Source of the DNA: Lachnospiraceae bacterium
GTDB lineage: Bacteria > Bacillota > Clostridia > Lachnospirales > Lachnospiraceae
NCBI GenBank assembly: GCA_910575775.1
Contig: CAJTEY010000004.1
Location: 1-64,000 of the forward strand
DNA: 64,000 nucleotides
Direction of reading: 5' to 3'
Positions within the stretch are counted from its first letter, which is position 1; every line of letters starts with the position of its first letter. Below, piece by piece: positions 1 to 64,000 of this stretch. The notes under the pieces are model-generated. The model was not told the origin of the DNA, searched no databases, and worked only from the letters and a program-made list of their open reading frames with translations. A program made the position numbers and the translations under genes.

Positions 1-272
1 TTTTAATAAGCTTACAGATGCTGTTTTTCTTGAACATATGGATACCTCGCAATCAATAAGATAATTAATTGCGGGGCAACATTTTTCGGCGTACCTGTCA
101 AGTGTTTTTATTAAATTTTTTGAATTTTTTTCTGCTGTGTAAGAAGGAGTAACTATGGCTTAAGTTGACGACATTGAAGCCCCCTGACCCCCTTTGTTAC
201 AAAAATAAGCCCGCTCCAATGCTGCACTATTTTTCAAAATCCACTACATACGACTCACGAAAGGAGACATCT
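1..272 (+). promoter_or_regulatory. Leader region of mobC/relaxase; candidate oriT
   Basis: No gene of convincing length is seen here. An imperfect inverted repeat (CTCGCAAT and ATTGCGGG) lies at about 47-79. An AAGGAG Shine-Dalgarno (144-149) is followed by ATG GCT TAA (155-163), a start codon with a stop two codons later. Next comes a C-rich stretch at about 165-200 (GCCCCCTGACCCCC). A position directly upstream of a MobC-relaxase pair is where an origin of transfer is expected, so the C-rich segment is a candidate nic region. That assignment rests on context only. Confidence 0.35.
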
Positions 273-614
273 ATGCTAAACAGAACACGCAAACATTCCC
301 TGATCCTGTACCTGAACGATGATGAAAAATATATCCTCGACACAAAATATAAACTGTCCGGTATGCGCAGCCGCATGGCTTTCCTCCGGCACCTCATTAT
401 TTACGGATATGTCTATGATGTGGATTATAAGGAACTGCATGAGTACAACACGAATCTGTCCCGCATCGGGAACAGCTTAAACCAGATCGCCAGACGTATG
501 AACGCCACAGGACACATTTACGATGAGGATGTAAAAGAGGTAAAGGAGATGATGAAACAGGTATGGCATACACAAAAATCCATGCTGTCAAAGCAACCGT
601 GCATAAGGCAATAG
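273..614 (+). CDS. mobC: MobC-type relaxosome accessory protein
   Basis: This 113-aa protein is probably the MobC-like accessory factor that helps the relaxase bind and nick oriT. The N-terminus is basic (MLNRTRKHSLILYLNDDEK), and the segment YNTNLSRIGNSLNQIARRMN is the typical MobC/ribbon-helix-helix C-terminal signature of Firmicute conjugative elements. I chose the ATG at 273 because AAGGAG lies at 261-266; the frame is open further upstream but without a ribosome-binding site. The 3' end overlaps the relaxase start by 52 bp, which implies coupled translation. Family identity is fairly sure; partner specificity is inferred from adjacency. Confidence 0.8.
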   Translation: MLNRTRKHSLILYLNDDEKYILDTKYKLSGMRSRMAFLRHLIIYGYVYDVDYKELHEYNTNLSRIGNSLNQIARRMNATGHIYDEDVKEVKEMMKQVWHTQKSMLSKQPCIRQ

Positions 615-1927
615 CCTACATCTGCAACCCGGATAAAACCGATGGCAGCCTGTTAATTTCCTCCTATGGGTGCAGCCCGGAGACTGCCCATTTCGACTTT
701 AAGTTTGCACTGTCAAAGACTTCACAGAATGACGAAAACAAGGCGTACCATCTGATCCAGTCCTTCCTCCCCGGCGAGGTCGATTTTGATACGGCGCACC
801 AGATCGGCATGGAGCTTGCCGATAAAGTTTTAGAGGGGAAGTATTCCTATGTGGTCAGTACGCATATAGACAGGGATCACATTCATAACCACATCATCTT
901 CTGCGCTGCCGACAACATCGACCACCACAAATACAATGACTGCAAAAGAAGTTATTACCGTATCCGTCACTTAAGCGATGAACTGTGCAGGGAGTACCAT
1001 TTATCCGTCATCGTGCCGGACGGACAGCGCGGAAAAAAGTACAACGAATGGTCTGCAGACAAACACGGCGATTCCCGCAAATCAGAACTGCGCAGGGATA
1101 TCAATGCCGCCATCAGATCCGCCGATACTTATGATGAGTTCCTGCATCTTCTGCGGGCAAAAGGCTACGTTGTGAAAGGGGAAACCCTTGACGGAAAATC
1201 TCCAAAATACATTTCCTTCCTGCCTCCGGGCAGGGAGCGTTTTGTGCGCGGCAGCGTTAAGTCCCTTGGGGCAGAATACACGAAGGAGCGCATCGCTGAG
1301 CGGATTTCTGAAAATGTGCAGAACCGTGGAAAAGCCCTGACAGTCGGTTCTACAGGGAAACGCCTGATCGACACTTCACAGGAAAAGTTTCAGAAAAGTG
1401 CTGGTTTAAAACGCTGGGCTGAGATCGAAAACCTCAAAACAGCCGCCAGCGCATACAGTAAAGTAAACTCTATCGCTGACCTGGAAAAGAAAATCGCAGA
1501 ATGTTCCGCCTCTGCCAAAAGTAACCGTGAGAAACTTACTATCCTTGAGCGCCGAATGAAAAGCATGGCAGAAATCATAAAATACGCGCAGCAATATCAG
1601 GAGAACCGTCCTTATCAGATCCGCTACCGCAAAGCCAAAAATCCCGACGATTATTTTCAAAAACATGAGACGGAACTGATTTTGTATGACGGTGCAAAAG
1701 AAATGCTGCGCAGGGCAAAGATCGATCACCGTACTCTTGATATAAACAAACTACGCGCAGAGTTTTCGCAGATGGAACAGAAGAAAAAAGAACTGCGGCA
1801 GGCTTATCAGACTGCAGAAAAAGACGGCAGACGCTTGGAGCGTGAACTGGATAAACTGGAACAGTATCTGAGCACTGAACCGAACACTATTTCCGTGCAG
1901 AAAAACACGAAAGAGCCGACACTCTGA
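563..1927 (+). CDS. Relaxase/mobilization nuclease (MOBP type) of the host ICE
   Basis: A 454-aa relaxase that would nick oriT and pilot single-stranded DNA into the type IV secretion channel. Residues 101-110 (HIDRDHIHNH) are the metal-binding three-histidine motif of the relaxase/VirD2 superfamily, preceded by the VVST strand; Tyr20 in the N-terminal AIAYICNP segment is a plausible nicking tyrosine. After about residue 280 the protein becomes charged and coiled-coil-like (LEKKIAECSAS, MEQKKKELRQAY). It overlaps mobC and starts inside it without a strong Shine-Dalgarno, so it is probably translationally coupled. It is one of three relaxases here and the only one outside the nested island, so it is assigned to the host ICE. 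Confidence 0.88.
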   Translation: MAYTKIHAVKATVHKAIAYICNPDKTDGSLLISSYGCSPETAHFDFKFALSKTSQNDENKAYHLIQSFLPGEVDFDTAHQIGMELADKVLEGKYSYVVSTHIDRDHIHNHIIFCAADNIDHHKYNDCKRSYYRIRHLSDELCREYHLSVIVPDGQRGKKYNEWSADKHGDSRKSELRRDINAAIRSADTYDEFLHLLRAKGYVVKGETLDGKSPKYISFLPPGRERFVRGSVKSLGAEYTKERIAERISENVQNRGKALTVGSTGKRLIDTSQEKFQKSAGLKRWAEIENLKTAASAYSKVNSIADLEKKIAECSASAKSNREKLTILERRMKSMAEIIKYAQQYQENRPYQIRYRKAKNPDDYFQKHETELILYDGAKEMLRRAKIDHRTLDINKLRAEFSQMEQKKKELRQAYQTAEKDGRRLERELDKLEQYLSTEPNTISVQKNTKEPTL

Positions 1928-1954
1928 GCGGCATCCACTGTCATAAATTTTTTA

Positions 1955-1982
1955 TTGAGTATCTTTTGAAAAATGGTATACT
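1955..1982 (+). promoter_or_regulatory. Predicted promoter for the Rpn-family gene
   Basis: TTGAGT (1955-1960) and TATACT (1977-1982) are separated by 16 bp, about 50 bp before the start codon of the following gene. Confidence 0.5.
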
Positions 1983-2032
1983 ATAGTTAACAGCAGGCGT
2001 TTTATGCTGTGAATACAAACAAAGGATCAGGC

Positions 2033-2857
2033 ATGAGCAATAAGGCAAAAATACGAGAAGAGGCAAAAAAACTGAATCCCATCGACGACCTGATGTTCCG
2101 CACGATGGCAGAAGATAAAGCGTTCTGCGAAGAAATCCTGCGGGTGATCCTGTCAGATCCGGCGCTTACGGTACTGGAATCCACGCCCCAATATGCCGGG
2201 ACTAATCCGCAGGGACGCTCCGTGATCCTTGACGCCAAATGTGTCCTTGGGGACGGACGGAAAACGGACATCGAAGTGCAAAAGGCGAATGACACCGATC
2301 ATCAGCGCCGTGTCCGCTACAATGGCGCGATCCTTACAACCAACCTCACCGATCCAGGCGAGAAGTTTGAGAACATTCCCGATGTCTGCGTTGTATTCAT
2401 CTCCCGCTTTGACATCTTTGATGGAAATCATTCTTTATATCATGTGGATCGGATTATAAGGGAAACCGGAAAAGTTGTCGATAACGGATTTGAAGAGGTT
2501 TACGTCAATGCAAAAGTAAAGGACGGCTCCGAAGTATCCGAGCTGATGGAAGTATTTGTTGACGATGCTGCATACAACAGCAAATTTCCCGTTACCTCCG
2601 GCAGTAAGCGCCGGTATAAAACGACAGAGGAGGGACAGCAGGTTATGTGTGAAATTATGGAAAGAATTGCAAAAGAAGAACGTAACGAGGGCAGACTTGA
2701 AGGCAGACTTGAAGGCAGACTTGAGGGCGAAACTCGTATCAATACCCTCAACTCTATTTTGATTAATCTGAACAGATTTGATGACTTAAAACGCGCTGCT
2801 ACGGACAAAGACTTTCAAATGCAGCTTATGATTGAACTTCTGCCGGAAGATATGTAA
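2033..2857 (+). CDS. Rpn family recombination-promoting nuclease / PD-(D/E)XK transposase-like protein
   Basis: A 274-aa protein of the Rpn/PDDEXK-2 family, many members of which are annotated as putative transposases and promote RecA-independent recombination. The N-terminal block NPIDDLMFRTMAEDKAFCEE, the nuclease core GDGRKTDIEVQ (acidic and Glu-X-Gln catalytic residues) and the following RRVRYN are characteristic. I chose ATG 2033, 7 nt after AAAGGA; an in-frame GTG lies at 2009. The C-terminal linker carries a tandem EGRL repeat typical of the family. It has its own promoter and a terminator-like hairpin downstream, so it is probably an autonomous cargo gene. Confidence 0.85.
   Translation: MSNKAKIREEAKKLNPIDDLMFRTMAEDKAFCEEILRVILSDPALTVLESTPQYAGTNPQGRSVILDAKCVLGDGRKTDIEVQKANDTDHQRRVRYNGAILTTNLTDPGEKFENIPDVCVVFISRFDIFDGNHSLYHVDRIIRETGKVVDNGFEEVYVNAKVKDGSEVSELMEVFVDDAAYNSKFPVTSGSKRRYKTTEEGQQVMCEIMERIAKEERNEGRLEGRLEGRLEGETRINTLNSILINLNRFDDLKRAATDKDFQMQLMIELLPEDM
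2687..2728 (+). repeat. In-frame 12-bp tandem repeat
   Basis: Three-plus copies of a 12-bp unit (GGCAGACTTGAA and variants) encode the EGRL repeats near the C-terminus of the Rpn-family protein. The period is a multiple of three, so copy-number change would preserve the frame. Confidence 0.8.
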
Positions 2858-2864
2858 CATAGTA

Positions 2865-2903
2865 AAATCCGATGTATTCCATCTTGGGAACATCGGATTT
2901 TTT
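2865..2903 (+). terminator. Intrinsic terminator, possibly bidirectional
   Basis: AAATCCGATGT (2865-2875) pairs with ACATCGGATTT (2890-2900) around a 14-nt loop, followed by T-rich sequence. It sits between convergent genes, so it can serve the Rpn gene and the minus-strand HTH gene. Confidence 0.75.
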
Positions 2904-2905
2904 AT

Positions 2906-3136
2906 TCATATATTGTATTTCATTTTTTCCTCATCCGTCAGAACCACCTCAATGATATCCCCCGGCTGCAGGTTACACATAACACAGATTTTATTTAATG
3001 TTTCCAGTGTTATACTCTTCCCTGCCTTGATATTGGTTATGGTCTGCCTTGGCAGTAAATTTTCCCTCTGAATTCTGGTCTGATTGAAACCATTATTACT
3101 CAATTCCTTAAACACATCTATTTTATATCTTATCAT
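2906..3136 (-). CDS. Small XRE/Cro-type helix-turn-helix regulator
   Basis: A 76-aa single-domain regulator. The sequence NQTRIQRENLLPRQTITNIKAGKS is a helix-turn-helix of the Cro/C1 type, and ITLETLNKICVMCNLQPGDIIE is the usual YozG/DUF-like C-terminal half. The start is ambiguous: AAAGGA at 3149-3154 abuts one ATG (3148) and lies 12 nt from the next (3136), so the shorter form is listed. It faces the Rpn gene across a shared terminator. Targets are unknown; similar small regulators recur at 11716 and 48876 in this window. Confidence 0.72.
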   Translation of the reverse strand: MIRYKIDVFKELSNNGFNQTRIQRENLLPRQTITNIKAGKSITLETLNKICVMCNLQPGDIIEVVLTDEEKMKYNI

Positions 3137-3209
3137 ACTTATATCCATTCCTTTCGCTTCGCTCAGGCACAAAACGTTATGAAAATGGTTGCCCAAGCTT
3201 ATTTATCCT

Positions 3210-3440
3210 TTATAATTCTTCTTGTAGGGAACTCGGTATACTACAAATCACGGGGAGGTGAGTGGGCTGTCCGGCTTGCCGGATGACCGTATACTTATAT
3301 GTGTAGTCCGCCTTTTCAAGCACAAATAAGTGTGACTTTGAGCACGTAATCTTATCTTTGTATAAACAATCTCGTTTATGGCTCAGGCGTTCAGTCAATG
3401 CCGTCCCTCCCTATAATCTTTAGCGAACCTTCTGGTTCTG
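3210..3440 (+). ncRNA. Candidate IS110 bridge RNA (5' non-coding region)
   Basis: About 250 bp lie between the minus-strand HTH gene and the transposase start with no supported ORF. IS110-group elements are known to encode a structured bridge RNA here, whose two loops pair with target and donor DNA. Visible hairpins are TCCGG-CTTG-CCGGA (3270-3283), ATAAAC/GTTTAT (3362-3379) and GAACC-TTCT-GGTTC (3425-3438), the last ending just before the transposase Shine-Dalgarno (AAAGGAG, 3441). A near-repeat CGGTATAC/CCGTATAC occurs at about 3234 and 3287. The RNA, its boundaries and its guide loops are inferred, not demonstrated. Confidence 0.5.
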
Positions 3441-3452
3441 AAAGGAGTCCCT

Positions 3453-4772
3453 ATGGCTTTAAAAATCGTGTACAAAATCTGCTGTGGCATTGATGTCCAC
3501 AAGACTTTTGTAGTGGCCTGTATCGCCTCCACCAATAATAAAGGCGTCACCACTTATGAGAGCCACCGTTTTTCAACCTACACGAAGGGTCTGAAAGATT
3601 TGTTACAATGGCTTCTCGCACACAATTGCAAGGATGTCTGTATGGAATCTACCGATAAATACTGGATCCCTGTTTACAACATCTTAGAAGATGATTGTTC
3701 GATCGTCCTTGCTCATCCTAAATATGTTAAGGCTATCCGTGGAAAGAAAACTGACAGGAAAGATGCCAAATGGATTGCTGACCTGTTCAAGCATGATCTT
3801 GTTGCCGGAAGCTTTATGCCGCCCGCTGACATCCACCAGCTTCGTGACCTTATGCGCTACCGTTTCAAACTGACCTGCTTTAGATCAAGTGAAAAGAATC
3901 GTTTGCAGAACTGTCTCACGGTTTCCAATATCCAGTTGGGAAACGTTGTTTCGGACACCTTCGGCAAATCTGCTCAGGCAATACTGGATAAGATTTTAGA
4001 AAACCCTGAAGATACTTCCTTTGACCTTGAACCACTTGTTTTCAAAAGTCTGAAAAAGAAGCTCCCTGAACTGCGTGACGCCATTGACGGCTATATCACA
4101 CCAGAACAGGCCGGTAAACTCAAAGTGATCAAAGGCCACTTCGAAGACCTTGAATCCCGGAAAGCAGAGCTTGAAGAACTCATTCTTGCGCTCGCCGCTC
4201 CCTATCAGCAGGAACTTGCCATTCTTCAAACCGCTCCTGGTATCAGCAGTGTTTTCACTGCCATCGGAATCATTTCCGAAATCGGTACCAACATGGAGGC
4301 TTTTCCTTCGGCGAAACACCTTTGCTCATGGGCTGGGCTTACCCCGTCCAACAATGAAAGTGCAGGGAAGAAAAAATCTGTCCGGGTCTCCAAAGCCGGA
4401 TGCTGCATCAAGCCGCTGCTTGTGCAGTGTGCCAATGCTGTTGTTACCAGCAAAAAGCATCCTGAGATTCGCAACCGCTATCTCCGTCTCAAAAAGCGTC
4501 GCGGTCACAAGAAGTCAGTCATTGCCATAGCAAGAATGCTTCTGACCGCATTATACCATATGCTGAAGAACGGAGAAAACTATAATGCGGAACTTTATCG
4601 AAAATCCGCCCTGCCTCCGGCAGACCGTGAGATCACGGTAGAGCAGGCAATCATCATAGCAAGAAATCAAGGCTATAAGATTAAGTCAGAACTGCATAAC
4701 CTTAACATTTTCAATATTCAAGTTTTAAAGCAGCCACCGCATGATGGCTTGTTTGTCGTGTGCTTAAAGTAA
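3453..4772 (+). CDS. tnp: IS110-family transposase (DEDD recombinase)
   Basis: A 439-aa transposase, full length for the family. The N-terminal RuvC-like DEDD domain shows D14 (CGIDVHK), E65 (VCMESTDKYW) and the KTDRKDAKW block (D101/D104, D110). The C-terminal Transposase_20 domain contains APGISSVFTAIGIISEIG and the serine-bearing WAGLTPSNNESAGK segment; this Ser is the second catalytic element of the family. The start follows AAAGGAGTCCCT. The reading frame is intact and all signature residues are present, so the element may be active, probably guided by the upstream RNA. Confidence 0.92.
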   Translation: MALKIVYKICCGIDVHKTFVVACIASTNNKGVTTYESHRFSTYTKGLKDLLQWLLAHNCKDVCMESTDKYWIPVYNILEDDCSIVLAHPKYVKAIRGKKTDRKDAKWIADLFKHDLVAGSFMPPADIHQLRDLMRYRFKLTCFRSSEKNRLQNCLTVSNIQLGNVVSDTFGKSAQAILDKILENPEDTSFDLEPLVFKSLKKKLPELRDAIDGYITPEQAGKLKVIKGHFEDLESRKAELEELILALAAPYQQELAILQTAPGISSVFTAIGIISEIGTNMEAFPSAKHLCSWAGLTPSNNESAGKKKSVRVSKAGCCIKPLLVQCANAVVTSKKHPEIRNRYLRLKKRRGHKKSVIAIARMLLTALYHMLKNGENYNAELYRKSALPPADREITVEQAIIIARNQGYKIKSELHNLNIFNIQVLKQPPHDGLFVVCLK

Positions 4773-4875
4773 CGGATACTCTCTACTTTTCATTTTCAAT
4801 CTTTCCTCCATTTACAAAGTAACATCTGGCAGAATGGTTGTCAATATGTTTATACCAATATTAGTATATTTTGTA

Positions 4876-4904
4876 TTGACATTATACTATTAGTAGTATA
4901 TACT
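4876..4904 (+). promoter_or_regulatory. Consensus promoter with repeated operator-like motif for the symE operon
   Basis: TTGACA (4876-4881) and TATACT (4899-4904) have an ideal 17-bp spacer. The region from about 4853 to 4920 is built of repeated TATTAGTA/TACTATTA units in both orientations that overlap both promoter boxes, suggesting a bound repressor. Confidence 0.72.
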
Positions 4905-4941
4905 ATTATTAGTGTATAAAGGATTAAGGGGAACATGCAAC

Positions 4942-5259
4942 ATGTTTACTACAGAAGAGCTTAAAAATATTGACTGTACTTACTTTCATATCATAAGCGC
5001 TGGCTGCTACTGCGTCACACTGCAGTCCAGAAACACAAACCACTACTGGCACATCATACATCAGCAGTACCCGTCCTTTACCACATGCAAAATCCAGCAT
5101 AAGCACAAGCAGTCCAGCCCCTTCCACGAACAGGGAACCGCCCCTACTCTCGGACAGGCTATAGATAAGATTAAGGCACACGACTTTTACCATCTTCATG
5201 TAAGAACTAAGAAAAAAGTCTGCAAAGGCACAGACCAGAAAGGGAGGAAATCAGCATGA
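4942..5259 (+). CDS. Hypothetical protein preceding symE
   Basis: A 105-aa protein I do not recognise by function. It begins MFTTEELKNIDC, is rich in His, Tyr and Cys (HYWHIIHQQYPSF) and ends basic. The ATG at 4942 was chosen because AAGGGG (4926-4931) precedes it by 10 nt; the frame is open slightly further upstream. Its stop overlaps the symE start (ATGA), so the two are almost certainly translated from one message driven by the 4876 promoter. A role as modulator or partner of the toxin is only a positional inference. Confidence 0.6.
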   Translation: MFTTEELKNIDCTYFHIISAGCYCVTLQSRNTNHYWHIIHQQYPSFTTCKIQHKHKQSSPFHEQGTAPTLGQAIDKIKAHDFYHLHVRTKKKVCKGTDQKGRKSA

Positions 5260-5444
5260 CAGAAAAAAACAGAAAGATGACCGTCTATAAGACAACAGGA
5301 GCCGGCTATCGACACATTCCACAGATCAAGATGCAGGGGGACTGGCTTCTGAAAGCGGGTTTCTCTATAGGCGACCATATTCAGATTAAATGCAAGCAAA
5401 ACAAGCTCGTGATTACGAAAAGAGGTGCTGAACACGCCGGATAA
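5256..5444 (+). CDS. symE: SymE-family toxin (type I addiction module type)
   Basis: A 62-aa protein with the SymE signature: IPQIKMQGDWLLKAGFSIGD followed by HIQIKCKQNKLVITK, an AbrB-like swapped-hairpin fold that in Escherichia coli SymE is SOS-induced, toxic, and repressed by an antisense RNA (SymR). Start is ATG 5256 after GGGAGG, overlapping the upstream stop by 4 bp. Unlike E. coli symE it is the second gene of an operon. An antisense RNA could not be identified by eye. Family call is good; toxicity is inferred. Confidence 0.75.
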   Translation: MTEKNRKMTVYKTTGAGYRHIPQIKMQGDWLLKAGFSIGDHIQIKCKQNKLVITKRGAEHAG

Positions 5445-5633
5445 ATTTCGTAGACATTTTGCGCTTTTCATGAAGTAAATCCACCGAATTCAAATAATTT
5501 CTTCAAACAAGTGTATTTCTGATTCGGCTAATTCCGCATAAATAAAAAATAGGCTTCGCCTATTCAACTCCCCTGCCCCTCAATCATGAGGGGTGGGATT
5601 CCCTTTTTACGACTTTTCTTTCATAATAGACTT

Positions 5634-6767
5634 ATGAATATCCTGCAAACCATTTTTAAAGACCATTATGAAGAAATGTTATATATTTTACATCCCCGTC
5701 AAGCTGTCATTGATAACGTTGACAAGATGATAGGCTGTGGTGACCCTTCCTTCGGCGGTGCCATGTATGCCTGTTCCAAATGTGGCAGCCTAAAATTTGT
5801 CCCCTTCCGTTGCAAGAGCAGGTTCTGTCCATCCTGTGGTGTCAAATACTGCCTAGACAGATCCAATGCCATGGCTTTTAAATTAATCCAGTCTACCCAT
5901 CGCCACTGCGTTTTTACCATTGACAAAGAGCTCCGTCACTTTTTTCTTGAAGACCGTTCTCTTCTTGACTGTCTGTTCCATGCTGTCCGCAGTGTTGTTC
6001 TTACAGATCAACAAATCAAAGAACTTTGTACCCGGCTTTATCTGTGTCCTTCATACTTTTGGCCGTCCCCTTGAATGAAATCCTCATATTCACTGCCTGA
6101 TTTCGGAAGGTGGTTTCTCCGACGATGGCTTTTGGCGTGTCGTTAAACATTTCAACTATACCCTTCTCCCCAGGTCTTTCCAGACCGCGCTTCTTAACGA
6201 AATGGAAAAACGTATCGGCCCTTCCTTCAAAAAACCAAAGCCCTTATTTACAAAAAAGATACCAATGGTTTCTATGTCTTTGCAAAACCTAATCTTTGTG
6301 ATACAAAAACTGTTGTCAAATACATCAGCAGATACCTGGGCCGTCCAGTTATTGCCTTAAACCGTATTGATTCTTATGACGGTGAAAATGTCACTTTTCA
6401 TTATAACCGGCACCAGGATAATGCCTTCGTAAAGAAAACTATTCCTGCTCTGGACTTTATTTCTTTACTAATCCAGCACATACCTGAGCCGCATTACAAA
6501 ATGACCCGTTATTATGGCCTCTATGCCAGACACCGTAAAAATGACCCAAAACTCTGGCACGCCATTCCAAAAGACAGGCATAAATTCATCTGCAGTTTCA
6601 CAAAATGACGCAATCACATCGCTGCTTCTTTTTGTTACGACCCTCTTTGTTGTCCCGTCTGCAAAACTGTCATGACACTGACTGACCTTTACTACAGCCA
6701 CAGACGGGTTCCTCTGGAAGAAATGTACGAAAGGACTATTGCTAAATTCAAATGCCGTTCTGCTTGA
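5634..6767 (+). pseudogene. Degenerate IS91-family transposase
   Basis: The first 120 codons read MNILQTIFKDHYEEML and a zinc-binding domain (CSKCGSLKFVPFRCKSRFCPSCG) typical of IS91/ISCR Y2 transposases. The frame is lost near 6000, and recognisable coding resumes in other frames: WRVVKHFNYTLL near 6140, KYISRYLGRPVIALNRIDSYDG at 6320-6380, then an in-frame stop at 6605-6607 followed by CCPVCKTVMTLTDLYYSHRRVP to a final stop at 6767. Several frameshifts plus the stop make it a clear pseudogene. Confidence 0.85.
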
Positions 6768-6826
6768 TTTATCTTCCTATCTGCTTCATACTGTATCTAT
6801 CAGCAGACAGGGAGGTACATACATTA

Positions 6827-7021
6827 ATGGATTCAAATGCTCTAGAGGAACTTCGTAACAAATATATCAAAAATCCTCCAAAGGGAATGGCGGCAAAACT
6901 CGTTAAGAACATGTCGGACTCAGACCTTTTGGACATGCACTATTTTCTAACCAAAGATGACGACTGGGATGGTGATGAGCCGGAAGAAGGATGCTATATA
7001 GACCTCTTTGAGTATATTTGA
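6827..7021 (+). CDS. Small acidic hypothetical protein
   Basis: A 64-aa ORF starting MDSNALEELRNKYIKNPPKG and ending with a strongly acidic segment (DDDWDGDEPEEG). GGAGG at 6811-6815 supports ATG 6827. It lies directly after the IS91 remnant and abuts the IS4 fragment, so it may be a passenger of one of those insertions. No function is recognised. Confidence 0.5.
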   Translation: MDSNALEELRNKYIKNPPKGMAAKLVKNMSDSDLLDMHYFLTKDDDWDGDEPEEGCYIDLFEYI

Positions 7022-7386
7022 TGAGATGGCGTATAGAAGAATATTTCAGATTCAAGAAACAGCAGTTTGCACTTGAAGATCTACGGGTAATGTCCTTGCA
7101 GTCCATCCGTAACCTGAACCTGTTTGCCATGCTTGCGGCAGGATACATCGGGCTGACTTCTTCTGTACATGAGGAAAGCATTTTTCTGATGGAACTAAAA
7201 GAATGTTCCAAACGGATTTATGAGGTTCCGCCATTCATTTTTTATGCGTTGGGCTATGCAATAGAACGCTTTCTGTCCATGGACAGGAAAGGTATAAGCA
7301 GCTTCTTTCCCCAAAGAGTGAAATCACAGCAGCTAAACCTGTTTGATCACTTTAAAATAGCGGATGCCGGAGCGTTTGTCCTTTAA
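7021..7386 (+). pseudogene. C-terminal remnant of an IS4-type transposase
   Basis: The segment RWRIEEYFRFKKQQF fits the Y-(2)-R-(3)-E-(6)-K-like signature of IS4-family DDE transposases, and the following LEDLRVMSLQSIRNLNL is the usual C-terminal helix. The N-terminal two thirds, including both catalytic Asp regions, are missing. The fragment runs straight on from the small acidic ORF. It is inert as a transposase. Confidence 0.75.
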
Positions 7387-8028
7387 AAATGGGGAAACTC
7401 AAAATCTGTCTTTGTATTGCCATTTTCCCTGCTTCCTGTTATTCTGTTTGTATCTGTCTTTCCCCCCCTTAGACGGGAATCTCGGATTACTATTCACGTA
7501 CAAATTTTGTACCACAAAATTCACGTCTGTTTTCTCCGATATTTCAGCCAGTGGTCTACGCCTTTTATCTGACATATAGCACCTTAACTAATAAATAAAG
7601 ATACACAAAAAAGAGCAGACTCCAGATATAATCTGTGGTCTAATCTATTCCCTTAAAAACCAAAAACACATTATTAGCATAGTGATATATATTTAGTCTC
7701 ACATGCAAATTTAACTTCTTTTGCGGTTCTTCTGTCATTCGTAACTGCTTCGCTCTCCCGAAAGTCCAAACGATTCATCAAAGCTGAAGCTTCTACTGCC
7801 CCAATCATTCTAAAAACTTTTCCATTCCATGTAGCTTTTCAAAAAACGACATCATATTGTTCCTGCATAATATCTTTGAGAATATCCGCTCAATTCATCT
7901 TTGTTGAAAAATTCCTTGTTCCGCAATCTTACCACTTTCTATGTTTTGTAATTTCGGCTTTCAGCTCTGTAGCATGTGACTGATTTTGTTATTTTAGACA
8001 CAGTGTTTCTCTTAAAAAAACTGTTTAG
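7387..8028. other. AT-rich intergenic region without a supported gene
   Basis: About 640 bp with no ORF I would defend. The palindrome GTACAAATTTTGTAC lies at about 7498-7512. The segment 7457-7500 resembles 11229-11273 and is listed as a repeat. No clear intrinsic terminator for the minus-strand operon ending at 8029 was found. Confidence 0.5.
7457..7500 (+). repeat. Imperfect direct repeat, copy 1 (flanks the RCC1/SRAP cargo)
   Basis: TCTTTCCCCCC..GGGAATCTCGG..ATTCACG here matches CTTTCCCCC..GCGAATCTCGG..ATTCACG at 11229-11273 in the same orientation; roughly three quarters of about 44 positions agree. The pair brackets the 3.7-kb block 7500-11229. Confidence 0.45.
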
Positions 8029-9633
8029 TTATTGAGTTATGAGCTGTTCTACTATTTCTTTCAGTTCGACCCAATCATAGATAATGATATTATTCCATTC
8101 GCTTGATGTTGGACGTTGATCCTGCTTATCATAGCCAAAGGATAATATATCTCCCTCAGATGTTAAAGCTAAAGTGTAGTCTTTTCCGGCAGCGATTGCA
8201 ACAATGTTGTTCCAGCCTTTTACATATCCATTTTGGTCAACATACTTATCGTTTCTATCACCAGCATATAAAACTTTCCCGGTGCTAGTTAAGCCAACTG
8301 TGTGATAATCTCCGGCTGCAATGGAAATAACATGTTCCCACTCAGAAACTTCAAGTTGATTATGTTCATTATCTCCAACCGCAACAACAGTTCCATCGGA
8401 TTTCAATCCAACGGTATGTCCATGTTCGACACCATAACCGCCACCAGTCGCAACGGAAACAATATTATCCCATGCCATTTTTTGTATTTCTCCATCATTT
8501 GAATCCTGCGCTATACGATTTGCTTTTTCAATTTCATTTCGATGACTTGGAGCTCCATATCCAGTTATGTATATATTCCCATCCACATCAACTCCCACAG
8601 TTCTTCTCCAAGCAGTATCAAAAGAAATAATATTATCCCATTCATCAAATTCTATTTGTCCATCATTAGGGTGTCCTGCTCCAAATATGTTGCCATCCTT
8701 ATCCAACCCCACAATAAACTGATCTCCTGTTGCAATTGCAATTATGTCTGACCAAGATTCAACATAATCAGTATCCAAATCATAATCAGAAGAAGCAATT
8801 ACTTTACCATTTTCCATTAACACTGCAACCGTAGAAGAAAAACCAGAAATAGATTTTATATCTTCTTTATTTTCTATATTTAAGAGAAAATCACGATTTT
8901 TTGAGGAAATATCACCAGTAATTTTGATTTCATAATCCTTATTGATAGCAATGGAATAACGAATCCCTGCAGAAAATGTATGCCCTAATATTTCTTGGGC
9001 AAGTTTTGCACGACATTTTTCCACCCATTCGGCACTTTCTTCATATCCATTAAGTTCCAAAAATTCTTTATAAGCTTCTTTATAATTTTTTTCATTATAC
9101 TCTTTCTTTGCACTATTGTATATTGTTTCGGATATATCGTTAACCGCAGGAATCATTGATTTAGCATAAAAAGTTTTAGCATCTTCTCCACTTTCTTCAT
9201 CTACATAATCAATTATGCTTAAAAAAAGATTTGATGCTTCATCAAGTTTTCCTTCATCAAAAAGTTGTCTTGCATATTTGAAAGTAGCGATTTCCCAATA
9301 GTATTTACTTTTTTCAAAATCTCCTAAAGAAGAAAAAATTTTCCACGCCTTCTCGTAATTTGCACCCGTTTCTAAATAGTTTATTGCTTCTTGATATTCT
9401 ATGTACATAGATGCCTTTACTGAAAAATCAAGACTGTCGCTATAAAAACCTAAATTGTCAAATCGTTCTAATGCTTCCTCGTATTTACCATCTTCATACA
9501 ATTCTTTTGCTTGATCATATTTGCGACCTTGATATATTTCAAAAACTAAACTAATTATAAAAAAAATATAAAAGCAGACTAGAATTCCTTTTATAATTGG
9601 TGGAATTTTGATTTTATGTTCTCTTGATTTCAT
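8029..9633 (-). CDS. Membrane-anchored TPR plus RCC1-repeat protein
   Basis: A 534-aa protein, second gene of a two-gene operon. A basic N-terminus (MKSREHKIKIPP) and one membrane segment (about residues 12-32) are followed by TPR-like helices (YEDGKYEEALERFDNLG, YLETGANYEKAWKIFSSLG, FDEGKLDEASNLFLSI, EYNEKNYKEAYKEFLEL). From about residue 215 come six or seven RCC1/ATS1-type propeller repeats (W..IIAIATGDQFIVGLDKDGNIFGAG; ISIAAGDYHTVGLTSTGKV). The propeller probably lies outside the membrane and binds a protein or wall ligand. ATG 9633 is one base after the upstream stop, behind GGAAGG. The AT-rich composition suggests acquired cargo. Function is unknown. Confidence 0.75.
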   Translation of the reverse strand: MKSREHKIKIPPIIKGILVCFYIFFIISLVFEIYQGRKYDQAKELYEDGKYEEALERFDNLGFYSDSLDFSVKASMYIEYQEAINYLETGANYEKAWKIFSSLGDFEKSKYYWEIATFKYARQLFDEGKLDEASNLFLSIIDYVDEESGEDAKTFYAKSMIPAVNDISETIYNSAKKEYNEKNYKEAYKEFLELNGYEESAEWVEKCRAKLAQEILGHTFSAGIRYSIAINKDYEIKITGDISSKNRDFLLNIENKEDIKSISGFSSTVAVLMENGKVIASSDYDLDTDYVESWSDIIAIATGDQFIVGLDKDGNIFGAGHPNDGQIEFDEWDNIISFDTAWRRTVGVDVDGNIYITGYGAPSHRNEIEKANRIAQDSNDGEIQKMAWDNIVSVATGGGYGVEHGHTVGLKSDGTVVAVGDNEHNQLEVSEWEHVISIAAGDYHTVGLTSTGKVLYAGDRNDKYVDQNGYVKGWNNIVAIAAGKDYTLALTSEGDILSFGYDKQDQRPTSSEWNNIIIYDWVELKEIVEQLITQ

Positions 9634-9634
9634 T

Positions 9635-10207
9635 TTAATGCGTCCCTTCCTTTTCAACACTGACTGTTTCATTTTTAATGTCAACAGCTTTTTTAGGTTT
9701 TCTTGAATAAGAGTCTCTATATATTGCGCTTATTCCAACTATAATATTAATTAATATGATTCCTAAAGCTACCCAGATAAGAACATCCCACTTGACATTA
9801 TTATTCATTATTAAATCTTTTGCTTTCTCTATTTTGCGTGAAGCTTCATAAATTTCAGCTTCTGAAGCCTTATCAATATTTCCCATTTCAACCATAATAT
9901 TATTAACAGCAGTAATATACCCAAAAACAGAATAATACATCGCAAATCCTACAAGCGCGGAAAAAGCACTTATTATCCCCTTAAAACAAAGATAAAAAGT
10001 ATCATCTGCACTATCAAATAAAATACTTATCGTACTTGACGCAATAGCGAAAGTCGCTAATAATAAATCTGGTACAACTTCCATTTTAATTCCAGCTAAG
10101 TTTTGATTATTATTCTCAAAAATAAAATAGAATGATAATGCTAAAAGTATAGAAACGACAGAACCAAAAATACCAAAAGATAAATATATTAATACTTTTT
10201 TTCTCAA
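9635..10207 (-). CDS. Predicted four-helix membrane protein
   Basis: A 190-aa protein with hydrophobic segments near residues 4-27 (VLIYLSFGIFGSVVSILLAL), 45-65, 75-98 and 140-160 (VLIWVALGIILINIIVGISA), and a soluble Glu/Lys-rich stretch between segments three and four (ASEAEIYEASRKIEKAKDL). It ends 1 nt before the RCC1 protein start, so the two are co-transcribed from the promoter at 10281-10309. No family is recognised; partnership with the RCC1 protein is inferred from coupling. Confidence 0.65.
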   Translation of the reverse strand: MRKKVLIYLSFGIFGSVVSILLALSFYFIFENNNQNLAGIKMEVVPDLLLATFAIASSTISILFDSADDTFYLCFKGIISAFSALVGFAMYYSVFGYITAVNNIMVEMGNIDKASEAEIYEASRKIEKAKDLIMNNNVKWDVLIWVALGIILINIIVGISAIYRDSYSRKPKKAVDIKNETVSVEKEGTH

Positions 10208-10280
10208 TATTATACCCCCCTTTATAAAAAAAAAAAACGAAAAACAAGGTTGTATTAATTGTAATTTTTAGTCGAATTTA

Positions 10281-10309
10281 AGTGTAGCATAAATTTCGTT
10301 TCCTGCCAA
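10281..10309 (-). promoter_or_regulatory. Predicted promoter of the membrane/RCC1 operon
   Basis: On the minus strand TTGGCA (10304-10309) and TACACT (10281-10286) are 17 bp apart, with an extended -10 TG one base before the -10 box. It lies about 75 bp before the start of the membrane-protein gene. The rest of 10208-10565 is AT-rich and without a gene. Confidence 0.6.
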
Positions 10310-10565
10310 ATATTATATTTTAAATTACCTATGTACCAGTCGAAATTATTCCTTTATACGCAGTATTAAGAATTTATACAAGTATACCAAATTTTTTATA
10401 ATTCGATTTTTCTTGCCGAAAGTGGCTATTTTTTTCAGAAAACGATCAATTAATCAAAAAATCCCCTTTAACCAAACCGTAGTTTAATTCAAGAGGACTT
10501 TTCTAAATCGACTTTTTTCGCTTCTTTTCCCTTTTTTTCAGGGCGTTTTTCCGCCTGCCTTTCTC

Positions 10566-11201
10566 CTACAGCTTTAAGCTCATCTGGTGATATTCTTCAT
10601 TCCCTCTTTTCTCTAACTCTTTATAATGGCTCTCAAGCAGTTTTTCAGTATCTTCTTTTGAAAGCAGCCATCTCTCCATATCCTTCTTATACAGGATAAG
10701 CGGCATACGGGGATGTATCCCGATCATACACCCCTCTGCTTCGCGAGTGAGGATGTTAAAGCAGTCACCTTTAAGATCTTTATGGTATATTCCCGCCAGA
10801 TACAGAATCTTGTCCAGTGTGAAAAACTCATACTTTTCCTTTTGCTTCGTCCCATCCTGCTTCCATTCATAAAATTTACCGGCAGGAATCAGGCAGCGCC
10901 GTTCTTCAAAATCATACATAAACATCGGGCGTTCCTGCACCGTTTTTGACTTTATATTAAAAATCAGCGTTTTCTTTCCGTATGCCTCATATCCCCATTT
11001 CAATACTTCCGATACCATTTCTCCATGATCCACCCACAGAATGAGGGCAGGCTGGAAAGGATGCACGTCTCTTGTCGCCACCTGTTTCCCATCTATCTCC
11101 AGCCAGTTCTCGTAGTTTAAAAACTTTGCTATAATCTCTGCTTCCAAATAGAAACAGAAAGAACATTTCTGCTCCTCCTGCGCTTGTATCGTCACTTTCA
11201 C
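10566..11201 (-). CDS. SRAP (YedK/HMCES-type) protein with displaced N-terminus
   Basis: SRAP proteins shield abasic sites in single-stranded DNA by a thiazolidine crosslink through Cys2. This 211-aa ORF has the conserved core: LIFNIKSKTVQERPMF (NARSET-like), RRCLIPAGKFYEW (catalytic Glu) and IHPRMPLIL (active-site His). However, it starts MKVTIQAQEEQKCSFCFYLEAE, so no Cys can be residue 2. A strong AGGAGGAG (11172-11179) is followed 5 nt later by an ATG (11164-11166) in the wrong frame. This looks like a small indel that destroyed the original Met-Cys start. The gene may be non-functional, or crosslink-deficient but still able to bind DNA. Confidence 0.78.
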   Translation of the reverse strand: MKVTIQAQEEQKCSFCFYLEAEIIAKFLNYENWLEIDGKQVATRDVHPFQPALILWVDHGEMVSEVLKWGYEAYGKKTLIFNIKSKTVQERPMFMYDFEERRCLIPAGKFYEWKQDGTKQKEKYEFFTLDKILYLAGIYHKDLKGDCFNILTREAEGCMIGIHPRMPLILYKKDMERWLLSKEDTEKLLESHYKELEKRGNEEYHQMSLKL

Positions 11202-11228
11202 TCTTCTGTTTTATTCAGTTTGTACCCG

Positions 11229-11273
11229 ACTTTCCCCCTTGAGCGCGAATCTCGGTTTGCAATTCACGAACTA
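11229..11273 (+). repeat. Imperfect direct repeat, copy 2
   Basis: This is the partner of 7457-7500; see that entry. It lies just upstream of the SRAP gene start. Confidence 0.45.
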
Positions 11274-11299
11274 TAAATATTCCTCAAATTATACTTACA

Positions 11300-11533
11300 T
11301 TAGTCTTTGCGATGATATTCATCCAGTAATCTTAGCAGTTCTTCCGTTTCCTCTTGCGTCAAACCTTCCTTATACTTCGGACAGTATTTATGAAATCTGC
11401 ATTCGCTCCTGTAACACCTATGGAAAATCGGACATTTCCTAACATGCCACAAATAAATACCATGCATAACCAAACACAATAACATACAGATCATATACAT
11501 CTGCTGCGAAAGATCAAATTTTTCACACATCAT
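11300..11533 (-). CDS. Small Cys-rich membrane protein
   Basis: A 77-aa ORF beginning MMCEKFDLSQQMYMICMLLC, with one hydrophobic segment (about residues 11-28) followed by a Cys-rich patch (CPIFHRCYRSECRFHKYC) that could bind a metal, and an acidic tail. GAGGAAATAG lies just before the ATG. Not recognised; it could be a genuine small membrane protein of the ICE. Confidence 0.5.
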   Translation of the reverse strand: MMCEKFDLSQQMYMICMLLCLVMHGIYLWHVRKCPIFHRCYRSECRFHKYCPKYKEGLTQEETEELLRLLDEYHRKD

Positions 11534-11715
11534 CTATTTCCTCTACGGAATTTCTCTTTTTATGGAATTGTTGTCAAAATTAGCCTATCAAATTAATGAT
11601 CCATTAATTCTCCTGCCTTTATACGACCAGTATAGTGGGAAATCCCATAATGCGCAAGAACCGTAAGAACCCCATAATAATATTAGTTTCAAGAAGAGTG
11701 GGGAAAATAAATACC

Positions 11716-11946
11716 ATGATAAGCTATTCTCCTCTATGGGATACGATGCGGGAAAAGAATATAACAACATATGCTCTCATCCATAAATTTGGTTTTGATG
11801 CACATACTCTAAATGATTTGAAACACAATAAGAGTGTTACCGTCAATACCCTCGAAACACTGTGTAAGATTTTGGACTGTAACGTACAGGACGTTGTTGA
11901 AATTACAAAAGATTGTGAATTTGGCTTTGAAATTAGTAGTCGATGA
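11716..11946 (+). CDS. Small XRE-type helix-turn-helix regulator
   Basis: A 76-aa single-domain regulator: MISYSPLWDTMREKNITTYALIHK leads into the recognition region FDAHTLNDLKHNKSVTVNTLETLC, then KILDCNVQDVVEI. This is the common small Cro/C1 protein of Firmicute mobile elements. ATG 11716 gives the canonical N-terminus; its Shine-Dalgarno is weak. It converges on the minus-strand gene with a 14-bp tail overlap. Confidence 0.78.
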   Translation: MISYSPLWDTMREKNITTYALIHKFGFDAHTLNDLKHNKSVTVNTLETLCKILDCNVQDVVEITKDCEFGFEISSR

Positions 11947-12274
11947 CCTCCTTCTCCGGAAAACGTTTAATAATGGCATTTAACGCCTCCAACACCTGCG
12001 GATTTCCATAAAACTCCGGCATAAGCCTGATCATTCCCACGTCTATTTCATCGCCAGAAAGGATGTCCACCTGGGAATCCTGTATCCGCTTCGTTCCTTC
12101 CACATGGAGATTGATACCGATGGCAGGAATACCGTGCATACGCTCAGTTGGCATCTGCAGATAAAGTTCTACCGCTTCCTCCAGCGTCTGTATCCCCTCA
12201 TAATATTTCCCCAAGCTATGATATTCCCCACATTCTGCTACCGTATAGGTAAGAATTACTCTTTTACTCTTCAT
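11933..12274 (-). CDS. ICE-associated accessory protein (LPD25-like)
   Basis: A 113-aa protein: KSKRVILTYTVAECGEYHSLGKYYEGIQTLEEAVELYLQ, then PTERMHGIPAIGINLHVEG, then a β-rich tail. It resembles the large-polyvalent-protein-associated domains (LPD25-like) found as single proteins or fused parts in Clostridia ICEs. That domain label is from memory and moderate in certainty. ATG 12274 follows GGGAGG. It ends the long minus-strand block after the PAPS-reductase-like gene. Its function is unknown. Confidence 0.6.
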   Translation of the reverse strand: MKSKRVILTYTVAECGEYHSLGKYYEGIQTLEEAVELYLQMPTERMHGIPAIGINLHVEGTKRIQDSQVDILSGDEIDVGMIRLMPEFYGNPQVLEALNAIIKRFPEKEVIDY

Positions 12275-12308
12275 TTTGTTTTCCTCCCGTTTCACTGATT
12301 GTCACTGT

Positions 12309-13601
12309 TTACGCCATAAGAAATTTTTCCGTATCCTGTGTTATGTACTGTTCCAGATACTTCTCCCGATGGGGCATGACGATATGCAGATTTCCGTGTA
12401 CATTAATCCACTCGATGACAAACCAGAATCCAAGTCCCCTCTCATCCGGTTTCCAGACACCCTTTTCATCGAAGGCCCCGCCCCTCAGCATATAGTCTAT
12501 GATCGCTGGATTTGAGAACCGCTCTGCGATCTCCCATCGGTTCGGAGATTTCTCCCTGTGACAGCCGAAACCGCAGAAAACGCACCCTGTCCTGTTACAC
12601 CCGGTTGTTTCAAACAGAGGCTTTCCCTCATCGAATAATCCCAGCTCCATCGTATTTCCCTGTGGTTTTCCCACCCCATAATCCGCCGTTATTTTTCCGT
12701 ACACACTGGCAACGGGGATATGGTTGCAGTAAATATATTCAAGCACATCCTGCTCCGTCCAAAAAGACAGGGGGTTGCTGATCGGGCTTTTCATGTCAAA
12801 ACCATTACAGCCGTTTTCCAGCCACTTCATGGTGCGGAGACGGCTCTCACTTGCCATCTGCGCCGTCATCGGCATTTTCCCCGTCCGCTTTGCATAGTTC
12901 TTCATAGGCGCTTTTTTCATAATCGAACAACAATGAGCTGAAATCTCAAAAGGAGCGTCCAAAAAGAATATGTACCGCTCCTTGTTGTACATTCTGGAAT
13001 ACTCCGATGTTTCCACACCTTTCTCTTTATGGGGATATTTTCCCTGCAGGATCAGGTATCTGACAGGTGCTTTTATGGCCGCACTTGGTATCTCCCCGCG
13101 CTGTAAACATTTATAGGCTTCATTTTCCTTATCTTCCCTGCGGTCTATCCCTAATAAATCCGCCATGTAAGTATGGTTAGAAACAATTCCTTCCTGTTCC
13201 ATACTGTTTTCCCGTTCTGTCAGCTTTTCTACATACCGTCTCGAACCATAGACACAATCCGCCACCTCTTTACTGATAAATGGATAGCCATATTTCATAA
13301 TGACCTGCCGGAAATTCATTTTCGGTCTGAGAATTTCCACATTTTCATGCTGCCTCACAAACTCCTTCACCTCCGGGTATTCCAGTCCGGTATCTACATA
13401 CACGCCTGTTATCTCCGGGTAAATCTCCCTTACAAGGTACAAAAGTACGGTACTGTCCTTCCCGCCGCTGAAACTGACGTAGACACCATCTTTCCCATAA
13501 TATTCCACCCAATCCCGAATGCGGCGCTGCGTCATCCGTATTTTGAGAGAAAGAGGGAGAGCCTGCATCTGGTACAGGTCGTTTATCGTATGTTTACTCA
13601 T
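12309..13601 (-). CDS. Phosphoadenosine phosphosulfate reductase-like PP-loop protein
   Basis: A 430-aa protein with a PP-loop nucleotide-binding motif SFSGGKDST (residues 43-51), then VYVDTGLEYPEV as in PAPS reductases and DndC-like ATP pyrophosphatases. The C-terminal half carries a Cys cluster (CNRTGCVFCGFGCH) suggestive of a metal site, and an SNPLSFWTEQDVLEYI block shared with this family. Phage and ICE versions are not believed to serve sulfate assimilation; a nucleic-acid-modifying role is possible but unproven. It lies 73 bp after the helicase stop in the same orientation. Confidence 0.8.
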   Translation of the reverse strand: MSKHTINDLYQMQALPLSLKIRMTQRRIRDWVEYYGKDGVYVSFSGGKDSTVLLYLVREIYPEITGVYVDTGLEYPEVKEFVRQHENVEILRPKMNFRQVIMKYGYPFISKEVADCVYGSRRYVEKLTERENSMEQEGIVSNHTYMADLLGIDRREDKENEAYKCLQRGEIPSAAIKAPVRYLILQGKYPHKEKGVETSEYSRMYNKERYIFFLDAPFEISAHCCSIMKKAPMKNYAKRTGKMPMTAQMASESRLRTMKWLENGCNGFDMKSPISNPLSFWTEQDVLEYIYCNHIPVASVYGKITADYGVGKPQGNTMELGLFDEGKPLFETTGCNRTGCVFCGFGCHREKSPNRWEIAERFSNPAIIDYMLRGGAFDEKGVWKPDERGLGFWFVIEWINVHGNLHIVMPHREKYLEQYITQDTEKFLMA

Positions 13602-13674
13602 CTTTCCTCCTTTGCATCAAAAAAAGACAATCTGATCCGACTGTCTTACTTCCTGAAACTTTACATCATTCAAT

Positions 13675-16600
13675 CTACAGGACTGCCTCTTCTCGCCTCT
13701 CCGCAAGGCTCTCCTTATTCTTTCCACCAATGGACTCTTTTTTATAGGTTTCCATTTTTTCCCGTATCGATGGTTTCTGTGCGGGTATATCTACTGCAGG
13801 CCTGTCTGCTGCCGGTTTCTCAGACTCATCATCCATAGCAATCCCCTCCTCGCCCTTCTCATCCATATTTAACAGGGCATTCAGTTCTGCAAGACGCTCC
13901 AGTTTCTCAGCAAGCTCCCTCTCTTTTGCAAAAGGTTTTGCCACTTCCACCCTGGCATTTTCAATCTGGTGTTCCACATCCTCCAGTTTGATCCTTGCTT
14001 CCGCGAGTTTTTTCTCCAACGATTCAAGCGTATGGTTGATCCGGGTGATATTTCCAAGCGGATCTGGCCCGATTGCAAGGTTATGGGAGAGCTGTCCCTT
14101 TAAACTCATCACAAACTGATTGTTGAGAAGGTCAAAAGCTACCGCCATCCGAAAGCCCGCATATTCTCCTATAGGCACAGAGGAACTGAAAGTTTTGACT
14201 CCTTTGCACATCTCTATGATCGCTGCTCCCGCCTCCTTTTTGTCCGTATAGCGCCTGCCCCCTACTTCCATAAGAAACTGTTCCTTGTCTAAAACGGACT
14301 TTCTGTCCGTTGGAAGATTTTTCTCTGCCGTCTGCCTGTCTGTCTCCAGACCGTATATATGCTCTTTCAGAAAAGCAATCTTACGGGGATAGTTCGTCAT
14401 AAGATTATCCTCCAGACGGTATCTCTGGCTGTCATGCCCGGCTTTTAGCAGTTTCAGCTTCGATACTTCAATATCCAGTGTCATCTTCTCCTTGATATAC
14501 GGATTCCCTGTAGCAAGGGCTTTTACTTCCGCATAGGTCAGCGCCGCCTCGTCTATATCTTCACAGCTCCGTACCGGGGATTTGCTTGTCATGATCTGGG
14601 AAATAAATTTCTGCTTGTTTTCGATAATCTGCCAGGAATAACTGTCAAAGGTTTTTTCCGTCACATACCGGAATATCCAGATTTTGGGGTTGAAGTTTCC
14701 CTGCCTTAAAATGCGCCCCTCCTGCTGTTCGATGTCAGAAGGACGCCATGGCACATCAATGTGATGTAACGCAATCAGTCTGTCCTGCACATTTGTCCCG
14801 GCGCCCATCTTTGCAGTCGAACCCAATAAAAAACGGACCCGCCCGCTTCTTACTTTTCCGAACAGCTCCGCTTTCTTTGTTTCCGTATTCGCATCATGGA
14901 TAAAGGCGATTTCCTCTTCCGGGACGTCTTTTGCCATCAGCTTTCTTTTGATATCGTGGTAAACGTCATCAAATATCTCCGTTTCTTCCTTTTTCCCTTC
15001 CATTCTGACTTCGGTTTTCCCTACTGCTTTTGGCGTGGAGAGATCGCAGAAAATCAACTGTGTCAGTCTCTTTTCCTTTGTCTGCTCCCAGATTTCGTAT
15101 GCTCTATTGACACAGGCGTTTACCTTAGAATTTTCATCATCGGGGAGCAGGGGATTGAGAAGTCTCTGGTCTAAGGCTAATTTCCTGCCGTCACTGGTGA
15201 TCCTGAGCATGTTGTCATCGGTGGCATCCACTTCCCTGCTCCTGACCGCCTCCGCCCTGTCTGACAGGGATGTAAGCATATCCTGCTGGTACTTGCTCGG
15301 CTTTAACACCACATTTTCATAGGCAGCTTCCGGCACAGGCAGATTTAACATATCCGCAGTCTGGATATCCGCACATTCCTTAAACAAGGCGAGGAGTTCC
15401 GGCAAATTGAAGAACTTTGCAAATCTTGTCTTTGCACGGTAGCCCGTACCCTCCGGGGATAATTCTATGGCGGTCTGTGTTTCCCCAAACGATGCCGCCC
15501 AACTGTCAAAATGCCCCAATCCAAGACGCTGTAAGGTATTGTACTGGAGGTAACGCATATTGGTGTAAAGCTCTGTCATACTGTTGGAAATCGGTGTACC
15601 TGTGGCAAAGGTTATGCCTTTGCCACCTGTCAGTTCATCAAGGTACCGGCACTTGGCAAACATATCCGAACTTTTCTGCGCCTCTGTCTGGGTGATGCCC
15701 GCCACATTACGCATTTTCGTAAATAAAAAGAGGTTTTTATATCCATGGCTCTCATCCACAAAGAGCCTGTCCACGCCCAACTGTTCAAAGGTTACGACAT
15801 CATCTTTCCTTGTGGTGTCATTGAGTTTCTTAAGCCTTGCCTGCAGCGCTTTTTTTGATTTCTCCATCTGTTTGATTGTGTAGCGCTCCCCTTTTTCAGC
15901 TTTCGCCTCACGGATAGCCAACGTGATCTCCTCTATCTGCCGCTCAATGACCGCCGCCTGCCTCTCCTGTGAAAGCGGCACCTTTTCAAACTGCGAATGG
16001 CCGATGATGACCGCATCGTAATCACCTGTGGATATCCGGGAACAGAATTTCTTCCTGTTCACAGGCTCAAAATCCTTTTTCGTTGCCGCAAGGATATTCG
16101 CGCCGGGATACAGCCGCAGGAAGTCACTTGCCCACTGTTCTGTCAGATGGTTTGGCACGACAAACAGGCTCTTCTGGCATAAGCCTAATCGTTTACTTTC
16201 CATCGCCGCCGCTGTCATCTCAAAGGTTTTGCCTGCACCGACACAGTGTGCCAGTAAGGTGTTATCACCGTATAAAACGTGTGCGACCGCATTTTTCTGG
16301 TGGGTCTTTAGTTCGATATCCGGAGTCATACCCGGAAATTTTAAGTGGGAGCCGTCATACTCTCTCGGTCTTGTAGAATTAAACAGCTTATTGTACTTTG
16401 CCACCAGATCCTGCCGTCTTTTGGGATCGCGGAACACCCAATCCTTAAAGGTTTCTCTGATTGCCTCCTGTTTCTGCGCCGCCAGAGTGGTTTCCTTCTT
16501 ATTCAGTACGCGTTTTTCTTTGCCGTCCTCCATAATGGTGTCATATACCCGGCTGTCCTTTAAGTTAAGCAAATCCTCCAGAATTGTGTAGGCATTCCTT

Positions 16601-19600
16601 CTGCCCGTACCGTAGGTCGCGTTAACGAGAGCATTACCGCTGTCCGCATTTTTCCCTTTGACATTCCATTGCCCTGTCACTTTTGAAAACTGTATGCCTA
16701 TCATGTTCCGGTCAAATAAATACGGCGACGTCTCAAACGTATCGCGCATGAAATCCTCGATATACCCCGGCTCGATCCACGTTGCGCCGATGCGCACCTC
16801 AATCTCGGAGGCATCCAGTTCCTTCGGCTGCACCTGTGTGAGTGCCTGTACGTTTACGGCATACTCCGGGCGGTTCCCTGCATAAACCTTTGCCGTTTCC
16901 AGCTTTTCACGGACGTTGCCGCTTAAATACTCGTCAGCCGTCACCCACTTTTCCGTAACAGGGTCTTGGAAAATTATCCCTGCCAGCTCTTTTGTGATTT
17001 CCTCCTCACTTTTATCTGCGAGCTGCGACATATAGGCAAGATTCACTCCTGCTTTTTCCGACAAGGATACCGCCAGAGCCTCGCTTGCCGTATCCACACT
17101 GGTGACGACCTGAGCCTTCTTGATCGTCCGCTTCGTAAACATATCCGCCTTGCCGGCAAACCTGCCCTCTTCGTCCAGCTTTTCCAGAGAACACAGCAGA
17201 CAGTAACCGCTGTCCTGGTTAAATGCCCTTTTGTTGGTCTGCGAATTGATCAACCCGTATTTTTTTGAAAACTCGTCATACAGTCTGTTTAACTGTACCT
17301 GTTTTTCCCTGATGTCGCTGTCCGGGTATTCCGCAAGCTGCAGGCGGATCAGTTCCCGCGTACAGTTCCTTATGCCGACCATGCCCTTGATACGCTCCTG
17401 CATGGATACAGACAGATCCACAGGCTTCATAATGGAATTTTCCCTGTAGTACACCTTGCCATCCACAAGGGTATAGCTGTAATTCTTCACATCCGGGTCT
17501 GCCGGGATTATGCTATCTGCCATCTCTTCGGGAAGTTCATCCAGTTCCACCGCCTCAATCTTCCCGTCGATAAAGCTGAGCGCCTCCCGCAACTGCTGTG
17601 CAAAGGGTCTTGTGGTGTCAGGCATACAGGTACTTTCCATACCGTAAGGTCCGGAAACCATCTCCATCCTGCCAACAACCATCTCCGGGTGCTGCACGAA
17701 ATAATCATTCATGGTGATGCCGTCTGCGTTTTCAGACAGATAAACCCAATCCGGCTCTATTTCCATTACCCTGTCGCGTTTCTTTAAGAAGAGAATATCG
17801 GATGTGACTTCCGTCCCCGCGCCGGAAAAAGCCGTGTTGGGGAGTCTGACTGCTCCCAGAAGTTCCGCCCTCCGTGCAAGATATTTCCTCACTCCGGGAT
17901 TTTTCTTGTCCATCGTGCCCTTGCTCGTGACAAAAGCGGTCACGCCGCCCGGACGCACCTTATCCAGCGCCTTTGCAAAAAAATAGTCATGGATCAAAAA
18001 GTTATGCCTGTCATACTTTTTATCCACAACCTTGTACTGTCCAAAAGGCACATTGCCTACCGCTGCGTCGAAGAAATCGTCCGGGTAATCCGTCTTTTCA
18101 AAGCCGCAAATCTTTATGTCTGCTTTCGGATAAAGCTGCCTCGCAATCCTGCCCGTGACGCCGTCCAGTTCCACGCCGTACAGCCTGCTCTTTCGCATTT
18201 TTTCCGGCAGGCATCCGAAAAAGTTCCCGATGCCCATCGCCGGTTCCAGAATGTTTCCCTTCTCAAAGCCCATCCGCTCCAGTGTCTCATAGATGTTTTG
18301 GATGATCACGGGGCTTGTGTAGTGGGCGTTTAAGGTGCTTTCCCTTGCGGATGCGTACTCTTCCGGGGATAACAGACTTTTTAACTCCTGATACTCCGCT
18401 GACCATGCGCTTTTGCTCTCGTCAAACGCATCGGCAAGACCGCCCCATCCCACATACCGCGATAATACCTCCTGTTCCTCCGATGTTGCGGTACGGTTTT
18501 CCTTCTCGATCTGCTCTAAGATACGGATTGCCTCCACATTCCATCCGTATTTCTCTTTTGCAGTCCCGGCGCCGGGTGTATCGTCCATGATCCGGAAGTT
18601 GACACCTTCGGATTTTTCCATCTTCTCCGGCTCAGTCTGCTCCACCGCCTTTTCCTTATCCCGCTCTATGTACTGCCTTGTCTGATTGATAAAGTCATTC
18701 AGTGCTAAGCATCTGGAGCTTATGAGCAGATCATGGTTTCTCCACGAGGAATCCGTCACAATTTCCTTGGCCCACTCCTTATTTTCATCAGAAACAGCCT
18801 GATCCTGTGCGTTATGAAAAACGGTATGGGAAAGCACATAGCGTACACGGTCAATGCCATATTCTCTAATGATGCTCCCTGCTGTTTCTTCCGTAAGCTG
18901 CCCGCCGTCAGACTTTTCCAAAACCGCCTTTTCTATAGCCTTCCTGCACTCCACACATTTATCATGTTCCTGACTTTCCCACTCCCGGCGCATGGTTTCC
19001 TCTGCCTGCTCCTTTTTGTACTGTACATAGGCTTCTTTGCCCTCCGCCGTAAGGTATTTATCCGCTCTGATAAGATTGCCGATGCGCTTTTCCACCACAT
19101 TCCACTTCAAAAGTACCGTTGCATAGGGATCTGTTATCCTGCCTTTCCTTAGCAAAATTCCCTTTGCATCATGCCACTCATCACTCCTGTCTGAACCCGT
19201 TAAGGCTGGACAGCCGCCGCCTATACCATATTCTTTTTTTAAGAAGGCGATGTTCTCTTTCTTGTCATGGCCTTCCATAAAATACTCATAGATACGGAAC
19301 TGCCTGAAGTGAACCCTGTTTTCGCCCGTCAGATAGTAATCGATCTCGTCCTGAGTAATAAAGTCTTCCTGCAAAACCTCTACATGGTTCCACACGGGAA
19401 ACACCCTTTTCTTCGCGCTTAAATCCGCCATCTCTGAGAGCAGATACCCCAGGCTTTCTACATACCGCCGCTTTAGTCGCTTTTCTCCCGTGTCAAGCTG
19501 CTCTTTTACTCTGAGAAGTTCTCCTGTGACAACCTCGCGTCCTTCCTGCGTGGATAAAAGCTCACCAAGTTTCGCCATACTTTCTGAGTGGTCATAGATT

Positions 19601-21489
19601 TTGATCGGTATGCTTTCCGGCACTTCTCCGATACCGTCCCAGAAGAAATTGTAAAGGACATCTGATACCCTCTGCCGTACAACCGCATCTACAAGAAACA
19701 CTTCATTCGCACTCATATATGTGCCATTCTCCACCATAGAGCGGACAACACCTTCCACTTCCTGCCATCCCATCACTGCTACCGTATTTTCCTTTGCAGA
19801 CATCCCATAGCCGATGCACATACCCATCCCACAAAACCACACAGAGACGGGATGACTGTCGAAGTAAAAGCCTTTTCCGACAGTCCCGTATTCCTTTTTC
19901 AAAAACTCTTCCATTTCCTCCGGCGTTTTTCCCTGCCGGTACTTTGCATAGATACGGCTCCTGCTATTATTCCGTCCGCCTCCTGTGCGCAGGATTGCTT
20001 CAAGCTGTTCTTCCGGCAGGGAAAAAGCGGCAGGTATGGTATATCTCTCCCCTGCCTGCGCCGCTGCAATCGTACCGATCTGCTCCTCCAGCGTAGGGAA
20101 CAGGCTGAGCTGTTCATAGATCACTTTGGGCGCAGAAAAGCCGGATAATGAATCTCCCATACTGCTGTGTTCATTATCCGGCTTCCCCGTTTCCCTATTC
20201 TGTTGTGCCGCGCTGTCTAAATGTAGATCAGTTCCTCCCGCACGATCTCCTCCGCCGAGTGTCTGATGTTGTTCATCATCCCCACCCACTTCATCTGGTC
20301 GGACGCTTTCATCTCCTCCGTCACGCCCTCCGTTTTCGCCATCTGCGCTGTCAGAAAGTCCATCCGCTCCTCTGCCTGCCTCTGCACCTCCAGACAGTGT
20401 GCCTTCAGTTCTCCCGTCAGTATCATGCCCTGATAAATCCCTCCCCGGTGTTCCTTCAGAAAGTTTTTCCGCATCAGCCCGAATCTGGTCAGTTCCTCCT
20501 CCGGCTCCCTGTTGGGTAACAGGTTCGGTATCAGATAATCCCCGTTCCTCTCGTATGTCAGATTCATATGCCTTCCCCTCCTTTTCTTGATCCGTTTCCG
20601 TTATAACTGTTGCCTGCCTCTTTGATTCACTTTCACGCTTTAAAGTATTATAGCCCTCTTTCTGACTGCTTGCAATCCCTTTCCCGATATTTTTTTGATG
20701 ATTTATAATACTTTCCCTCTCCCCGCGGTTTCGCACGTTCTGTCTCTCATAAGCCCGGATCGCACGTTTGATTTCTATGAGGAGCGGTCTGCACATCTCT
20801 GTGGTGGCATTGCCAAGAATGGACAGGGTCTTTACAGTATTGAACTCGCTTATATGGTCAAAATCCAGTTCTTCCCGCCATCTTTTCCTGTCCGCCCCGC
20901 AGCGCGATAAAACTGTATAGGCAATGCTTGATGCAAGCGTTTCCCGCAGCCGCACACCCAGATTCATCTCATCCAGTCCCTCCAGATAACTCCCATCTGT
21001 CACATAGCCGATCTGGTTCAGAATCTCTGCATAAGTTTCTCCGGCAATACGCCCGGCGATCTCCACAATCCGCTCTTCAAAAGTCCTGTTTTCATCTGTA
21101 GCGCCGTAAATGCTTTCCAGCCGCGCAAGAACCGGCTCCTTTACTTCCTCCCTCATTTCCCATAAATAAGGATAACGCCCGTTTTTCAGCCTGTGTACAT
21201 CGGCTATGTCAAAGACATATTTTAGCTTTGGCTTTGCGCTCCTGGTGTCTGGCAGACCGATTCCCTTGGAATAACGGTTTACCCAGCAGTACATTTTCTC
21301 ATTCCAGTCTTCCATTAAAGCGCAGGCAGTCGCACCCGGACGCTGGGCATAAATAAGCATCTGCTCGCTAAAGGGATATTTATAGAGTCTGGCCGCCGTA
21401 TCCAGATACAGTGTCCACTCCCGCCCGTTTTTGACTATCCTTCTGGCGGTGTCCTCTGCCAGAATGGAAATCTCCTCATATCTTGTCAT
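13675..21489 (-). CDS. Giant DNA methylase / SNF2-type helicase polyprotein of the ICE
   Basis: A 2604-aa multidomain protein typical of Tn1549-like ICEs. After an N-terminal associated domain there is a Gly/Asp-rich linker (about residues 308-424), further associated domains, and a Rossmann methyltransferase (LEPAMGIGNFF near residue 1080; NVPFGQY, the NPPY-like motif, near 1145). The SNF2 helicase follows (HCVGAGKTFEM near 1755; DESHGYKN near 1910; GTPISNS near 1965; GRILRQG near 2245), then a coiled-coil tail. It probably modifies and unwinds DNA during transfer or counters host restriction. ATG 21489 follows GGAGG; a GTG is in frame 33 nt earlier. The linker is overprinted by tnpV. Confidence 0.88.
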   Translation of the reverse strand: MTRYEEISILAEDTARRIVKNGREWTLYLDTAARLYKYPFSEQMLIYAQRPGATACALMEDWNEKMYCWVNRYSKGIGLPDTRSAKPKLKYVFDIADVHRLKNGRYPYLWEMREEVKEPVLARLESIYGATDENRTFEERIVEIAGRIAGETYAEILNQIGYVTDGSYLEGLDEMNLGVRLRETLASSIAYTVLSRCGADRKRWREELDFDHISEFNTVKTLSILGNATTEMCRPLLIEIKRAIRAYERQNVRNRGERESIINHQKNIGKGIASSQKEGYNTLKRESESKRQATVITETDQEKEGKAYESDIREERGLSDTEPVTQQGAGGGTDQIRADAEKLSEGTPGRDLSGHDTDGRTEGTLSGGAEAGRGADGLSDSADGENGGRDGGDESVRPDEVGGDDEQHQTLGGGDRAGGTDLHLDSAAQQNRETGKPDNEHSSMGDSLSGFSAPKVIYEQLSLFPTLEEQIGTIAAAQAGERYTIPAAFSLPEEQLEAILRTGGGRNNSRSRIYAKYRQGKTPEEMEEFLKKEYGTVGKGFYFDSHPVSVWFCGMGMCIGYGMSAKENTVAVMGWQEVEGVVRSMVENGTYMSANEVFLVDAVVRQRVSDVLYNFFWDGIGEVPESIPIKIYDHSESMAKLGELLSTQEGREVVTGELLRVKEQLDTGEKRLKRRYVESLGYLLSEMADLSAKKRVFPVWNHVEVLQEDFITQDEIDYYLTGENRVHFRQFRIYEYFMEGHDKKENIAFLKKEYGIGGGCPALTGSDRSDEWHDAKGILLRKGRITDPYATVLLKWNVVEKRIGNLIRADKYLTAEGKEAYVQYKKEQAEETMRREWESQEHDKCVECRKAIEKAVLEKSDGGQLTEETAGSIIREYGIDRVRYVLSHTVFHNAQDQAVSDENKEWAKEIVTDSSWRNHDLLISSRCLALNDFINQTRQYIERDKEKAVEQTEPEKMEKSEGVNFRIMDDTPGAGTAKEKYGWNVEAIRILEQIEKENRTATSEEQEVLSRYVGWGGLADAFDESKSAWSAEYQELKSLLSPEEYASARESTLNAHYTSPVIIQNIYETLERMGFEKGNILEPAMGIGNFFGCLPEKMRKSRLYGVELDGVTGRIARQLYPKADIKICGFEKTDYPDDFFDAAVGNVPFGQYKVVDKKYDRHNFLIHDYFFAKALDKVRPGGVTAFVTSKGTMDKKNPGVRKYLARRAELLGAVRLPNTAFSGAGTEVTSDILFLKKRDRVMEIEPDWVYLSENADGITMNDYFVQHPEMVVGRMEMVSGPYGMESTCMPDTTRPFAQQLREALSFIDGKIEAVELDELPEEMADSIIPADPDVKNYSYTLVDGKVYYRENSIMKPVDLSVSMQERIKGMVGIRNCTRELIRLQLAEYPDSDIREKQVQLNRLYDEFSKKYGLINSQTNKRAFNQDSGYCLLCSLEKLDEEGRFAGKADMFTKRTIKKAQVVTSVDTASEALAVSLSEKAGVNLAYMSQLADKSEEEITKELAGIIFQDPVTEKWVTADEYLSGNVREKLETAKVYAGNRPEYAVNVQALTQVQPKELDASEIEVRIGATWIEPGYIEDFMRDTFETSPYLFDRNMIGIQFSKVTGQWNVKGKNADSGNALVNATYGTGRRNAYTILEDLLNLKDSRVYDTIMEDGKEKRVLNKKETTLAAQKQEAIRETFKDWVFRDPKRRQDLVAKYNKLFNSTRPREYDGSHLKFPGMTPDIELKTHQKNAVAHVLYGDNTLLAHCVGAGKTFEMTAAAMESKRLGLCQKSLFVVPNHLTEQWASDFLRLYPGANILAATKKDFEPVNRKKFCSRISTGDYDAVIIGHSQFEKVPLSQERQAAVIERQIEEITLAIREAKAEKGERYTIKQMEKSKKALQARLKKLNDTTRKDDVVTFEQLGVDRLFVDESHGYKNLFLFTKMRNVAGITQTEAQKSSDMFAKCRYLDELTGGKGITFATGTPISNSMTELYTNMRYLQYNTLQRLGLGHFDSWAASFGETQTAIELSPEGTGYRAKTRFAKFFNLPELLALFKECADIQTADMLNLPVPEAAYENVVLKPSKYQQDMLTSLSDRAEAVRSREVDATDDNMLRITSDGRKLALDQRLLNPLLPDDENSKVNACVNRAYEIWEQTKEKRLTQLIFCDLSTPKAVGKTEVRMEGKKEETEIFDDVYHDIKRKLMAKDVPEEEIAFIHDANTETKKAELFGKVRSGRVRFLLGSTAKMGAGTNVQDRLIALHHIDVPWRPSDIEQQEGRILRQGNFNPKIWIFRYVTEKTFDSYSWQIIENKQKFISQIMTSKSPVRSCEDIDEAALTYAEVKALATGNPYIKEKMTLDIEVSKLKLLKAGHDSQRYRLEDNLMTNYPRKIAFLKEHIYGLETDRQTAEKNLPTDRKSVLDKEQFLMEVGGRRYTDKKEAGAAIIEMCKGVKTFSSSVPIGEYAGFRMAVAFDLLNNQFVMSLKGQLSHNLAIGPDPLGNITRINHTLESLEKKLAEARIKLEDVEHQIENARVEVAKPFAKERELAEKLERLAELNALLNMDEKGEEGIAMDDESEKPAADRPAVDIPAQKPSIREKMETYKKESIGGKNKESLAERREEAVL
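20217..20567 (-). CDS. tnpV: TnpV-like protein encoded inside the helicase gene (alternate frame)
   Basis: A complete 116-aa TnpV homologue: MNLTYERNGDYLIPNLL, RFGLMRKNFLKEHRGGIYQGMILTGEL and TEGVTEEMKASDQMKWVGMMNNIRHSAEEIV match the family and align with the second TnpV at 48527-48916. It lies entirely within the methylase/helicase gene on the same strand, in the +1 frame. An AAGGAGGGG (20575-20583) sits 7 nt before its ATG, which strongly suggests real translation. In the helicase frame the same DNA encodes a Gly/Asp/Arg-rich linker. TnpV is transposon-associated with no firmly known activity. Confidence 0.8.
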   Translation of the reverse strand: MNLTYERNGDYLIPNLLPNREPEEELTRFGLMRKNFLKEHRGGIYQGMILTGELKAHCLEVQRQAEERMDFLTAQMAKTEGVTEEMKASDQMKWVGMMNNIRHSAEEIVREELIYI

Positions 21490-21593
21490 CGCAAATTTCC
21501 TCCTGATAAAGCGGCGGGTCATATCCCCGCCGCCATTTTCGCTGCTATCCTCTTTCTATATGCCCTGCCACCGTGCCGTCCTGCGCCTTGCTG

Positions 21594-24500
21594 TCAGACC
21601 GTTACATCTATCTGGTATCTTCCTCCGCTCCGCTTGGTTTCTACCGCATTGACGGTGGATTTCAGAATGGAAAATACTTTTTTACGGTCACGTCTCTCCA
21701 TATGGATATCCAGTAAGAGCAGTCCCGTCGCATCCATATAGTGGAAACACAGGCGGTAGCTGTTCTTTTTCAGATCCTCAAACAGGTATTGTCCATCCTC
21801 ATCTGTCTGCGTCTCCACAGGTTTCCCTTCCTCTCCCGTCAAGGTCACGTTTACGCCACTCATAACATTTCCGTCCTCGTCCATGACTGTCCCGCATATC
21901 GTCCTTTCGTCGGTGCCTGCCAGCCAAAGCCAGATGCCCCATGCGCCTGTCCCGGCTCCAAGCAGCAGCAAAAACCACAGCCAGCCCGGTATCTGCCGAT
22001 GCGCACCTTCTGTCTCTTCCGATTCTGCTGTCTGCATACTCTCCTGTTCTTCCGGCTCTTCTGCCTGCACCTTTTGCTCTCCCGGTTTTGTGGATAGATC
22101 CGGGATTTCCGGTATCGGAAAAACAGGCTTCTTCCCGTCTGTCAACTCAGGCAGCGCCTCCCGTCGCAGTATCGTCTTTTCGGCAATGGTTTCCGGCGAC
22201 GGGTCACCATTCTTCTCACCGGCATCTCCTACGGGGTCACCCTCCAGCTGCCCGCCTTCTGTGCCCGTTTCGCCTCCCGGCTGCTGTCCGCCGTCACCGT
22301 CTCCCGGCTTTTTCCCATCCGTGTCATCACCCTTGGGCTTATCTTTCTCTTTGTCCTGTCCGTCTTCATCCGGTTTATCTTTGTCCGGGTCATCTTTGGG
22401 CTTGATAACCTGCTCGAATACCGCATGTACGGTCAGATCGCCCGTGATGCAACTGTAATCCCTGTCCCAGCCCACGAATCTGTAGGTATAGGTTTCGTCT
22501 TCCTCCTTTACGGGATCAGCCGGGGTTACCGCCGCCGAACCGTATGCCACTTTCTGCACATCATAAGAAATATCACCATTCATAAAGGTTACGGTATAGG
22601 TACGGGGCTTCGTTTCATACACCGGATGGAAATGGGATATCCCCGTTATACGGCTGATATCGCCGTCCCAGCCCGCAAAAACATAACATTCCTTTTCCGT
22701 AGGCTTCATGTCGGGCGCTTCGGGCGCTTCTGCTCCCATGCCATACCGTACTGTCTGCCTGCTCAAAATATTGTCATCTGCATCGTAGAAGATTACCTCG
22801 TACACATGAAAAACCTGCTCAAACCCTGCCCATATAATCTCGTCCTTTGTGATATGTGTGTAACTGCCTCTCCATCCTGTAAACTCCCAGCTTCCCCACT
22901 CTTCTTCCGGGCGGATGGGATCTGCAGGCGCGGTGGCATCTTCCCCGTACGCTACCTTCTGCGTATCCAGTACGGTACCGCCGTCCATAAACTTTACTGT
23001 ATAGGAACGTGTCGCCGTATCATAGACCGGGTAAAACGCTGTATCCCCGGTGATACCTTCCGTTGCCGCGCTCCAGCCGGTAAAAATATAAGTGTACTGC
23101 GCCGTAGGCTCCTTCTCAGGTATTTCCGGCTCCTCGGCATCTTCCCCGTGGGCTATCGTCTGTCTGCTGATCACATTTCCTTCGGCATCGTAAAAAATAA
23201 CCTCATATTTATTCAGAACCTTCTCAAACTGTGCTGTAACCACTTCATCTTTTGTGACATTGGTATAACTGCCATTCCACCCGGTAAATCTCCAGTTTCC
23301 CCATTCTTCTGCGGGACGGGTGGGATTTTCGGGGGCTTTAGCATCTTTCTTATACTCGATCTCCTGTTCGCTGATCGTGTGGTCGCCGTCCTTAAACACC
23401 ACCGTGAATTTTTTAATCTCGTACTCTGCCCTGACAGTCAGATCGGATGTAACATTCGTGAAGCCCTTATCCCAGCCCATAAACCGATACCCTGTCCGTT
23501 CCGGCTCCTCGGGCGCTTCAGCATCGTCACCCTTATGTATATGCTGCCTTGACAGCTCCCTGCCGTCATAGTCTGTAAAGATAACCGTACACGCCTCACT
23601 GTATTCATTCCTGGTTGTTCCATAGCCGCATACCGTACATACGTCCGTTATGGGTGTTACAAAGGATTTCTTTCCGGCATCGTAGTATTCCTCTCCTCTG
23701 GTAACCTCAAAGTCCTCGCACAGCAGAGTGATATATTCTTTTTCTGTCCTTTTTGTAAAGAAATCGTAATAGGGCGATTTTCCATGAATCTCTATTTCAC
23801 TGCAGGAAGGCAGCTCCATTTCTATATCAGATCTTGGCGGGACATCTGTCTCCACTGTACGGACAACCACCTTATCGTATGTGTTACAGCCAAAGGCCGC
23901 TCTGCCAATATGTACTACATTGTCCCCGATCTCCAAAGTGCCGATCTGCACTGCTTTCCCACTGTTATTGTCTCCGCTGTGGGACAGCACATATGCTCCA
24001 ATATAGGTAATACTGTCCGGCAGAATCAGTGCGTCCTGGTTTAACCCCATAGCATAGAAAAGTGTATCGGGCAGGCCCTTTACGCGATTGCCGATCCGAA
24101 GTTCACCTACTTCCACTCCTTCAAAAGCGGTACGGTGTCTATTGGATTCCGTCACCCCATCCAGTCGTGCATCCACAGCATTATAATTCAAAAGCCCGAT
24201 ATGGCCCACAGCAAACGCCTCCGCTCCAATAGAGGTCATGTTCTCTCCGATGGTCAGTGCCCCTATGGTAATATCATCCCCATAGAAAGCCCATGCGCCC
24301 ACCGTAGTCAGACATTCCGGGAATACGAGCGTGTCCGCCGTATAGTCAATGCCACAGAACAGATGCTCCGGGATTGCCGTTACCCGGCTGCCGATTGTAA
24401 TGCCGGAAACCGTGATATTCCCGAAAGTCCCCAATATAGTTTCCCCATATGGCTCGGACACGGCATTTACCGCGTTGTAATAGATATTTTCAATCTCATT

Positions 24501-25619
24501 TCTTGCAAATGCCTCTTTTCCGATCTCTTTCACATTCTCCCCGATTGTCAGCGTGGCGATCGCCTTGTCATAATAAAAAGCCTTGCATCCTATGCGCTCC
24601 ACATCAATCGTCAGCTCGTCCATCGTAATCTTTGCCGAGGCAAAACAGTAATCGGGAATGACCTTCACATTCCCACCTATGTGCAGTTCCCTGATATTTG
24701 CCTGAAAGAAAACCCCGGTGCTTTCACCTCCCGCCCCGGTCTCGGCTGCCTCCGCATTATAGTAAAGTTCCCGTATCGTCATGCGCTTGAAAAGACTGTC
24801 CTTCATATATGTGACCGTCTCCGGTATGGTGACGGAAGGAAAGACCGGCGTTGTCGATGCCAGCGTGAACGTAAGCCGTGTGACCGTATAATCCCCGATC
24901 TGCGAGGGAAAACTCAACGCCTTGTAATCCCATGTTGACTCCTTGCAGTCCTCCAGTTCATAGATTTCCGCCGTCCCGTCCTCATATCCGTAATAGTGGT
25001 ATATGACGCCGTTCCCATCCGTATAGGTGCTGTCCGCGTCCTGTACCGCACTCCCTTCTGCTGCCTGCGCTGACAGGAGCATCACGCCCACTTCTTCGCT
25101 TTCCTCCAGTTCCGTTTCCTCTGCATTCTCCTCCCCTTCTGTGGTTTCCTCCTCCCCGGCAGGCTCCTCTTCCTCTGCATCGGATTCCTCACTCTCCTTA
25201 TCCGCTTCTCCCTCTGGCAATTCCTCCGGGATTTCCTCTTTGCCCGGATCTTCCTCTTCCGGGACTTTTTCTTCCAAATCTCCCGTTCCCCCAGCGCCAG
25301 ATTCCCCTGCATTTTCCTTATCACCCGATTCTTCTAAATCTTTCGATTCCTCGGTATCCCCCGTTTTTTCCGTATCTTCCGATTCTTCTGAGTCTTTCGG
25401 TTTCCCTGTACCTTCCCCTGTTTTCTCCCCATCCTGCTCTTTGGTATCGGCATCTTCCCGGTTCTCCTCCTGCCCGTCCGCATCATAAGCCTCTATAGAT
25501 TGCCCTATTCCCTCCTCTGCACGGGAAATAACTGTCATCCCCGGCATGGTTACAAACATACACACAGCCGCCAGAAACGCCACAAGGCTTCTGGCTGTCT
25601 TTTCTTTTATCTTCTTCAT
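21594..25619 (-). CDS. Large membrane-anchored surface protein: BspA-type LRRs and InlB B-repeats
   Basis: A 1341-aa exported protein. It has a signal peptide (residues 1-35, SLVAFLAAVCMFVTMPGM, cleavage near SRA) and a very acidic Glu/Asp repeat stalk (about 40-180). LRR_5/BspA-like repeats follow (about 210-620: ITIGSRVTAIPEHLF, LTIGENMTSIGAEAF), then six Listeria-Bacteroides/InlB B-repeats (about 680-1050: YRFMGWDKGFTNVTSDLTVRA), a Lys/Asp/Pro-rich stalk, one membrane helix (about 1210-1232), and a carboxypeptidase-regulatory/SpaA-like domain (TICGTVMDEDGNVMSGVNVTL). No LPXTG is seen. ATG 25619 follows AAAGGA by 8 nt. It probably acts in adhesion or mating contact. Confidence 0.82.
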   Translation of the reverse strand: MKKIKEKTARSLVAFLAAVCMFVTMPGMTVISRAEEGIGQSIEAYDADGQEENREDADTKEQDGEKTGEGTGKPKDSEESEDTEKTGDTEESKDLEESGDKENAGESGAGGTGDLEEKVPEEEDPGKEEIPEELPEGEADKESEESDAEEEEPAGEEETTEGEENAEETELEESEEVGVMLLSAQAAEGSAVQDADSTYTDGNGVIYHYYGYEDGTAEIYELEDCKESTWDYKALSFPSQIGDYTVTRLTFTLASTTPVFPSVTIPETVTYMKDSLFKRMTIRELYYNAEAAETGAGGESTGVFFQANIRELHIGGNVKVIPDYCFASAKITMDELTIDVERIGCKAFYYDKAIATLTIGENVKEIGKEAFARNEIENIYYNAVNAVSEPYGETILGTFGNITVSGITIGSRVTAIPEHLFCGIDYTADTLVFPECLTTVGAWAFYGDDITIGALTIGENMTSIGAEAFAVGHIGLLNYNAVDARLDGVTESNRHRTAFEGVEVGELRIGNRVKGLPDTLFYAMGLNQDALILPDSITYIGAYVLSHSGDNNSGKAVQIGTLEIGDNVVHIGRAAFGCNTYDKVVVRTVETDVPPRSDIEMELPSCSEIEIHGKSPYYDFFTKRTEKEYITLLCEDFEVTRGEEYYDAGKKSFVTPITDVCTVCGYGTTRNEYSEACTVIFTDYDGRELSRQHIHKGDDAEAPEEPERTGYRFMGWDKGFTNVTSDLTVRAEYEIKKFTVVFKDGDHTISEQEIEYKKDAKAPENPTRPAEEWGNWRFTGWNGSYTNVTKDEVVTAQFEKVLNKYEVIFYDAEGNVISRQTIAHGEDAEEPEIPEKEPTAQYTYIFTGWSAATEGITGDTAFYPVYDTATRSYTVKFMDGGTVLDTQKVAYGEDATAPADPIRPEEEWGSWEFTGWRGSYTHITKDEIIWAGFEQVFHVYEVIFYDADDNILSRQTVRYGMGAEAPEAPDMKPTEKECYVFAGWDGDISRITGISHFHPVYETKPRTYTVTFMNGDISYDVQKVAYGSAAVTPADPVKEEDETYTYRFVGWDRDYSCITGDLTVHAVFEQVIKPKDDPDKDKPDEDGQDKEKDKPKGDDTDGKKPGDGDGGQQPGGETGTEGGQLEGDPVGDAGEKNGDPSPETIAEKTILRREALPELTDGKKPVFPIPEIPDLSTKPGEQKVQAEEPEEQESMQTAESEETEGAHRQIPGWLWFLLLLGAGTGAWGIWLWLAGTDERTICGTVMDEDGNVMSGVNVTLTGEEGKPVETQTDEDGQYLFEDLKKNSYRLCFHYMDATGLLLLDIHMERRDRKKVFSILKSTVNAVETKRSGGRYQIDVTV

Positions 25620-25650
25620 CTCCATCTTCCTTTCCATTTTTTGTGCACAG

Positions 25651-25683
25651 AAAAAGGGCGCATAGATTGGTTTCTATACGCCC
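25651..25683 (-). terminator. Intrinsic terminator after topB
   Basis: On the minus strand GGGCGTATAG pairs with CTATGCGCCC (one mismatch) and is followed by TTTTT. It lies between the topB stop and the surface-protein start. A related hairpin with the same CGTATAG core lies at 35740-35770. Confidence 0.8.
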
Positions 25684-25720
25684 TGACGCTGTGTCTCTAT
25701 TTTGTTTATACGAACTGCCT

Positions 25721-27871
25721 CTACCTGTTTCCTTTCCTGCCGGAAGGTTTCTTCCCCGGAAACTCCATGATGACCGTAAACTGCACCCCGCTCTTTTCCT
25801 GCCCGTCCTTGGTGTAGATGTATCTTTCCGTGCCGTCCGGCGTGATATAGGCGTCATAGGGCTTGCCCGCTTTGCCTTTCAGTCCCTTTAACAGAATCTT
25901 CTTTCCGGTAAGCAGATCTTTGATCTGGACATCGGTAAGGGAAACACCCATAACAAATGCAAAATCGCCGCGAACAACTTTGACCTGTTTACAGCTCATG
26001 CCGCACCTGTTCTCGCAGTACGCCCCGTATTTTCCCTTCACGATCTGGCCGCCGCAGTGCGGACATTTCCCCAAGACCTGCCGGTCTGCTGCAAAGATCT
26101 GTCTCTGCTCCTCGTCTGCCTCCTGACACTCGTCAACAAGAGCGGACACCAACATTCTGATATCCGCCATGAAATCGGTACTGTCCAGTTCCCCCTTTGC
26201 CACACGGGTGAGGGCATTTTCCCAATCCGCCGTGAGTTTCGCAGACTTTAGCATATCTGGGAGAACCATGATGAGTTTCTTCCCTTCCTCCGTTGGGATC
26301 AGCAGTTTCTTCTCCCTGCGCACAAAACCGTCCTTCACCAGCTTCTCAATCACTTCCGCTCTGGTGGCTGGCGTACCGATTCCTTTTCGCTCCACATCGT
26401 CCACCATCTCCTCATCCCCGGCGCGCTCCATCGCCGCAAGCAGGGTGTCCTCCGTATAGCGGGCGGGCGGTTTAGTGAAATGTTCCAAGACCTCTGTGCC
26501 CGTCACGGCAAGGCGCTGTCCCTCCTCCAGTACAGGCAGCTTTTTCTCCTCCTCATCCGTTTCCCCAGAAGGTTTCCGGCTCCCGCCTTTTACCATCTCC
26601 TCAAAAGTTTTCCAGCCGTTCTGCGTCACCTCCCTGCCGGAGACATAAAAGACCTCTTCCCCGCAGGCAAGTTCTGCCTTTGCCGACTGATACAGATGCG
26701 TTCTTCCCGTGGCGCACAGAAGGCGGTTGGCGAGCAGAGACAGCACTTTATACTCCCCTTCCGGCAGGGCTTTTAAGTCCGTGTGGGCGATCTGCACGGT
26801 GGGGATGATGGCATGGTGGTCACTGACCTTTTTGCTGTCAAGCACCCTGCCCACATCCGGTTCGGGCAGGATATCACCCTCGGACAAAAAGCACTTTTGC
26901 ACCGCCTCGATCACTTCCCCTGCCGTCTGCCCCATGTCGTCGGACAGATAGCGGCTGTCCGTTCTGGGGTAAGTTGCCAGTTTCTTTTCGTACAGGCTCT
27001 GCAGATATTCAAGGGTCTGTTTCGCGCTGTAGCCGAAAAGCCTGTTTGCCTCCCTCTGCAGGGTGGTGAGGTCATAGAGTTTCGGCGGCTTTATGCTCTT
27101 TTCCTCCTTCGTCACCAGACGGACGAGAGCCTGTCCGTTCAGACAAGCCCCTGCCATCCTTTCCGCCATGCTTTTATCATCAATCCTCTTTGTTGCTGCC
27201 TCCAGCGCCCCGCATCTGATCTGTGCCGTATAGTAGGTCTCTTTCCGAAAACATGCAATCGTCTCCTCCCGTTCTACGATCATCGCAAGGGTGGGTGTCT
27301 GCACCCTGCCCACCTTCAAAGTCCTGCCGCCGAACAGTACGGTAAAAAGCCTCGTGCCGTTGATTCCGACCAGCCAGTCCGCCTGTTGTCTGCACAGAGC
27401 CGCCCGGTACAGGCAGTCATAATCGCTGCCCGGTTTCAGATGGGCAAACCCTTCCCGCACCGCGCTCTCCTCCATAGAGGAGATCCACAGCCGCTCCATC
27501 GGTTTCCTGCAGCCCGCCGCCTCACAGACAAGGCGGAAGATCAGCTCGCCCTCGCGCCCTGCGTCACAGGCATTTATCGTTTTGTCTACATCAGTGCGAT
27601 TCAGCAGTTTCTTTAAGACAACAAACTGCGCCCGCACCTCCGGCTTTACCTCATACTTCCACTCTTCCGGGATAATCGGCAGCGTCTCATGCCGCCATTT
27701 CCGAAAGCGCTCGCTGTAGCCCTCCGGCGCGGCAGGCTCCACCAGATGCCCCACGCACCAGCTCACCAGATAGCCGTTTCCCTCCAGATACCCATCCTTC
27801 TTTTCATCTGCCCCTATCACGCCTGCAATGGACTGTGCCACGCTGGGTTTCTCTGCAATCACTAACTTCAT
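25721..27871 (-). CDS. topB: DNA topoisomerase III (ICE-borne)
   Basis: A 716-aa type IA topoisomerase. The N-terminal Toprim domain has MKLVIAEKPSVAQSIAGVIG and NACDAGREGELIFRL; the active-site tyrosine lies in ATYPRTDSRYLSDDM (about residue 300). A C-terminal Cys cluster (CPHCGGQIVKGKYGAYC) precedes a DUF3945-like tail. ICE-encoded TopB relaxes or decatenates DNA during replication and transfer. The start overlaps the CD1107 stop by 4 bp, and a terminator follows the gene, so it closes that transcription unit. Confidence 0.93.
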   Translation of the reverse strand: MKLVIAEKPSVAQSIAGVIGADEKKDGYLEGNGYLVSWCVGHLVEPAAPEGYSERFRKWRHETLPIIPEEWKYEVKPEVRAQFVVLKKLLNRTDVDKTINACDAGREGELIFRLVCEAAGCRKPMERLWISSMEESAVREGFAHLKPGSDYDCLYRAALCRQQADWLVGINGTRLFTVLFGGRTLKVGRVQTPTLAMIVEREETIACFRKETYYTAQIRCGALEAATKRIDDKSMAERMAGACLNGQALVRLVTKEEKSIKPPKLYDLTTLQREANRLFGYSAKQTLEYLQSLYEKKLATYPRTDSRYLSDDMGQTAGEVIEAVQKCFLSEGDILPEPDVGRVLDSKKVSDHHAIIPTVQIAHTDLKALPEGEYKVLSLLANRLLCATGRTHLYQSAKAELACGEEVFYVSGREVTQNGWKTFEEMVKGGSRKPSGETDEEEKKLPVLEEGQRLAVTGTEVLEHFTKPPARYTEDTLLAAMERAGDEEMVDDVERKGIGTPATRAEVIEKLVKDGFVRREKKLLIPTEEGKKLIMVLPDMLKSAKLTADWENALTRVAKGELDSTDFMADIRMLVSALVDECQEADEEQRQIFAADRQVLGKCPHCGGQIVKGKYGAYCENRCGMSCKQVKVVRGDFAFVMGVSLTDVQIKDLLTGKKILLKGLKGKAGKPYDAYITPDGTERYIYTKDGQEKSGVQFTVIMEFPGKKPSGRKGNR

Positions 27872-29409
27872 ACTTCCTCATCCTCCCTGTCTGTAAAAAA
27901 TGCTTCCTCCGGGTTACTGTTGTCCTCTTCTTCCAGTTCCTCCTCTTCGTCGTCATACTCCTCATCATCTTCCTCATCCTCTTCATCCAGAAACCCCTCA
28001 TCCTTTTTCCGAAGGACTTTCACATAGTAAGCTGCGCCAATCACCGCTGCAGCCACAAGCCCTAAGAGGATATAGGCCGCTGCCGGATTCTCCGCCGTCT
28101 CTTTTGCAGTTTCCTCCGTTTCCTCTGTTTCTGTTTCCGGCTCTTCTGTCCCGTTCTCTTCCTCCACGGCATCCCCATCCCTGACAGGTGCTGTATCCTC
28201 TGTCCGGGGGAGCGCCGATTCTACCACAGCCGAATTTTGGGGAAGTGTTTCCTTCAAATCGGAAGTAACATTCAGCAGATCGTTTTCGCTGATCTCCGTA
28301 AGGAAGTAAACCGTTTCCTCCTCGCCGTCCCTGTCGATGACCAGATAAAAGACCTTCTCGCTCTCCGTCTGGATGGTGTAAAACTCCTTACCTTTTCCCG
28401 TCTCTACAGCCGTCTGCTCTCTTTCTGCCGTCTCGGAAACGTCCGCCTCCCGCATGGCTGCCTTCTTTTCTTCCGCAGGGCTTGTCTCTGCCGTGGTATT
28501 GCCCTCGCTGTCGGTTTTGGTATGTTCCGTGACCTGTGCCGCCGCCGTCACGGGAGCCGTCGCCTGTGCGCTTGCCGGAAGTTGCTGCATAACGTCCTGC
28601 TGGTCTTTGGTTTCCACCTCCGGGTCTCTGTAATAGGGGTTTTTCGTTTGATAGACCTCGGACATATTTCCAACATAATCCATGGCGGAGATGGTAAAAT
28701 ACTGATAGCCCGCATCAAACTGCTGGAGCCGGACATTCAGTGTCCCGTTGACCAGATCCTTAAATTCATGACCATTGACATAGATTACTTTGACCCCCGA
28801 ACCCGTATCCTGCGCCCGGACGCTCAAAAGGCCGTCGCTGACCGCCGCGTTTAACGTGGGCGGCGTGTAATCAAAACACTTGATATAGCGGCTCTTTTCA
28901 TAAGTCCTGCCCTTTTCATCCGTCACAAGGGCATAGACGGAGCAGTCCTCATTGATCTCCACATACCGCTCCTCTGTAATGTCCGTCCAGTTCCCGTTCT
29001 GGGTTACCTTCGCCTGCAGGGACTGTATCTCAAAGTTCCCGGACTGCGCCACATCTTCCACCGATATGTATACCTTCGTAGTGTCATTATGCCAGCCGGA
29101 AGGTGTGTTGATCGTAATCCGCACACTCGGATTCACATAGGCGCAGGCGCTGTAGTCTGCCTTACAGACTTCACAGGACTGATCTGCATCTTCTTCCGTA
29201 CACTTCTCCCTACAGGTACATTCCGGCTCCGGGACGGTATTGTCGGAAACACTCCCGTCCCCGTTTTCCCTTGCCGGGCTGTCCCTTTCCTCCGCATGGA
29301 CTTCCATCGGTTCCTGTGCGCCTGCCAGAAACACCCCGGCAGGAATACCAAATGAAAGCACCGAAACCGCCATCAGAATGGCTGCTCCCCATTTTCTTTT
29401 CTTTCTCAT
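27868..29409 (-). CDS. CD1107-family mobile element protein (DUF4366)
   Basis: A 513-aa exported membrane protein of the ICE transfer region. It has a signal peptide (MRKKRKWGAAILMAVSVLSFG) and Cys-rich spacers (CTCREKC, CEVC). Two β-sandwich-like segments follow (VRITINTPSGWHNDTTKVYI; TPPTLNAAVSDGLLSVRAQD), then the DUF4366 core (FYTIQTESEKVFYLVIDRDGE). The C-terminal membrane helix (YILLGLVAAAVIGAAYYV) leads to a highly acidic cytoplasmic tail. It is placed between DUF4315 and topB as in CTn2/Tn1549 relatives and is thought to be part of the mating apparatus envelope; its precise job is unknown. Confidence 0.88.
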   Translation of the reverse strand: MRKKRKWGAAILMAVSVLSFGIPAGVFLAGAQEPMEVHAEERDSPARENGDGSVSDNTVPEPECTCREKCTEEDADQSCEVCKADYSACAYVNPSVRITINTPSGWHNDTTKVYISVEDVAQSGNFEIQSLQAKVTQNGNWTDITEERYVEINEDCSVYALVTDEKGRTYEKSRYIKCFDYTPPTLNAAVSDGLLSVRAQDTGSGVKVIYVNGHEFKDLVNGTLNVRLQQFDAGYQYFTISAMDYVGNMSEVYQTKNPYYRDPEVETKDQQDVMQQLPASAQATAPVTAAAQVTEHTKTDSEGNTTAETSPAEEKKAAMREADVSETAEREQTAVETGKGKEFYTIQTESEKVFYLVIDRDGEEETVYFLTEISENDLLNVTSDLKETLPQNSAVVESALPRTEDTAPVRDGDAVEEENGTEEPETETEETEETAKETAENPAAAYILLGLVAAAVIGAAYYVKVLRKKDEGFLDEEDEEDDEEYDDEEEELEEEDNSNPEEAFFTDREDEEV

Positions 29410-29411
29410 AG

Positions 29412-29642
29412 TTAAGTAGTCTCCTTTCCTTTTTGGTCTAAAATCCGCAAAATCTCTGCCTCGCTCACCTTGTTTAACAGGTTCAGCTTCTCCGGCGAGA
29501 TTTTATATTTTTTGATAATCTTCATGGCTTCGGCATCCTCCGCCATCTGCCTCTGCTCGTCTAATTCCTTCTCCTTCGCCTGCAGGGCTGCGAGCTGCTC
29601 CCTTACTTTGGCAAGCTCCTTATTGATCCGCTCCTTTGTCAT
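29412..29642 (-). CDS. DUF4315 family protein
   Basis: A 76-aa coiled-coil protein (MTKERINKELAKVREQLAALQAKEKELDEQ) with a C-terminal ISPEKLNLLNKVSEAEILRIL helix pair, matching DUF4315, which sits between the CD1107 and CD1108 genes in this ICE family. GGGTGAGGG precedes the ATG, and the stop lies 2 nt from the next gene. It probably assists the CD1107/CD1108 envelope components. No biochemical role is known. Confidence 0.85.
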   Translation of the reverse strand: MTKERINKELAKVREQLAALQAKEKELDEQRQMAEDAEAMKIIKKYKISPEKLNLLNKVSEAEILRILDQKGKETT

Positions 29643-29663
29643 TTTCCCTCACCCCCTTGTCTG

Positions 29664-31967
29664 TCACCTGATTCTGCCAAATCCGTAAAAATGGCTCTGC
29701 CAGTAAGGGCTGTTGATGGAGGAATATTTGACCGGGTCGCCCGCATGGGCCATGACGCCGTTTCCACAGTAGATGCCCACATGGGTGACCGGGTTCCCGC
29801 TGTGGTATGTACCCGTGAAGAAAATGATATCCCCCGGCTTTGCCGCCGATGCGGATACGGGCGTACACTGGTTATAGATTCCCTGTGCCGTCGTCCTTGG
29901 AAGGCTGTGGACACCGCTTTTGGTAAACACCCAGCACACAAATCCCGAACAGTCAAAACCTGTGGATGGACTGGAACCACCCCATACATAGGGACAGCCG
30001 ATGCATCTTTCCACCTCCTCCATCAGCGCCTGCACCGCCGCGTCATCATAGCTTTCCGGCAGCGCAGCGTTTCCGGGTGCGCCGCCTGTTTCTTCCCCGA
30101 AAAGCGTCCCTTCGCCCGCCTCAAAATAAAACAGCGGGTTATAGTATTCCCCGCCGTAAAGACACTCGATATGCAGATGACTCCCCATGCTGCTCCCGGT
30201 ATTTCCCGTAGCCCCGATCAGACTTCCTTTTGCTACCTCCTCCCCGGCAACTACATTAAGGCTGTCCATGTGGGCATACTTGGTTAGGTAGCCGTCCTTT
30301 TCAATCACCACATACTTTCCGTAGTGGCTGTCATAAGCAGCCGCCGTTACCGTGCCGTCATGTGCCGCGTAGACTGCCGTACCCACAGGCACGGCGATAT
30401 CCACGCCCCGGTGGAACTCCCCGCTCCCCGTCAGGATATTTTTGCGCCAGCCATAATAACTGCTGACATAGGAATACCAATACAGACGCAATGGAGAGTC
30501 AAAGACCTGCAGCAGTCCCTTCGTCTCTTCATACATCCCATAGATCTCTGTCTGTTCCGCATTCATTCTCCCGGAAACAATATCCTCAAGCGGTATGACA
30601 GCGAGTACCACCCGCAGGATGCTGACCTGGTACTCCTCCTCTTCCTCGTACTCATAGGTTTCTTCCGTCTCAGCCCCTGTCGCCGGGTCAGTCGATGGTC
30701 TCGTCCCCGTCTTTGTGACAGTTCTGGTTCTTGTCTCCGTATCCGGTGTCAGCGTCAGCGTATACATCCCATCAAAGAGCGCCTGCACTTCACTCTCCAC
30801 TTCGTCCGCCGTAAACTCTGTATGGGCAGCCGAAAGATAGCCGATCAGGGTAAAGGGGTTGTGTCCGATCTCCCCCAGATTGTAAGCATACTCATCATAA
30901 TCCGGGTAATCGGTCTCAATGCGGTCAATCTCTTCCTGCAGGGAAAGTTCAAGCTGCGTCATCTGCAGGTCGGCTGCATCGATCTCCTGCGGCTTACTCA
31001 AATAGCTTGCCGCCAGAATGGTGGACTGCACCTCCGCAAACATCGCGCCGCAGGAAGATACCGCCATCATCACAACAAGCAGTAACAGGGCTGTTATTCC
31101 CACCGTGACAAGTGTGCCCGCGTTTCTTGCGGCGGTCTCCTGCAGTTTCCTGGCGGCTGACACCGCCACGTTTTTACCCTGCCAGAAGGACTGTGATGCC
31201 GCCTTCCCCGCCGCCGCTTTCTGCCCAGCCTTTCTGTACTCCCGCTTGATGCGCTCTTTCTGCAGCCGTTTCTGTAAGGCTTTTTTCTGCATCTGCGGGT
31301 TTTCTTCCAGAAACTTCTGGTACTCAAAATTCACTTCTTTGCGGAAATGCCGCCTCTCCAGTTTTTCCGCCCTTTCCTGCCGTTTCTGCACCTTCCCCCT
31401 GCGGTGGCTTTTTGCGTAGCGGTAAACCTCCTCCGCCCGCTGCTCTGTCTTATGCGCTCCCTCCACCGCCGCATTTTCCTGCTCCGCCTCCGCCACTTTG
31501 CCGTGGGCATAGCCCGCATACCCGGCACTGAGCCTGCGCGCCGCCCTTTTTACGGCGCTGTCCCCTCTGTAGGGCTTCGGCGTTTTCACGGTGGTAACCA
31601 CATATTTTGCCCTGCCTGTCTTTTCGTCAAAGACACGCTCAATAGAAAAGGCGGTTTTCTTCGGTAACCGGCTTTTTTCCGCGGCTGCTTTTTTGCCCGC
31701 TTTCTCCGCTTTCCCCTGCATCCTGTGTAACTTCTTACTGCCGGACGTTTCCGCTTTTTTCTCCTCCCCGAAGGTACCGCTGTCGGAAAACGTATCGTCC
31801 TTTGTCTGAAAGCCGCGCCCGCCATCCGGATTGTCTGTATGTCCCCGGTTCTGGTACTTTCGCCTGCTTTTCTGCCTTACCCTCCGATCATTCTGGTCGG
31901 AAACATCATCTGCATCCCTGGGCCGGTGTGCGCCGGGACGCTTGGTTTTTTCTCCTTTTTCTGCCAT
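29664..31967 (-). CDS. CD1108-family bifunctional cell-wall hydrolase (M23 plus NlpC/P60)
   Basis: A 767-aa membrane-bound peptidoglycan hydrolase that opens the wall for the conjugation channel. It has a long basic cytoplasmic N-terminus (about 1-290), one membrane helix (TLVTVGITALLLLVVMMAV), and a soluble linker. The M23-like metallopeptidase region (HRGVDIAVPVGTAVYAAHDG, GNTGSSMGSHLHIECLYGG) comes next, then a C-terminal NlpC/P60 domain with catalytic Cys in STGFDCSGFVCWVF and His in HVGIYCGN. This VirB1/CwlT-like architecture is normal for CD1108 proteins. GGAGGG lies before the ATG. Confidence 0.9.
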   Translation of the reverse strand: MAEKGEKTKRPGAHRPRDADDVSDQNDRRVRQKSRRKYQNRGHTDNPDGGRGFQTKDDTFSDSGTFGEEKKAETSGSKKLHRMQGKAEKAGKKAAAEKSRLPKKTAFSIERVFDEKTGRAKYVVTTVKTPKPYRGDSAVKRAARRLSAGYAGYAHGKVAEAEQENAAVEGAHKTEQRAEEVYRYAKSHRRGKVQKRQERAEKLERRHFRKEVNFEYQKFLEENPQMQKKALQKRLQKERIKREYRKAGQKAAAGKAASQSFWQGKNVAVSAARKLQETAARNAGTLVTVGITALLLLVVMMAVSSCGAMFAEVQSTILAASYLSKPQEIDAADLQMTQLELSLQEEIDRIETDYPDYDEYAYNLGEIGHNPFTLIGYLSAAHTEFTADEVESEVQALFDGMYTLTLTPDTETRTRTVTKTGTRPSTDPATGAETEETYEYEEEEEYQVSILRVVLAVIPLEDIVSGRMNAEQTEIYGMYEETKGLLQVFDSPLRLYWYSYVSSYYGWRKNILTGSGEFHRGVDIAVPVGTAVYAAHDGTVTAAAYDSHYGKYVVIEKDGYLTKYAHMDSLNVVAGEEVAKGSLIGATGNTGSSMGSHLHIECLYGGEYYNPLFYFEAGEGTLFGEETGGAPGNAALPESYDDAAVQALMEEVERCIGCPYVWGGSSPSTGFDCSGFVCWVFTKSGVHSLPRTTAQGIYNQCTPVSASAAKPGDIIFFTGTYHSGNPVTHVGIYCGNGVMAHAGDPVKYSSINSPYWQSHFYGFGRIR

Positions 31968-31985
31968 ACATATCCCTCCGTCATC

Positions 31986-32921
31986 TCATACCGCTGTCTC
32001 CTGTCCACAGTTGCCGTTTCCCCCGTACTTCGGGTCATACGCCTCAAAATCCCGCACTGACCAGAAAATCCTCTTATTGTTTACCCACCGCTGTAACATT
32101 CTTGTCTCCTGCGGTGCCGTGGGTTTTTCATAAATCATGACATATGGGTCAAATCCCAGAGCCCGCAGGGTATAAATGCGGTACAGGTCCTGCTCTTTTG
32201 TGCTGCCGTAGTTGGTCAGCACATAGACGCGCCGTTTTCTGTTATCCTTTGCGGAAGTAAGTTCTGCAAAACGCTTAAAATACGGTGCCAGATCATCCTC
32301 CGGATTATCCCATGCGAAGTGCAGCATCTTGGTTTTCACACGGTTTAGCGCCGCTACTTTTTCCGGCGTAGCAAGTCTTATATCCAGCCCCTGCGTAAAA
32401 TCCACAGTCGCGCCGCTTTCTGCAAGCTGAGCCAAAAGCCTCTCACAATCGGGACAGGCAAGCAGGTTCGCGTCGAGCAGCTTGATCTCCTTTTCCCCGC
32501 GCCAAAACTCCGACAGGTCAGCTACCGCTACACTTTTCCTGCCCTCCTTCGCCCCTACAATGCAGAAACCGCAGCCCCTTGGACAGCCCCGTGACAAAAA
32601 CCCGTAGGCTGTGCCTGTAAACTGCGGATATAAACGGTAATCGGGGCAGGCATGTTCCACCACATCTGGCAGCTTATTGTCAAGACCGTACCCGGTGCCG
32701 CCCCGGATGATTTTGTCGGCATGTACCGTTTTCGTATAATCTTTGGAATACGTGTCTGTGAACACCCTGCTCATGTATACGAGGTCATAATACTTCCTGC
32801 CGTCATGCCACTCCACGGTATCGCCCCTTGCCCTGTGGTACGCGGACAGTTTCATCAGGCACAGGTTCGGCCATCGGTGTCCGTCCACATCGATCAGTCC
32901 CACTTTCAAGTCACACTTCAC
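31986..32921 (-). CDS. Radical SAM protein embedded in the transfer operon
   Basis: A 311-aa protein with the radical-SAM cluster motif CPRGCGFC (CxxxCxxC, about residue 114) after a B12-binding-like N-terminal half (KVGLIDVDGHRWPNLCLMKLSAYHRARGD). Downstream TQGLDIRLATPEKVAALN and RVYVLTNYGSTKEQDLYRI fit the TIM-barrel core. It lies between VirB4 (11-bp overlap) and the CD1108 hydrolase, so it is co-transcribed with secretion genes. Substrate is unknown; an RNA- or peptide-modifying role linked to transfer is speculation. Confidence 0.82.
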   Translation of the reverse strand: MKCDLKVGLIDVDGHRWPNLCLMKLSAYHRARGDTVEWHDGRKYYDLVYMSRVFTDTYSKDYTKTVHADKIIRGGTGYGLDNKLPDVVEHACPDYRLYPQFTGTAYGFLSRGCPRGCGFCIVGAKEGRKSVAVADLSEFWRGEKEIKLLDANLLACPDCERLLAQLAESGATVDFTQGLDIRLATPEKVAALNRVKTKMLHFAWDNPEDDLAPYFKRFAELTSAKDNRKRRVYVLTNYGSTKEQDLYRIYTLRALGFDPYVMIYEKPTAPQETRMLQRWVNNKRIFWSVRDFEAYDPKYGGNGNCGQETAV

Positions 32922-35364
32922 CCGCCTTTATGCTTTCTTCCGGCTTTGTGTTCATAATCACGTAAGTCTTTGTATCTGCCGGGTATTTATCCACGAAGGG
33001 AATCACCACGTTGTCAAACAGGATCAGGCCGCTGCCCGCCTCCGAATTGGTGACGTACATAAGCTGTTTTTCCGACAACCCAAGTTTCTCCGCGAGGATG
33101 CGCTGGTCTTTTGCATTTTGGTTCAACAAATAGACAAAATCGGAGTTGCCAAGAATCCCCTCAATCTCCTCCGATCTTAAGAAATCTCCCACGTTCTGGG
33201 TCAGCGCGGTGGGGACACCGCCCCATTTCCTAAAGCGTTTCCAGACGCTGACTGAGTAGACCGCCGTCTGTTTTTCCCGCAGGAGCAGGTGAAATTCGTC
33301 ACAGTAATATCTTGTCGCTTTTCTGATCTCCCGGTTCTGCGACACCCGGTTCCACACCGCATCCTGCACAATCAGCATGCCCAGCTCTTTAAGCTGGTTG
33401 CCCAAGTCCCTGATGTCAAAACACATGATCCTGTTCTGACTGTCTACATTCGTCCTGTGGTTGAAGTAATTCTGTGAGCCGCGCACATACAGCACAAGGC
33501 TGTTTGCGATCCGCACCGCCTTTTTTTTCGCCTCCTGCTGTAATGACGGCGCAACGTTTTTCGGCTCATACTGTAACAGCGCGTCATATAAATCCTCCAG
33601 TATGGGCATGTTTTCCGGCACCGGATTTTCAAAATACGTTTCGTATACCGTATGGATGCAGTCGTCGATAATCCCCTTCTCATCATTGGCAAGACCATCC
33701 CTGCCGCCCGCCACCAGATCGCATAAGGTAATCAGGAAGTCGCTCTTTACCTTTAACGCCTCCCCGTCTCCCCTGTGGCTGGTCTGTATGTCCATCGGGT
33801 TCAGATACTCCCTGGAATTGGTGGAAAGCCTTACCACCTGTCCCTTTAGTGCCTCCACAAGCGCAAAATACTCGCCTTCCGGGTCGCAGATAATAATGTC
33901 ATCCTTTGTGGAAAGGAAACAGGACAAAATCTCCCGCTTGGCAGAGAAGGATTTGCCGCTGCCCGGCGTTCCCAGAATCACACCGTTTGGCGTTCTGAGG
34001 CGTTTCCTGTCCGCCATGATCATGTTGTTGGAAAGGGCATTCAGACCGTAATAGATGGATTCTCCCGGCATGAACAGTTCCTGCGTGCAGAAGGGTACAA
34101 GGATCGCCGCACTCTTTGTCGTCAGCACCCGCTCGATACCCGTCCCGTTACAGCCAATCGGCACACTTGCCATAAGTCCCCTCTCCTGAAGATACTGCAA
34201 GGGGCGCAGGACACAGTTCGCCTGCTGGATGATACCCGAAACCCGCTGTGTGACCGCCTCCAGTTCCTTTTTTGTCCTCCCGTAACAGGTGATCAGAAAG
34301 GTCATTTTGATAATCTTCTGGTTACTGCTGTTTAAGTCGTCCAGAAGTTCCAGCGTATCCTTCTCATAAGTGAGAATGTCCGTGGGAAGGATGTCCATAT
34401 CGTAGCCGGAGCGTACCGCCTTTTTCTGCTCCTCTATCTTCATCTTCTGTATGTTGGTCAGCGCCCCTTTTAACATCTTGATGGCCCTGACCGGATCGAG
34501 GGTCTGCATGTGCATGGTCAGCGACAGGTTCTCGTCGATATCCAGCAGCCGTTTCACCAATTCGTCATTGAATCTTGGCGCCGTCATATCCAGATAGGAC
34601 ACACAGCCGTACATATTTCCTGTCCGAAATCTGCTCGGATAGCGGAAATCAAACCCCGGCGGCGCAATATAATCCTTCACCGACTTTCCCGACTCGGACA
34701 GCTCCCGGAAAGAGAAACGGAAAGGCTCCGCTCCCTGGTTGAAATATTCATGCAGGATGCAGAGCCTTTCCTTACCGTCAAGCGCCTTTGCGTTTGCGCC
34801 GATGTTATTCAGATTGTGTAATATATCTTTCTGAATGTTATCCAGTCTGGCCTTCGCCTCTTTGTAGCCGGAGCACTCCACACCGAAAACAAGATATTTG
34901 GACTTCACCACACCGTTGTTGCCTTTTGCCGCCTGCCGCTTTAGCATCGCGGCATACTCCTCCCTGATATCGTTGAAAGAGTCCTCCTGAGGCGGGATTT
35001 CAAACCTGTCCGCCAGTTCCTTCTCACTTACATGTCGGTTAAACAAAAACAGTCCGAATTTTACGGACGGGTCAAAGTAATTGATGAGCCTGCTGTACTC
35101 CTCCAGAATGTATCTCTGGTCGTCGGTCTCCAGCAGGTCATAGTTGATATCGTGAAACTCCACCATCCTCGTGTAAAAACCGTGGGTGACCTGACAGGTT
35201 CCATCCCGGTACATTTTTTCAAAAGTAATGGTTTTCTGCGCGGTATCCGGCTTCTCCTGCGCCATCCCCTGTCCTGCAAGGTTCCTCTTTAATCTGGTAA
35301 GCCGCTTTCTCTCAGAGAAGGTAAGCCCTTCCCTTTTATCGCGTGCCTTTCGCTTTTTCTTCAA
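32911..35364 (-). CDS. VirB4-like conjugation ATPase (CD1110 family)
   Basis: An 817-aa type IV secretion ATPase that powers pilus/channel assembly. Walker A is GTPGSGKSFSAKRE (about residue 465), Walker B is DDIIICDPEGEY, and a late ATPase block reads ATRYYCDEFHLLL. The N-terminal TrwB/VirB4-type region (KTITFEKMYRDGTCQVTHGFY) is intact and the length is typical. The start is TTG at 35364, with GGGAGG 9 nt upstream, and it overlaps the prgI end by 29 bp, implying coupled translation. Confidence 0.92.
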   Translation of the reverse strand: MKKKRKARDKREGLTFSERKRLTRLKRNLAGQGMAQEKPDTAQKTITFEKMYRDGTCQVTHGFYTRMVEFHDINYDLLETDDQRYILEEYSRLINYFDPSVKFGLFLFNRHVSEKELADRFEIPPQEDSFNDIREEYAAMLKRQAAKGNNGVVKSKYLVFGVECSGYKEAKARLDNIQKDILHNLNNIGANAKALDGKERLCILHEYFNQGAEPFRFSFRELSESGKSVKDYIAPPGFDFRYPSRFRTGNMYGCVSYLDMTAPRFNDELVKRLLDIDENLSLTMHMQTLDPVRAIKMLKGALTNIQKMKIEEQKKAVRSGYDMDILPTDILTYEKDTLELLDDLNSSNQKIIKMTFLITCYGRTKKELEAVTQRVSGIIQQANCVLRPLQYLQERGLMASVPIGCNGTGIERVLTTKSAAILVPFCTQELFMPGESIYYGLNALSNNMIMADRKRLRTPNGVILGTPGSGKSFSAKREILSCFLSTKDDIIICDPEGEYFALVEALKGQVVRLSTNSREYLNPMDIQTSHRGDGEALKVKSDFLITLCDLVAGGRDGLANDEKGIIDDCIHTVYETYFENPVPENMPILEDLYDALLQYEPKNVAPSLQQEAKKKAVRIANSLVLYVRGSQNYFNHRTNVDSQNRIMCFDIRDLGNQLKELGMLIVQDAVWNRVSQNREIRKATRYYCDEFHLLLREKQTAVYSVSVWKRFRKWGGVPTALTQNVGDFLRSEEIEGILGNSDFVYLLNQNAKDQRILAEKLGLSEKQLMYVTNSEAGSGLILFDNVVIPFVDKYPADTKTYVIMNTKPEESIKAGEV

Positions 35365-35719
35365 GACTCCTCACCTCCCTCTTCCATTTCTCCCTTTCCT
35401 CCAGCTTTCTATATAAGTTCTCTGACCGGTAAGGTCTGATGCCCGGCATTAAAATCTTCTGCCGCACGATAAAGTACAGCACCTTTTCCGCCGGAAAGCC
35501 GTCTCTTTCATACATCGCCAGAAAGAAAAACGGGAGCATTACAAACACCATGATCAGTGCCGCCGCCTGCGTCCCTATGACTCCTTTGGTAAGAAAATAT
35601 AAGGGGATTCCCACAAGGGCGGCGCTCCCAAAGCATACGATCTGGCGCTTGGTCAGATTCAGTGCAACCTTCGTCTTGATACCGTTTAAGTTCTTTGGCA
35701 CTGATACTGAAATTGCCAT
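35336..35719 (-). CDS. PrgI/VirB3-like membrane protein
   Basis: A 127-aa protein matching PrgI: MAISVSVPKNLNGIKTKVALNLTKRQIVCF, two membrane helices (about 30-50 and 55-72), then RDGFPAEKVLYFIVRQKILMPG and a basic tail. PrgI proteins act like VirB3 and dock to VirB4, whose gene it overlaps. AAAGGAG precedes the ATG. A terminator lies just upstream, so this gene probably has a promoter of its own or depends on read-through. Confidence 0.9.
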   Translation of the reverse strand: MAISVSVPKNLNGIKTKVALNLTKRQIVCFGSAALVGIPLYFLTKGVIGTQAAALIMVFVMLPFFFLAMYERDGFPAEKVLYFIVRQKILMPGIRPYRSENLYRKLEEREKWKREVRSLEEKAKGTR

Positions 35720-35739
35720 ATGTCCACTCCTTTCCCATA

Positions 35740-35770
35740 AAAAAAGACGTATAGTTTTCTCCTATACGCC
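35740..35770 (-). terminator. Intrinsic terminator between the TM/Ig-like gene and prgI
   Basis: On the minus strand GGCGTATAG pairs with CTATACGTC (one mismatch) and is followed by TTTTTT. It would limit transcription from the 35811 gene into prgI. It is related in sequence to the 25651 terminator. Confidence 0.75.
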
Positions 35771-35810
35771 CTTACGCTGTTATATCCTTATTTACTTGTG
35801 AAACGCTGCT

Positions 35811-36602
35811 TTAATTTACTCCCTGCAAACCTGTAGGCAGAAACTGATTGATCGTGTCCATATCAATATCTATACTGATCGGGACTACCTCTACCTCGAT
35901 ACTGTTTTCGATGACTTCCCCATTTGGCGCTGTTGCGGTAACGACAATCTTGTGAACACCCAGCCTATCAAAGATAACATCATTCTGCCACTCCGTTGCA
36001 TTTTTCTCATACAGCGATAACGATTCATCTCCACCGGATTCAAAATAAGCCGTTATTGTAACTGCATCCGTCTTAAAATTCAGAGTTGCAGTCATCTCGA
36101 CATTCGTACCTATGTCAATAGTTCTGTGTTCCGAATACAGATAAATCGTATACTCCGACTCCTCCGCAGCTATTTCCCGTTCCGTTTCCGCTTTGGTTTC
36201 TGTTTCTGCCTCCACTTCCATTTCCGGCGCCACTTCTGCCGCCACTTCCGTTTTCAGCTCTGCTACTGTTTCTGCTGTCGGCTCCGCTCCTGAATCAAGG
36301 TTTCTCCCGTCAATGATGCTTTTAACAGAATAGCCGCTAATTGTAACAACCAATGCGACCACCGCCACGATTAAGGAATAAAGGGGAATCTTCGACTTAC
36401 TGCTCTTCTCCGTATCACTCTTTATAGCTTTCAGTTGTTCATTGGTCTGCTCGGCATGATATGCGATAGCGCGGCTGCCTTCATTGAGGTCATCCAGCTT
36501 TTCGCTGATCTGTCTGTTATGTTCTACGTTAACCCGGCCACTCTCACTGATGTCTTTTAAGGTGTTTTGCCATTCTTTATCCCGTTTTCTGTTTCTTCCC
36601 AT
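35811..36602 (-). CDS. Coiled-coil/TM protein with an Ig-like C-terminal domain
   Basis: A 263-aa protein of unknown family. It has a basic, heptad-like cytoplasmic part (about 1-70: NVEHNRQISEKLDDLNEGSRAIAYHAEQ), one membrane helix (about 73-95, LYSLIVAVVALVVTISGYSV), and a Glu/Ala/Thr-repeat stalk (ETETKAETEREIAAEE). A β-sandwich-like external domain follows (VEMTATLNFKTDAVTITAYFESGG; GVHKIVVTATAPNGEV). ATG 36602 follows GGGAGG by 8 nt. It is inserted between TrbL and PrgI genes that are usually close, and is bounded by a terminator, so it looks like cargo with a surface or exclusion-type role (inferred). Confidence 0.65.
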   Translation of the reverse strand: MGRNRKRDKEWQNTLKDISESGRVNVEHNRQISEKLDDLNEGSRAIAYHAEQTNEQLKAIKSDTEKSSKSKIPLYSLIVAVVALVVTISGYSVKSIIDGRNLDSGAEPTAETVAELKTEVAAEVAPEMEVEAETETKAETEREIAAEESEYTIYLYSEHRTIDIGTNVEMTATLNFKTDAVTITAYFESGGDESLSLYEKNATEWQNDVIFDRLGVHKIVVTATAPNGEVIENSIEVEVVPISIDIDMDTINQFLPTGLQGVN

Positions 36603-36781
36603 AAACACCACCTCCCAGCCTCCGGCTTACCGCAAAATACCTGTTTCTGGCTTACTGCTTTTGGGTAAATTATAGCATTCCGAGAATTGATTTACAACAT
36701 TACCACCTCCATTCTGCCATACCCTGCCGCGTTTACAGACGATATGGTCATCCCCGGCAGATGCCGTTTCCTACCGCTTTC

Positions 36782-37654
36782 CTAGTGCGCGTTGAATATG
36801 GATTTTGAGACAGAGCCTGTCTTAAACAGGCTGAAACATAAGATCACTGTGTATGCGCCCACCGACCACAATGCCGAATGAAGGTCTGCGGCTACCGTAA
36901 TGCCCGATGCCAGCACCGCATAGATCGCCACGCACACCATGATGAAAAAGCCCTGAAAAGCTAATGCAACCAGCCCTTTCAGATAATTTGTCCCGATACT
37001 GCCCCACTCCCTGATGGTGACGGTGGCAGCCGGGATCGGTGCCACTGAAACATAAAGGTAAATCTCAATCATACGTCCGTACATGATGACGGTTATCAGA
37101 ACGGACATGATTTTCATACAAAGGCTTATAATCATCGTTTCCAGACCAAGCCGGATCAGCTCCCCGATCTCCATTGTGTCAATCTGGCTGTTTAACATGG
37201 ATACAAGCGCCGCCTCCACATCAATACTCGTGGAACCTGAAATGGAACCCGCCGCCTGTGCCACCACGTAACTGCCCACATCAAAGACAGCCATGACGAT
37301 ATCAAAGGTCTTGGAAACCAGCATGACCGCGATACATGCCTTGCCCAAAAAGCGGAAAAACAGGCCCGTATCAAAGTCGTGCATGTTATTTTTGTCGATG
37401 ACCATCGAGATCAGTTCATAGATCAGCACAAAACTGATAATCATGCCGGCTATGGGTATGACCACGTTCTCAGACAGTGTCTGCACCATGCCGAATATAC
37501 CGGCGTTCCACGCGCTGGGCGTCATGCCGACCTCACCCGCAATCGTGCCTACCTTGTCGTTGACATCGGTAAACATGGAATCCAGATTAGATAAAATCCA
37601 GCCTTTCAGCATATCCTTTATAAATTCAGTGATTTTTTCTATGATGCCGCCCAT
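36782..37654 (-). CDS. VirB6/TrbL-like conjugation channel protein (CD1112 family)
   Basis: A 290-aa polytopic membrane protein with about six membrane segments (VVIPIAGMIISFVLIYELISM; ACIAVMLVSKTFDIVMAVFDV; MKIMSVLITVIMYGRMIEIYLYV; LVALAFQGFFIMVCVAIYAV). It matches the CD1112-type TrbL/VirB6 inner-membrane channel component. The start lies 1 nt after the maff2 stop with no clear Shine-Dalgarno of its own, so it was built for coupling to maff2. The nested island has removed the maff2 front half, so expression may now depend on transcription from element A. Confidence 0.88.
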   Translation of the reverse strand: MGGIIEKITEFIKDMLKGWILSNLDSMFTDVNDKVGTIAGEVGMTPSAWNAGIFGMVQTLSENVVIPIAGMIISFVLIYELISMVIDKNNMHDFDTGLFFRFLGKACIAVMLVSKTFDIVMAVFDVGSYVVAQAAGSISGSTSIDVEAALVSMLNSQIDTMEIGELIRLGLETMIISLCMKIMSVLITVIMYGRMIEIYLYVSVAPIPAATVTIREWGSIGTNYLKGLVALAFQGFFIMVCVAIYAVLASGITVAADLHSALWSVGAYTVILCFSLFKTGSVSKSIFNAH

Positions 37655-37655
37655 C

Positions 37656-37740
37656 TTATGAGAACAGGCTCGTAAGCTGTGGAATCACCGTCTGCGCCAC
37701 AATGACAATGCCGCCGCCTGCCATCAACTGTTTTATCCCC
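37656..37740 (-). pseudogene. maff2: maff2 C-terminal fragment (split gene)
   Basis: On the minus strand these codons read GIKQLMAGGGIVIVAQTVIPQ then LTSLFS and a stop, the conserved second helix of Maff2 membrane proteins. Homology stops abruptly at 37741, where element A begins. The matching N-terminal part is 24 kb away at 61836-61958. Confidence 0.9.
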
Positions 37741-37830
37741 AATTAGGTGTAAAAACTCTGCTCGATGGCGGGCGGCGGCGTACAAAAAATCTATATGGTG
37801 TTGTTAAGAGAACCGTCCCGGCGGGACAGG

Positions 37831-39501
37831 TCAGGCAGTGACCTGTTCCACCTCCGGGATGGGTTTGAGATTAAAATGAATTTCGATAGAAATGTGTCTT
37901 GTTTTATTTTCGTCAATGCGCTCATGCACGACGATTTCTTTGATTAAGCGGTTGAGGGTGGCTGCGTCCAGCTCTGTGATGTTGGCGTATTCCTGAATGG
38001 CTTCCACCCATTGTTTTGCGTCATTGGCAAGCTGGACTTCATCGGACAGCCGCTTCCTGCCCTCGGACACTTTTGTTTTAAGCTCCGTCTGCTCGGTCTG
38101 TGTCCTTTCCAGCATGGTGTTGAAGTTCTGCTCACTGATACGCCCTGCAATCATATCCTCATAAAGCCGCATTACCATTTTGTCCAGAACCTCAATCCGT
38201 TCCTCGTCCCTTGTAAGGGAGCGTTCCATTGCTTCCCGCTGTTCCCGCTGCTCGGCTTCACAGGTATTGGTCAGGCGGTCGGCAACCGCTTCCCCGTCCA
38301 TCAGGGCAGCTCTGGCACATTCCCGTATTTTCCGCAGCACATGGCTGTAAAGGGTGTCATAATCAATCCGGTGCTGGGTGCAGTGGTTCTTTCCAAAGGC
38401 ATTGTAGGTTTTGCAGGAGTATATCCGCTGGGGATGTTTTGCGTTTGTGTAGCGTATCGTCAGCGACTTCCCACACTCGCCGCATTTTAGCAGTCCGGCA
38501 AACAGGCTGATTTCATTGGTCTGCCCCGGACGCTGGCGGGATTTCAGCTTGTTCTGCACAATGTCAAAACTCATGCGGTCAATCAGCGGTTCATGCTGTC
38601 CCTCCACCACAATCCAGTCCTCCGGCTTCTTTTCCCCAATCGTGCCGATTTTGAAGCGGTAGTCTTTTTTCTGGGAAGCAATCGCCCCGGTGTAGACGGG
38701 ATTCATCAAAAGGTCTTTGATAACGGAGAAGTCCCACATATACCGCCCGTTTTCCGGGTCTTTCTTTTCCCATTTGGTGCGGGTATTGCGAAGCCCCCGT
38801 TCCCGGTTCCACCATGTGGGGCAGGGGATTTTTTCTTCCTCCAGCCGTCTGCGGATATAGTTCGGACCATGACCGTTCAGGGCATATCCGAAAATCAGCC
38901 GCACAATCGGGGCGGTTTCCTCGTCAATGAGCAGATGGTTTTTGTCCTCCGGGTCTTTCCGATACCCAAACGGGGCAAGACACCCGGTAAACTGTCCTTT
39001 CTGCGCTTTCAGAAGATAAGAGGAATGGACTTTCTTGGAAATATCCTTGCTGTACATCTCGTTCAGGATATTCTTGAACGGGGCAATATCGTTGTTATCC
39101 CGCAGGGTGTCGATACCGTCATTCATGGCGATATAGCGGACACCGTTTCTTGGGAAAAAGTCCTCAATCAAATGCCCGGTTTGCAGATAGTTCCGCCCCA
39201 GTCGGCTGAGGTCTTTCGTGATGACAAGGTTGATTTGCCTGCGCTCAATGGCTCTCAACATTCTCTGTAAATCAGGACGCTCCATATTAAGACCTGTGAA
39301 GCCATCGTCCTGATAGACTGCCACAACCTCCCATCCCTGCTTTTCGCAGTATTTTTCCAGCATATCACGCTGGTTTGCGATACTGGCACTTTCGCCTTGC
39401 AGGTCATCGTCCTTTGACAGTCTGCAATAGACCGCTGCACGATAGCCCCCGGCAAGTGCCGAACCGATTGTTCTGTATTCCATTTCGTTCATCATAGCCA
39501 T
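37831..39501 (-). CDS. Large serine recombinase, element A
   Basis: A 556-aa site-specific integrase. The N-terminal resolvase domain has catalytic Ser29 (AAVYCRLSKDD) and the ITKDLSRLGRNYLQTG block. A recombinase domain (GCLAPFGYRKDPEDKNHLLI) and a Cys4 zinc ribbon (LLKCGECGKSL; SCKTYNAFGKNHC) follow, then a coiled coil (about 420-500). It lies about 90 bp from the element end, the usual place for a serine integrase, and reads out toward maff2/trbL. All key residues are present, so it is likely active. It begins immediately after the stop of the small gene at 39502. Confidence 0.92.
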   Translation of the reverse strand: MAMMNEMEYRTIGSALAGGYRAAVYCRLSKDDDLQGESASIANQRDMLEKYCEKQGWEVVAVYQDDGFTGLNMERPDLQRMLRAIERRQINLVITKDLSRLGRNYLQTGHLIEDFFPRNGVRYIAMNDGIDTLRDNNDIAPFKNILNEMYSKDISKKVHSSYLLKAQKGQFTGCLAPFGYRKDPEDKNHLLIDEETAPIVRLIFGYALNGHGPNYIRRRLEEEKIPCPTWWNRERGLRNTRTKWEKKDPENGRYMWDFSVIKDLLMNPVYTGAIASQKKDYRFKIGTIGEKKPEDWIVVEGQHEPLIDRMSFDIVQNKLKSRQRPGQTNEISLFAGLLKCGECGKSLTIRYTNAKHPQRIYSCKTYNAFGKNHCTQHRIDYDTLYSHVLRKIRECARAALMDGEAVADRLTNTCEAEQREQREAMERSLTRDEERIEVLDKMVMRLYEDMIAGRISEQNFNTMLERTQTEQTELKTKVSEGRKRLSDEVQLANDAKQWVEAIQEYANITELDAATLNRLIKEIVVHERIDENKTRHISIEIHFNLKPIPEVEQVTA

Positions 39502-39699
39502 TTACCCACACAATCCAGACGGTATCTGGCTCTTTTGAACCTCATCTTCATTATACTTCAAATCTTTCTTTTTAGCAAGATATTCTTTTGAATTTGTCTT
39601 TCCATATTTCTGGGAAATCAGGCTGACGAACACATCGGTTGCGTCAAGCTCCCCGTCAAACACAGTAGTCACATGAATCTCTGTTTTGTTTTTTGCCAT
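39502..39699 (-). CDS. Small protein preceding the recombinase
   Basis: A 65-aa protein (MAKNKTEIHVTTVFDGELDATDVFVSLISQKYGKT) directly upstream of, and abutting, the serine-recombinase gene. GGAGGATAACTGCCT precedes its ATG. Small proteins of this type commonly accompany serine recombinases in Lachnospiraceae elements. A directionality or excision-factor role is possible but is only a positional inference. Confidence 0.65.
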   Translation of the reverse strand: MAKNKTEIHVTTVFDGELDATDVFVSLISQKYGKTNSKEYLAKKKDLKYNEDEVQKSQIPSGLCG

Positions 39700-39743
39700 A
39701 GGCAGTTATCCTCCATACATGAAAATAGCCAGACAGAGGGTGT

Positions 39744-40024
39744 CGGCAACGAAGTCCGGCAACGGGCTTCAAAAGACCTTGCAAACAATCTCAATCTGGC
39801 GATGGTTACTATTTATATTTTTCTTTTATTTTTCTGTTGTTTTGGTTGTCATAGGGGAGAAAAGCCCGCAGTTATGGGATTTTCTCCGGCAACCGGCTCG
39901 GCAACGGGATAGCAACAGGGTGTGCAACAGGCTGTCATTTTCAGAATGGAAGCTCCATCTGTTCTGTGACCTCCACAAAACCGTCCACCATTTTTTCAGA
40001 CGGGTTGCCGGAGTCCGTTGCCGG
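39744..40024. repeat. Iterated CGGCAAC motifs
   Basis: CGGCAAC occurs at 39744, 39757, 39887 and 39899, with the variants GCAACAGG at 39912 and 39924, and inverted copies (GTTGCCG) at about 40003 and 40017 inside the vapE 3' end. They sit in a 240-bp gap beside replication genes and look iteron-like. Confidence 0.5.
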
Positions 40025-41335
40025 GTTTTCACGCTCCCAGCCCTTTTGTCTGCCATATTCTGAAAACATTCTTGGATTCGGGAAGTACCGCCAGCCGGAA
40101 ATGCACTGGTTCATAATCTCGTTGATTTCCCGGATTTCCCATTGCTTCGGTTCGTCAAAGGCATGGTTCAAGGCTTCCTTGTAGAGCTGCTTGGAACAGA
40201 CCATGCTCCCGGTGTACTTATCAAGATACGCCTGTATCATTCCGGCTTTGGTGTCCTCCGGCATAAAATCCCGCTGGTGTTCTTTGAGATACCGCTGCAT
40301 GGCGGGGCTGAAAGCCAGCTTGAACCTGCCGCTTCGGTAAATCTCCATCGCTTCCGCCCACATCTGCTCGATATAGGCTCTGGAAGCGGCTTCGTCCTCC
40401 AAAATGTGAACCTCGGCTTGCTCCGGGTACACCATGACGGGGATAAAGCGGCGGTTGCCGGAACGGTCAAGGGGAAGAAAATCAAGGGCATTGGAAGTGC
40501 CGCCAAACACGCACTGACGGGGGCGGTCTGCCGGGTGGGTTTCATAGGGTATCTTGTAAACCTCTTTCTGCCGGCTTAAAAATGACTTGATTTCCTCAAT
40601 GCTCTTGGCGTTTGCGGTTGCCATCATTTCCGACATTTCGATAATCCAGTGACCTTGCAGCTTGCGGTACACATTGTCATCGTCCAGCTTCCGCAAATCA
40701 TCGGAGAACCACTCGTCCCGGATTGCCAGCAGACGGAAGAAGGTGGACTTGCCAGCCCCCTGACCGCCTACCAGACAAAGCATGATTTCAAACTTGCACC
40801 CCGGCTGAAAGGCTCGTGAGATTGCACCCAGCAGGAACAGCTTCAACGCTTCATAGGTGTAATCGTCTGCGTCAGCCCCCAGAAAGTGCCGCAGGCAGAA
40901 GCGGATTCGCTCTGTCCCGTCCCACACAAGGGAACTTAAATAATCCCGGATGGGGTGGTACTTGTTTTCATTCGCCACAATCCCGATGGCGTTATCAATC
41001 TTTTTCTCATTGGTAAGCCCGTAGGTTTCTTCCAGATAGAGAAGCAGATACTTCATATCTGTATCGTTCAGGGGGGTGCTTTCCCTGTGGAAGCCGATGG
41101 GCTTTATGATGTCCTTGCGGTCAGTCAGGATATTGTATGCGATAGCCCCGGAAAGCAGCGGGTCACGCTGGAATACAGTCAGGCAGTTCCGTATACTCTG
41201 ACGGACGCCGCCTTTCTCGGTAGTTTCCAGCCCCTCCTTGATTTCCTCAATGCTCTGGGGTGGCTGCATGGCGTTCATGGTGTTTTTTAGTTCTTGCTGC
41301 GTCTGCGGCGGCAAGCTCTGCCATTCGCTGTTCAA
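39941..41335 (-). CDS. VapE-family (virulence-associated E) replicative helicase-like ATPase
   Basis: A 464-aa protein of the VapE/phage P4-type primase-helicase superfamily. The N-terminal YHPIRDYLSSLVWDGTERI is diagnostic, Walker A is LVGGQGAGKSTFF (about residue 195), and IIEMSEMMATANAKSIEEIKSF plus the GGTSNALDFLPLDRSGNRRF arginine-finger block follow. It overlaps the CHC2 gene by 89 bp, so the pair works as a split primase/helicase, probably supporting replication of excised element A. Confidence 0.9.
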   Translation of the reverse strand: MNSEWQSLPPQTQQELKNTMNAMQPPQSIEEIKEGLETTEKGGVRQSIRNCLTVFQRDPLLSGAIAYNILTDRKDIIKPIGFHRESTPLNDTDMKYLLLYLEETYGLTNEKKIDNAIGIVANENKYHPIRDYLSSLVWDGTERIRFCLRHFLGADADDYTYEALKLFLLGAISRAFQPGCKFEIMLCLVGGQGAGKSTFFRLLAIRDEWFSDDLRKLDDDNVYRKLQGHWIIEMSEMMATANAKSIEEIKSFLSRQKEVYKIPYETHPADRPRQCVFGGTSNALDFLPLDRSGNRRFIPVMVYPEQAEVHILEDEAASRAYIEQMWAEAMEIYRSGRFKLAFSPAMQRYLKEHQRDFMPEDTKAGMIQAYLDKYTGSMVCSKQLYKEALNHAFDEPKQWEIREINEIMNQCISGWRYFPNPRMFSEYGRQKGWERENPATDSGNPSEKMVDGFVEVTEQMELPF

Positions 41336-41891
41336 GCTGTATCACATCCTTTCCGTAGTCCGTAATCAAAGCCGCTTTTTCCTCTGTTTCCCCGAACAGC
41401 AGCACATCCAGCAGATACTCCACTTGGTCTTGCTTCTGTAAGGCTTCTATAAACCGGGGATGAAAGGCTTCCTCCGGGGAGTGTGGGGCGTAGTCCGTTC
41501 TCCATGCCCGAAGCAGATGGAGATAATCGGCAAGAATACGGAAGCAGCGGCTCTTTGCTTCTTGAAACTGTTCCTCCGGGGATTTCTGCCAGGGCTTGGG
41601 CTTTTTTGCCTTTCCCGGCGGCTTCCAGTCCTCATAGGAAAGCCCGAAGTCCTGTGCCAGTTGTACGGCGGCTTCTTTCTTTCCCAGCCCATACAGGGCG
41701 GCGGCAAAATCAATCACATCCCCATCCGCACCGCAACCGAAGCAGTGGTAACGCCGATCCAGCTTCATGCTTGGGGTTTTATCGTGATGGAACGGGCAGC
41801 AAGCCATCCCGTTCCGCCCTGCATGGATTCCATAATGCTCCGCAGCCTGTCTGGTTGTGACGGACTGCTTCACAGCTTCAAATACATTCAA
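41247..41891 (-). CDS. CHC2 zinc-finger primase-like protein
   Basis: A 214-aa protein with a DnaG-type CHC2 zinc finger: CPFHHDKTPS then YHCFGCGADGDVIDF (ligands near C32, H35, C50, C53). The Toprim catalytic domain of full primases is absent, so it is probably the DNA-recognition half of a VapE primase pair. I prefer a TTG start at 41891 because AAGGAGGG lies 6 nt upstream and gives the canonical N-terminus MNVFEAVKQSVTTRQAAEHYG; an in-frame ATG exists at 41930 without a good Shine-Dalgarno. Confidence 0.85.
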   Translation of the reverse strand: MNVFEAVKQSVTTRQAAEHYGIHAGRNGMACCPFHHDKTPSMKLDRRYHCFGCGADGDVIDFAAALYGLGKKEAAVQLAQDFGLSYEDWKPPGKAKKPKPWQKSPEEQFQEAKSRCFRILADYLHLLRAWRTDYAPHSPEEAFHPRFIEALQKQDQVEYLLDVLLFGETEEKAALITDYGKDVIQLEQRMAELAAADAARTKKHHERHAATPEH

Positions 41892-41957
41892 ATCTGTCCC
41901 TCCTTGAAAAAAAGAAAAAACACCTGACATTCTCTGATTGAAAATGGCAAGTGTCTG

Positions 41958-43538
41958 TTAAAGTTCCATATCCTGTTGTTTGCGTTTTGTCTGCGCCGGG
42001 ATAGTTCTTTTAGCCTTTTTCTCGTCCACCTTATCCTGCAAGGCTTCCTTGATGGGCTGTTTCTTGGGTGGCTCTTTACTTTCCTCTGTGCCGGGTGTGG
42101 CTTTCCGTACCCAATAACGGATGTCCCGCAGCTTCTTCAAATCCTCCTGTACCTCGGTCAGCGGTACTTTCAGCTCTGCGATTTCGCTGAGAAGCGTTTC
42201 CTGCTCCTCTTGCAGTTCCTTTTGAGTGCTGTCCTTATCGTCCGGGTGCTTAGCAAGGTAGGCGGCGGCTTTCTCATACCGGGCAACCTCCGGGTGTTCC
42301 TGTTTGAATTTTTCCTTTGTTTTCTTAAAAAATATCTTCTGGTACTTGTCATAGACGGGCTTACATTCCTTGCTGTCTGTCCGGCTGGCAAGAATCCCGT
42401 CAATCACTTTGCTGCGGGCTTCCTTTGGCTTCATCTGATTGCGGTAATCTGCGGCTGATTTCCCGGAAGATTCCAGAAATACTTCTAAGTCCTCCACAGT
42501 AGAAAGCCCCTTTTGCCGGAGATAGGACAGGGCTTCGCTGACTGCCTTTAAGTCCTGTGAAGTCCCCCGGTTCTGTCCAGCCCTTGTCCAGTCCTTCCGT
42601 TCTTCCTTTCGTATCTCCATATACTTCATCAGCAGATTTGGAAGAAAGACCGCTTCCTCCGCCGCTTTTTGTGCAAGCAGCTCTTTCCGTTTTTCTCCCA
42701 GCTCGGTAATCCAGCCTTTGAGGTTTTGGATAAGCTGCCGGATGGACTTCATCAGGCGGTTGGCGGCTCTGATTTCCCGGTTCAGATTGCCGATATTCGT
42801 CTGGATACCACGTTTTTCCATCTGCCGGACAGCAGCACCCTCATGGACAGTGGGGACAATATCAAGCCCCTGTCTGGCATAGGAACGCAAGTCCACACGC
42901 TCCGGGCGGTCATTGGCTTCCAGATAGCGGTTCTGGATGACCTCCCATTCATGCCTCCAGATTTCACAATACTTCTGGTCGTTCCAGTCAACCGTATCTT
43001 CCTTGTGGCTTTTCCATCTGCCGGAGGGAAGTTTTATCCGTTCCCCGTTTTCGTCAAGGTCATAAACCTTGCGGCTCTTGGGAAGCCATTTCCCATGTTC
43101 ATCCATTGCCCTCATAGTCAGCATGACATGGGCGTGGGGATTGTGTCCCGGCGGATGGGGGTCATGGATGGCAAAGTCAGCAATCATGCCTTTGGAAACA
43201 AACTGCTGTTTACAAAACTCCCGGACAAGGACAGCATACTGGTCAGGTGGTATCTCTCTGGGGATGGTAAGCACCCACCGCCTTGCAAGCTGAGAGTTCC
43301 ATTGTTTCTCCACCGCTTCGGCGGCGTTCCATAGGGTATTGCGGTCTGCATATTTCTGTGGGGCATTTGCCGGGAGCAGGATTTCATTGTGGACGATACC
43401 ACGCTTTTCCGGGTAGTGCTTCACTTGCTGGTCATATTCACAGAAAAGCTTTTCGCCACTCTGGTAAGCAGCGGCGGCAACCGCAGACTGCCGCTGGCTT
43501 CGCTGTACAATCGTGATTTCGTTGTGTGGACAGGGCAT
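41958..43538 (-). CDS. mobL: MobA/MobL relaxase (MOBQ type), element A
   Basis: A 526-aa relaxase: MPCPHNEITIVQRSQRQSAVAAAAYQSGEKL is the MobA/MobL N-terminus with the putative nicking Tyr in AAYQSG, and HDPHPPGHNPHAHVMLTMR is the histidine metal motif. The C-terminal half is charged coiled coil. ATG 43538 follows AAAGGAGGG. The RSF1010-like oriT at about 45040-45075 is the likely substrate. The gene is separated from upstream cargo by a terminator at 43602-43636. Confidence 0.92.
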   Translation of the reverse strand: MPCPHNEITIVQRSQRQSAVAAAAYQSGEKLFCEYDQQVKHYPEKRGIVHNEILLPANAPQKYADRNTLWNAAEAVEKQWNSQLARRWVLTIPREIPPDQYAVLVREFCKQQFVSKGMIADFAIHDPHPPGHNPHAHVMLTMRAMDEHGKWLPKSRKVYDLDENGERIKLPSGRWKSHKEDTVDWNDQKYCEIWRHEWEVIQNRYLEANDRPERVDLRSYARQGLDIVPTVHEGAAVRQMEKRGIQTNIGNLNREIRAANRLMKSIRQLIQNLKGWITELGEKRKELLAQKAAEEAVFLPNLLMKYMEIRKEERKDWTRAGQNRGTSQDLKAVSEALSYLRQKGLSTVEDLEVFLESSGKSAADYRNQMKPKEARSKVIDGILASRTDSKECKPVYDKYQKIFFKKTKEKFKQEHPEVARYEKAAAYLAKHPDDKDSTQKELQEEQETLLSEIAELKVPLTEVQEDLKKLRDIRYWVRKATPGTEESKEPPKKQPIKEALQDKVDEKKAKRTIPAQTKRKQQDMEL

Positions 43539-43601
43539 TTCGTGTCCCTCCTTTCTATGCTTGGTGGATGGGGTGGCGTTTTGCCACCTCATTTTGGGCA
43601 G

Positions 43602-43636
43602 AAAAAAAGCAGGAGACCTTTTTCAGATTTCCTGCT
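43602..43636 (-). terminator. Intrinsic terminator between cargo and mobL
   Basis: On the minus strand AGCAGGA pairs with TCCTGCT and is followed by seven T residues. It ends the deaminase/hydrolase transcript. A similar hairpin lies upstream of the element B mob genes at 56003-56034. Confidence 0.75.
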
Positions 43637-43719
43637 CGGTATGCCGCTGGGCGGCGGGTATTTAGTTGTAAAAGTTCGGGGCAAGTTGACCCGATGTAGA
43701 AAAATAGCAAAATGGAATT

Positions 43720-44412
43720 TCAAGCTTCTACTGACAACAAATAAGCAAGCAAATCCTCTTTACTAAGAGGTTCGCAATGACTTAGTATGCAATATTTACA
43801 ATCGATAGATTGAATAGTCTGAACCAAAGAATACAGTTTATCCTTATCCATATATCCATTATTAAAGAAATCTTCACTCGTTGAATCTCCTAAAAACAAA
43901 ACTTTTTCTTCTGGCACATAAACACAAGTAGTATCTTCTGAATGTGGCGAAATTGTATGAAAGATTTGTGCAGTAATGCCACCTAAATCCAAAGTCATTT
44001 TATCCGAGAAAGTTATGTCGGACAGCACAATACTTAATTTGTCCTGTCCGCAATATTCTTTTCTAAAATGAATATCTTCCTTTTTCAGAATTTCGATATA
44101 ATTGAGGTTTTTTGCCTGTTCTTGCTGGTCTTTGAGGAACTCATTTGTTTTGCCATAGGCAATACTTATTCCATTGATTGCGTGCATACCAAAGGTGTGG
44201 TCATAATGCCAATGTGTAATAACCGTAAAATCCGGCTTGTTAAACTGTTCCGCTTCGATTGCCCTGTAAAAATCCTGAACATGAGATGCCGAATATCCAG
44301 CATCAATCGCCAGAGAAATTTTATCTCCTTTAAGATAAGCTAACATCGGTCTGTCCACTTCGGGGGCGTGTTCTAAAAAATAAATTCTGTTGGTTAATTT
44401 ATTTAATCCCAT
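43720..44412 (-). CDS. MBL-fold metallo-hydrolase (cargo)
   Basis: A 230-aa metallo-β-lactamase-fold protein. HWHYDH (residues 67-72, THWHYDHTFG) supplies the zinc ligands, with a further acidic ligand in LFLGDSTSEDFF and His in ILSHCEP. It lacks a signal peptide, so it is cytoplasmic. ATG 44412 follows AAAGGTGGG and overlaps the deaminase stop by 10 bp, so the two are an operon. AT-rich composition unlike the surrounding mobile backbone marks it as cargo. The substrate is unknown; a detoxifying hydrolase is plausible. Confidence 0.82.
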   Translation of the reverse strand: MGLNKLTNRIYFLEHAPEVDRPMLAYLKGDKISLAIDAGYSASHVQDFYRAIEAEQFNKPDFTVITHWHYDHTFGMHAINGISIAYGKTNEFLKDQQEQAKNLNYIEILKKEDIHFRKEYCGQDKLSIVLSDITFSDKMTLDLGGITAQIFHTISPHSEDTTCVYVPEEKVLFLGDSTSEDFFNNGYMDKDKLYSLVQTIQSIDCKYCILSHCEPLSKEDLLAYLLSVEA

Positions 44413-44786
44413 TTTTTGTCCCACCTTTCAGGTAATAATTCTTTCAATGTAACCTTTTGGTCATTGTTAATGGCAACTACTGTATTTTCATTATCCAGAT
44501 CTAACTGTGAAATCAATTCTCTGCATCTTCCACAAGGCGACAGGATGCTGCCATCTTCATAAACAGATACAATTCTTTTGATTTTCGTTTCTCCATGTTT
44601 CAGCATTTCGGCAATAGCTGCCTGTTCTGCACAAATTCCAATTGAACAGGGCACATCAATACAAATGCCAGTATAAACAATACCACTTACTGTTTCTAAA
44701 GCACAAGCCACATGACCTGCTTTACCATTTTTCTTTAAATTTATGTTTTTTACCGTACACAAGGCAATATCATATAAGTCTTTCAT
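44403..44786 (-). CDS. Cytidine/blasticidin-S deaminase-like protein (cargo)
   Basis: A 127-aa zinc deaminase of the CDA family. The catalytic CAEQAA (C52-A-E54) and the zinc motif PCGRC (C85, C88) are intact, after HVACALETVSGIVYTGICID. Length and single-domain form suit homotetrameric cytidine or blasticidin-S deaminases. It is the first gene of an operon with the MBL protein. The pairing on a mobile element suggests drug or nucleoside-antibiotic inactivation (inference). AAGGAA precedes ATG 44786. Confidence 0.83.
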   Translation of the reverse strand: MKDLYDIALCTVKNINLKKNGKAGHVACALETVSGIVYTGICIDVPCSIGICAEQAAIAEMLKHGETKIKRIVSVYEDGSILSPCGRCRELISQLDLDNENTVVAINNDQKVTLKELLPERWDKKWD

Positions 44787-44820
44787 CACTATCTTCCTTA
44801 CTTAAATTGTTATCAACATC

Positions 44821-44851
44821 ATTATACTGTATTGCCTATCGAAAAGATAGC
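44821..44851 (-). promoter_or_regulatory. Promoter -10 and inverted repeat upstream of the deaminase operon
   Basis: A minus-strand TATAAT (44821-44826) lies about 35 bp before the deaminase start. An inverted repeat GCCTATC/GATAGC (44834-44851) occupies the spacer/-35 region; the -35 box itself is poor, which would suit activator control. Confidence 0.45.
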
Positions 44852-45036
44852 ATATTTTATGAAACTTGTCGGCTGGGAACAGCTTGCAAGGCAAGGTGTC
44901 CCCAGATGGCAAGTCCACAAAAGGGTAGCTGGCGGCAGCCAGCGCAGGGGAAGCGTAGCGTCCCCTGTATGATTTGGAGCAGACCATGACTGCGGAAAAT
45001 CACAGCCCTCCGGCGAGGAGCCTTCGGAGAACGCAA

Positions 45037-45075
45037 TGCACCAACCTCTGGGTGGTGTATAATTGCGCCCTATCC
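45037..45075. other. oriT: Origin of transfer (oriT) of element A, RSF1010-like
   Basis: An imperfect inverted repeat CCAACC-TCT-GGGTGG (about 45041-45055) is followed by TATAATTGCGCCCTATCC. MOBQ plasmids such as RSF1010/R1162 have an inverted repeat then TAAGTGCG/CCCT with the nick before CCC; layout and core agree closely. The preceding 44880-45035 is hairpin-rich (for example CAGGGGA..TCCCCTG near 44943-44965) and non-coding. The relaxase is MobL at 41958-43538. Confidence 0.65.
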
Positions 45076-45088
45076 GAGTTCTTGGATA

Positions 45089-45372
45089 GGGCGCATTATC
45101 CGAGATAAAAACTTATCCGAGGTAAATTGATTAAATCCGATGAATACAGCATTTGAAAACGATTATCTCGGATAATTAACCCCGCTTTCAATTGTGGGTG
45201 ATTTGTACTTATCCGAGATAATTGGGTAAATCACACCTTTGCCTCTGATAATTTTTGAAATGGCAGTTGCTCTTTTCATAAATAATTATCCGAGATAATT
45301 TCTTTGAAAGCCTTTCATATCGGCAGCTTTGAGAGTTACCTCGGATAATTGGAAATCTCGGATAATGCGCCC
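45089..45372. mobile_element. 284-bp symmetric palindrome-array element (MITE-like) at the oriT nic site
   Basis: Perfect 17-bp terminal inverted repeats GGGCGCATTATCCGAGA (45089-45105 and 45356-45372) bound the element. Inside are seven copies of TTATCCGAGATAA or near variants (at 45096, 45113, 45163, 45209, 45286, 45336, 45353). Copies lie at offsets 7, 24 and 74 bp from both ends, with matching orientation and variant type (the second on each side is TTATCCGAGGTAA). No ORF is present. Direct GCGCCC copies flank the segment (45065-45070 and the right-end 45367-45372). Confidence 0.75.
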
Positions 45373-45380
45373 TTAGTAAA

Positions 45381-45677
45381 CTAAGGGGTTTCCGGCTTCT
45401 CCCGTTCCAGCATTTTTTTCAATAGTTCCTGCGTGTCCTGCCTGTGAAAAATGAGTTTCAACAACAGCATGACATCATCATCTGTTAGGCGTTCCGGCTC
45501 TTGCAGAAAACTTTCCAGCATACCGCCACGAGTGCAGAGCCGGTGCGTCCGTTCCTTTCGGGTAAGCTGCTTTAACTGGTGCTGCAATGCCTTTTCATCA
45601 TTGATGGCTTTCCGCAGTTTCTTTTCGCTTTTCTCCAGCTCCCGGTTGAGCTTTTCCAGCTTCGAGGTATCAGGCAA
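45381..45677 (-). CDS. DUF3847 family protein
   Basis: A 98-aa protein: coiled-coil N-terminus (MPDTSKLEKLNRELEKSEKKLRKA) and RTHRLCTRGGMLESFLQEPERLTDDDVM, the core of DUF3847, a mobilization-region protein family of Firmicute elements. It begins within the end of the Rep-like gene (8-bp overlap) and ends at the oriT/palindrome region. It probably acts as an accessory of mobilization or replication; the role is unproven. Confidence 0.82.
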   Translation of the reverse strand: MPDTSKLEKLNRELEKSEKKLRKAINDEKALQHQLKQLTRKERTHRLCTRGGMLESFLQEPERLTDDDVMLLLKLIFHRQDTQELLKKMLEREKPETP

Positions 45678-46011
45678 GGGCAGCGTCCTCCTTTCCCGGT
45701 ATCAGCACATAAATCCTATTCGGTTCTCCCACGCCCTGACGCACCCGCATGATAAGTCCGGCGTTTTCCAGTTCATTCAGAGAACGCTTGACCGTCATGG
45801 GACTGCGGGACAGGACTGCGGCAATGGCTGTGACAGGGAAGCAGACAAACAGGATTCCGTTCTCGTCCTCCTGCCCTTTGGATAGCATAGCGTCCAGCAT
45901 CCGGCAGTACATGACCTTTGCGGTGCTGCTGACTGGAAATCCTGTCAACGCTCTGGGAAATGGCATACAGGGCGGCAATGGTGTGTCTATCGTCATAAAT
46001 TCAAAATTCAT
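45670..46011 (-). CDS. RepA-like winged-helix replication initiator N-domain
   Basis: A 113-aa protein (DTPLPPCMPFPRALTGFPVSSTAKVMYCRML, then TVKRSLNELENAGLIMRVRQGVGEPNRIYVL) equal to the winged-helix N-terminal domain of plasmid RepA_N/replication initiator A proteins, comparable with the longer protein at 52288-53052. It lacks the C-terminal half, so it may be a DNA-binding regulator rather than a full initiator. AAGGAGG lies 10 nt before ATG 46011; it overlaps both neighbours. Confidence 0.75.
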   Translation of the reverse strand: MNFEFMTIDTPLPPCMPFPRALTGFPVSSTAKVMYCRMLDAMLSKGQEDENGILFVCFPVTAIAAVLSRSPMTVKRSLNELENAGLIMRVRQGVGEPNRIYVLIPGKEDAALA

Positions 46012-46196
46012 TCGGTGTGTTCCTCCTTTTTCTTTGATCGTTTGAATAAATAACGGGGGCAGTCAATCACAACCGCCCGGAAGCTCTGCTTGCACCCATG
46101 CTGGCATTTCCGGCATAATTCGTTGTAAGTGACACGCCCCCGGTCATTGAGGTAAAAGGAAAGCTCATGCTTCCTCTTTTTGCTCATTCTCGGCAT
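46008..46196 (-). CDS. Small Cys-rich basic protein
   Basis: A 62-aa protein (MPRMSKKRKHELSFYLNDRGRVTYNELCRKCQHGCKQSFRAVVIDC) with a C-x2-C-x3-C putative zinc site and a strongly basic tail, typical of the small first gene in this Rep/Mob cluster. GGGAGGAAATACAAT precedes the ATG and the stop overlaps the next start. No function is known. Confidence 0.7.
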   Translation of the reverse strand: MPRMSKKRKHELSFYLNDRGRVTYNELCRKCQHGCKQSFRAVVIDCPRYLFKRSKKKEEHTE

Positions 46197-46679
46197 ATTG
46201 TATTTCCTCCCGTTTTAGTGTATGGTTTCGGGGCGATTTTCGGCAAAATTACGGTCATAGAGCCGATTAAAATCTCCCGAAGTATCAGCGATAGGGTAGA
46301 CTATCCCCCTATCAGATTGTCGTGTTTCGGTATCATTTCGGTGTCAGTTCGCCAGTTCTCCCCGGTGTCGTTCCTCCCCTGAATCTCACAGCGGCGTATC
46401 GCTCCCTTTGGTACGCTCGTTTCGGTCAGGGTTCCTCCACATCCCTGCCAAAAGTCATGGCGCTACATCGCCGGGGAAGCATATCCCACACAGGCTGGTC
46501 ATTCGATTGGAATAATCCATCGATGAACTACCTGTATCATAGAACATTTTTGTGCCCTGTGCCGTATGTCCACAAAGTAGGAATTAGGGGTAAAAATCAG
46601 AAATTTCCACGATTGCGGAAAGTGTGATATAATCCAGATAAGCGGCAGCAATGAAACCATTGGAAAGGAGCGTGCGCCC
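46197..46679. other. Divergent intergenic region, element A
   Basis: About 480 bp without a defensible gene between diverging transcripts. It carries scattered TTTCGG motifs (near 46226, 46323, 46336, 46421) of unknown meaning. The only confident signal is the promoter of the XRE gene at its right end. Confidence 0.5.
46605..46633 (+). promoter_or_regulatory. Predicted promoter of the plus-strand XRE gene
   Basis: TTCCAC (46605-46610) and a perfect TATAAT (46628-46633) are 17 bp apart, with an extended-10 TG. It lies about 47 bp before the start codon. Confidence 0.6.
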
Positions 46680-47486
46680 ATGAAAGGAGCAACAAGCATA
46701 CAGGAACGCCTTTGGGAACTCCGCAAGGACAAAGGCTTAAATCTGGAAGAACTATCAAAGCTGACAGGCATTTCCAAATCAGCTCTTGGAAGTTATGAAA
46801 AAGAGGATTTTAAGGAAATCAATCATGGCAACCTTATCACGCTGGCAGACTTCTATGGGGTCTCTGTTGATTATCTACTGTGCCGGACAGAGAACAGGGA
46901 GCAGATCAACACACCATTGACGGAGCTGCATTTGAATGATGAGATGGTGGCACTGCTGAAAAGCGGTCGGATTAACAACCGTCTGCTCTGTGAGCTTGCT
47001 ACACATAAAGATTTTATCAAGTTTCTTGCAGACATTGAGATTTATGTGGACGGGATTGCTACCATGCAGATTCAAAACCTCAATGCACTTGTCGATACCG
47101 TCCGGCATGAAATCATTGAACGGTATCGCCCAGGCGAAGATGACCCGCATTTGAAAGTGCTGCAAGCCGCCCATATCAGTGATGATGAGTATTTCAGTCA
47201 CATGGTTCTGGATGACCTCAACCTGATTATCCGGGATATTCGGGAAGCCCACAAAAAGGACAGTGAGAGTGCGCCCCAGACCACCGTTGCCGATGAATTG
47301 AAAGAAAATCTCGAAGCAGTCGAAAATTTCAAGGGCAGCCGGGATGAAAAGCTGGTTGTCCTTTACTGCAAGCAGCTCGGTATCAACTATAAAAATCTGT
47401 CAGACGAAGAATTTCGCTGGCTGATTCGGATTCTCAAAAAATCAAAGAAAATGGGAACGCCTATCAGCCAGAGGAAAAAACGGTAA
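46680..47486 (+). CDS. XRE-family transcriptional regulator, element A
   Basis: A 268-aa regulator with an N-terminal Cro/C1 HTH (SIQERLWELRKDKGLNLEELSKLTGISKSALGSYEKEDFK, residues 5-45) and GNLITLADFYGVSVDYLLCRTENR. A long C-terminal domain of helices follows, probably for ligand or partner sensing. AAAGGAGCG precedes the ATG. It is the only plus-strand gene in the island and diverges from the Rep/Mob genes, so it may control element A maintenance or excision (inferred). Confidence 0.85.
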   Translation: MKGATSIQERLWELRKDKGLNLEELSKLTGISKSALGSYEKEDFKEINHGNLITLADFYGVSVDYLLCRTENREQINTPLTELHLNDEMVALLKSGRINNRLLCELATHKDFIKFLADIEIYVDGIATMQIQNLNALVDTVRHEIIERYRPGEDDPHLKVLQAAHISDDEYFSHMVLDDLNLIIRDIREAHKKDSESAPQTTVADELKENLEAVENFKGSRDEKLVVLYCKQLGINYKNLSDEEFRWLIRILKKSKKMGTPISQRKKR

Positions 47487-47490
47487 AAAA

Positions 47491-47534
47491 AACCGCTGTT
47501 GCATGGTTGGGGTGCCTTCCATGTAGCAGCGGTT
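47491..47534. terminator. Bidirectional terminator between convergent genes
   Basis: AACCGCTGTTGCATGG (47491-47506) pairs with CCATGTAGCAGCGGTT (47519-47534) with one mismatch. An A-rich tract on the left serves the minus strand. It separates the convergent XRE and DUF1835 genes. Confidence 0.75.
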
Positions 47535-47547
47535 CTTGCTGTGGTTA

Positions 47548-48510
47548 TTATTTCATTCGTTTTCTTAATATCCGGCGATAATTTGTTTCTCCCTTTGGTG
47601 CGTCCTGTATAATTTCCAACACACCATCTTCAAGCATTTTATCAATGCGATTAGAAATCCATACATCACTAATTCCAAGTTGATATTTTCCTAAAACATT
47701 ACCTATAACAATAGCCATTTTGAATTGCTCTGGCTGTTCCGCAATTTCACGAAGAATGAAACTATCATATATATCTTCTGAAACACTTTGCAATTTACCA
47801 TTTAGCATTGCACGCAAAGGTGCATTTTCATTTTGAAGTTGATTCCATTTCATAGCACAAGCTGAAAGAAATACAGGCTTAGCTTTTTCTTGTAGAGTTA
47901 TATATTTTCCCCATTCGCCAGGAGAAACCTCACCCCATGCTATTTTGGATATCATAGTATTTTCTTTTCCATATTCCCAGGCAGGTAACTTAACCAAATA
48001 AATTGTTGTCTGACAGTTTAATGGTCGAAGTTGTTTCATAAGCCAGTACATACCGCAAAGTTCATCCGGATTATAGCTATACCAAATACGAACTTCTTCC
48101 CCAGCTACATATCGTTCAATAACCGAAGACAATGTAGTTTTAATTTTCTGTATTTTTTCTTCAACCTGATAGTCTAAATCCTCTACAAACCAGACAGACA
48201 GCATTTTCTTGAGAACATTTTTCCGCTGTTCGCCAATTCCATTATCAGAAATATCTCCCACACTAAGAGCCATATCAAAACAATAAACATCACTGCTCTT
48301 GCCTCCCAATGGAATAGCATTCTCCCAAGCAATATGTTCTTGTTCCTGTGCTTGAATTTGTGCTTCTTTCATTTCATCTGAAGATGGAACACTCCCATCT
48401 TCGTGCCTCATAAAGACCGAAACTGCACTTCCTCTATACTTTCCCTTACCGTAAGTTTGGGCAATTTTCAAACTTCCACAGGCACTTTCACCAAATACAA
48501 TTTCAATCAT
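47548..48510 (-). CDS. DUF1835 domain-containing protein (cargo)
   Basis: A 320-aa protein beginning IEIVFGESACGSLKIAQTYGKGKY, the DUF1835 signature, with RIWYSYNPDELCGMYWLM in the middle and a basic winged-helix-like C-terminus (KMLEDGVLEIIQDAPKGETNYRRILRK, DUF3658-like). DUF1835 proteins are widespread in Firmicutes with no assigned activity. It is AT-rich relative to its neighbours and lies between a terminator and tnpV, so it appears to be a passenger. Confidence 0.8.
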   Translation of the reverse strand: MIEIVFGESACGSLKIAQTYGKGKYRGSAVSVFMRHEDGSVPSSDEMKEAQIQAQEQEHIAWENAIPLGGKSSDVYCFDMALSVGDISDNGIGEQRKNVLKKMLSVWFVEDLDYQVEEKIQKIKTTLSSVIERYVAGEEVRIWYSYNPDELCGMYWLMKQLRPLNCQTTIYLVKLPAWEYGKENTMISKIAWGEVSPGEWGKYITLQEKAKPVFLSACAMKWNQLQNENAPLRAMLNGKLQSVSEDIYDSFILREIAEQPEQFKMAIVIGNVLGKYQLGISDVWISNRIDKMLEDGVLEIIQDAPKGETNYRRILRKRMK

Positions 48511-48526
48511 CTTATATACCTCCGAT

Positions 48527-48916
48527 TTAATTACTCCCGTATGAATAAATTATATCATGCAAAACAATTTCTTCTGCCCGGTTGTGAATGTTATTACAAC
48601 GCTGCACCCATTCCATTTGTTGAGTTCGCTTCAATTCCTCTGTCACGCCCTCGGTGGCTTTCATCTGCTCCATGATAGTGTCTAACCGTTCCTGTGCCTG
48701 TTCGTTCAGGTCTGCAAGATATGTCCACAATTCTCCGGTCAGTATCAATGTATTCAATCTGGCTGGGTGGACTTCCCTTAAATATTCCCGGTGCATCCGT
48801 CCGTACTTTCCGATAGGGCGGTGTTCCTCCGGCAGTTTCAAGTCCGGGATGTAGTAATCTCCGACAAGGATATAATCAATTCCGTTTTCCGTTATTCTTG
48901 GTTTCAATTCTCTCAT
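48527..48916 (-). CDS. tnpV: Transposon-encoded protein TnpV
   Basis: A 129-aa TnpV: GDYYIPDLKLPEEHRPIGKYGRMHREYLREVHPARLNTL, then LDTIMEQMKATEGVTEELKRTQQMEWVQRCNNIHNRAEEIV. It is a free-standing homologue of the TnpV read inside the helicase gene at 20217-20567. It overlaps the small XRE gene upstream by 41 bp and is transcribed with it. Tn4451-family elements carry similar genes; no activity is established. Confidence 0.88.
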   Translation of the reverse strand: MRELKPRITENGIDYILVGDYYIPDLKLPEEHRPIGKYGRMHREYLREVHPARLNTLILTGELWTYLADLNEQAQERLDTIMEQMKATEGVTEELKRTQQMEWVQRCNNIHNRAEEIVLHDIIYSYGSN

Positions 48917-49148
48917 GTTCCTTACCTCCTGTGGAAGCAGGCTCGTCTGGTACTAACTCAATCACATCGGTAATCTCACAATTCAGCGTTTCGCAGATAC
49001 GGGCTAATGTATCCATGCTGATGTGCTTTCCCTCTTTGCTCATGTTGGCAATCATATTTGTTGTCATACCAGCAGCAAGCCTTAAATCCTCTTTCCTCAT
49101 ATCACGCTCTAACAGTGTGTGCCAGAGTGGTTTATAGCTGATGTGCAT
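48876..49148 (-). CDS. Small XRE-type regulator next to tnpV
   Basis: A 90-aa protein: MHISYKPLWHTLLERDMRKEDLRLAAGMTTNMIANMSKEG is a Cro/C1 HTH, followed by HISMDTLARICETLNCEITDVIELV and a charged tail. GGCAGGAAAACAAT precedes ATG 49148. It is the first gene after the promoter at 49212-49240 and is close kin to the small regulators at 11716 and 2906. It probably represses its own operon. Confidence 0.83.
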   Translation of the reverse strand: MHISYKPLWHTLLERDMRKEDLRLAAGMTTNMIANMSKEGKHISMDTLARICETLNCEITDVIELVPDEPASTGGKEHERIETKNNGKRN

Positions 49149-49211
49149 ATTGTTTTCCTGCCTTTCTATCCATACCACCGGGGCGGCTGCCCCGGCAGGA
49201 ACTTTTCTCTT

Positions 49212-49240
49212 ATTATAGCACCAATCTTGTGAAATCACAA
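49212..49240 (-). promoter_or_regulatory. Predicted promoter of the XRE/tnpV operon
   Basis: On the minus strand TTGTGA (49235-49240), a 17-bp spacer and TATAAT (49212-49217), with an extended -10 TG. It lies within 130 bp of the element A end. Confidence 0.62.
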
Positions 49241-49302
49241 TTTATTCTTGTATCCTGCCGCTGATACCGTCTGGATTGGCTTTCCCTTTCTTTTTGTTCC
49301 CT

Positions 49303-49341
49303 TTAATTAGCCATGAACTGCTTGATCCCCTGAGATTTTGC
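49303..49341 (-). pseudogene. maff2: Substitute maff2 3' end carried by element A
   Basis: Thirteen minus-strand codons read AKSQGIKQFMAN and stop. The intact Maff2 sequence here is (N)PGAKSQGIKQLMAGGG, so this is a maff2-like 3' end, but with a stop after MAN. It shares GGGGAT with the true C-terminal fragment at 37735-37740 and runs into element B at GCAAAA. It fits fusion of host codons to an element A end that supplied a new terminus. Confidence 0.75.
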
Positions 49342-49420
49342 TCATGTGGGATAAAGAAGTAAAAGAAGTGTAAAAAATTTTGCCGTTCCCTGTCCGGCTG
49401 ACTGCCGGACGGGTCGGGCT

Positions 49421-51043
49421 TTAGTCGGGCAATTCTACCTTGCCGACAAAAGAGTAATAGATTTCGATTTCCTGTCTGCGGAGCTTCCCCCGGCGTTTCC
49501 CGTCAAGGGCTTCCGATTCGTGGATTACGATTTTCTCCACAAACTCCCGCAACAGGGTAGGGGTAAGTTCCTCAAAGCTGGTGTACTTGCGTACCACTTT
49601 CATAAACTTTTCAGCGTTTGCCGTGGCTTCCAGCGTTTTAGAAAGTTCGCTCTGCAAAGCGGCGGCTTTCTCTTTCAGTTCCTTTTGCTCGGCTTCGTAG
49701 TCTGCCGAAAGCTCCGTGAAACGCTCGTCCGATATGCGCCCGGTCACGCTGTCCTCATACAGCCGCTTGAAGATAGCGGAGAGTTCCGCAATCCGTTTTT
49801 CTGCCGCTTCCAGTTCTTTCTTCTTGGCGGCGTTCCGGCGTTTGCTCCCGTCCTCGGTCTGCTCGGTCAACAGCTTCATGAACCGGGCTTCGTGCTTGGC
49901 GGCGTAGCTGGTGACTTTCCGTAGGTTCTCGGTCACTCCGGCGGTTAAAAGGTCGGTGCGGATAAAGTGCGCCGTACAGTCTGCCGTGCGCTTCTTGTAG
50001 CTGCCGCAGATATAGCAGTCCTGCCGCCGCTTGTCCGTCTGATAGCGTTGCTGGTACATGACGCTGCCGCAGTCGGCACAAAAGAGCAAGCCGGAGAACA
50101 AACCCACTTCATCATAGCGGTTAGGACGTTTGCGCTGCTTGCGTAGCTCCTGCACACGCTCCCATGTGTCCTTGTCGATTATCTGCTCGTGGTGGTTCTC
50201 GAAGATTGCCTGTTTGTCCTCGCTGTTGTAGATAATCTTGCTGCACTTGTAGGATTGTGTGGTGGTCTTGAAGTTCACAAGGCAGCCCGTGTATTCCCGG
50301 TTTTCAAGGATATGTACCACGGTGTTCGCCGCCCACTTGCACTCATAGCCGGGGTGGTAGCGGCGGGTTCTCCCTGTCCGGCGGTATTCCAGCGTTCCCG
50401 GCGTGGGGATTTCCTGCTCCGTGAGCATACGGGCTATCTTGGTCGGACCGTTCCCGGCAAGGCAAAGGCTGTATATCTGCTTCACCACGGGGGCGGCTTC
50501 CTCGTCAATGATGAAATTTTCGTCCTCGTCCATGAGGTAGCCGTACACGGGCTTGCTTGTGACGGGCTTCCCACTCATGCCTTTTGAGCGTTTTACCGCC
50601 CGGATTTTCTTGCTCGTATCCCTCACCAGCCATTCGTTAAAAATATTACGCAAGGGCGCAAAATCGTTGTCGCCCTGTGCGCTGTCAACGCCGTCATTGA
50701 TAGCAATGAAGCGGACGCCGTTCTGTGGGAAAATCATTTCGGTGTACATTCCCACTTGTAAGTAATTTCGCCCTAACCTTGACATATCCTTTACGATAAC
50801 CGTTCCCACAAGCCCTGCTTCAATGTCGGCAAGCATGGACTGGAAACCGGGTCTTTGAAAATTTGCCCCGGAGAATCCGTCGTCCGTGTACCATTTGAGG
50901 TTTGAAAAGCCGTTCTGTTTTGCGTAGGCTTCAAGGATTCGCTTCTGGTTGCTTATGGAGTTGGATTCGCCTTGAAGCGTGTCCTCGTGCGACAATCTCG
51001 GATATAGGGCGGTAATCAGTTTTTGGGTGGTCTGTCTTGTCAT
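49421..51043 (-). CDS. Large serine recombinase, element B
   Basis: A 540-aa serine integrase. Catalytic Ser18 lies in TALYPRLSHEDTLQGES, followed by VIVKDMSRLGRNYLQVGMYTE. A recombinase domain (VYGYLMDEDENFIIDEEAAP) and a Cys-rich zinc ribbon (LLFCADCGSVM; CYICGSYKKRTADC) follow, then a coiled coil (about 390-460). It is clearly distinct from the element A recombinase (37831) although both end up in maff2. ATG 51043 follows GGAGG. It lies about 80 bp from the element end. All key residues are present. Confidence 0.92.
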   Translation of the reverse strand: MTRQTTQKLITALYPRLSHEDTLQGESNSISNQKRILEAYAKQNGFSNLKWYTDDGFSGANFQRPGFQSMLADIEAGLVGTVIVKDMSRLGRNYLQVGMYTEMIFPQNGVRFIAINDGVDSAQGDNDFAPLRNIFNEWLVRDTSKKIRAVKRSKGMSGKPVTSKPVYGYLMDEDENFIIDEEAAPVVKQIYSLCLAGNGPTKIARMLTEQEIPTPGTLEYRRTGRTRRYHPGYECKWAANTVVHILENREYTGCLVNFKTTTQSYKCSKIIYNSEDKQAIFENHHEQIIDKDTWERVQELRKQRKRPNRYDEVGLFSGLLFCADCGSVMYQQRYQTDKRRQDCYICGSYKKRTADCTAHFIRTDLLTAGVTENLRKVTSYAAKHEARFMKLLTEQTEDGSKRRNAAKKKELEAAEKRIAELSAIFKRLYEDSVTGRISDERFTELSADYEAEQKELKEKAAALQSELSKTLEATANAEKFMKVVRKYTSFEELTPTLLREFVEKIVIHESEALDGKRRGKLRRQEIEIYYSFVGKVELPD

Positions 51044-51061
51044 GGTTTCCTCCATTTCCGA

Positions 51062-51116
51062 CAGCCAGCCCCACTATTCCGTAGGTTTATTATACCATAG
51101 GGCGGGGCTGGCTGTA
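51062..51116 (-). promoter_or_regulatory. Recombinase promoter enclosed by a 12-bp inverted repeat
   Basis: A minus-strand extended -10 TATAAT with TG (attata at 51090-51095) lies about 50 bp before the recombinase start. It is flanked by the perfect repeat ACAGCCAGCCCC (51062-51073) and GGGGCTGGCTGT (51105-51116). The -35 region is poor. The arms could bind a regulator or form a leader hairpin. Confidence 0.55.
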
Positions 51117-51176
51117 CAGTCTTTTTTGCTACTTTATGTCGAAAAATATCACACTATTTTATTAAGGCTTATCGCA

Positions 51177-51374
51177 TTATATAGCGTGGGCGGCTGTTCC
51201 CCCGGCTGCGCTTTCGGCTTCCAGCACTTTCATCATCTTGTCGGCGGCGGTGGCGGTAGTGCCTTGTTTGAAATAGCCGGAAACCACAAGGACGGTGTTC
51301 CCTCGGCGTACTTCTGTCACGCAATCCGGGCGGCGGGCGGTAGTGGCGGTGCTTTTCTTGGGCGTGTCGGTCAT
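51177..51374 (-). CDS. tnpW: TnpW-family transposon protein
   Basis: A 65-aa protein: MTDTPKKSTATTARRPDCVTEVRRGNTVLVVSGYFKQGTTATAADKMMKVLEAE. The middle is the conserved core of the small TnpW proteins that accompany serine recombinases in Tn4451-like and related elements. AAAGGAG supports ATG 51374, overlapping the DnaC-like stop by 4 bp. A role in recombination directionality has been considered for such genes; here it is unproven. Confidence 0.8.
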   Translation of the reverse strand: MTDTPKKSTATTARRPDCVTEVRRGNTVLVVSGYFKQGTTATAADKMMKVLEAESAAGGTAAHAI

Positions 51375-52225
51375 AGGCAAATCTCCTTTCCGTTCAGCAG
51401 CTTTTTAAGGCGTTCCATTTTCTCCCGTGCTTTGTCTTTTCTGAAATTCTCCCCGGTAATGCAGACGGGGCAGCACATTTCCGTAAGGCGGTCATATATC
51501 CGGGCGTGGGCGGTGTCCTCCGGGTTCTGTAATTCCTCCAGTGTGAGGTTCGTTGTCACGATTAGGGGCTTGCCGCTGCGGTATCGGCTGTCTATCACGT
51601 TATAGACTTGCTCTAAGCCGTATTCCGTGCCACGCTCCATGCCAAAATCGTCAAGGATAAGCAGAGGGAAGCTGCAAAGGCGGGCTATGTATTCGTTACG
51701 GTCTTTGAAGCTGGCGGCAAGGTCATTGAGTATCAAAGCAAAGTTCGTCATGCAGACGGAAATCTCTTTCTCCATGAGGGCGTTGGCGATACACCCGGCA
51801 AAATAGCTTTTCCCTGTGCCAACACTTCCCCACAAAATCAGCCCGTGGTTCTCCGCTTTCATCACTTCCCAACACTCCATATATTCACGGGCATAACACA
51901 TTTGCGGGCATTTCCCGTTGTCGTTTTCAAACGTCCATTCCCGCATAGCCGGGTCGGTGAAGCCTGTCCGTTTCAGCCGTTCCACTTCCTCCCGGTGCTT
52001 GTATTCCCGGTGTCTGGCTTCCAGCGTTTCCCGGCGTTTCCGCTGGCAGTCACATTCTTTGGGGTGGCGGTCACGTCCGAAAAAGGTCTTGCCCTCCGGG
52101 AAGTAGGCTTCTTTGGGCTGGCGGCAGCTCCCGCAATATAAAAGCCCGTCCTCCCCGGTGTAGTCCTCCGGCTCTGCTTCCTGTGCCGTGGCAAGCCGGA
52201 AAATGGCGTTATCGTAATCACACAT
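51371..52225 (-). CDS. DnaC-like AAA+ ATP-binding protein (helicase loader type)
   Basis: A 284-aa protein with an N-terminal Cys cluster (LLYCGSCRQPKEAYF; CDCQRKR) and a DnaC/IstB-like AAA+ domain: Walker A ILWGSVGTGKSYFAG, Walker B PLLILDDFGMERGTEYG, sensor IVTTNLTLEEL and arginine RIYDRLTEM. It probably loads the host DnaB helicase for replication of the excised element, together with the RepA-like protein upstream. AAGGAGG precedes ATG 52225. Confidence 0.88.
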   Translation of the reverse strand: MCDYDNAIFRLATAQEAEPEDYTGEDGLLYCGSCRQPKEAYFPEGKTFFGRDRHPKECDCQRKRRETLEARHREYKHREEVERLKRTGFTDPAMREWTFENDNGKCPQMCYAREYMECWEVMKAENHGLILWGSVGTGKSYFAGCIANALMEKEISVCMTNFALILNDLAASFKDRNEYIARLCSFPLLILDDFGMERGTEYGLEQVYNVIDSRYRSGKPLIVTTNLTLEELQNPEDTAHARIYDRLTEMCCPVCITGENFRKDKAREKMERLKKLLNGKEICL

Positions 52226-52287
52226 AAAATCGTCCTCCTTGTTCATGGTCTTTCACGCCCTGTTTACGGGGCGTTGTGTCTATGCGG

Positions 52288-53052
52288 TCAAAGGCTCTCG
52301 CCCTCTTTGTAGGAATAATCGGGGATTCCCTTTTTCGGGTTCTCCTTTTTCTCCCGGTTTAACCAGCGGCGCAATGCGGCGGTATGGCACACATAATCAT
52401 TCCCGGTGGCAGCTATGAACTCGCTCATTTCCTCAATGAGCCGTTCCAGCCTGTCCGGGTATTCCTCTTTCAGCTCCGCATATTCGCTTTCAGAGAGGAA
52501 AACATTCTGGTATCTGCCAAACGGGGCGGGCGGCTTCTCACTCGCTCCTTTTAGTTGGTTCTCTTTTAGTTTGTTTATAGTAAGTTGGTTAGGGGTCGGT
52601 TTTCCGTCCAACGCAAAGGTCGGTTTTCCGTCCTTATGAGGGTCGCTTTTCCGGCTATCAGAGGGTCGGTTTTCCGACTGTATGGCGGTCATATGGTCGG
52701 AAAACTGTACCACTGGCACTTGCGGCACTTTCACATAAAGGCGGTTCGGTGCGGAGAAGCCCCGGCGTTCCCTCACCAGAAGCCCGGCAGCGTCCAGCTC
52801 GTTCAGTGCGGCTTTTATGGCGGTGCTGCCTTTATCCAGCATTTCCGCTATCTCCGAAACAGGGTAGACAATGTATGTCCTGCCCTCGCTGTCCTGCCAG
52901 CCGTTCTTCTGTGAGAGTTCGGAACGGTCAAGGAGCAGCGAATAAAGCAGCTTTGCGGTCTGTGACAAGTCCATTTTCAGCAGAAAACGGGGGTATCGGA
53001 AAAACGGCGGCATGATGGTGTCGGCTGTGATGTATTCGGTTATGGTTCTCAC
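52288..53052 (-). CDS. repA: Replication initiator RepA-like protein, element B
   Basis: A 254-aa protein with the RepA_N winged helix (IMPPFFRYPRFLLKMDLSQTAKLLYSLLLDRS; STAIKAALNELDAAGLLVRERRGFSAPNRLYVKV), a linker with four KPTFALDG-like repeats, and a C-terminal DUF6017-like helical domain (SESEYAELKEEYPDRLERLIEEMSEFI). The start is odd: AGGAGG directly abuts an in-frame GTG (53052), and the next ATG is at 53013, so the true start may be non-canonical. It is followed by the DnaC-like gene. Confidence 0.82.
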   Translation of the reverse strand: MRTITEYITADTIMPPFFRYPRFLLKMDLSQTAKLLYSLLLDRSELSQKNGWQDSEGRTYIVYPVSEIAEMLDKGSTAIKAALNELDAAGLLVRERRGFSAPNRLYVKVPQVPVVQFSDHMTAIQSENRPSDSRKSDPHKDGKPTFALDGKPTPNQLTINKLKENQLKGASEKPPAPFGRYQNVFLSESEYAELKEEYPDRLERLIEEMSEFIAATGNDYVCHTAALRRWLNREKKENPKKGIPDYSYKEGESL

Positions 53053-53152
53053 CTCCTGTCTGTGGCTTCTGTTACGCAGTTAAAACGGCATTTTCGGGGA
53101 TAAAGGATAAATGTATCGCATACCCTTTGAGGGCGGTCAAAAAAGCCTTGAT

Positions 53153-53539
53153 TTACGGGGGTCTGGAATATCCTAAAGCGTGACATTTATCCCTCTGTTT
53201 CCGCTTGCGCTGTGTGGCTTTGATTCTTTTCATGCGTCCGGCGCACTCCGGGTAGTATTTCCCCCGGTTTGACTTGGGGAGAAAATACCCGCCGCACTCG
53301 GTACAGCGTTTCCTGTCTGCCCGGTGGAGTAGGGCGGCTTCCAGTTTCCCGTCCAGCGGCAGCACGGCGGTAATGAACCAGCGGCATATAAGCGAATAGC
53401 TGATACTCTGGACGCATACGCAAGGCTCGCCGTTATCCAGCAAGATACAGTTGCTGTTATCGTAGTTGCAGCACTCATGCACAAGACGGCGGGCGGCTCT
53501 GTACTGCTGGTAGTCCATGTAGGGGCGTTTACCGTTCAT
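53153..53539 (-). CDS. Cysteine-rich VLP domain protein
   Basis: A 128-aa protein: MNGKRPYMDYQQYRAARRLVHECCNYDNSNCILLDNGEPCVCVQSISYSLICRWFITAVLPLD contains the conserved Cys-rich VLP motif, followed by CTECGGYFLPKSNRGKYYPECAGRMKRI, a second zinc-like cluster with a basic C-terminus. The family is regularly found beside MobA in mobilizable elements and probably binds DNA. ATG 53539 overlaps the mobA end by 11 bp. Confidence 0.85.
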   Translation of the reverse strand: MNGKRPYMDYQQYRAARRLVHECCNYDNSNCILLDNGEPCVCVQSISYSLICRWFITAVLPLDGKLEAALLHRADRKRCTECGGYFLPKSNRGKYYPECAGRMKRIKATQRKRKQRDKCHALGYSRPP

Positions 53540-55169
53540 TTTCCCGCCCCTTTCCCCGTTCCGGCTCACGGCGTAATATTTTGTCAAGATTGCTTTTCAC
53601 GGTCTGCAATTCCCGGACGTTCGCTTTCTTCTTCCGGTACTCGTTGTAAAGGGCGTTTTTCTCTTTGGTAAGCTGCTCAATCTCGGTCTGTAATGCTTTG
53701 GACGCTGGCAGCTTGGAGATTCCCTGTGCCTTGAAATACCGGGCGGCAGATTCGGAAATGATAAATTCGCTTTCGTGCTGCTCCCGGTAGGCTTTTCGGG
53801 CTTTCTCCGTTTTCTGCGCCCGCAGTCCGTCACGGGCTGGCTTGGTCTTGATGTACGCCAATAGCTGTTTCTGCAAGTCCTTTTTCTCCTGCAAGGTGCT
53901 TTCCACGGTTTTCAGTTTCCCGGTCACTTCATGCAGTCCGGCACTGGCAGCGGCAAGGGCGGCTTCCAGTTCCTCCGGGGAAGAAAAGCCGGATTCCTCG
54001 TAAACGCTCATGGTAGCCGCCATTTGCTTCAAGTTGTGTAAGGTCGCCCATTTCTCATAGCCTTTCCCCTTGCCCTCGGCTTTCTTGGCGGCTATGTCTA
54101 CCATGCGCTGTACGCTGTCCTGTTTCGGGGCGTTTACAGCGGCTTTGTTGCACTGTAAGCGGTCTTTTATGCTGCGGGGGTATTCCTGTTGGGGTAGGGG
54201 CGTTTCGGCGGCTCTGGCGGCGTTCTGTGCGTTTATGGTGAGTGCTTCCAGTACGGCGGCACGGTCAAAATCATCACCCAGTTTCCGGGCAGTGATGGGC
54301 TTCGTCCTGTCCGGCGTGAGATACGATAATCTCCCCCGGCTCTCCTTGACGGTCACGCCCTGTTGTAGCAGCTTCCCGGAAAAATCCTCAAAGGAAACGG
54401 CAGAGGACAGGGCGGCTCGGATTGTGCGCCGTAATTTCTCCTTGTCGGTTTCAAACTTGGTCTGTTTGGGCGGCTCTCCCGTGGCGGCTTGGGAAGCGTT
54501 CTCCTTATCCAGTGCGGCTTGTCCTTTCCGCTTCGCCCAATACTCACGCTCGGTAATGCGGTTCTTGCTCCCGTTCAGCAAGTCAATCTGATAGAGGTTT
54601 TCCCGGTGGCACATCTCCATGACTTCCGCTTTGAAATACTCCATAGCTGCGTCCGTACAGCGGTGCTTGCAGCCCTCCCTTGTGTCGGCTGGTCTTTCCA
54701 TGTAGGGCAATAGCGGCACTTCGGCAATCCGCAAGCTGTTTATGACGATATGCACATGAATGTTGCCGCTGTGGTTATGCCCGTCTGGGTGAGTACAAAC
54801 AAGGGCTTGGTGTCCGGGAAAATGCTCTTTACAAAACTGCTCGCCCAATACTTGCGCCCGGTCTACGGTCAAGCCGTTGTCTGATGCGTCACGGGGGTCA
54901 AAACTGATAATGTAATGGTGGCTCTTTACGTCCTCACGTTTCTGGTTTTTGCTGTATTTGAGATTGGAGCGCATACACGCTATGGCGAAATCTTCCCCGC
55001 CACAATTCAGAGAGGAAATGCGGTAACCGTCACGGGGAACAAGCCGCCCATTCCCGTCCAGTGTGGGCTTCATGGTAAACTCGTCATGTTCAAAAGTTAG
55101 GTACTGCTCGGCAGCTCCGTAGTCGGCATTTTTAGAGCTGATATGTTTGAATGTTGCCAACGGCTTCAC
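53529..55169 (-). CDS. mobA: MobA relaxase (MOBP type), element B
   Basis: A 546-aa relaxase. The N-terminal AEQYLTFEHDEF contains a candidate nicking Tyr, and HPDGHNHSGNIHVHIVINS is the histidine metal motif preceded by ALVCT. The rest is basic and coiled coil (KKDLQKQLLAYIKTKPARDGLRAQ). The start is GTG 55169 inside the mobC end (38-bp overlap). It is the third relaxase in the window, and its oriT is expected in 55606-55720. Confidence 0.9.
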   Translation of the reverse strand: MKPLATFKHISSKNADYGAAEQYLTFEHDEFTMKPTLDGNGRLVPRDGYRISSLNCGGEDFAIACMRSNLKYSKNQKREDVKSHHYIISFDPRDASDNGLTVDRAQVLGEQFCKEHFPGHQALVCTHPDGHNHSGNIHVHIVINSLRIAEVPLLPYMERPADTREGCKHRCTDAAMEYFKAEVMEMCHRENLYQIDLLNGSKNRITEREYWAKRKGQAALDKENASQAATGEPPKQTKFETDKEKLRRTIRAALSSAVSFEDFSGKLLQQGVTVKESRGRLSYLTPDRTKPITARKLGDDFDRAAVLEALTINAQNAARAAETPLPQQEYPRSIKDRLQCNKAAVNAPKQDSVQRMVDIAAKKAEGKGKGYEKWATLHNLKQMAATMSVYEESGFSSPEELEAALAAASAGLHEVTGKLKTVESTLQEKKDLQKQLLAYIKTKPARDGLRAQKTEKARKAYREQHESEFIISESAARYFKAQGISKLPASKALQTEIEQLTKEKNALYNEYRKKKANVRELQTVKSNLDKILRREPERGKGRENER

Positions 55170-55527
55170 CTACTTTCTGCAAGACTTCAAACTTCAAGGC
55201 GGCAAGCTCCGCTGTGGCGGCTCTTACCTCTTGGGAGAGGGTGTTATAGGGTGCGCCGTACTCGTTCAGACAGCGGGCAATCTGATTCAAGTTGCCGCCG
55301 ATTTTCCCATACTCGGCTGTGAGTTTTCCAACAGCAGACAGCAATTCATCATTGACCGGGGAAACGGTGATAACCGGGCATATCCTTGATTTGGTTAGGG
55401 CTTGCCGGATATATTCAGACTGGCTCATTTTGCAGAGAGAAACACGCTCGGAAAACTCGGCGTATTCTTCCTCGGTCAAACGTGTCTTGATTACCCGGCG
55501 GCGGTGGGGCGTGTTGTATCTTTTCAT
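55132..55527 (-). CDS. mobC: MobC relaxosome protein, element B
   Basis: A 131-aa protein: MKRYNTPHRRRVIKTRLTEEEYAEFSERVSLCKMSQSEYIRQAL (ribbon-helix-helix type) then GKIGGNLNQIARCLNEYGAPYNT, the MobC C-terminal signature. AAAGGAG supports ATG 55527; the open frame extends upstream through the non-coding oriT region. It overlaps mobA. It would bind oriT and open DNA for nicking. Confidence 0.9.
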   Translation of the reverse strand: MKRYNTPHRRRVIKTRLTEEEYAEFSERVSLCKMSQSEYIRQALTKSRICPVITVSPVNDELLSAVGKLTAEYGKIGGNLNQIARCLNEYGAPYNTLSQEVRAATAELAALKFEVLQKVGEAVGNIQTYQL

Positions 55528-55605
55528 AGGCTTCAACTCCTTTCTTTTTATGCTTTGCCCTCTCACCAATAGGAGAAAAACAGGGGGCAAAGCGGAAGTG
55601 TTTTT

Positions 55606-55720
55606 TGAAAAATCCGAAAAAATTTTTCGGGGATTTTTCAAGCGGCGCAAGCCGCAAAAAGGCGGGCTTGGGGTGGCAACCCCAACAAGATTCCCGCAGG
55701 ACAAATTGAGCCGATAGGCG
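55606..55720. other. oriT: Candidate oriT of element B
   Basis: Nested hairpins directly upstream of mobC: GAAAAATCCGAAAAA with its inverted partner (about 55606-55638), GCGGC-GCAA-GCCGC (55642-55655), and the perfect TTGGGGT-GGCA-ACCCCAA (55668-55685) followed by CAAGATTCCCGC. Position and structure suit an oriT with an IR-proximal nic. The remainder of 55528-56073 shows no gene. Confidence 0.55.
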
Positions 55721-56002
55721 AAATTTGGTACTGTGGTAGAATCTTGCTCTTAAAAAGCGGCGGCTTCCTCTGTGTGGGCTTTCCGCTGATACCCTCCACG
55801 GAGAGGGCGGGGCTTTTGCCAACTCTGCGGCAAAATTTACCCCTCTATTACCTACTACGCACGGAAATGAAAATCAGGCAATGTTTTGCGAAATTTCTTT
55901 TCGTCTTTTCCTAACAGGATTTGACAAAACGGGCAGAGATTTCTTTTTATCCCTTTGCACGGCATAATACTGACGATTTTCAAAAATGCCAAAAATGGGC
56001 GC

Positions 56003-56034
56003 AAAAAAACAGGAAACCTTTTCTTGATTTCCTG
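56003..56034 (-). terminator. Intrinsic terminator after the wHTH gene
   Basis: On the minus strand CAGGAAA pairs with TTTCCTG and is followed by seven T residues. It isolates the sigma/wHTH unit from the mob genes. It closely resembles the 43602-43636 terminator of element A. Confidence 0.8.
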
Positions 56035-56073
56035 CTTCTGCGTTGCCGTTGATAGCGGCGGTTATTCAGTTGT

Positions 56074-56502
56074 TCATTCCCCGGAAGCGAATTTGTAGCC
56101 CATGCCTAAAACGGTTTTTATGTAGGTGGGGTTTTGGCTGTCCGGCTCTATCTTTTTCCGCAAGTTGCAAATCACATTTGCCACGCTTGACTGGCAGCTC
56201 TCGCTCTCCATGCTCCATACGGCTTCAAAGATTTGTGCCTTTGTGAATACCCTCCCCGGACTGGCGGCAAGGTAGCAAAGTGTGCCGTATTCCAAACGGG
56301 TAAGGCTTATGTCTGCACCGTCTTTCAGTACCCGGCGTTGGTGTGGTCTGATTTCCAATCCCGGAAAAATCAGCATAGGGGAATGTGGCGGCTGTATGGC
56401 TTCCAGCGGTATCATATCAACAAGGGCGGCTATGGCTTCCTCAACTGCTTTTTCTTCCGTGTCTTTGAATGTGAGTATGATTATTTTAGCGACAAATCCC
56501 AC
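56074..56502 (-). CDS. OmpR/PhoB-type winged-helix regulator without a full receiver domain
   Basis: A 142-aa protein with a short N-terminal segment (AKIIILTFKDTEEKAVEEAIAALVDM) and a complete Trans_reg_C winged helix (FPGLEIRPHQRRVLKDGADISLTRLEYGTLCYLAASPGRVFTKAQI, VANVICNLRKKIEPDSQNPTYIKTVLGMGYKF). The phosphoacceptor domain is lacking, so it is probably an orphan regulator of element B functions. The start is uncertain: AGGAGG abuts an in-frame GTG and no ATG is available. Confidence 0.82.
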   Translation of the reverse strand: MGFVAKIIILTFKDTEEKAVEEAIAALVDMIPLEAIQPPHSPMLIFPGLEIRPHQRRVLKDGADISLTRLEYGTLCYLAASPGRVFTKAQIFEAVWSMESESCQSSVANVICNLRKKIEPDSQNPTYIKTVLGMGYKFASGE

Positions 56503-56508
56503 CTCCTG

Positions 56509-56721
56509 TTATGTAGCCTGTCCGTCAAGACGGAACTGGAATAGGGCAGCGACAAGCCGCCGTTTTATGCTGTCCTCGGTGTCCTTGTTGATATGCCCGT
56601 TTTCAAGGGTGGCAAGCCGGATTTGTCTGCTGTAATGCTGTAAAACCTCGTCCACGGCTTCCGGCTCTCCATTGGTCGCTCTGATAATGGTTTCATAAGG
56701 CACAAGGTTAGGTTTCCCCAT
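56509..56721 (-). CDS. Small helix-turn-helix protein downstream of the sigma factor
   Basis: A 70-aa protein: MGKPNLVPYETIIRATNGEPEAVDEVLQHYSRQIRLATLENGHINKDTEDSIKRRLVAALFQF. It matches the small HTH-domain proteins of Tn916-like conjugative elements that follow a sigma-70-like gene. GGAGG lies 9 nt before ATG 56721, and the start overlaps the sigma gene end by 14 bp. It is probably a partner or modulator of that sigma factor. Confidence 0.8.
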   Translation of the reverse strand: MGKPNLVPYETIIRATNGEPEAVDEVLQHYSRQIRLATLENGHINKDTEDSIKRRLVAALFQFRLDGQAT

Positions 56722-57151
56722 GTGAAAGCACCTCCATTTCTTTCTGTAACATCTGCAAGGCACTGTGTATGTGATGCCATGCTGTACTCCGGCAGCTTCC
56801 GTATATTTCCCCGATTTCCTGTTGTGTATAACGTCCGAAAAAGTAAAGGTAAATAATTTCTCTCTTTTTCTTTGGCAACGATAACAGGGCAGCGGCAAGA
56901 TTCCCATTGGTGAGAATGATTGTCTGACCGCATATCGTGATACGGTATTCCTTGTAGGGGTCTGCAAAATATTCATCTGACGTACTGAATGGGTAAAATT
57001 TTTCTTCTGTGAGGTATTCAAAGGATATTTCCCTTTGCCGCCGTCTGCTCCGTTCCCGCCATGCGTTGATAGCGGCATAGCGTATCACAACTTTGCAGAA
57101 ACCATTAAAAGTATACATGATGTGTTCCTTGTATGCTTCTGTGCAATTCAT
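56708..57151 (-). CDS. Sigma-70 family RNA polymerase sigma factor-like protein
   Basis: A 147-aa protein of the kind found in Tn916-like and related elements. Region 2-like helices occur near the start (YTFNGFCKVVIRYAAINAWRERSRRRQREISFEYL). Region 4 is ALLSLPKKKREIIYLYFFGRYTQQEIGEIYGSCRSTAWHHIHSALQML. AGAGGAGGGG supports ATG 57151. It is the first gene of the element B regulatory unit and may direct expression of excision or mobilization genes (inferred from family context). Confidence 0.85.
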   Translation of the reverse strand: MNCTEAYKEHIMYTFNGFCKVVIRYAAINAWRERSRRRQREISFEYLTEEKFYPFSTSDEYFADPYKEYRITICGQTIILTNGNLAAALLSLPKKKREIIYLYFFGRYTQQEIGEIYGSCRSTAWHHIHSALQMLQKEMEVLSHGET

Positions 57152-57278
57152 AGAAAATGCCCCTCCTCTCCAATATGACAAAAATTCAACTATCTTTTCA
57201 CTTTCACCATATTATTTCCCGCCTTTGTCGATTCGCTCCCAGCTAAGTACAGCTCGTCAATTTGTTCCTCATAGTGGA

Positions 57279-57400
57279 ATAGCCTGTTATGCACATTTCC
57301 ATAATGCTTGTCTTTTTGTCTTTGGTTCGAAATAGTGTGGTGTTGGTGGTCTATCTCTTGTTTTCGGCTTCTTGTTTCTTTACTGTACATGAGCATTTTG
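57279..57400. repeat. Element-end direct repeat, copy 1 (right end of element B)
   Basis: The segment starting ATAGCCTGTTATGCACATTT and ending in GTACATGAGC is repeated at 61702-61836 in the same orientation, apart from point changes and a roughly 15-nt insertion in the other copy. It is the terminal attachment-site arm of element B. The rest of 57152-57524 has no gene. Confidence 0.85.
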
Positions 57401-57524
57401 CCCATTCTCTGCAAAATGCTTTTACTTTATCTGTACTATCTTTATCCCCGGCAAATATTAGCAAAGGAAATAGAAGGCTTTTTCTCCTGTTTTTGCAATT
57501 TATACTATAAATTTTTCATTCAAT

Positions 57525-58283
57525 TTACCACCCCATTTCCATAAGCCAATTATTTAAAGCTCGTTCTCGTTTTTGTGAATCAATTTTATATTTTCCTAAA
57601 TTATGCTCACCTTTTATATTTCCGTCAACTATGTACATAACTCTTGTACACTTTGCGGCAACCTTTACATCATGTGTCACAAGCATTATTGTAGTTCCGT
57701 TATCATTTAATTTTGTAAGTTCTTCCATAACTTCATCAGAAGAAGTACGATTTAAAGCTCCTGTTGGCTCGTCTGCAAAAATAATTTTTGGATTATTAAT
57801 CATACTGCGGCAAATACATGCACGTTGTAATTGCCCTCCTGAAACTTCGTTTATGTCATTATCTGCAATTTCCATAATTCCAAGTTTACGCATTAGGGCA
57901 TGTCCTCTTTGAAGGATTTCATTTCGGTTTTCATTATTTTTTTTAGATTGCACTGCCGGAAGTATAATATTGTCTGTTATGGTAAGATTTTTTAGCATAT
58001 ACATTTGTTGAAAAATAAATCCAATATCATCAAGTCGTAAATTTGCCAGTTCTTTTTCTTTCATTTTAACAATATTTTTATTACCAATCTTTACTTCTCC
58101 TGAGGTTACACTATCCAAACCTGAAACCGAGTAAAGTAATGTCGATTTACCTGAACCGGAAGGCCCCATAATAGCAACCATTTCTCCTTTAGAAATATTA
58201 AAATTTACATTTTCAAGAATATTATTTTGACAGCCATTTACATTATAGGATTTACAAAGATTTCTTACTTCTAAAATATTCAT
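57525..58283 (-). CDS. ABC transporter ATP-binding protein
   Basis: A 252-aa ATPase of the LolD/MacB/BceA class: Walker A IMGPSGSGKSTLLYSVSGLD, Q-loop FIFQQMYML, signature VSGGQLQRACI, Walker B IIFADEPTGALN, H-loop LVTHDVKV. Its start follows AAAAGGAGC, 14 bp after the permease stop. Together with the FtsX-like permease it forms an exporter or resistance module. Confidence 0.93.
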   Translation of the reverse strand: MNILEVRNLCKSYNVNGCQNNILENVNFNISKGEMVAIMGPSGSGKSTLLYSVSGLDSVTSGEVKIGNKNIVKMKEKELANLRLDDIGFIFQQMYMLKNLTITDNIILPAVQSKKNNENRNEILQRGHALMRKLGIMEIADNDINEVSGGQLQRACICRSMINNPKIIFADEPTGALNRTSSDEVMEELTKLNDNGTTIMLVTHDVKVAAKCTRVMYIVDGNIKGEHNLGKYKIDSQKRERALNNWLMEMGW

Positions 58284-58297
58284 AATCTGCTCCTTTT

Positions 58298-60673
58298 TTA
58301 TTCAGTAATTGATATATTTGAGGATTTTATTTTTCTTATGTACATTGATGTCAAATATGCACATATCATTGTTGTAATAAAAACAATTGCCGGAAAAGTA
58401 ATAAAAGTTTCCATAGGATTTATTACATAATCTACGCCGGTCTCTAATCCCATCATCTTAAATAGTGAATCTATACATAAATGTGTTAATGGAATTGCAA
58501 AAATTTCACTTATCATTACTGAAATCATTCCTATAAATAAAAATCTTAACGCATGATATAAATATATTGTTTTGCCGCTGATACCAATGGCTTTCATAAG
58601 TCCAATTTCACCTTGCTCTTTTTCAATAAAAGAGCGTTCCATAAGCACTGAAATAAGAGCAACTAAGAGGACTGTAATAATAGCAATCAGTATTTTTATG
58701 GCGTTAAGAGGTTCTGTAACACCTAACATATCTGATATAAATTCCACACTTGTCTTGACAGTTTCAAACTCTGGAAAAATTTCTTTTATTTTTTCCACCC
58801 TGATTTCAATTTCTTCTTTATCTGGATTATCTGTAAATATAATTTGGGTATTTATCTCATGAAAAGTTTGAATATAATTTATTTCTTCATTCGTATGAAG
58901 TCTTATCCCGTCTCCATTACTATGCATTGATTGAAAAAATGCTGTGATAATATAATTCTTGTCACCATCTATCGTTTTAATTGTTATAGTATCTCCAATC
59001 GTTGCTTTAATTTTATTTGCTGAAATCTTAGTTATCGCTATTTCATTAGAATTTTCAGGAACTGTTCCTTCTAAGTATTGATACATATCCATTGTAGTTC
59101 CTGTCCCCTGATATATTGGCAGCTTTGCTTCATTACCATTAAAACTTACAGGTAATGAAAACATCATCTCTTTTATGCAATTTGCAGGCATTCCATTTTT
59201 TTCAAGTTTATCTTCTAAATTATTTAAAAACTTTTCAAGTTCTTCATGTCCATTTTCTATTGAAAATTCAGCAGGATTATCGCCTACAACAACATCGCTG
59301 TCAACGATACTCAATACACTATATAAACTACCGCTTTTCAATGTTGAAACAGTTACGGAAAGTACCAGAGGAAGTGACGTACACACAAAAAATATAATAG
59401 CAATAATACAAAAACGCTTCGGACTGCTTACAATATCATTCAGTGCTAAAAAAGATGTTGACGGCAATCTGCTTTTTCCCAACTTCATACAATTCTTTTT
59501 TCTGAAACGTTCTCCTGTCTGCCCATTTCTAATTGCATCAATGGGGTTCATTTTTTTTACCTTACTGGTACAGCCAAAACAAAACATTAGAATCACAAAA
59601 ACAACAATTACTACACAAAACATATTTATAAAAATTGAATTTTGATTACTTATCATAATCGAGGTTGAAGAAACATTCAGTAATAACATTTTGCCAAATG
59701 GAAAACTTAATATAAGTCCAATGAATGCCCCTGTTATAGAAAGTGCTGTATATTTTACAAGATATAATCCTCTTATTTTTAAATTACTGATACCAATAGC
59801 TTTCATAACTCCAATCTCACGAAATTCCTCTGCTAATGTAAAAGTAATTGTAAAACGTAAGATGATAAATGCAATTATTATAAAAATAATACTTACTACA
59901 AGAATAATGCCTGTTACTACCATATCCAAAATATAACAAAGTTTTATTTTAGATTTATCTATGTTCAAAATACTATTATCAGTAAGTAATTTTATTTCTG
60001 AAAGTGTGTTTTCAATATTGTTAGTATGTATATAAATTAAATTTCCACCATAAATCTTTTCCGTTTTTGAATTAGATGTATATTCTTTATAATCTTTGCT
60101 GCTTATTATATATCGTTGAATCTGCATGGACTTTGCACCAAAAATAACATCTTTAATTTCACCGGCAAATACAAATTCATTTTTAACCCCGTCTATTTCA
60201 ATGGTGATGATATCTCCTTTTTTTAGTCCGATTTTTTCTGCTTTTCCTTCTGTTATATAGATTTCTCCCGGCTCAACTTTTTCAAGTTTATTTCCATCTG
60301 CAAGAAAATAGTTCAAAGACAATCTTTCATCACTTTGAATGACATTAGTTCCACCTAAAACAGTTATATTCTCCCCCTCAAATATAAAATTCTCAGGAGC
60401 TAAAAACAACAATTTTTCTACGCTATAATCTTCAATTGATTTTGTGGAATTTAAGACAGCAGTTAAATCAGCTTCAAAAATTTTATTCCTTGTTGCCACT
60501 AAATAATCAGGTGCTCCAGCCATATCTAAATAATTATCTAATGCAGAAGTAACATTTAAAATATTATTTACACTGGATGATACAAACATTGTTGCCAGTA
60601 CAATGAATATAAGTAAAATGATATTCATTATCTTTTTTCTTCTTAAATCTTTTTTTAGGATATTGAAATACAT
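58298..60673 (-). CDS. FtsX-family ABC transporter permease
   Basis: A 791-aa permease with an N-terminal helix (MNIILLIFIVLATMFVSS), a large extracellular domain, three helices ending before KVKKMNPIDAIRNGQTGERF, then a second FtsX-type half (FCIIAIIFFVCTSLPLVLSVTV; LLVALISVLMERSFIEKEQGEIGLMKAIGISG) and a final helix set. Two FtsX domains fit the type VII exporter superfamily (BceB/MacB-like), often used against peptide antibiotics. It has its own promoter downstream of tetR. The substrate is unknown. Confidence 0.9.
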   Translation of the reverse strand: MYFNILKKDLRRKKIMNIILLIFIVLATMFVSSSVNNILNVTSALDNYLDMAGAPDYLVATRNKIFEADLTAVLNSTKSIEDYSVEKLLFLAPENFIFEGENITVLGGTNVIQSDERLSLNYFLADGNKLEKVEPGEIYITEGKAEKIGLKKGDIITIEIDGVKNEFVFAGEIKDVIFGAKSMQIQRYIISSKDYKEYTSNSKTEKIYGGNLIYIHTNNIENTLSEIKLLTDNSILNIDKSKIKLCYILDMVVTGIILVVSIIFIIIAFIILRFTITFTLAEEFREIGVMKAIGISNLKIRGLYLVKYTALSITGAFIGLILSFPFGKMLLLNVSSTSIMISNQNSIFINMFCVVIVVFVILMFCFGCTSKVKKMNPIDAIRNGQTGERFRKKNCMKLGKSRLPSTSFLALNDIVSSPKRFCIIAIIFFVCTSLPLVLSVTVSTLKSGSLYSVLSIVDSDVVVGDNPAEFSIENGHEELEKFLNNLEDKLEKNGMPANCIKEMMFSLPVSFNGNEAKLPIYQGTGTTMDMYQYLEGTVPENSNEIAITKISANKIKATIGDTITIKTIDGDKNYIITAFFQSMHSNGDGIRLHTNEEINYIQTFHEINTQIIFTDNPDKEEIEIRVEKIKEIFPEFETVKTSVEFISDMLGVTEPLNAIKILIAIITVLLVALISVLMERSFIEKEQGEIGLMKAIGISGKTIYLYHALRFLFIGMISVMISEIFAIPLTHLCIDSLFKMMGLETGVDYVINPMETFITFPAIVFITTMICAYLTSMYIRKIKSSNISITE

Positions 60674-60702
60674 TTTTTTACCTCTTTCCTTTTTGTAATT
60701 TC

Positions 60703-60730
60703 ATTTTAGCATGGAAAACGAAACTGTAAA
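60703..60730 (-). promoter_or_regulatory. Predicted promoter of the ABC transporter operon
   Basis: On the minus strand TTTACA (60725-60730), a 16-bp spacer and TAAAAT (60703-60708). An ACTGT/ACAGT inverted repeat (about 60724-60739) with a T/A-rich loop overlaps the -35 and could be an operator or the tetR terminator. Confidence 0.55.
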
Positions 60731-60799
60731 AAAACAGTCATTTATTTATGAAATAGAAGGATATGCTTTATCAGGATTTCAAAAATAGTAAACTTATAT

Positions 60800-61375
60800 T
60801 CATAATAAACCTCTGTCTTTTATCAGATGCATTGTTCCAAAATAGGCATTAGACAATGTCTTTATACAATATGCTTCATCATAAGCCATTGCATTATTAG
60901 CAAGCAGGCTGGCTATTCCATGTGTTACTAAAAAAATTTGAGAAAATATGTTATATGCCTGTTGCTTGTCTACCTTTGCCTGTCTCTCCAAAATAGGAAA
61001 TAAAGAATCAAAATTTTTCCCTGTAAGCCAATCAGAAAGGGAAACGCCTGTATAATAGTTTGAATGAAATAAAAAACGAAAAAGATTTGTTTCTTCTACG
61101 GCAAACTGAATATGTCTCATACCCACTTCCAACATAGGACGTTCGTATTTGCCGCTTAAATTTGTTACATAGTTAATATGAAACTCACCTGCTTTTCTAT
61201 GTGCTGCCATTCGGACATCTTCAATTGTTTTAAAATGATATAAAACGGGCTGTGTTGAGCAGCCGAGCTTTTGTGAAACTGTCCGGGCGTTTATGTTTTC
61301 TGCTCCAATTTCTTTTGCAATTTCAAAAGCAGCGTCTATAATCATTTCTTTTGTGACTTTCGCTATTGCTGGCAT
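60800..61375 (-). CDS. TetR/AcrR-family regulator of the ABC cassette
   Basis: A 191-aa regulator: VTKEMIIDAAFEIAKEIGAENINARTVSQKLGCSTQPVLYHFKTIEDVRMAAH is a TetR HTH with the usual YxxF helix end, and the C-terminal half is an all-helical ligand domain. ATG 61375 follows GGAGG. It lies just upstream of the transporter genes on the same strand and behind a promoter overlapped by an inverted repeat, so autorepression and substrate-induced transporter expression are likely. Confidence 0.88.
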   Translation of the reverse strand: MPAIAKVTKEMIIDAAFEIAKEIGAENINARTVSQKLGCSTQPVLYHFKTIEDVRMAAHRKAGEFHINYVTNLSGKYERPMLEVGMRHIQFAVEETNLFRFLFHSNYYTGVSLSDWLTGKNFDSLFPILERQAKVDKQQAYNIFSQIFLVTHGIASLLANNAMAYDEAYCIKTLSNAYFGTMHLIKDRGLL

Positions 61376-61390
61376 ATTTGTACCTCCATT

Positions 61391-61461
61391 TATAATTTGC
61401 ATCATATATAACTCAGATTATACATTAGGCAAATTATAAATCAGGATATTCTTTCTGTCAA
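61391..61461 (-). promoter_or_regulatory. Consensus tetR promoter with operator
   Basis: The minus strand has TTGACA (61456-61461) and TATAAT (61433-61438) with a 17-bp spacer, matching consensus fully. A perfect 10-bp inverted repeat TATAATTTGC (61391-61400) and GCAAATTATA (61429-61438) overlaps the -10, the expected place for a TetR operator. Confidence 0.75.
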
Positions 61462-61701
61462 TCCCTTTTGCTAAACTTTCACTTTTTCAAAAAACGATAA
61501 ATTAGTAAATTATTTGTCAAATAATAAACTTTTATATTCATGAAAGAAAAAAGGAATGTGTGGGATTCCGCCGTAATCGGCATTGTGCGTAATGTGTATA
61601 ACTGGCTGTCTCATGGAATTGTGGGTAACTCTGTTTGCAGAATGTGGGAAAGCTGCACTTTAGCTTTTCCATGTTCTGTGAATAGAGTTATCCATGATTC
61701 C

Positions 61702-61836
61702 ATAGCCTGTTATGCACATTTCCATAATGCTTGTCTTTTGGTCTTGCTCTTTGATTCTTTTGGTTCGGAATAGTGTGGTGCTGGCGGTCTATCTCTTGTT
61801 TTCGGTTGCTTGCTTCTTTACCGTACATGAGCATTT
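61702..61836. repeat. Element-end direct repeat, copy 2 (right end of the island)
   Basis: This is the second copy of the 57279-57400 end sequence. It finishes CCGTACATGAGCATTTGC and passes directly into the Maff2 N-terminal codons, so it marks the right boundary of the whole island. The segment 61462-61701 before it shows no supported gene. Confidence 0.85.
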
Positions 61837-61958
61837 GCACCAGGGTTGTCATTGCCATACCCTTCGAGCAAATTGATCACGCCCCATACTGCCACGCCTG
61901 CGCCGATTGCCGTCACCACCGTGGTCAGACCCGTAATTGCTGATGCGAAAAATGCCAT
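61836..61958 (-). pseudogene. maff2: maff2 N-terminal fragment (split gene)
   Basis: Forty-one minus-strand codons, MAFFASAITGLTTVVTAIGA then GVAVWGVINLLEGYGNDNPG and A, equal the N-terminal membrane half of Maff2, a small protein always found next to TrbL/VirB6 genes in these ICEs. A strong AAGGAGGT (61966-61973) precedes the ATG. Homology ends at the island boundary. Confidence 0.9.
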
Positions 61959-62230
61959 TACTGTTACCTCCTTCATGTTGAAAGAGTTTTTCGTGTAAAA
62001 TGCCCTGCCTTATGGTAAGATAAAGACAGGGCAATTCTTTGGGAAGAACCCTGCGGGCATCCGGCACTTTCAGTTTGGCAATTGGCAGTGCCGGTTGCTT
62101 TGTTTCTGTTCCCTCCCTAACATGGAAAACTCTTTGTTTGATTCTGGATGTCATATCCATTGGTTAATCTGTTCCCTATTCAGTTGTCTTTTTACTTGTG
62201 GTCACAATGTCCACAAGTTCTGCCACACGC
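61959..62230. other. Intergenic region upstream of maff2 with hairpins
   Basis: The region holds two stem-loops: GCCCTG/CAGGGC (about 62008-62033) and CCGGCACT/AGTGCCGG (about 62060-62094). It also contains one copy of the 23-bp palindromic repeat (62197-62219). No gene is seen. Confidence 0.55.
62197..62219. repeat. 23-bp palindromic intergenic repeat, copy 1
   Basis: TGTGGTCACAATGTCCACAA plus GTT is identical to 62481-62503 and forms a CTTGTGG/CCACAAG stem. The two copies follow the stop codons of the 72-aa gene and of traG respectively. Confidence 0.8.
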
Positions 62231-62449
62231 TCATTCCCCTAAAAGAATCGTATATGCGTCCGCGATCCGCTGATACTGCTTAAGTTCCTGCATGGCTCTG
62301 TAACGGAAAACACCCACCAGCGCCATACACAACAGAGCAGTCAAAAGCCATGCGGCCAGACGTTTCCTCGACTTTTCATCCGCGCCGGGAAAAAGTTTCT
62401 CCCCTACCCAGCCCGTGAGCCTGTCAAAGCCATCCCTTACCTTCTTCAT
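62231..62449 (-). CDS. Small membrane protein of the transfer operon
   Basis: A 72-aa protein: MKKVRDGFDRLTGWVGEKLFPGADEKSRKRLAAWLLTALLCMALVGVFRYRAMQEL. It has a basic amphipathic N-terminus, one membrane helix (about residues 32-48) and a short helix. It lies between traG and maff2, as in CTn2-like ICEs. AAAGGAGG supports ATG 62449. Probably a minor channel component; not recognised more precisely. Confidence 0.72.
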   Translation of the reverse strand: MKKVRDGFDRLTGWVGEKLFPGADEKSRKRLAAWLLTALLCMALVGVFRYRAMQELKQYQRIADAYTILLGE

Positions 62450-62480
62450 ACGGTCTGCCTCCTTTCCTAACGTTCTCACC

Positions 62481-62503
62481 TGTGGTCACAATGTCCACAA
62501 GTT
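62481..62503. repeat. 23-bp palindromic intergenic repeat, copy 2
   Basis: Identical to 62197-62219; it begins at the traG stop codon. Confidence 0.8.
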
Positions 62504-64000
62504 TATAACACTCCGGCATCGAAAACTTCCTCCACCACATCGGTGTCGTGTAACCTTGCCTTTCCCCGGTTCCTCATGTATTTTTCGATGTCGAAAGTAT
62601 TCTTTGGGTCATAATCGAACAACAGCGGGTACTGCTTGTGCTGAGTAATATCGTATTTGTTTGAGAAAAAAGGTCTCACGCCCCTAAGCCGCATGATACA
62701 CTTGCTGCCGTCCATAACCGCTATCTCATCCTCACTCATCAGCGCTTTTCCGGTTTTCTGGTAATTCATACCGTAGGACTGCGACGTGCCTCTTGTGTCC
62801 GAAGTATTGCAGAGGTCTATCGTCTCCTTTCCCAGAACCTCCGCAAGCTCCTTAAGGGTGGTCTGCTCCTGCCCTCCCAGAAAAAGAAGGGTGTCGCAGT
62901 TTCCCTGTATGGTGTCCGCATTATCCTTATAAATCGCCTTAAGCTGGGATTTCGACTGCAAAATAATAGAAGCTGATATCTCGCGGCTCCTGATCGTCGC
63001 AATCAGCTTCTCAAAATTGGGGATCTGCCCAATATTTGCAAATTCGTCCAAAAGAAAACGCACATGTATGGGCAGTCTCCCATGGTATATGTCGTCTGCC
63101 TTATCACAGAGCAGATTAAATAGCTGGGTGTACATGATGCTCACGAGGAAATTGAAAGTCGCGTCCGTATCGGAAATGATGACAAACAGCGCCGTCCTTT
63201 TCTCCCCCAGCGTGTCAAGTTCCAGTTCGTCATATGCCGTCAGCTCGCGCAGCTCCTTTATATCAAAGGGAGCAAGGCGCGCCCCGCAGGAAACAAGTAT
63301 ACTTTTCGCCGTTTTGCCCGCCGCAAGCTTAAACTTGGCATATTGGCGCACCGCGAAGTGATGAGGGTCCCTTTCCTTTAGTTCGTCAAAGAGCCTGTCC
63401 ACCACATTTTTGAAATTTTCGTCATCTTCCCTTACTTCGCTTGCGTCCACCATGTCGATGAGCATGGGAAAATTCTGCTCCTCTGGCGGAGCCTCATACC
63501 AGATATAGGCAATCAGCGCCGTGTAATACAGCTTTTCCGCCTTCACCCAGAAATCCTCACTGGATTGCTGCCCCTCCCCCTTGGTGTTTAAGATGATCGT
63601 ATTTACGAGTTTCAAAATATCTTTCTCGCTCCGAATATAGACAAAAGGGTTGATGTGCATGGATTTTGCAAAGTTGATGGTGTTTAAGACTTTTATCTGA
63701 TAACCATTCTTTACCAGCATCTTTCCGCACTCTTCGAGGATGGTGCCTTTCGGATCAGTGACACAATAAGAACCATTCATCTGCATAAGGTTCGGCTTTA
63801 CGAAAAAACGGGTCTTGCCCGATCCCGAACCGCCTATGACTAACACGTTTTTATTTCTCGCATATTTAGGCTGTTTCGGTCTGCCCGACATCATAAGACG
63901 CTCCGTTGCCGTCAGGATCACGTTATTCTCAAAAACCGGGTCTATGTATGGCTGAATATCCTTTGCCGTTCCCCAGCTTGCGGAGCCGTACTCCGTCCCG
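62503..64000 (-). CDS. traG: VirD4/TraG-like coupling protein (CD1115 family), 5' end beyond the window
   Basis: At least 498 aa of the coupling ATPase that recruits the relaxosome to the secretion channel. Walker A is VLVIGGSGSGKTRFFVKPN, followed by GSYCVTDPKGT (VirD4 motif), LPIHVRFLLDEFANIGQIPNFEKLIATIRSREISASIILQS (Walker B and TraG signature) and a C-terminal LRGVRPFFSNKYDI. The frame stays open to the edge (SASWGTAKDIQPYIDPVFENN), so the true start lies outside; a GTG at 63921 is not the start. It is separated from trbL by the 24-kb island. Confidence 0.92.
   Translation of the reverse strand, partial: GTEYGSASWGTAKDIQPYIDPVFENNVILTATERLMMSGRPKQPKYARNKNVLVIGGSGSGKTRFFVKPNLMQMNGSYCVTDPKGTILEECGKMLVKNGYQIKVLNTINFAKSMHINPFVYIRSEKDILKLVNTIILNTKGEGQQSSEDFWVKAEKLYYTALIAYIWYEAPPEEQNFPMLIDMVDASEVREDDENFKNVVDRLFDELKERDPHHFAVRQYAKFKLAAGKTAKSILVSCGARLAPFDIKELRELTAYDELELDTLGEKRTALFVIISDTDATFNFLVSIMYTQLFNLLCDKADDIYHGRLPIHVRFLLDEFANIGQIPNFEKLIATIRSREISASIILQSKSQLKAIYKDNADTIQGNCDTLLFLGGQEQTTLKELAEVLGKETIDLCNTSDTRGTSQSYGMNYQKTGKALMSEDEIAVMDGSKCIMRLRGVRPFFSNKYDITQHKQYPLLFDYDPKNTFDIEKYMRNRGKARLHDTDVVEEVFDAGVL

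Follow-up and report, generated by a model that had tools for sequence, protein, structure and literature searches.

What kind of DNA is built from two halves that mirror each other nearly site by site? The window, i.e. the whole stretch of 64,000 nt that was analyzed, contains such a block at 45089..45372, which spans 284 bp from one terminal inverted repeat (TIR) to the other, as read directly from the sequence, and has no direction of its own. The original prediction offered two readings, a MITE-like non-autonomous element with a multimeric recombinase or transposase assembling on both ends, and a symmetric replication or partition site. The two readings make the locus a question of whether the block moves and, if so, by which enzymes and to which sites.

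The mirrored array of 13-bp sites

The array of 13-bp sites resembling TTATCCGAGATAA turned out to be real, with mirrored order at the two ends. With up to 2 mismatches allowed, TTATCCGAGATAA has 9 matches in the window, 7 of them inside the element (1.31 expected); in 100 shuffles the largest match count was 5, and 9 was reached in 0/100. The sites and the right end are as follows, with offsets counted from the nearer end:

45096..45108, +, site 1 left, offset 7
45113..45125, +, site 2 left, offset 24, TTATCCGAGGTAA
45163..45175, −, site 3 left, inverted, offset 74
45209..45221, +, site 4 left, offset 120
45239..45251, −, decayed counterpart of site 4 on the right, offset 121, 3 mismatches
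45286..45298, +, site 3 right, inverted relative to its own end, offset 74
45336..45348, −, site 2 right, offset 24
45353..45365, −, site 1 right, offset 7, 2 mismatches
45366..45372, +, terminal TGCGCCC on the right side of the element

The seven sites comprise 4 exact copies, 2 with one mismatch, and the right outermost copy with two. The offsets of exactly 7, 24, and 74 bp from each end, the mirrored orientations (+,+,− and −,−,+), and the occurrence of the same variant, TTATCCGAGGTAA, as the second site on both sides were all as originally described. The TIR is perfect, as had been claimed, but its length is 18 bp inside the element, or 19 with the neighboring base, and not 17 bp; longer inverted arms extend over 38 nt with 87% complementarity. 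The symmetry includes an eighth, decayed site with 3 mismatches (45239-45251) that mirrors the central site at 121 versus 120 bp, and its counterpart in a divergent copy (L010) has only one mismatch. The element is identical to its own reverse complement at 150/284 positions, compared with a mean of 75.7 and a maximum of 110 in 500 shuffles. No open reading frame of at least 80 aa overlaps 45089-45372, and the copy in the window is thus gene-less.

The mobile unit and its target

The unit that moves is larger than the block. It comprises 302 bp, namely the 284 bp with inverted ends and an 18-bp palindrome at 45071-45088, which the original prediction had missed. The unit and its surroundings contain the following features:

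41958..43592, −, relaxase gene of the MobQ family in the conjugative element that hosts the insertion (NF041496, PF03389)
45039..45063, +, hairpin CACCAACC-TCT-GGGTGGTG, then TATAAT, 5′ part of the target in a predicted MOBQ oriT (from the fold and the empty sites)
45064..45070, +, TGCGCCC, putative strand-exchange overlap and predicted oriT nick motif, which the target has in common with the right TIR and with the empty sites
45071..45088, +, 18-bp one-sided core palindrome TATCC-GAGTTCTT-GGATA, present in the occupied site and absent from the empty sites
45373..45387, +, 3′ part of the split target, TTAGTAAACTAAGGG, joined to TGCGCCC in L082, L083, and L084
45381..45677, −, DUF3847 gene adjoining the target, uninterrupted (PF12958)

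Occupied and empty sites were compared, as had been proposed, and three loci (L082, L083, L084) lack the block exactly. The occupied site reads hairpin-TATAAT-TGCGCCC-[TATCCGAGTTCTTGGATA-element]-TTAGTAAACTAAGGG and the three empty sites read hairpin-TATAAT-TGCGCCC-TTAGTAAACTAAGGG, and therefore 302 bp were gained. The target is not duplicated, apart from the TGCGCCC that ends the element. The same precise insertion was seen in a second target family (L058 occupied, L173 empty). For two further target families, the search for empty sites in plasmids gave partial flank matches only, and empty sites were found instead by pattern in 299 genomes of the family. The motif TATAANTGCGCCCTN{6,16}AGGG occurs at 53 places in 32/299 genomes (reversed control: 2), 51 of them without and 2 with the element; the genome of the window has 3 places without and 1 with the element. 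The joined arrangement of oriT, 18-mer, and element was found less often, at 6 places in 4/299 genomes.

The flanks next to the 18-mer are highly uniform. All of the 49 that are readable (of 50) terminate with AAN-TGCGC(C/T)C, the 7-mer being TGCGCCC in 48 and TGCGCTC in one, and the plain flanks that lack the 18-mer have T as the first base in 53/53 cases. The 48 flanks of sufficient length represent 21 distinct 34-bp sequences, of which 18 have a clear predicted hairpin with RNA parameters and 3 do not (L013, L042, and one side of L074); with the same parameters, the 34-bp flank at the target in the window folds at −11.9 kcal/mol. A hairpin followed by TAAGTGCGCCCT is the arrangement of the RSF1010 oriT, and the MOBQ nick motif is of this type. 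A 39-base RSF1010 oriT sequence matched 157 plasmid records, all predicted to be mobilizable, and has TAAGTGCGCCCT in common with the targets.

The relaxase gene located 1.5 kb from the element scored 243.7 bits with NF041496 (cut-off 200). MobQ was found in 42 of 82 sequences, a count that includes the query's own record, and was not seen in the other 40, many of which are short; all sequences but the window are at most 8 kb long. At the motif places, with up to 1.5 kb searched on each side and one place occupied, 22/30 have a MobQ homolog, and none was seen at 8/30, many again short. Counted anywhere in the genome, irrespective of the distance to the insertion, PF03389 was over the cut-off in 6/7 genomes of L008, L013, L040, L041, L042, L047, L049, and L074, the genome of L049 having no match over the cut-off. 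The target is thus a predicted MOBQ oriT, based on a hairpin and nick motif beside a MobQ relaxase gene, and from motif and context we infer that TGCGCCC is the nick site.

The motif that was used to find the empty sites also matches the occupied one, because the 18-mer gives CCCTATCC...GGATAGGG. As the 18-mer begins with T and creates this sequence, hairpin-TATAAN-TGCGCCCT and the CCCT..AGGG palindrome are kept, and therefore the oriT probably stays usable once it is occupied.

The 18-mer is one-sided. At the 111 ends examined, it adjoins 50 and is absent at 53, and 8 are too close to the end of a contig. All four combinations of element and 18-mer orientation were found, for miniature and full-length copies alike. 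There is little variation at its centre (GAGTTCTT, CAGTTCTT, or their flips), and the idea that it might be a variable coupling sequence was rejected for this reason.

Copies, full-length relatives, and the RIT family

The original prediction had suggested a search of genomes for the element's end and for longer, protein-coding copies with identical ends, and both searches were positive. An end scan of genome_contigs with GCGCATTATCCGAGATAA yielded 78 loci beyond the window, mostly from Lachnospiraceae and other Clostridia according to the record titles. Genuine ends are present in 70 of the 79 sequences, i.e. the scan loci and the window, and are lacking in nine (L011, L018, L033, L046, L048, L050, L061, L075, L077). 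Besides the window, 28 complete 284-bp copies were found, 25 with 0–4 differences from the window copy and 3 with 59–60; all copy counts are raw loci that include host relatedness as it is, and counts of partial copies are biased because the scan pattern matches one end of each element exactly. The longer copies with the same ends number 12 complete ones of 3198–3210 bp, all protein-coding, and one of these, L067, has the sites at 7, 24, and 74 bp at both ends, as in the window copy.

Several minor observations concern these copies. The three with 59–60 differences (L010, L042, L062) form a divergent miniature subfamily with the core CAGTTCTT or its flip, and no full-length partner of this subfamily was noticed among the fetched loci. 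Related ends of the type TGGCGCATTATCCGAGATAAACAGG, with one inverted site and no second site, are present at L018:762-832, L046:5835, and L061:7938 and are perhaps another derivative. A contig from a viral collection carries a miniature element (L187:11051-11393) in the same oriT context as the window, and the contig may be a conjugative element rather than a virus. A phage origin was rejected: the window region 44900-45700 has no match in phages, and the sole contig from the viral collection has the oriT context.

All of the 12 complete copies of about 3.2 kb contain three open tyrosine-recombinase genes, encoding proteins of 323, 329 (325 in one copy), and 342 aa, which all match Phage_integrase. 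Gene order was read in L067, where A, B, and C lie on one strand with an A/B overlap; apart from the three recombinases, this copy has no frame longer than 163 aa, and the domain scan covered its three largest frames. In BLASTP, each gene pairs one-to-one with RitA, RitB, and RitC of the trios of pHG1, Mesorhizobium, and Salipiger, the latter two trios being recognized here by gene order; according to PMC2864759, the pHG1 plasmid carries rit elements. The catalytic R, H-x-x-R, H, and Y align in all three proteins, with residues picked by eye in pairwise alignments with the pHG1 proteins. A RitB search (E ≤ 1e-15) matched 45/398 genomes of the phylum, and 29 of the 30 loci fetched from it contain A, B, and C in order, the remaining one B and C only. 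In an unrooted tree of 96 proteins, built without an outgroup and without 5 of the 89 locus proteins, each of the 5 being shorter than 230 aa, A, B, and C each form one side of a branch (100/99), and in each of them the proteins of the window type group with those of L100–L102.

RitA of this lineage is shorter, with 323 aa (352 from an upstream start) compared with 410–411 aa for the sister RitA, and the BLASTP match to the Mesorhizobium RitA starts at residue 92 of the latter. Two core-binding domains in RitA are given as a RIT feature in PMC8138268, and the RitA found here, about 90 residues shorter, does not appear to have both, judged by length and alignment only. By gene content and homology, we therefore classify the large copy as a RIT element (RIT, recombinase in trio); the copy in the window does not encode the trio and is a non-autonomous derivative, not a RIT itself.

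In the draft assembly of the window, the element is a single copy, and no full-length RIT partner was found there, the best RitC match being 30% identical; one further match to RitC is partial, with 41% identity over about 160 residues. The right end of the miniature is 80% identical to the ritC-side end of the RIT and 74% to the ritA side, and the values for its left end are 68% and 64%, respectively. In the same genome (G000), contig C101:196-2696 carries adjacent tyrosine-recombinase frames that are about 20–31% identical to the proteins of the RIT described here and look like a different, divergent RIT.

The original prediction had known no family with this end architecture, yet RIT elements have it. 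Paired sites 17 bp apart and a one-sided palindrome are common to the element and to RITs: among 30 ends measured, the 17-bp spacing was the single best one at 21, tied for best at 3, and not best at 6, and it occurs at one or both ends of 13/15 RITs, a set that includes the window copy and L067, both of the family under study. Judged by eye and without a count, an inverted site copy lies further inward in L139, L148, L152, and L155. A palindrome of about 18–20 bp outside one end only was seen by eye in 17/19 RIT copies, several of which are copies of one element; L136 has none and L147 has one on both sides (L146 was left out of the end analysis, its repeat call being off). Ricker reportedly may describe a palindrome beside RITs, and the one-sided palindrome is therefore not claimed as new.

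Proposed mechanism, alternatives, and known systems

Taken together, we consider it very probable that the block is a RIT reduced to a miniature without genes, which has inserted into the nick region of the oriT of a conjugative or mobilizable element of the MobQ type. The MITE-like reading has thus held up, with 3.2-kb relatives that have the same ends and encode recombinases, and with empty sites. The ends also appear to be built for a multimeric recombinase, as had been predicted, because copies with three recombinases have the same ends and offsets, although the assembly of the proteins on them is inferred.

The miniature is probably moved by the three recombinases of its larger relative, which would act in trans. 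In a crossover core of the form CTCGGATA-ATGCGCCC-target arm, the outermost 13-mer would supply the inner half, and TGCGCCC would be the overlap common to element and target at which the tyrosine recombinases cross over. Accessory binding sites might be provided by the second copy, located 17 bp further in, and by the third copy, which is inverted, and the 18-mer might contribute additional half-sites. A crossover between the two direct copies of TGCGCCC would release a circle of 302 bp with the junction CTCGGATA-ATGCGCCC-TATCCGAG and leave the target intact, and the circle could integrate at the TGCGCCC of another oriT. A crossover between cores in inverted orientation would turn round the element or the 18-mer. 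The circle junction was found 0 times in viral_contigs and 0 times in 187 loci. One full-length copy (L074:1671-4937) has the 18-bp core and TGCGCCC-type flanks on both sides. It may have arisen when two occupied sites recombined; a two-sided 18-mer is not what simple integration yields and counts against the model.

Could the array instead be a fixed cis-acting site of the conjugative element, such as a replication origin, a partition site, or a part of the oriT? Its location in a predicted oriT and the one context common to many copies would fit, but homologous loci lack the block precisely, it occurs in both orientations and next to 21 distinct flanks, and 3.2-kb versions with recombinase genes have the same ends. 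These observations refute the symmetric replication or partition site of the original prediction and leave a fixed site of any kind extremely improbable. Nor is the block constant in position without copies elsewhere, the pattern that had been said to indicate an origin. To read TGCGCCC as a target-site duplication made by a DDE or HUH transposase, with the 18-mer as an ordinary end, is equally hard to credit. It is true that TGCGCCC lies on both sides of the remaining 295 bp; however, the 7-mer hardly varies (TGCGCCC in 48/49 flanks), and the full-length copy encodes tyrosine recombinases in its three largest frames.

Somewhat less improbable, but still very unlikely, is a miniature mobilized by host machinery and not by the RIT, either by the MobQ relaxase acting on the terminal TGCGCCC or by homologous recombination between oriTs. 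Each end carries TAATGCGCCC, which is close to the nick motif TAAGTGCGCCC, and the readable flanks are oriT-like. However, the same sites hold full-length RITs with the same ends, other RITs with the same end build adjoin transposase or reverse-transcriptase genes, and both the pair of sites 17 bp apart and the palindrome on one side only are traits of RITs.

Returning to the miniature RIT, its relation to known systems was considered. RITs, as described in PMC2864759, PMC3414803, PMC8138268, and PMC10214605 (C. metallidurans, pHG1), have the overlapping A-B-C trio and the TIRs of the family found here, whereas the window copy is gene-less. IME_oriT of streptococci (PMC7563843) are also inserted in the stem-loop of an oriT nick region, but they are mobilizable, with their own integrase and relaxase, and reside in MobT oriTs; the elements found here are a gene-less 302-bp unit or a RIT in MobQ oriTs, and neither the RIT nor the miniature copy has an integrase and relaxase of its own. 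Tn554-related elements, SEs, and GInts similarly combine several tyrosine recombinases or related proteins with selected sites but have other gene sets, and SEs and Tn554-related elements carry a 6-bp footprint from the donor site (both from PMC10214605); a variable stretch of this kind was not seen in the element. Bacterial MITEs, as outlined in PMC10969869, resemble the window copy in being short and gene-less, with inverted repeats and near-identical copies, and the terms 'tyrosine recombinase', 'site-specific recombinase', and 'oriT' had no match in the available text of that review. Like a MITE, the window copy is short and gene-less, has inverted repeats, and has its ends in common with an autonomous element. 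A target-site duplication is usual for MITEs of DDE transposons, and none was found here beyond the common TGCGCCC.

RITs are already known; neither oriT targeting nor a miniature form came up in the literature listed, where the open-access titles and abstract openings among the matches contain no non-autonomous RIT and no RIT in an oriT. The 2023 table in PMC10214605 gives RIT target specificity, empty site, and movement as untested, and its authors are not aware of any case in which RIT transposition was reproduced experimentally. The family described here provides a concrete RIT model with defined ends, a crossover word, and empty sites, and its 302-bp substrate is small enough for excision and integration assays with three proteins. 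With an oriT as its target, a transposon with three recombinases is linked to conjugation, and this would be a natural case of a parasite that sits at the most conserved point of its carrier and apparently spares it.

The nearest relatives, L100–L102 (extended as L136–L138), are located in IS66 transposase genes, whereas this lineage is located in MobQ oriTs, and a target switch of a RIT to oriT is plausible because of this difference. A more far-reaching idea, which we regard as speculative and rather unlikely, is that the lineage switched from transposase genes to the MobQ nick site and that its ends evolved to mimic the nick ([TTATCTCGGATAA]TGCGCCC), with the result that a functional oriT is rebuilt upon every insertion. 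If this were true, an insertion might add a second nick site that the relaxase can recognize, the element, including the 302-bp form, would be the first part of the transferred strand to reach the recipient, and its ends could even be substrates of the conjugation relaxase. RITs in general would then parasitize functional motifs that are conserved in other mobile elements.

The flanks of other RITs are varied. The pieces scanned, 10 of 28 and chosen by look, matched IS66 transposase in four cases, reverse transcriptase in two, amidoligase in one, and nothing in one, and the remaining two had an integrase-core match below the Pfam cut-off. Two RIT insertion sites are described in PMC2864759, an IS66 tnpA gene for one element and a radC gene for the other. 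L152 and L153 are copies of another RIT and lie in reverse-transcriptase genes, just after the TPQGG/VPQGG motif.
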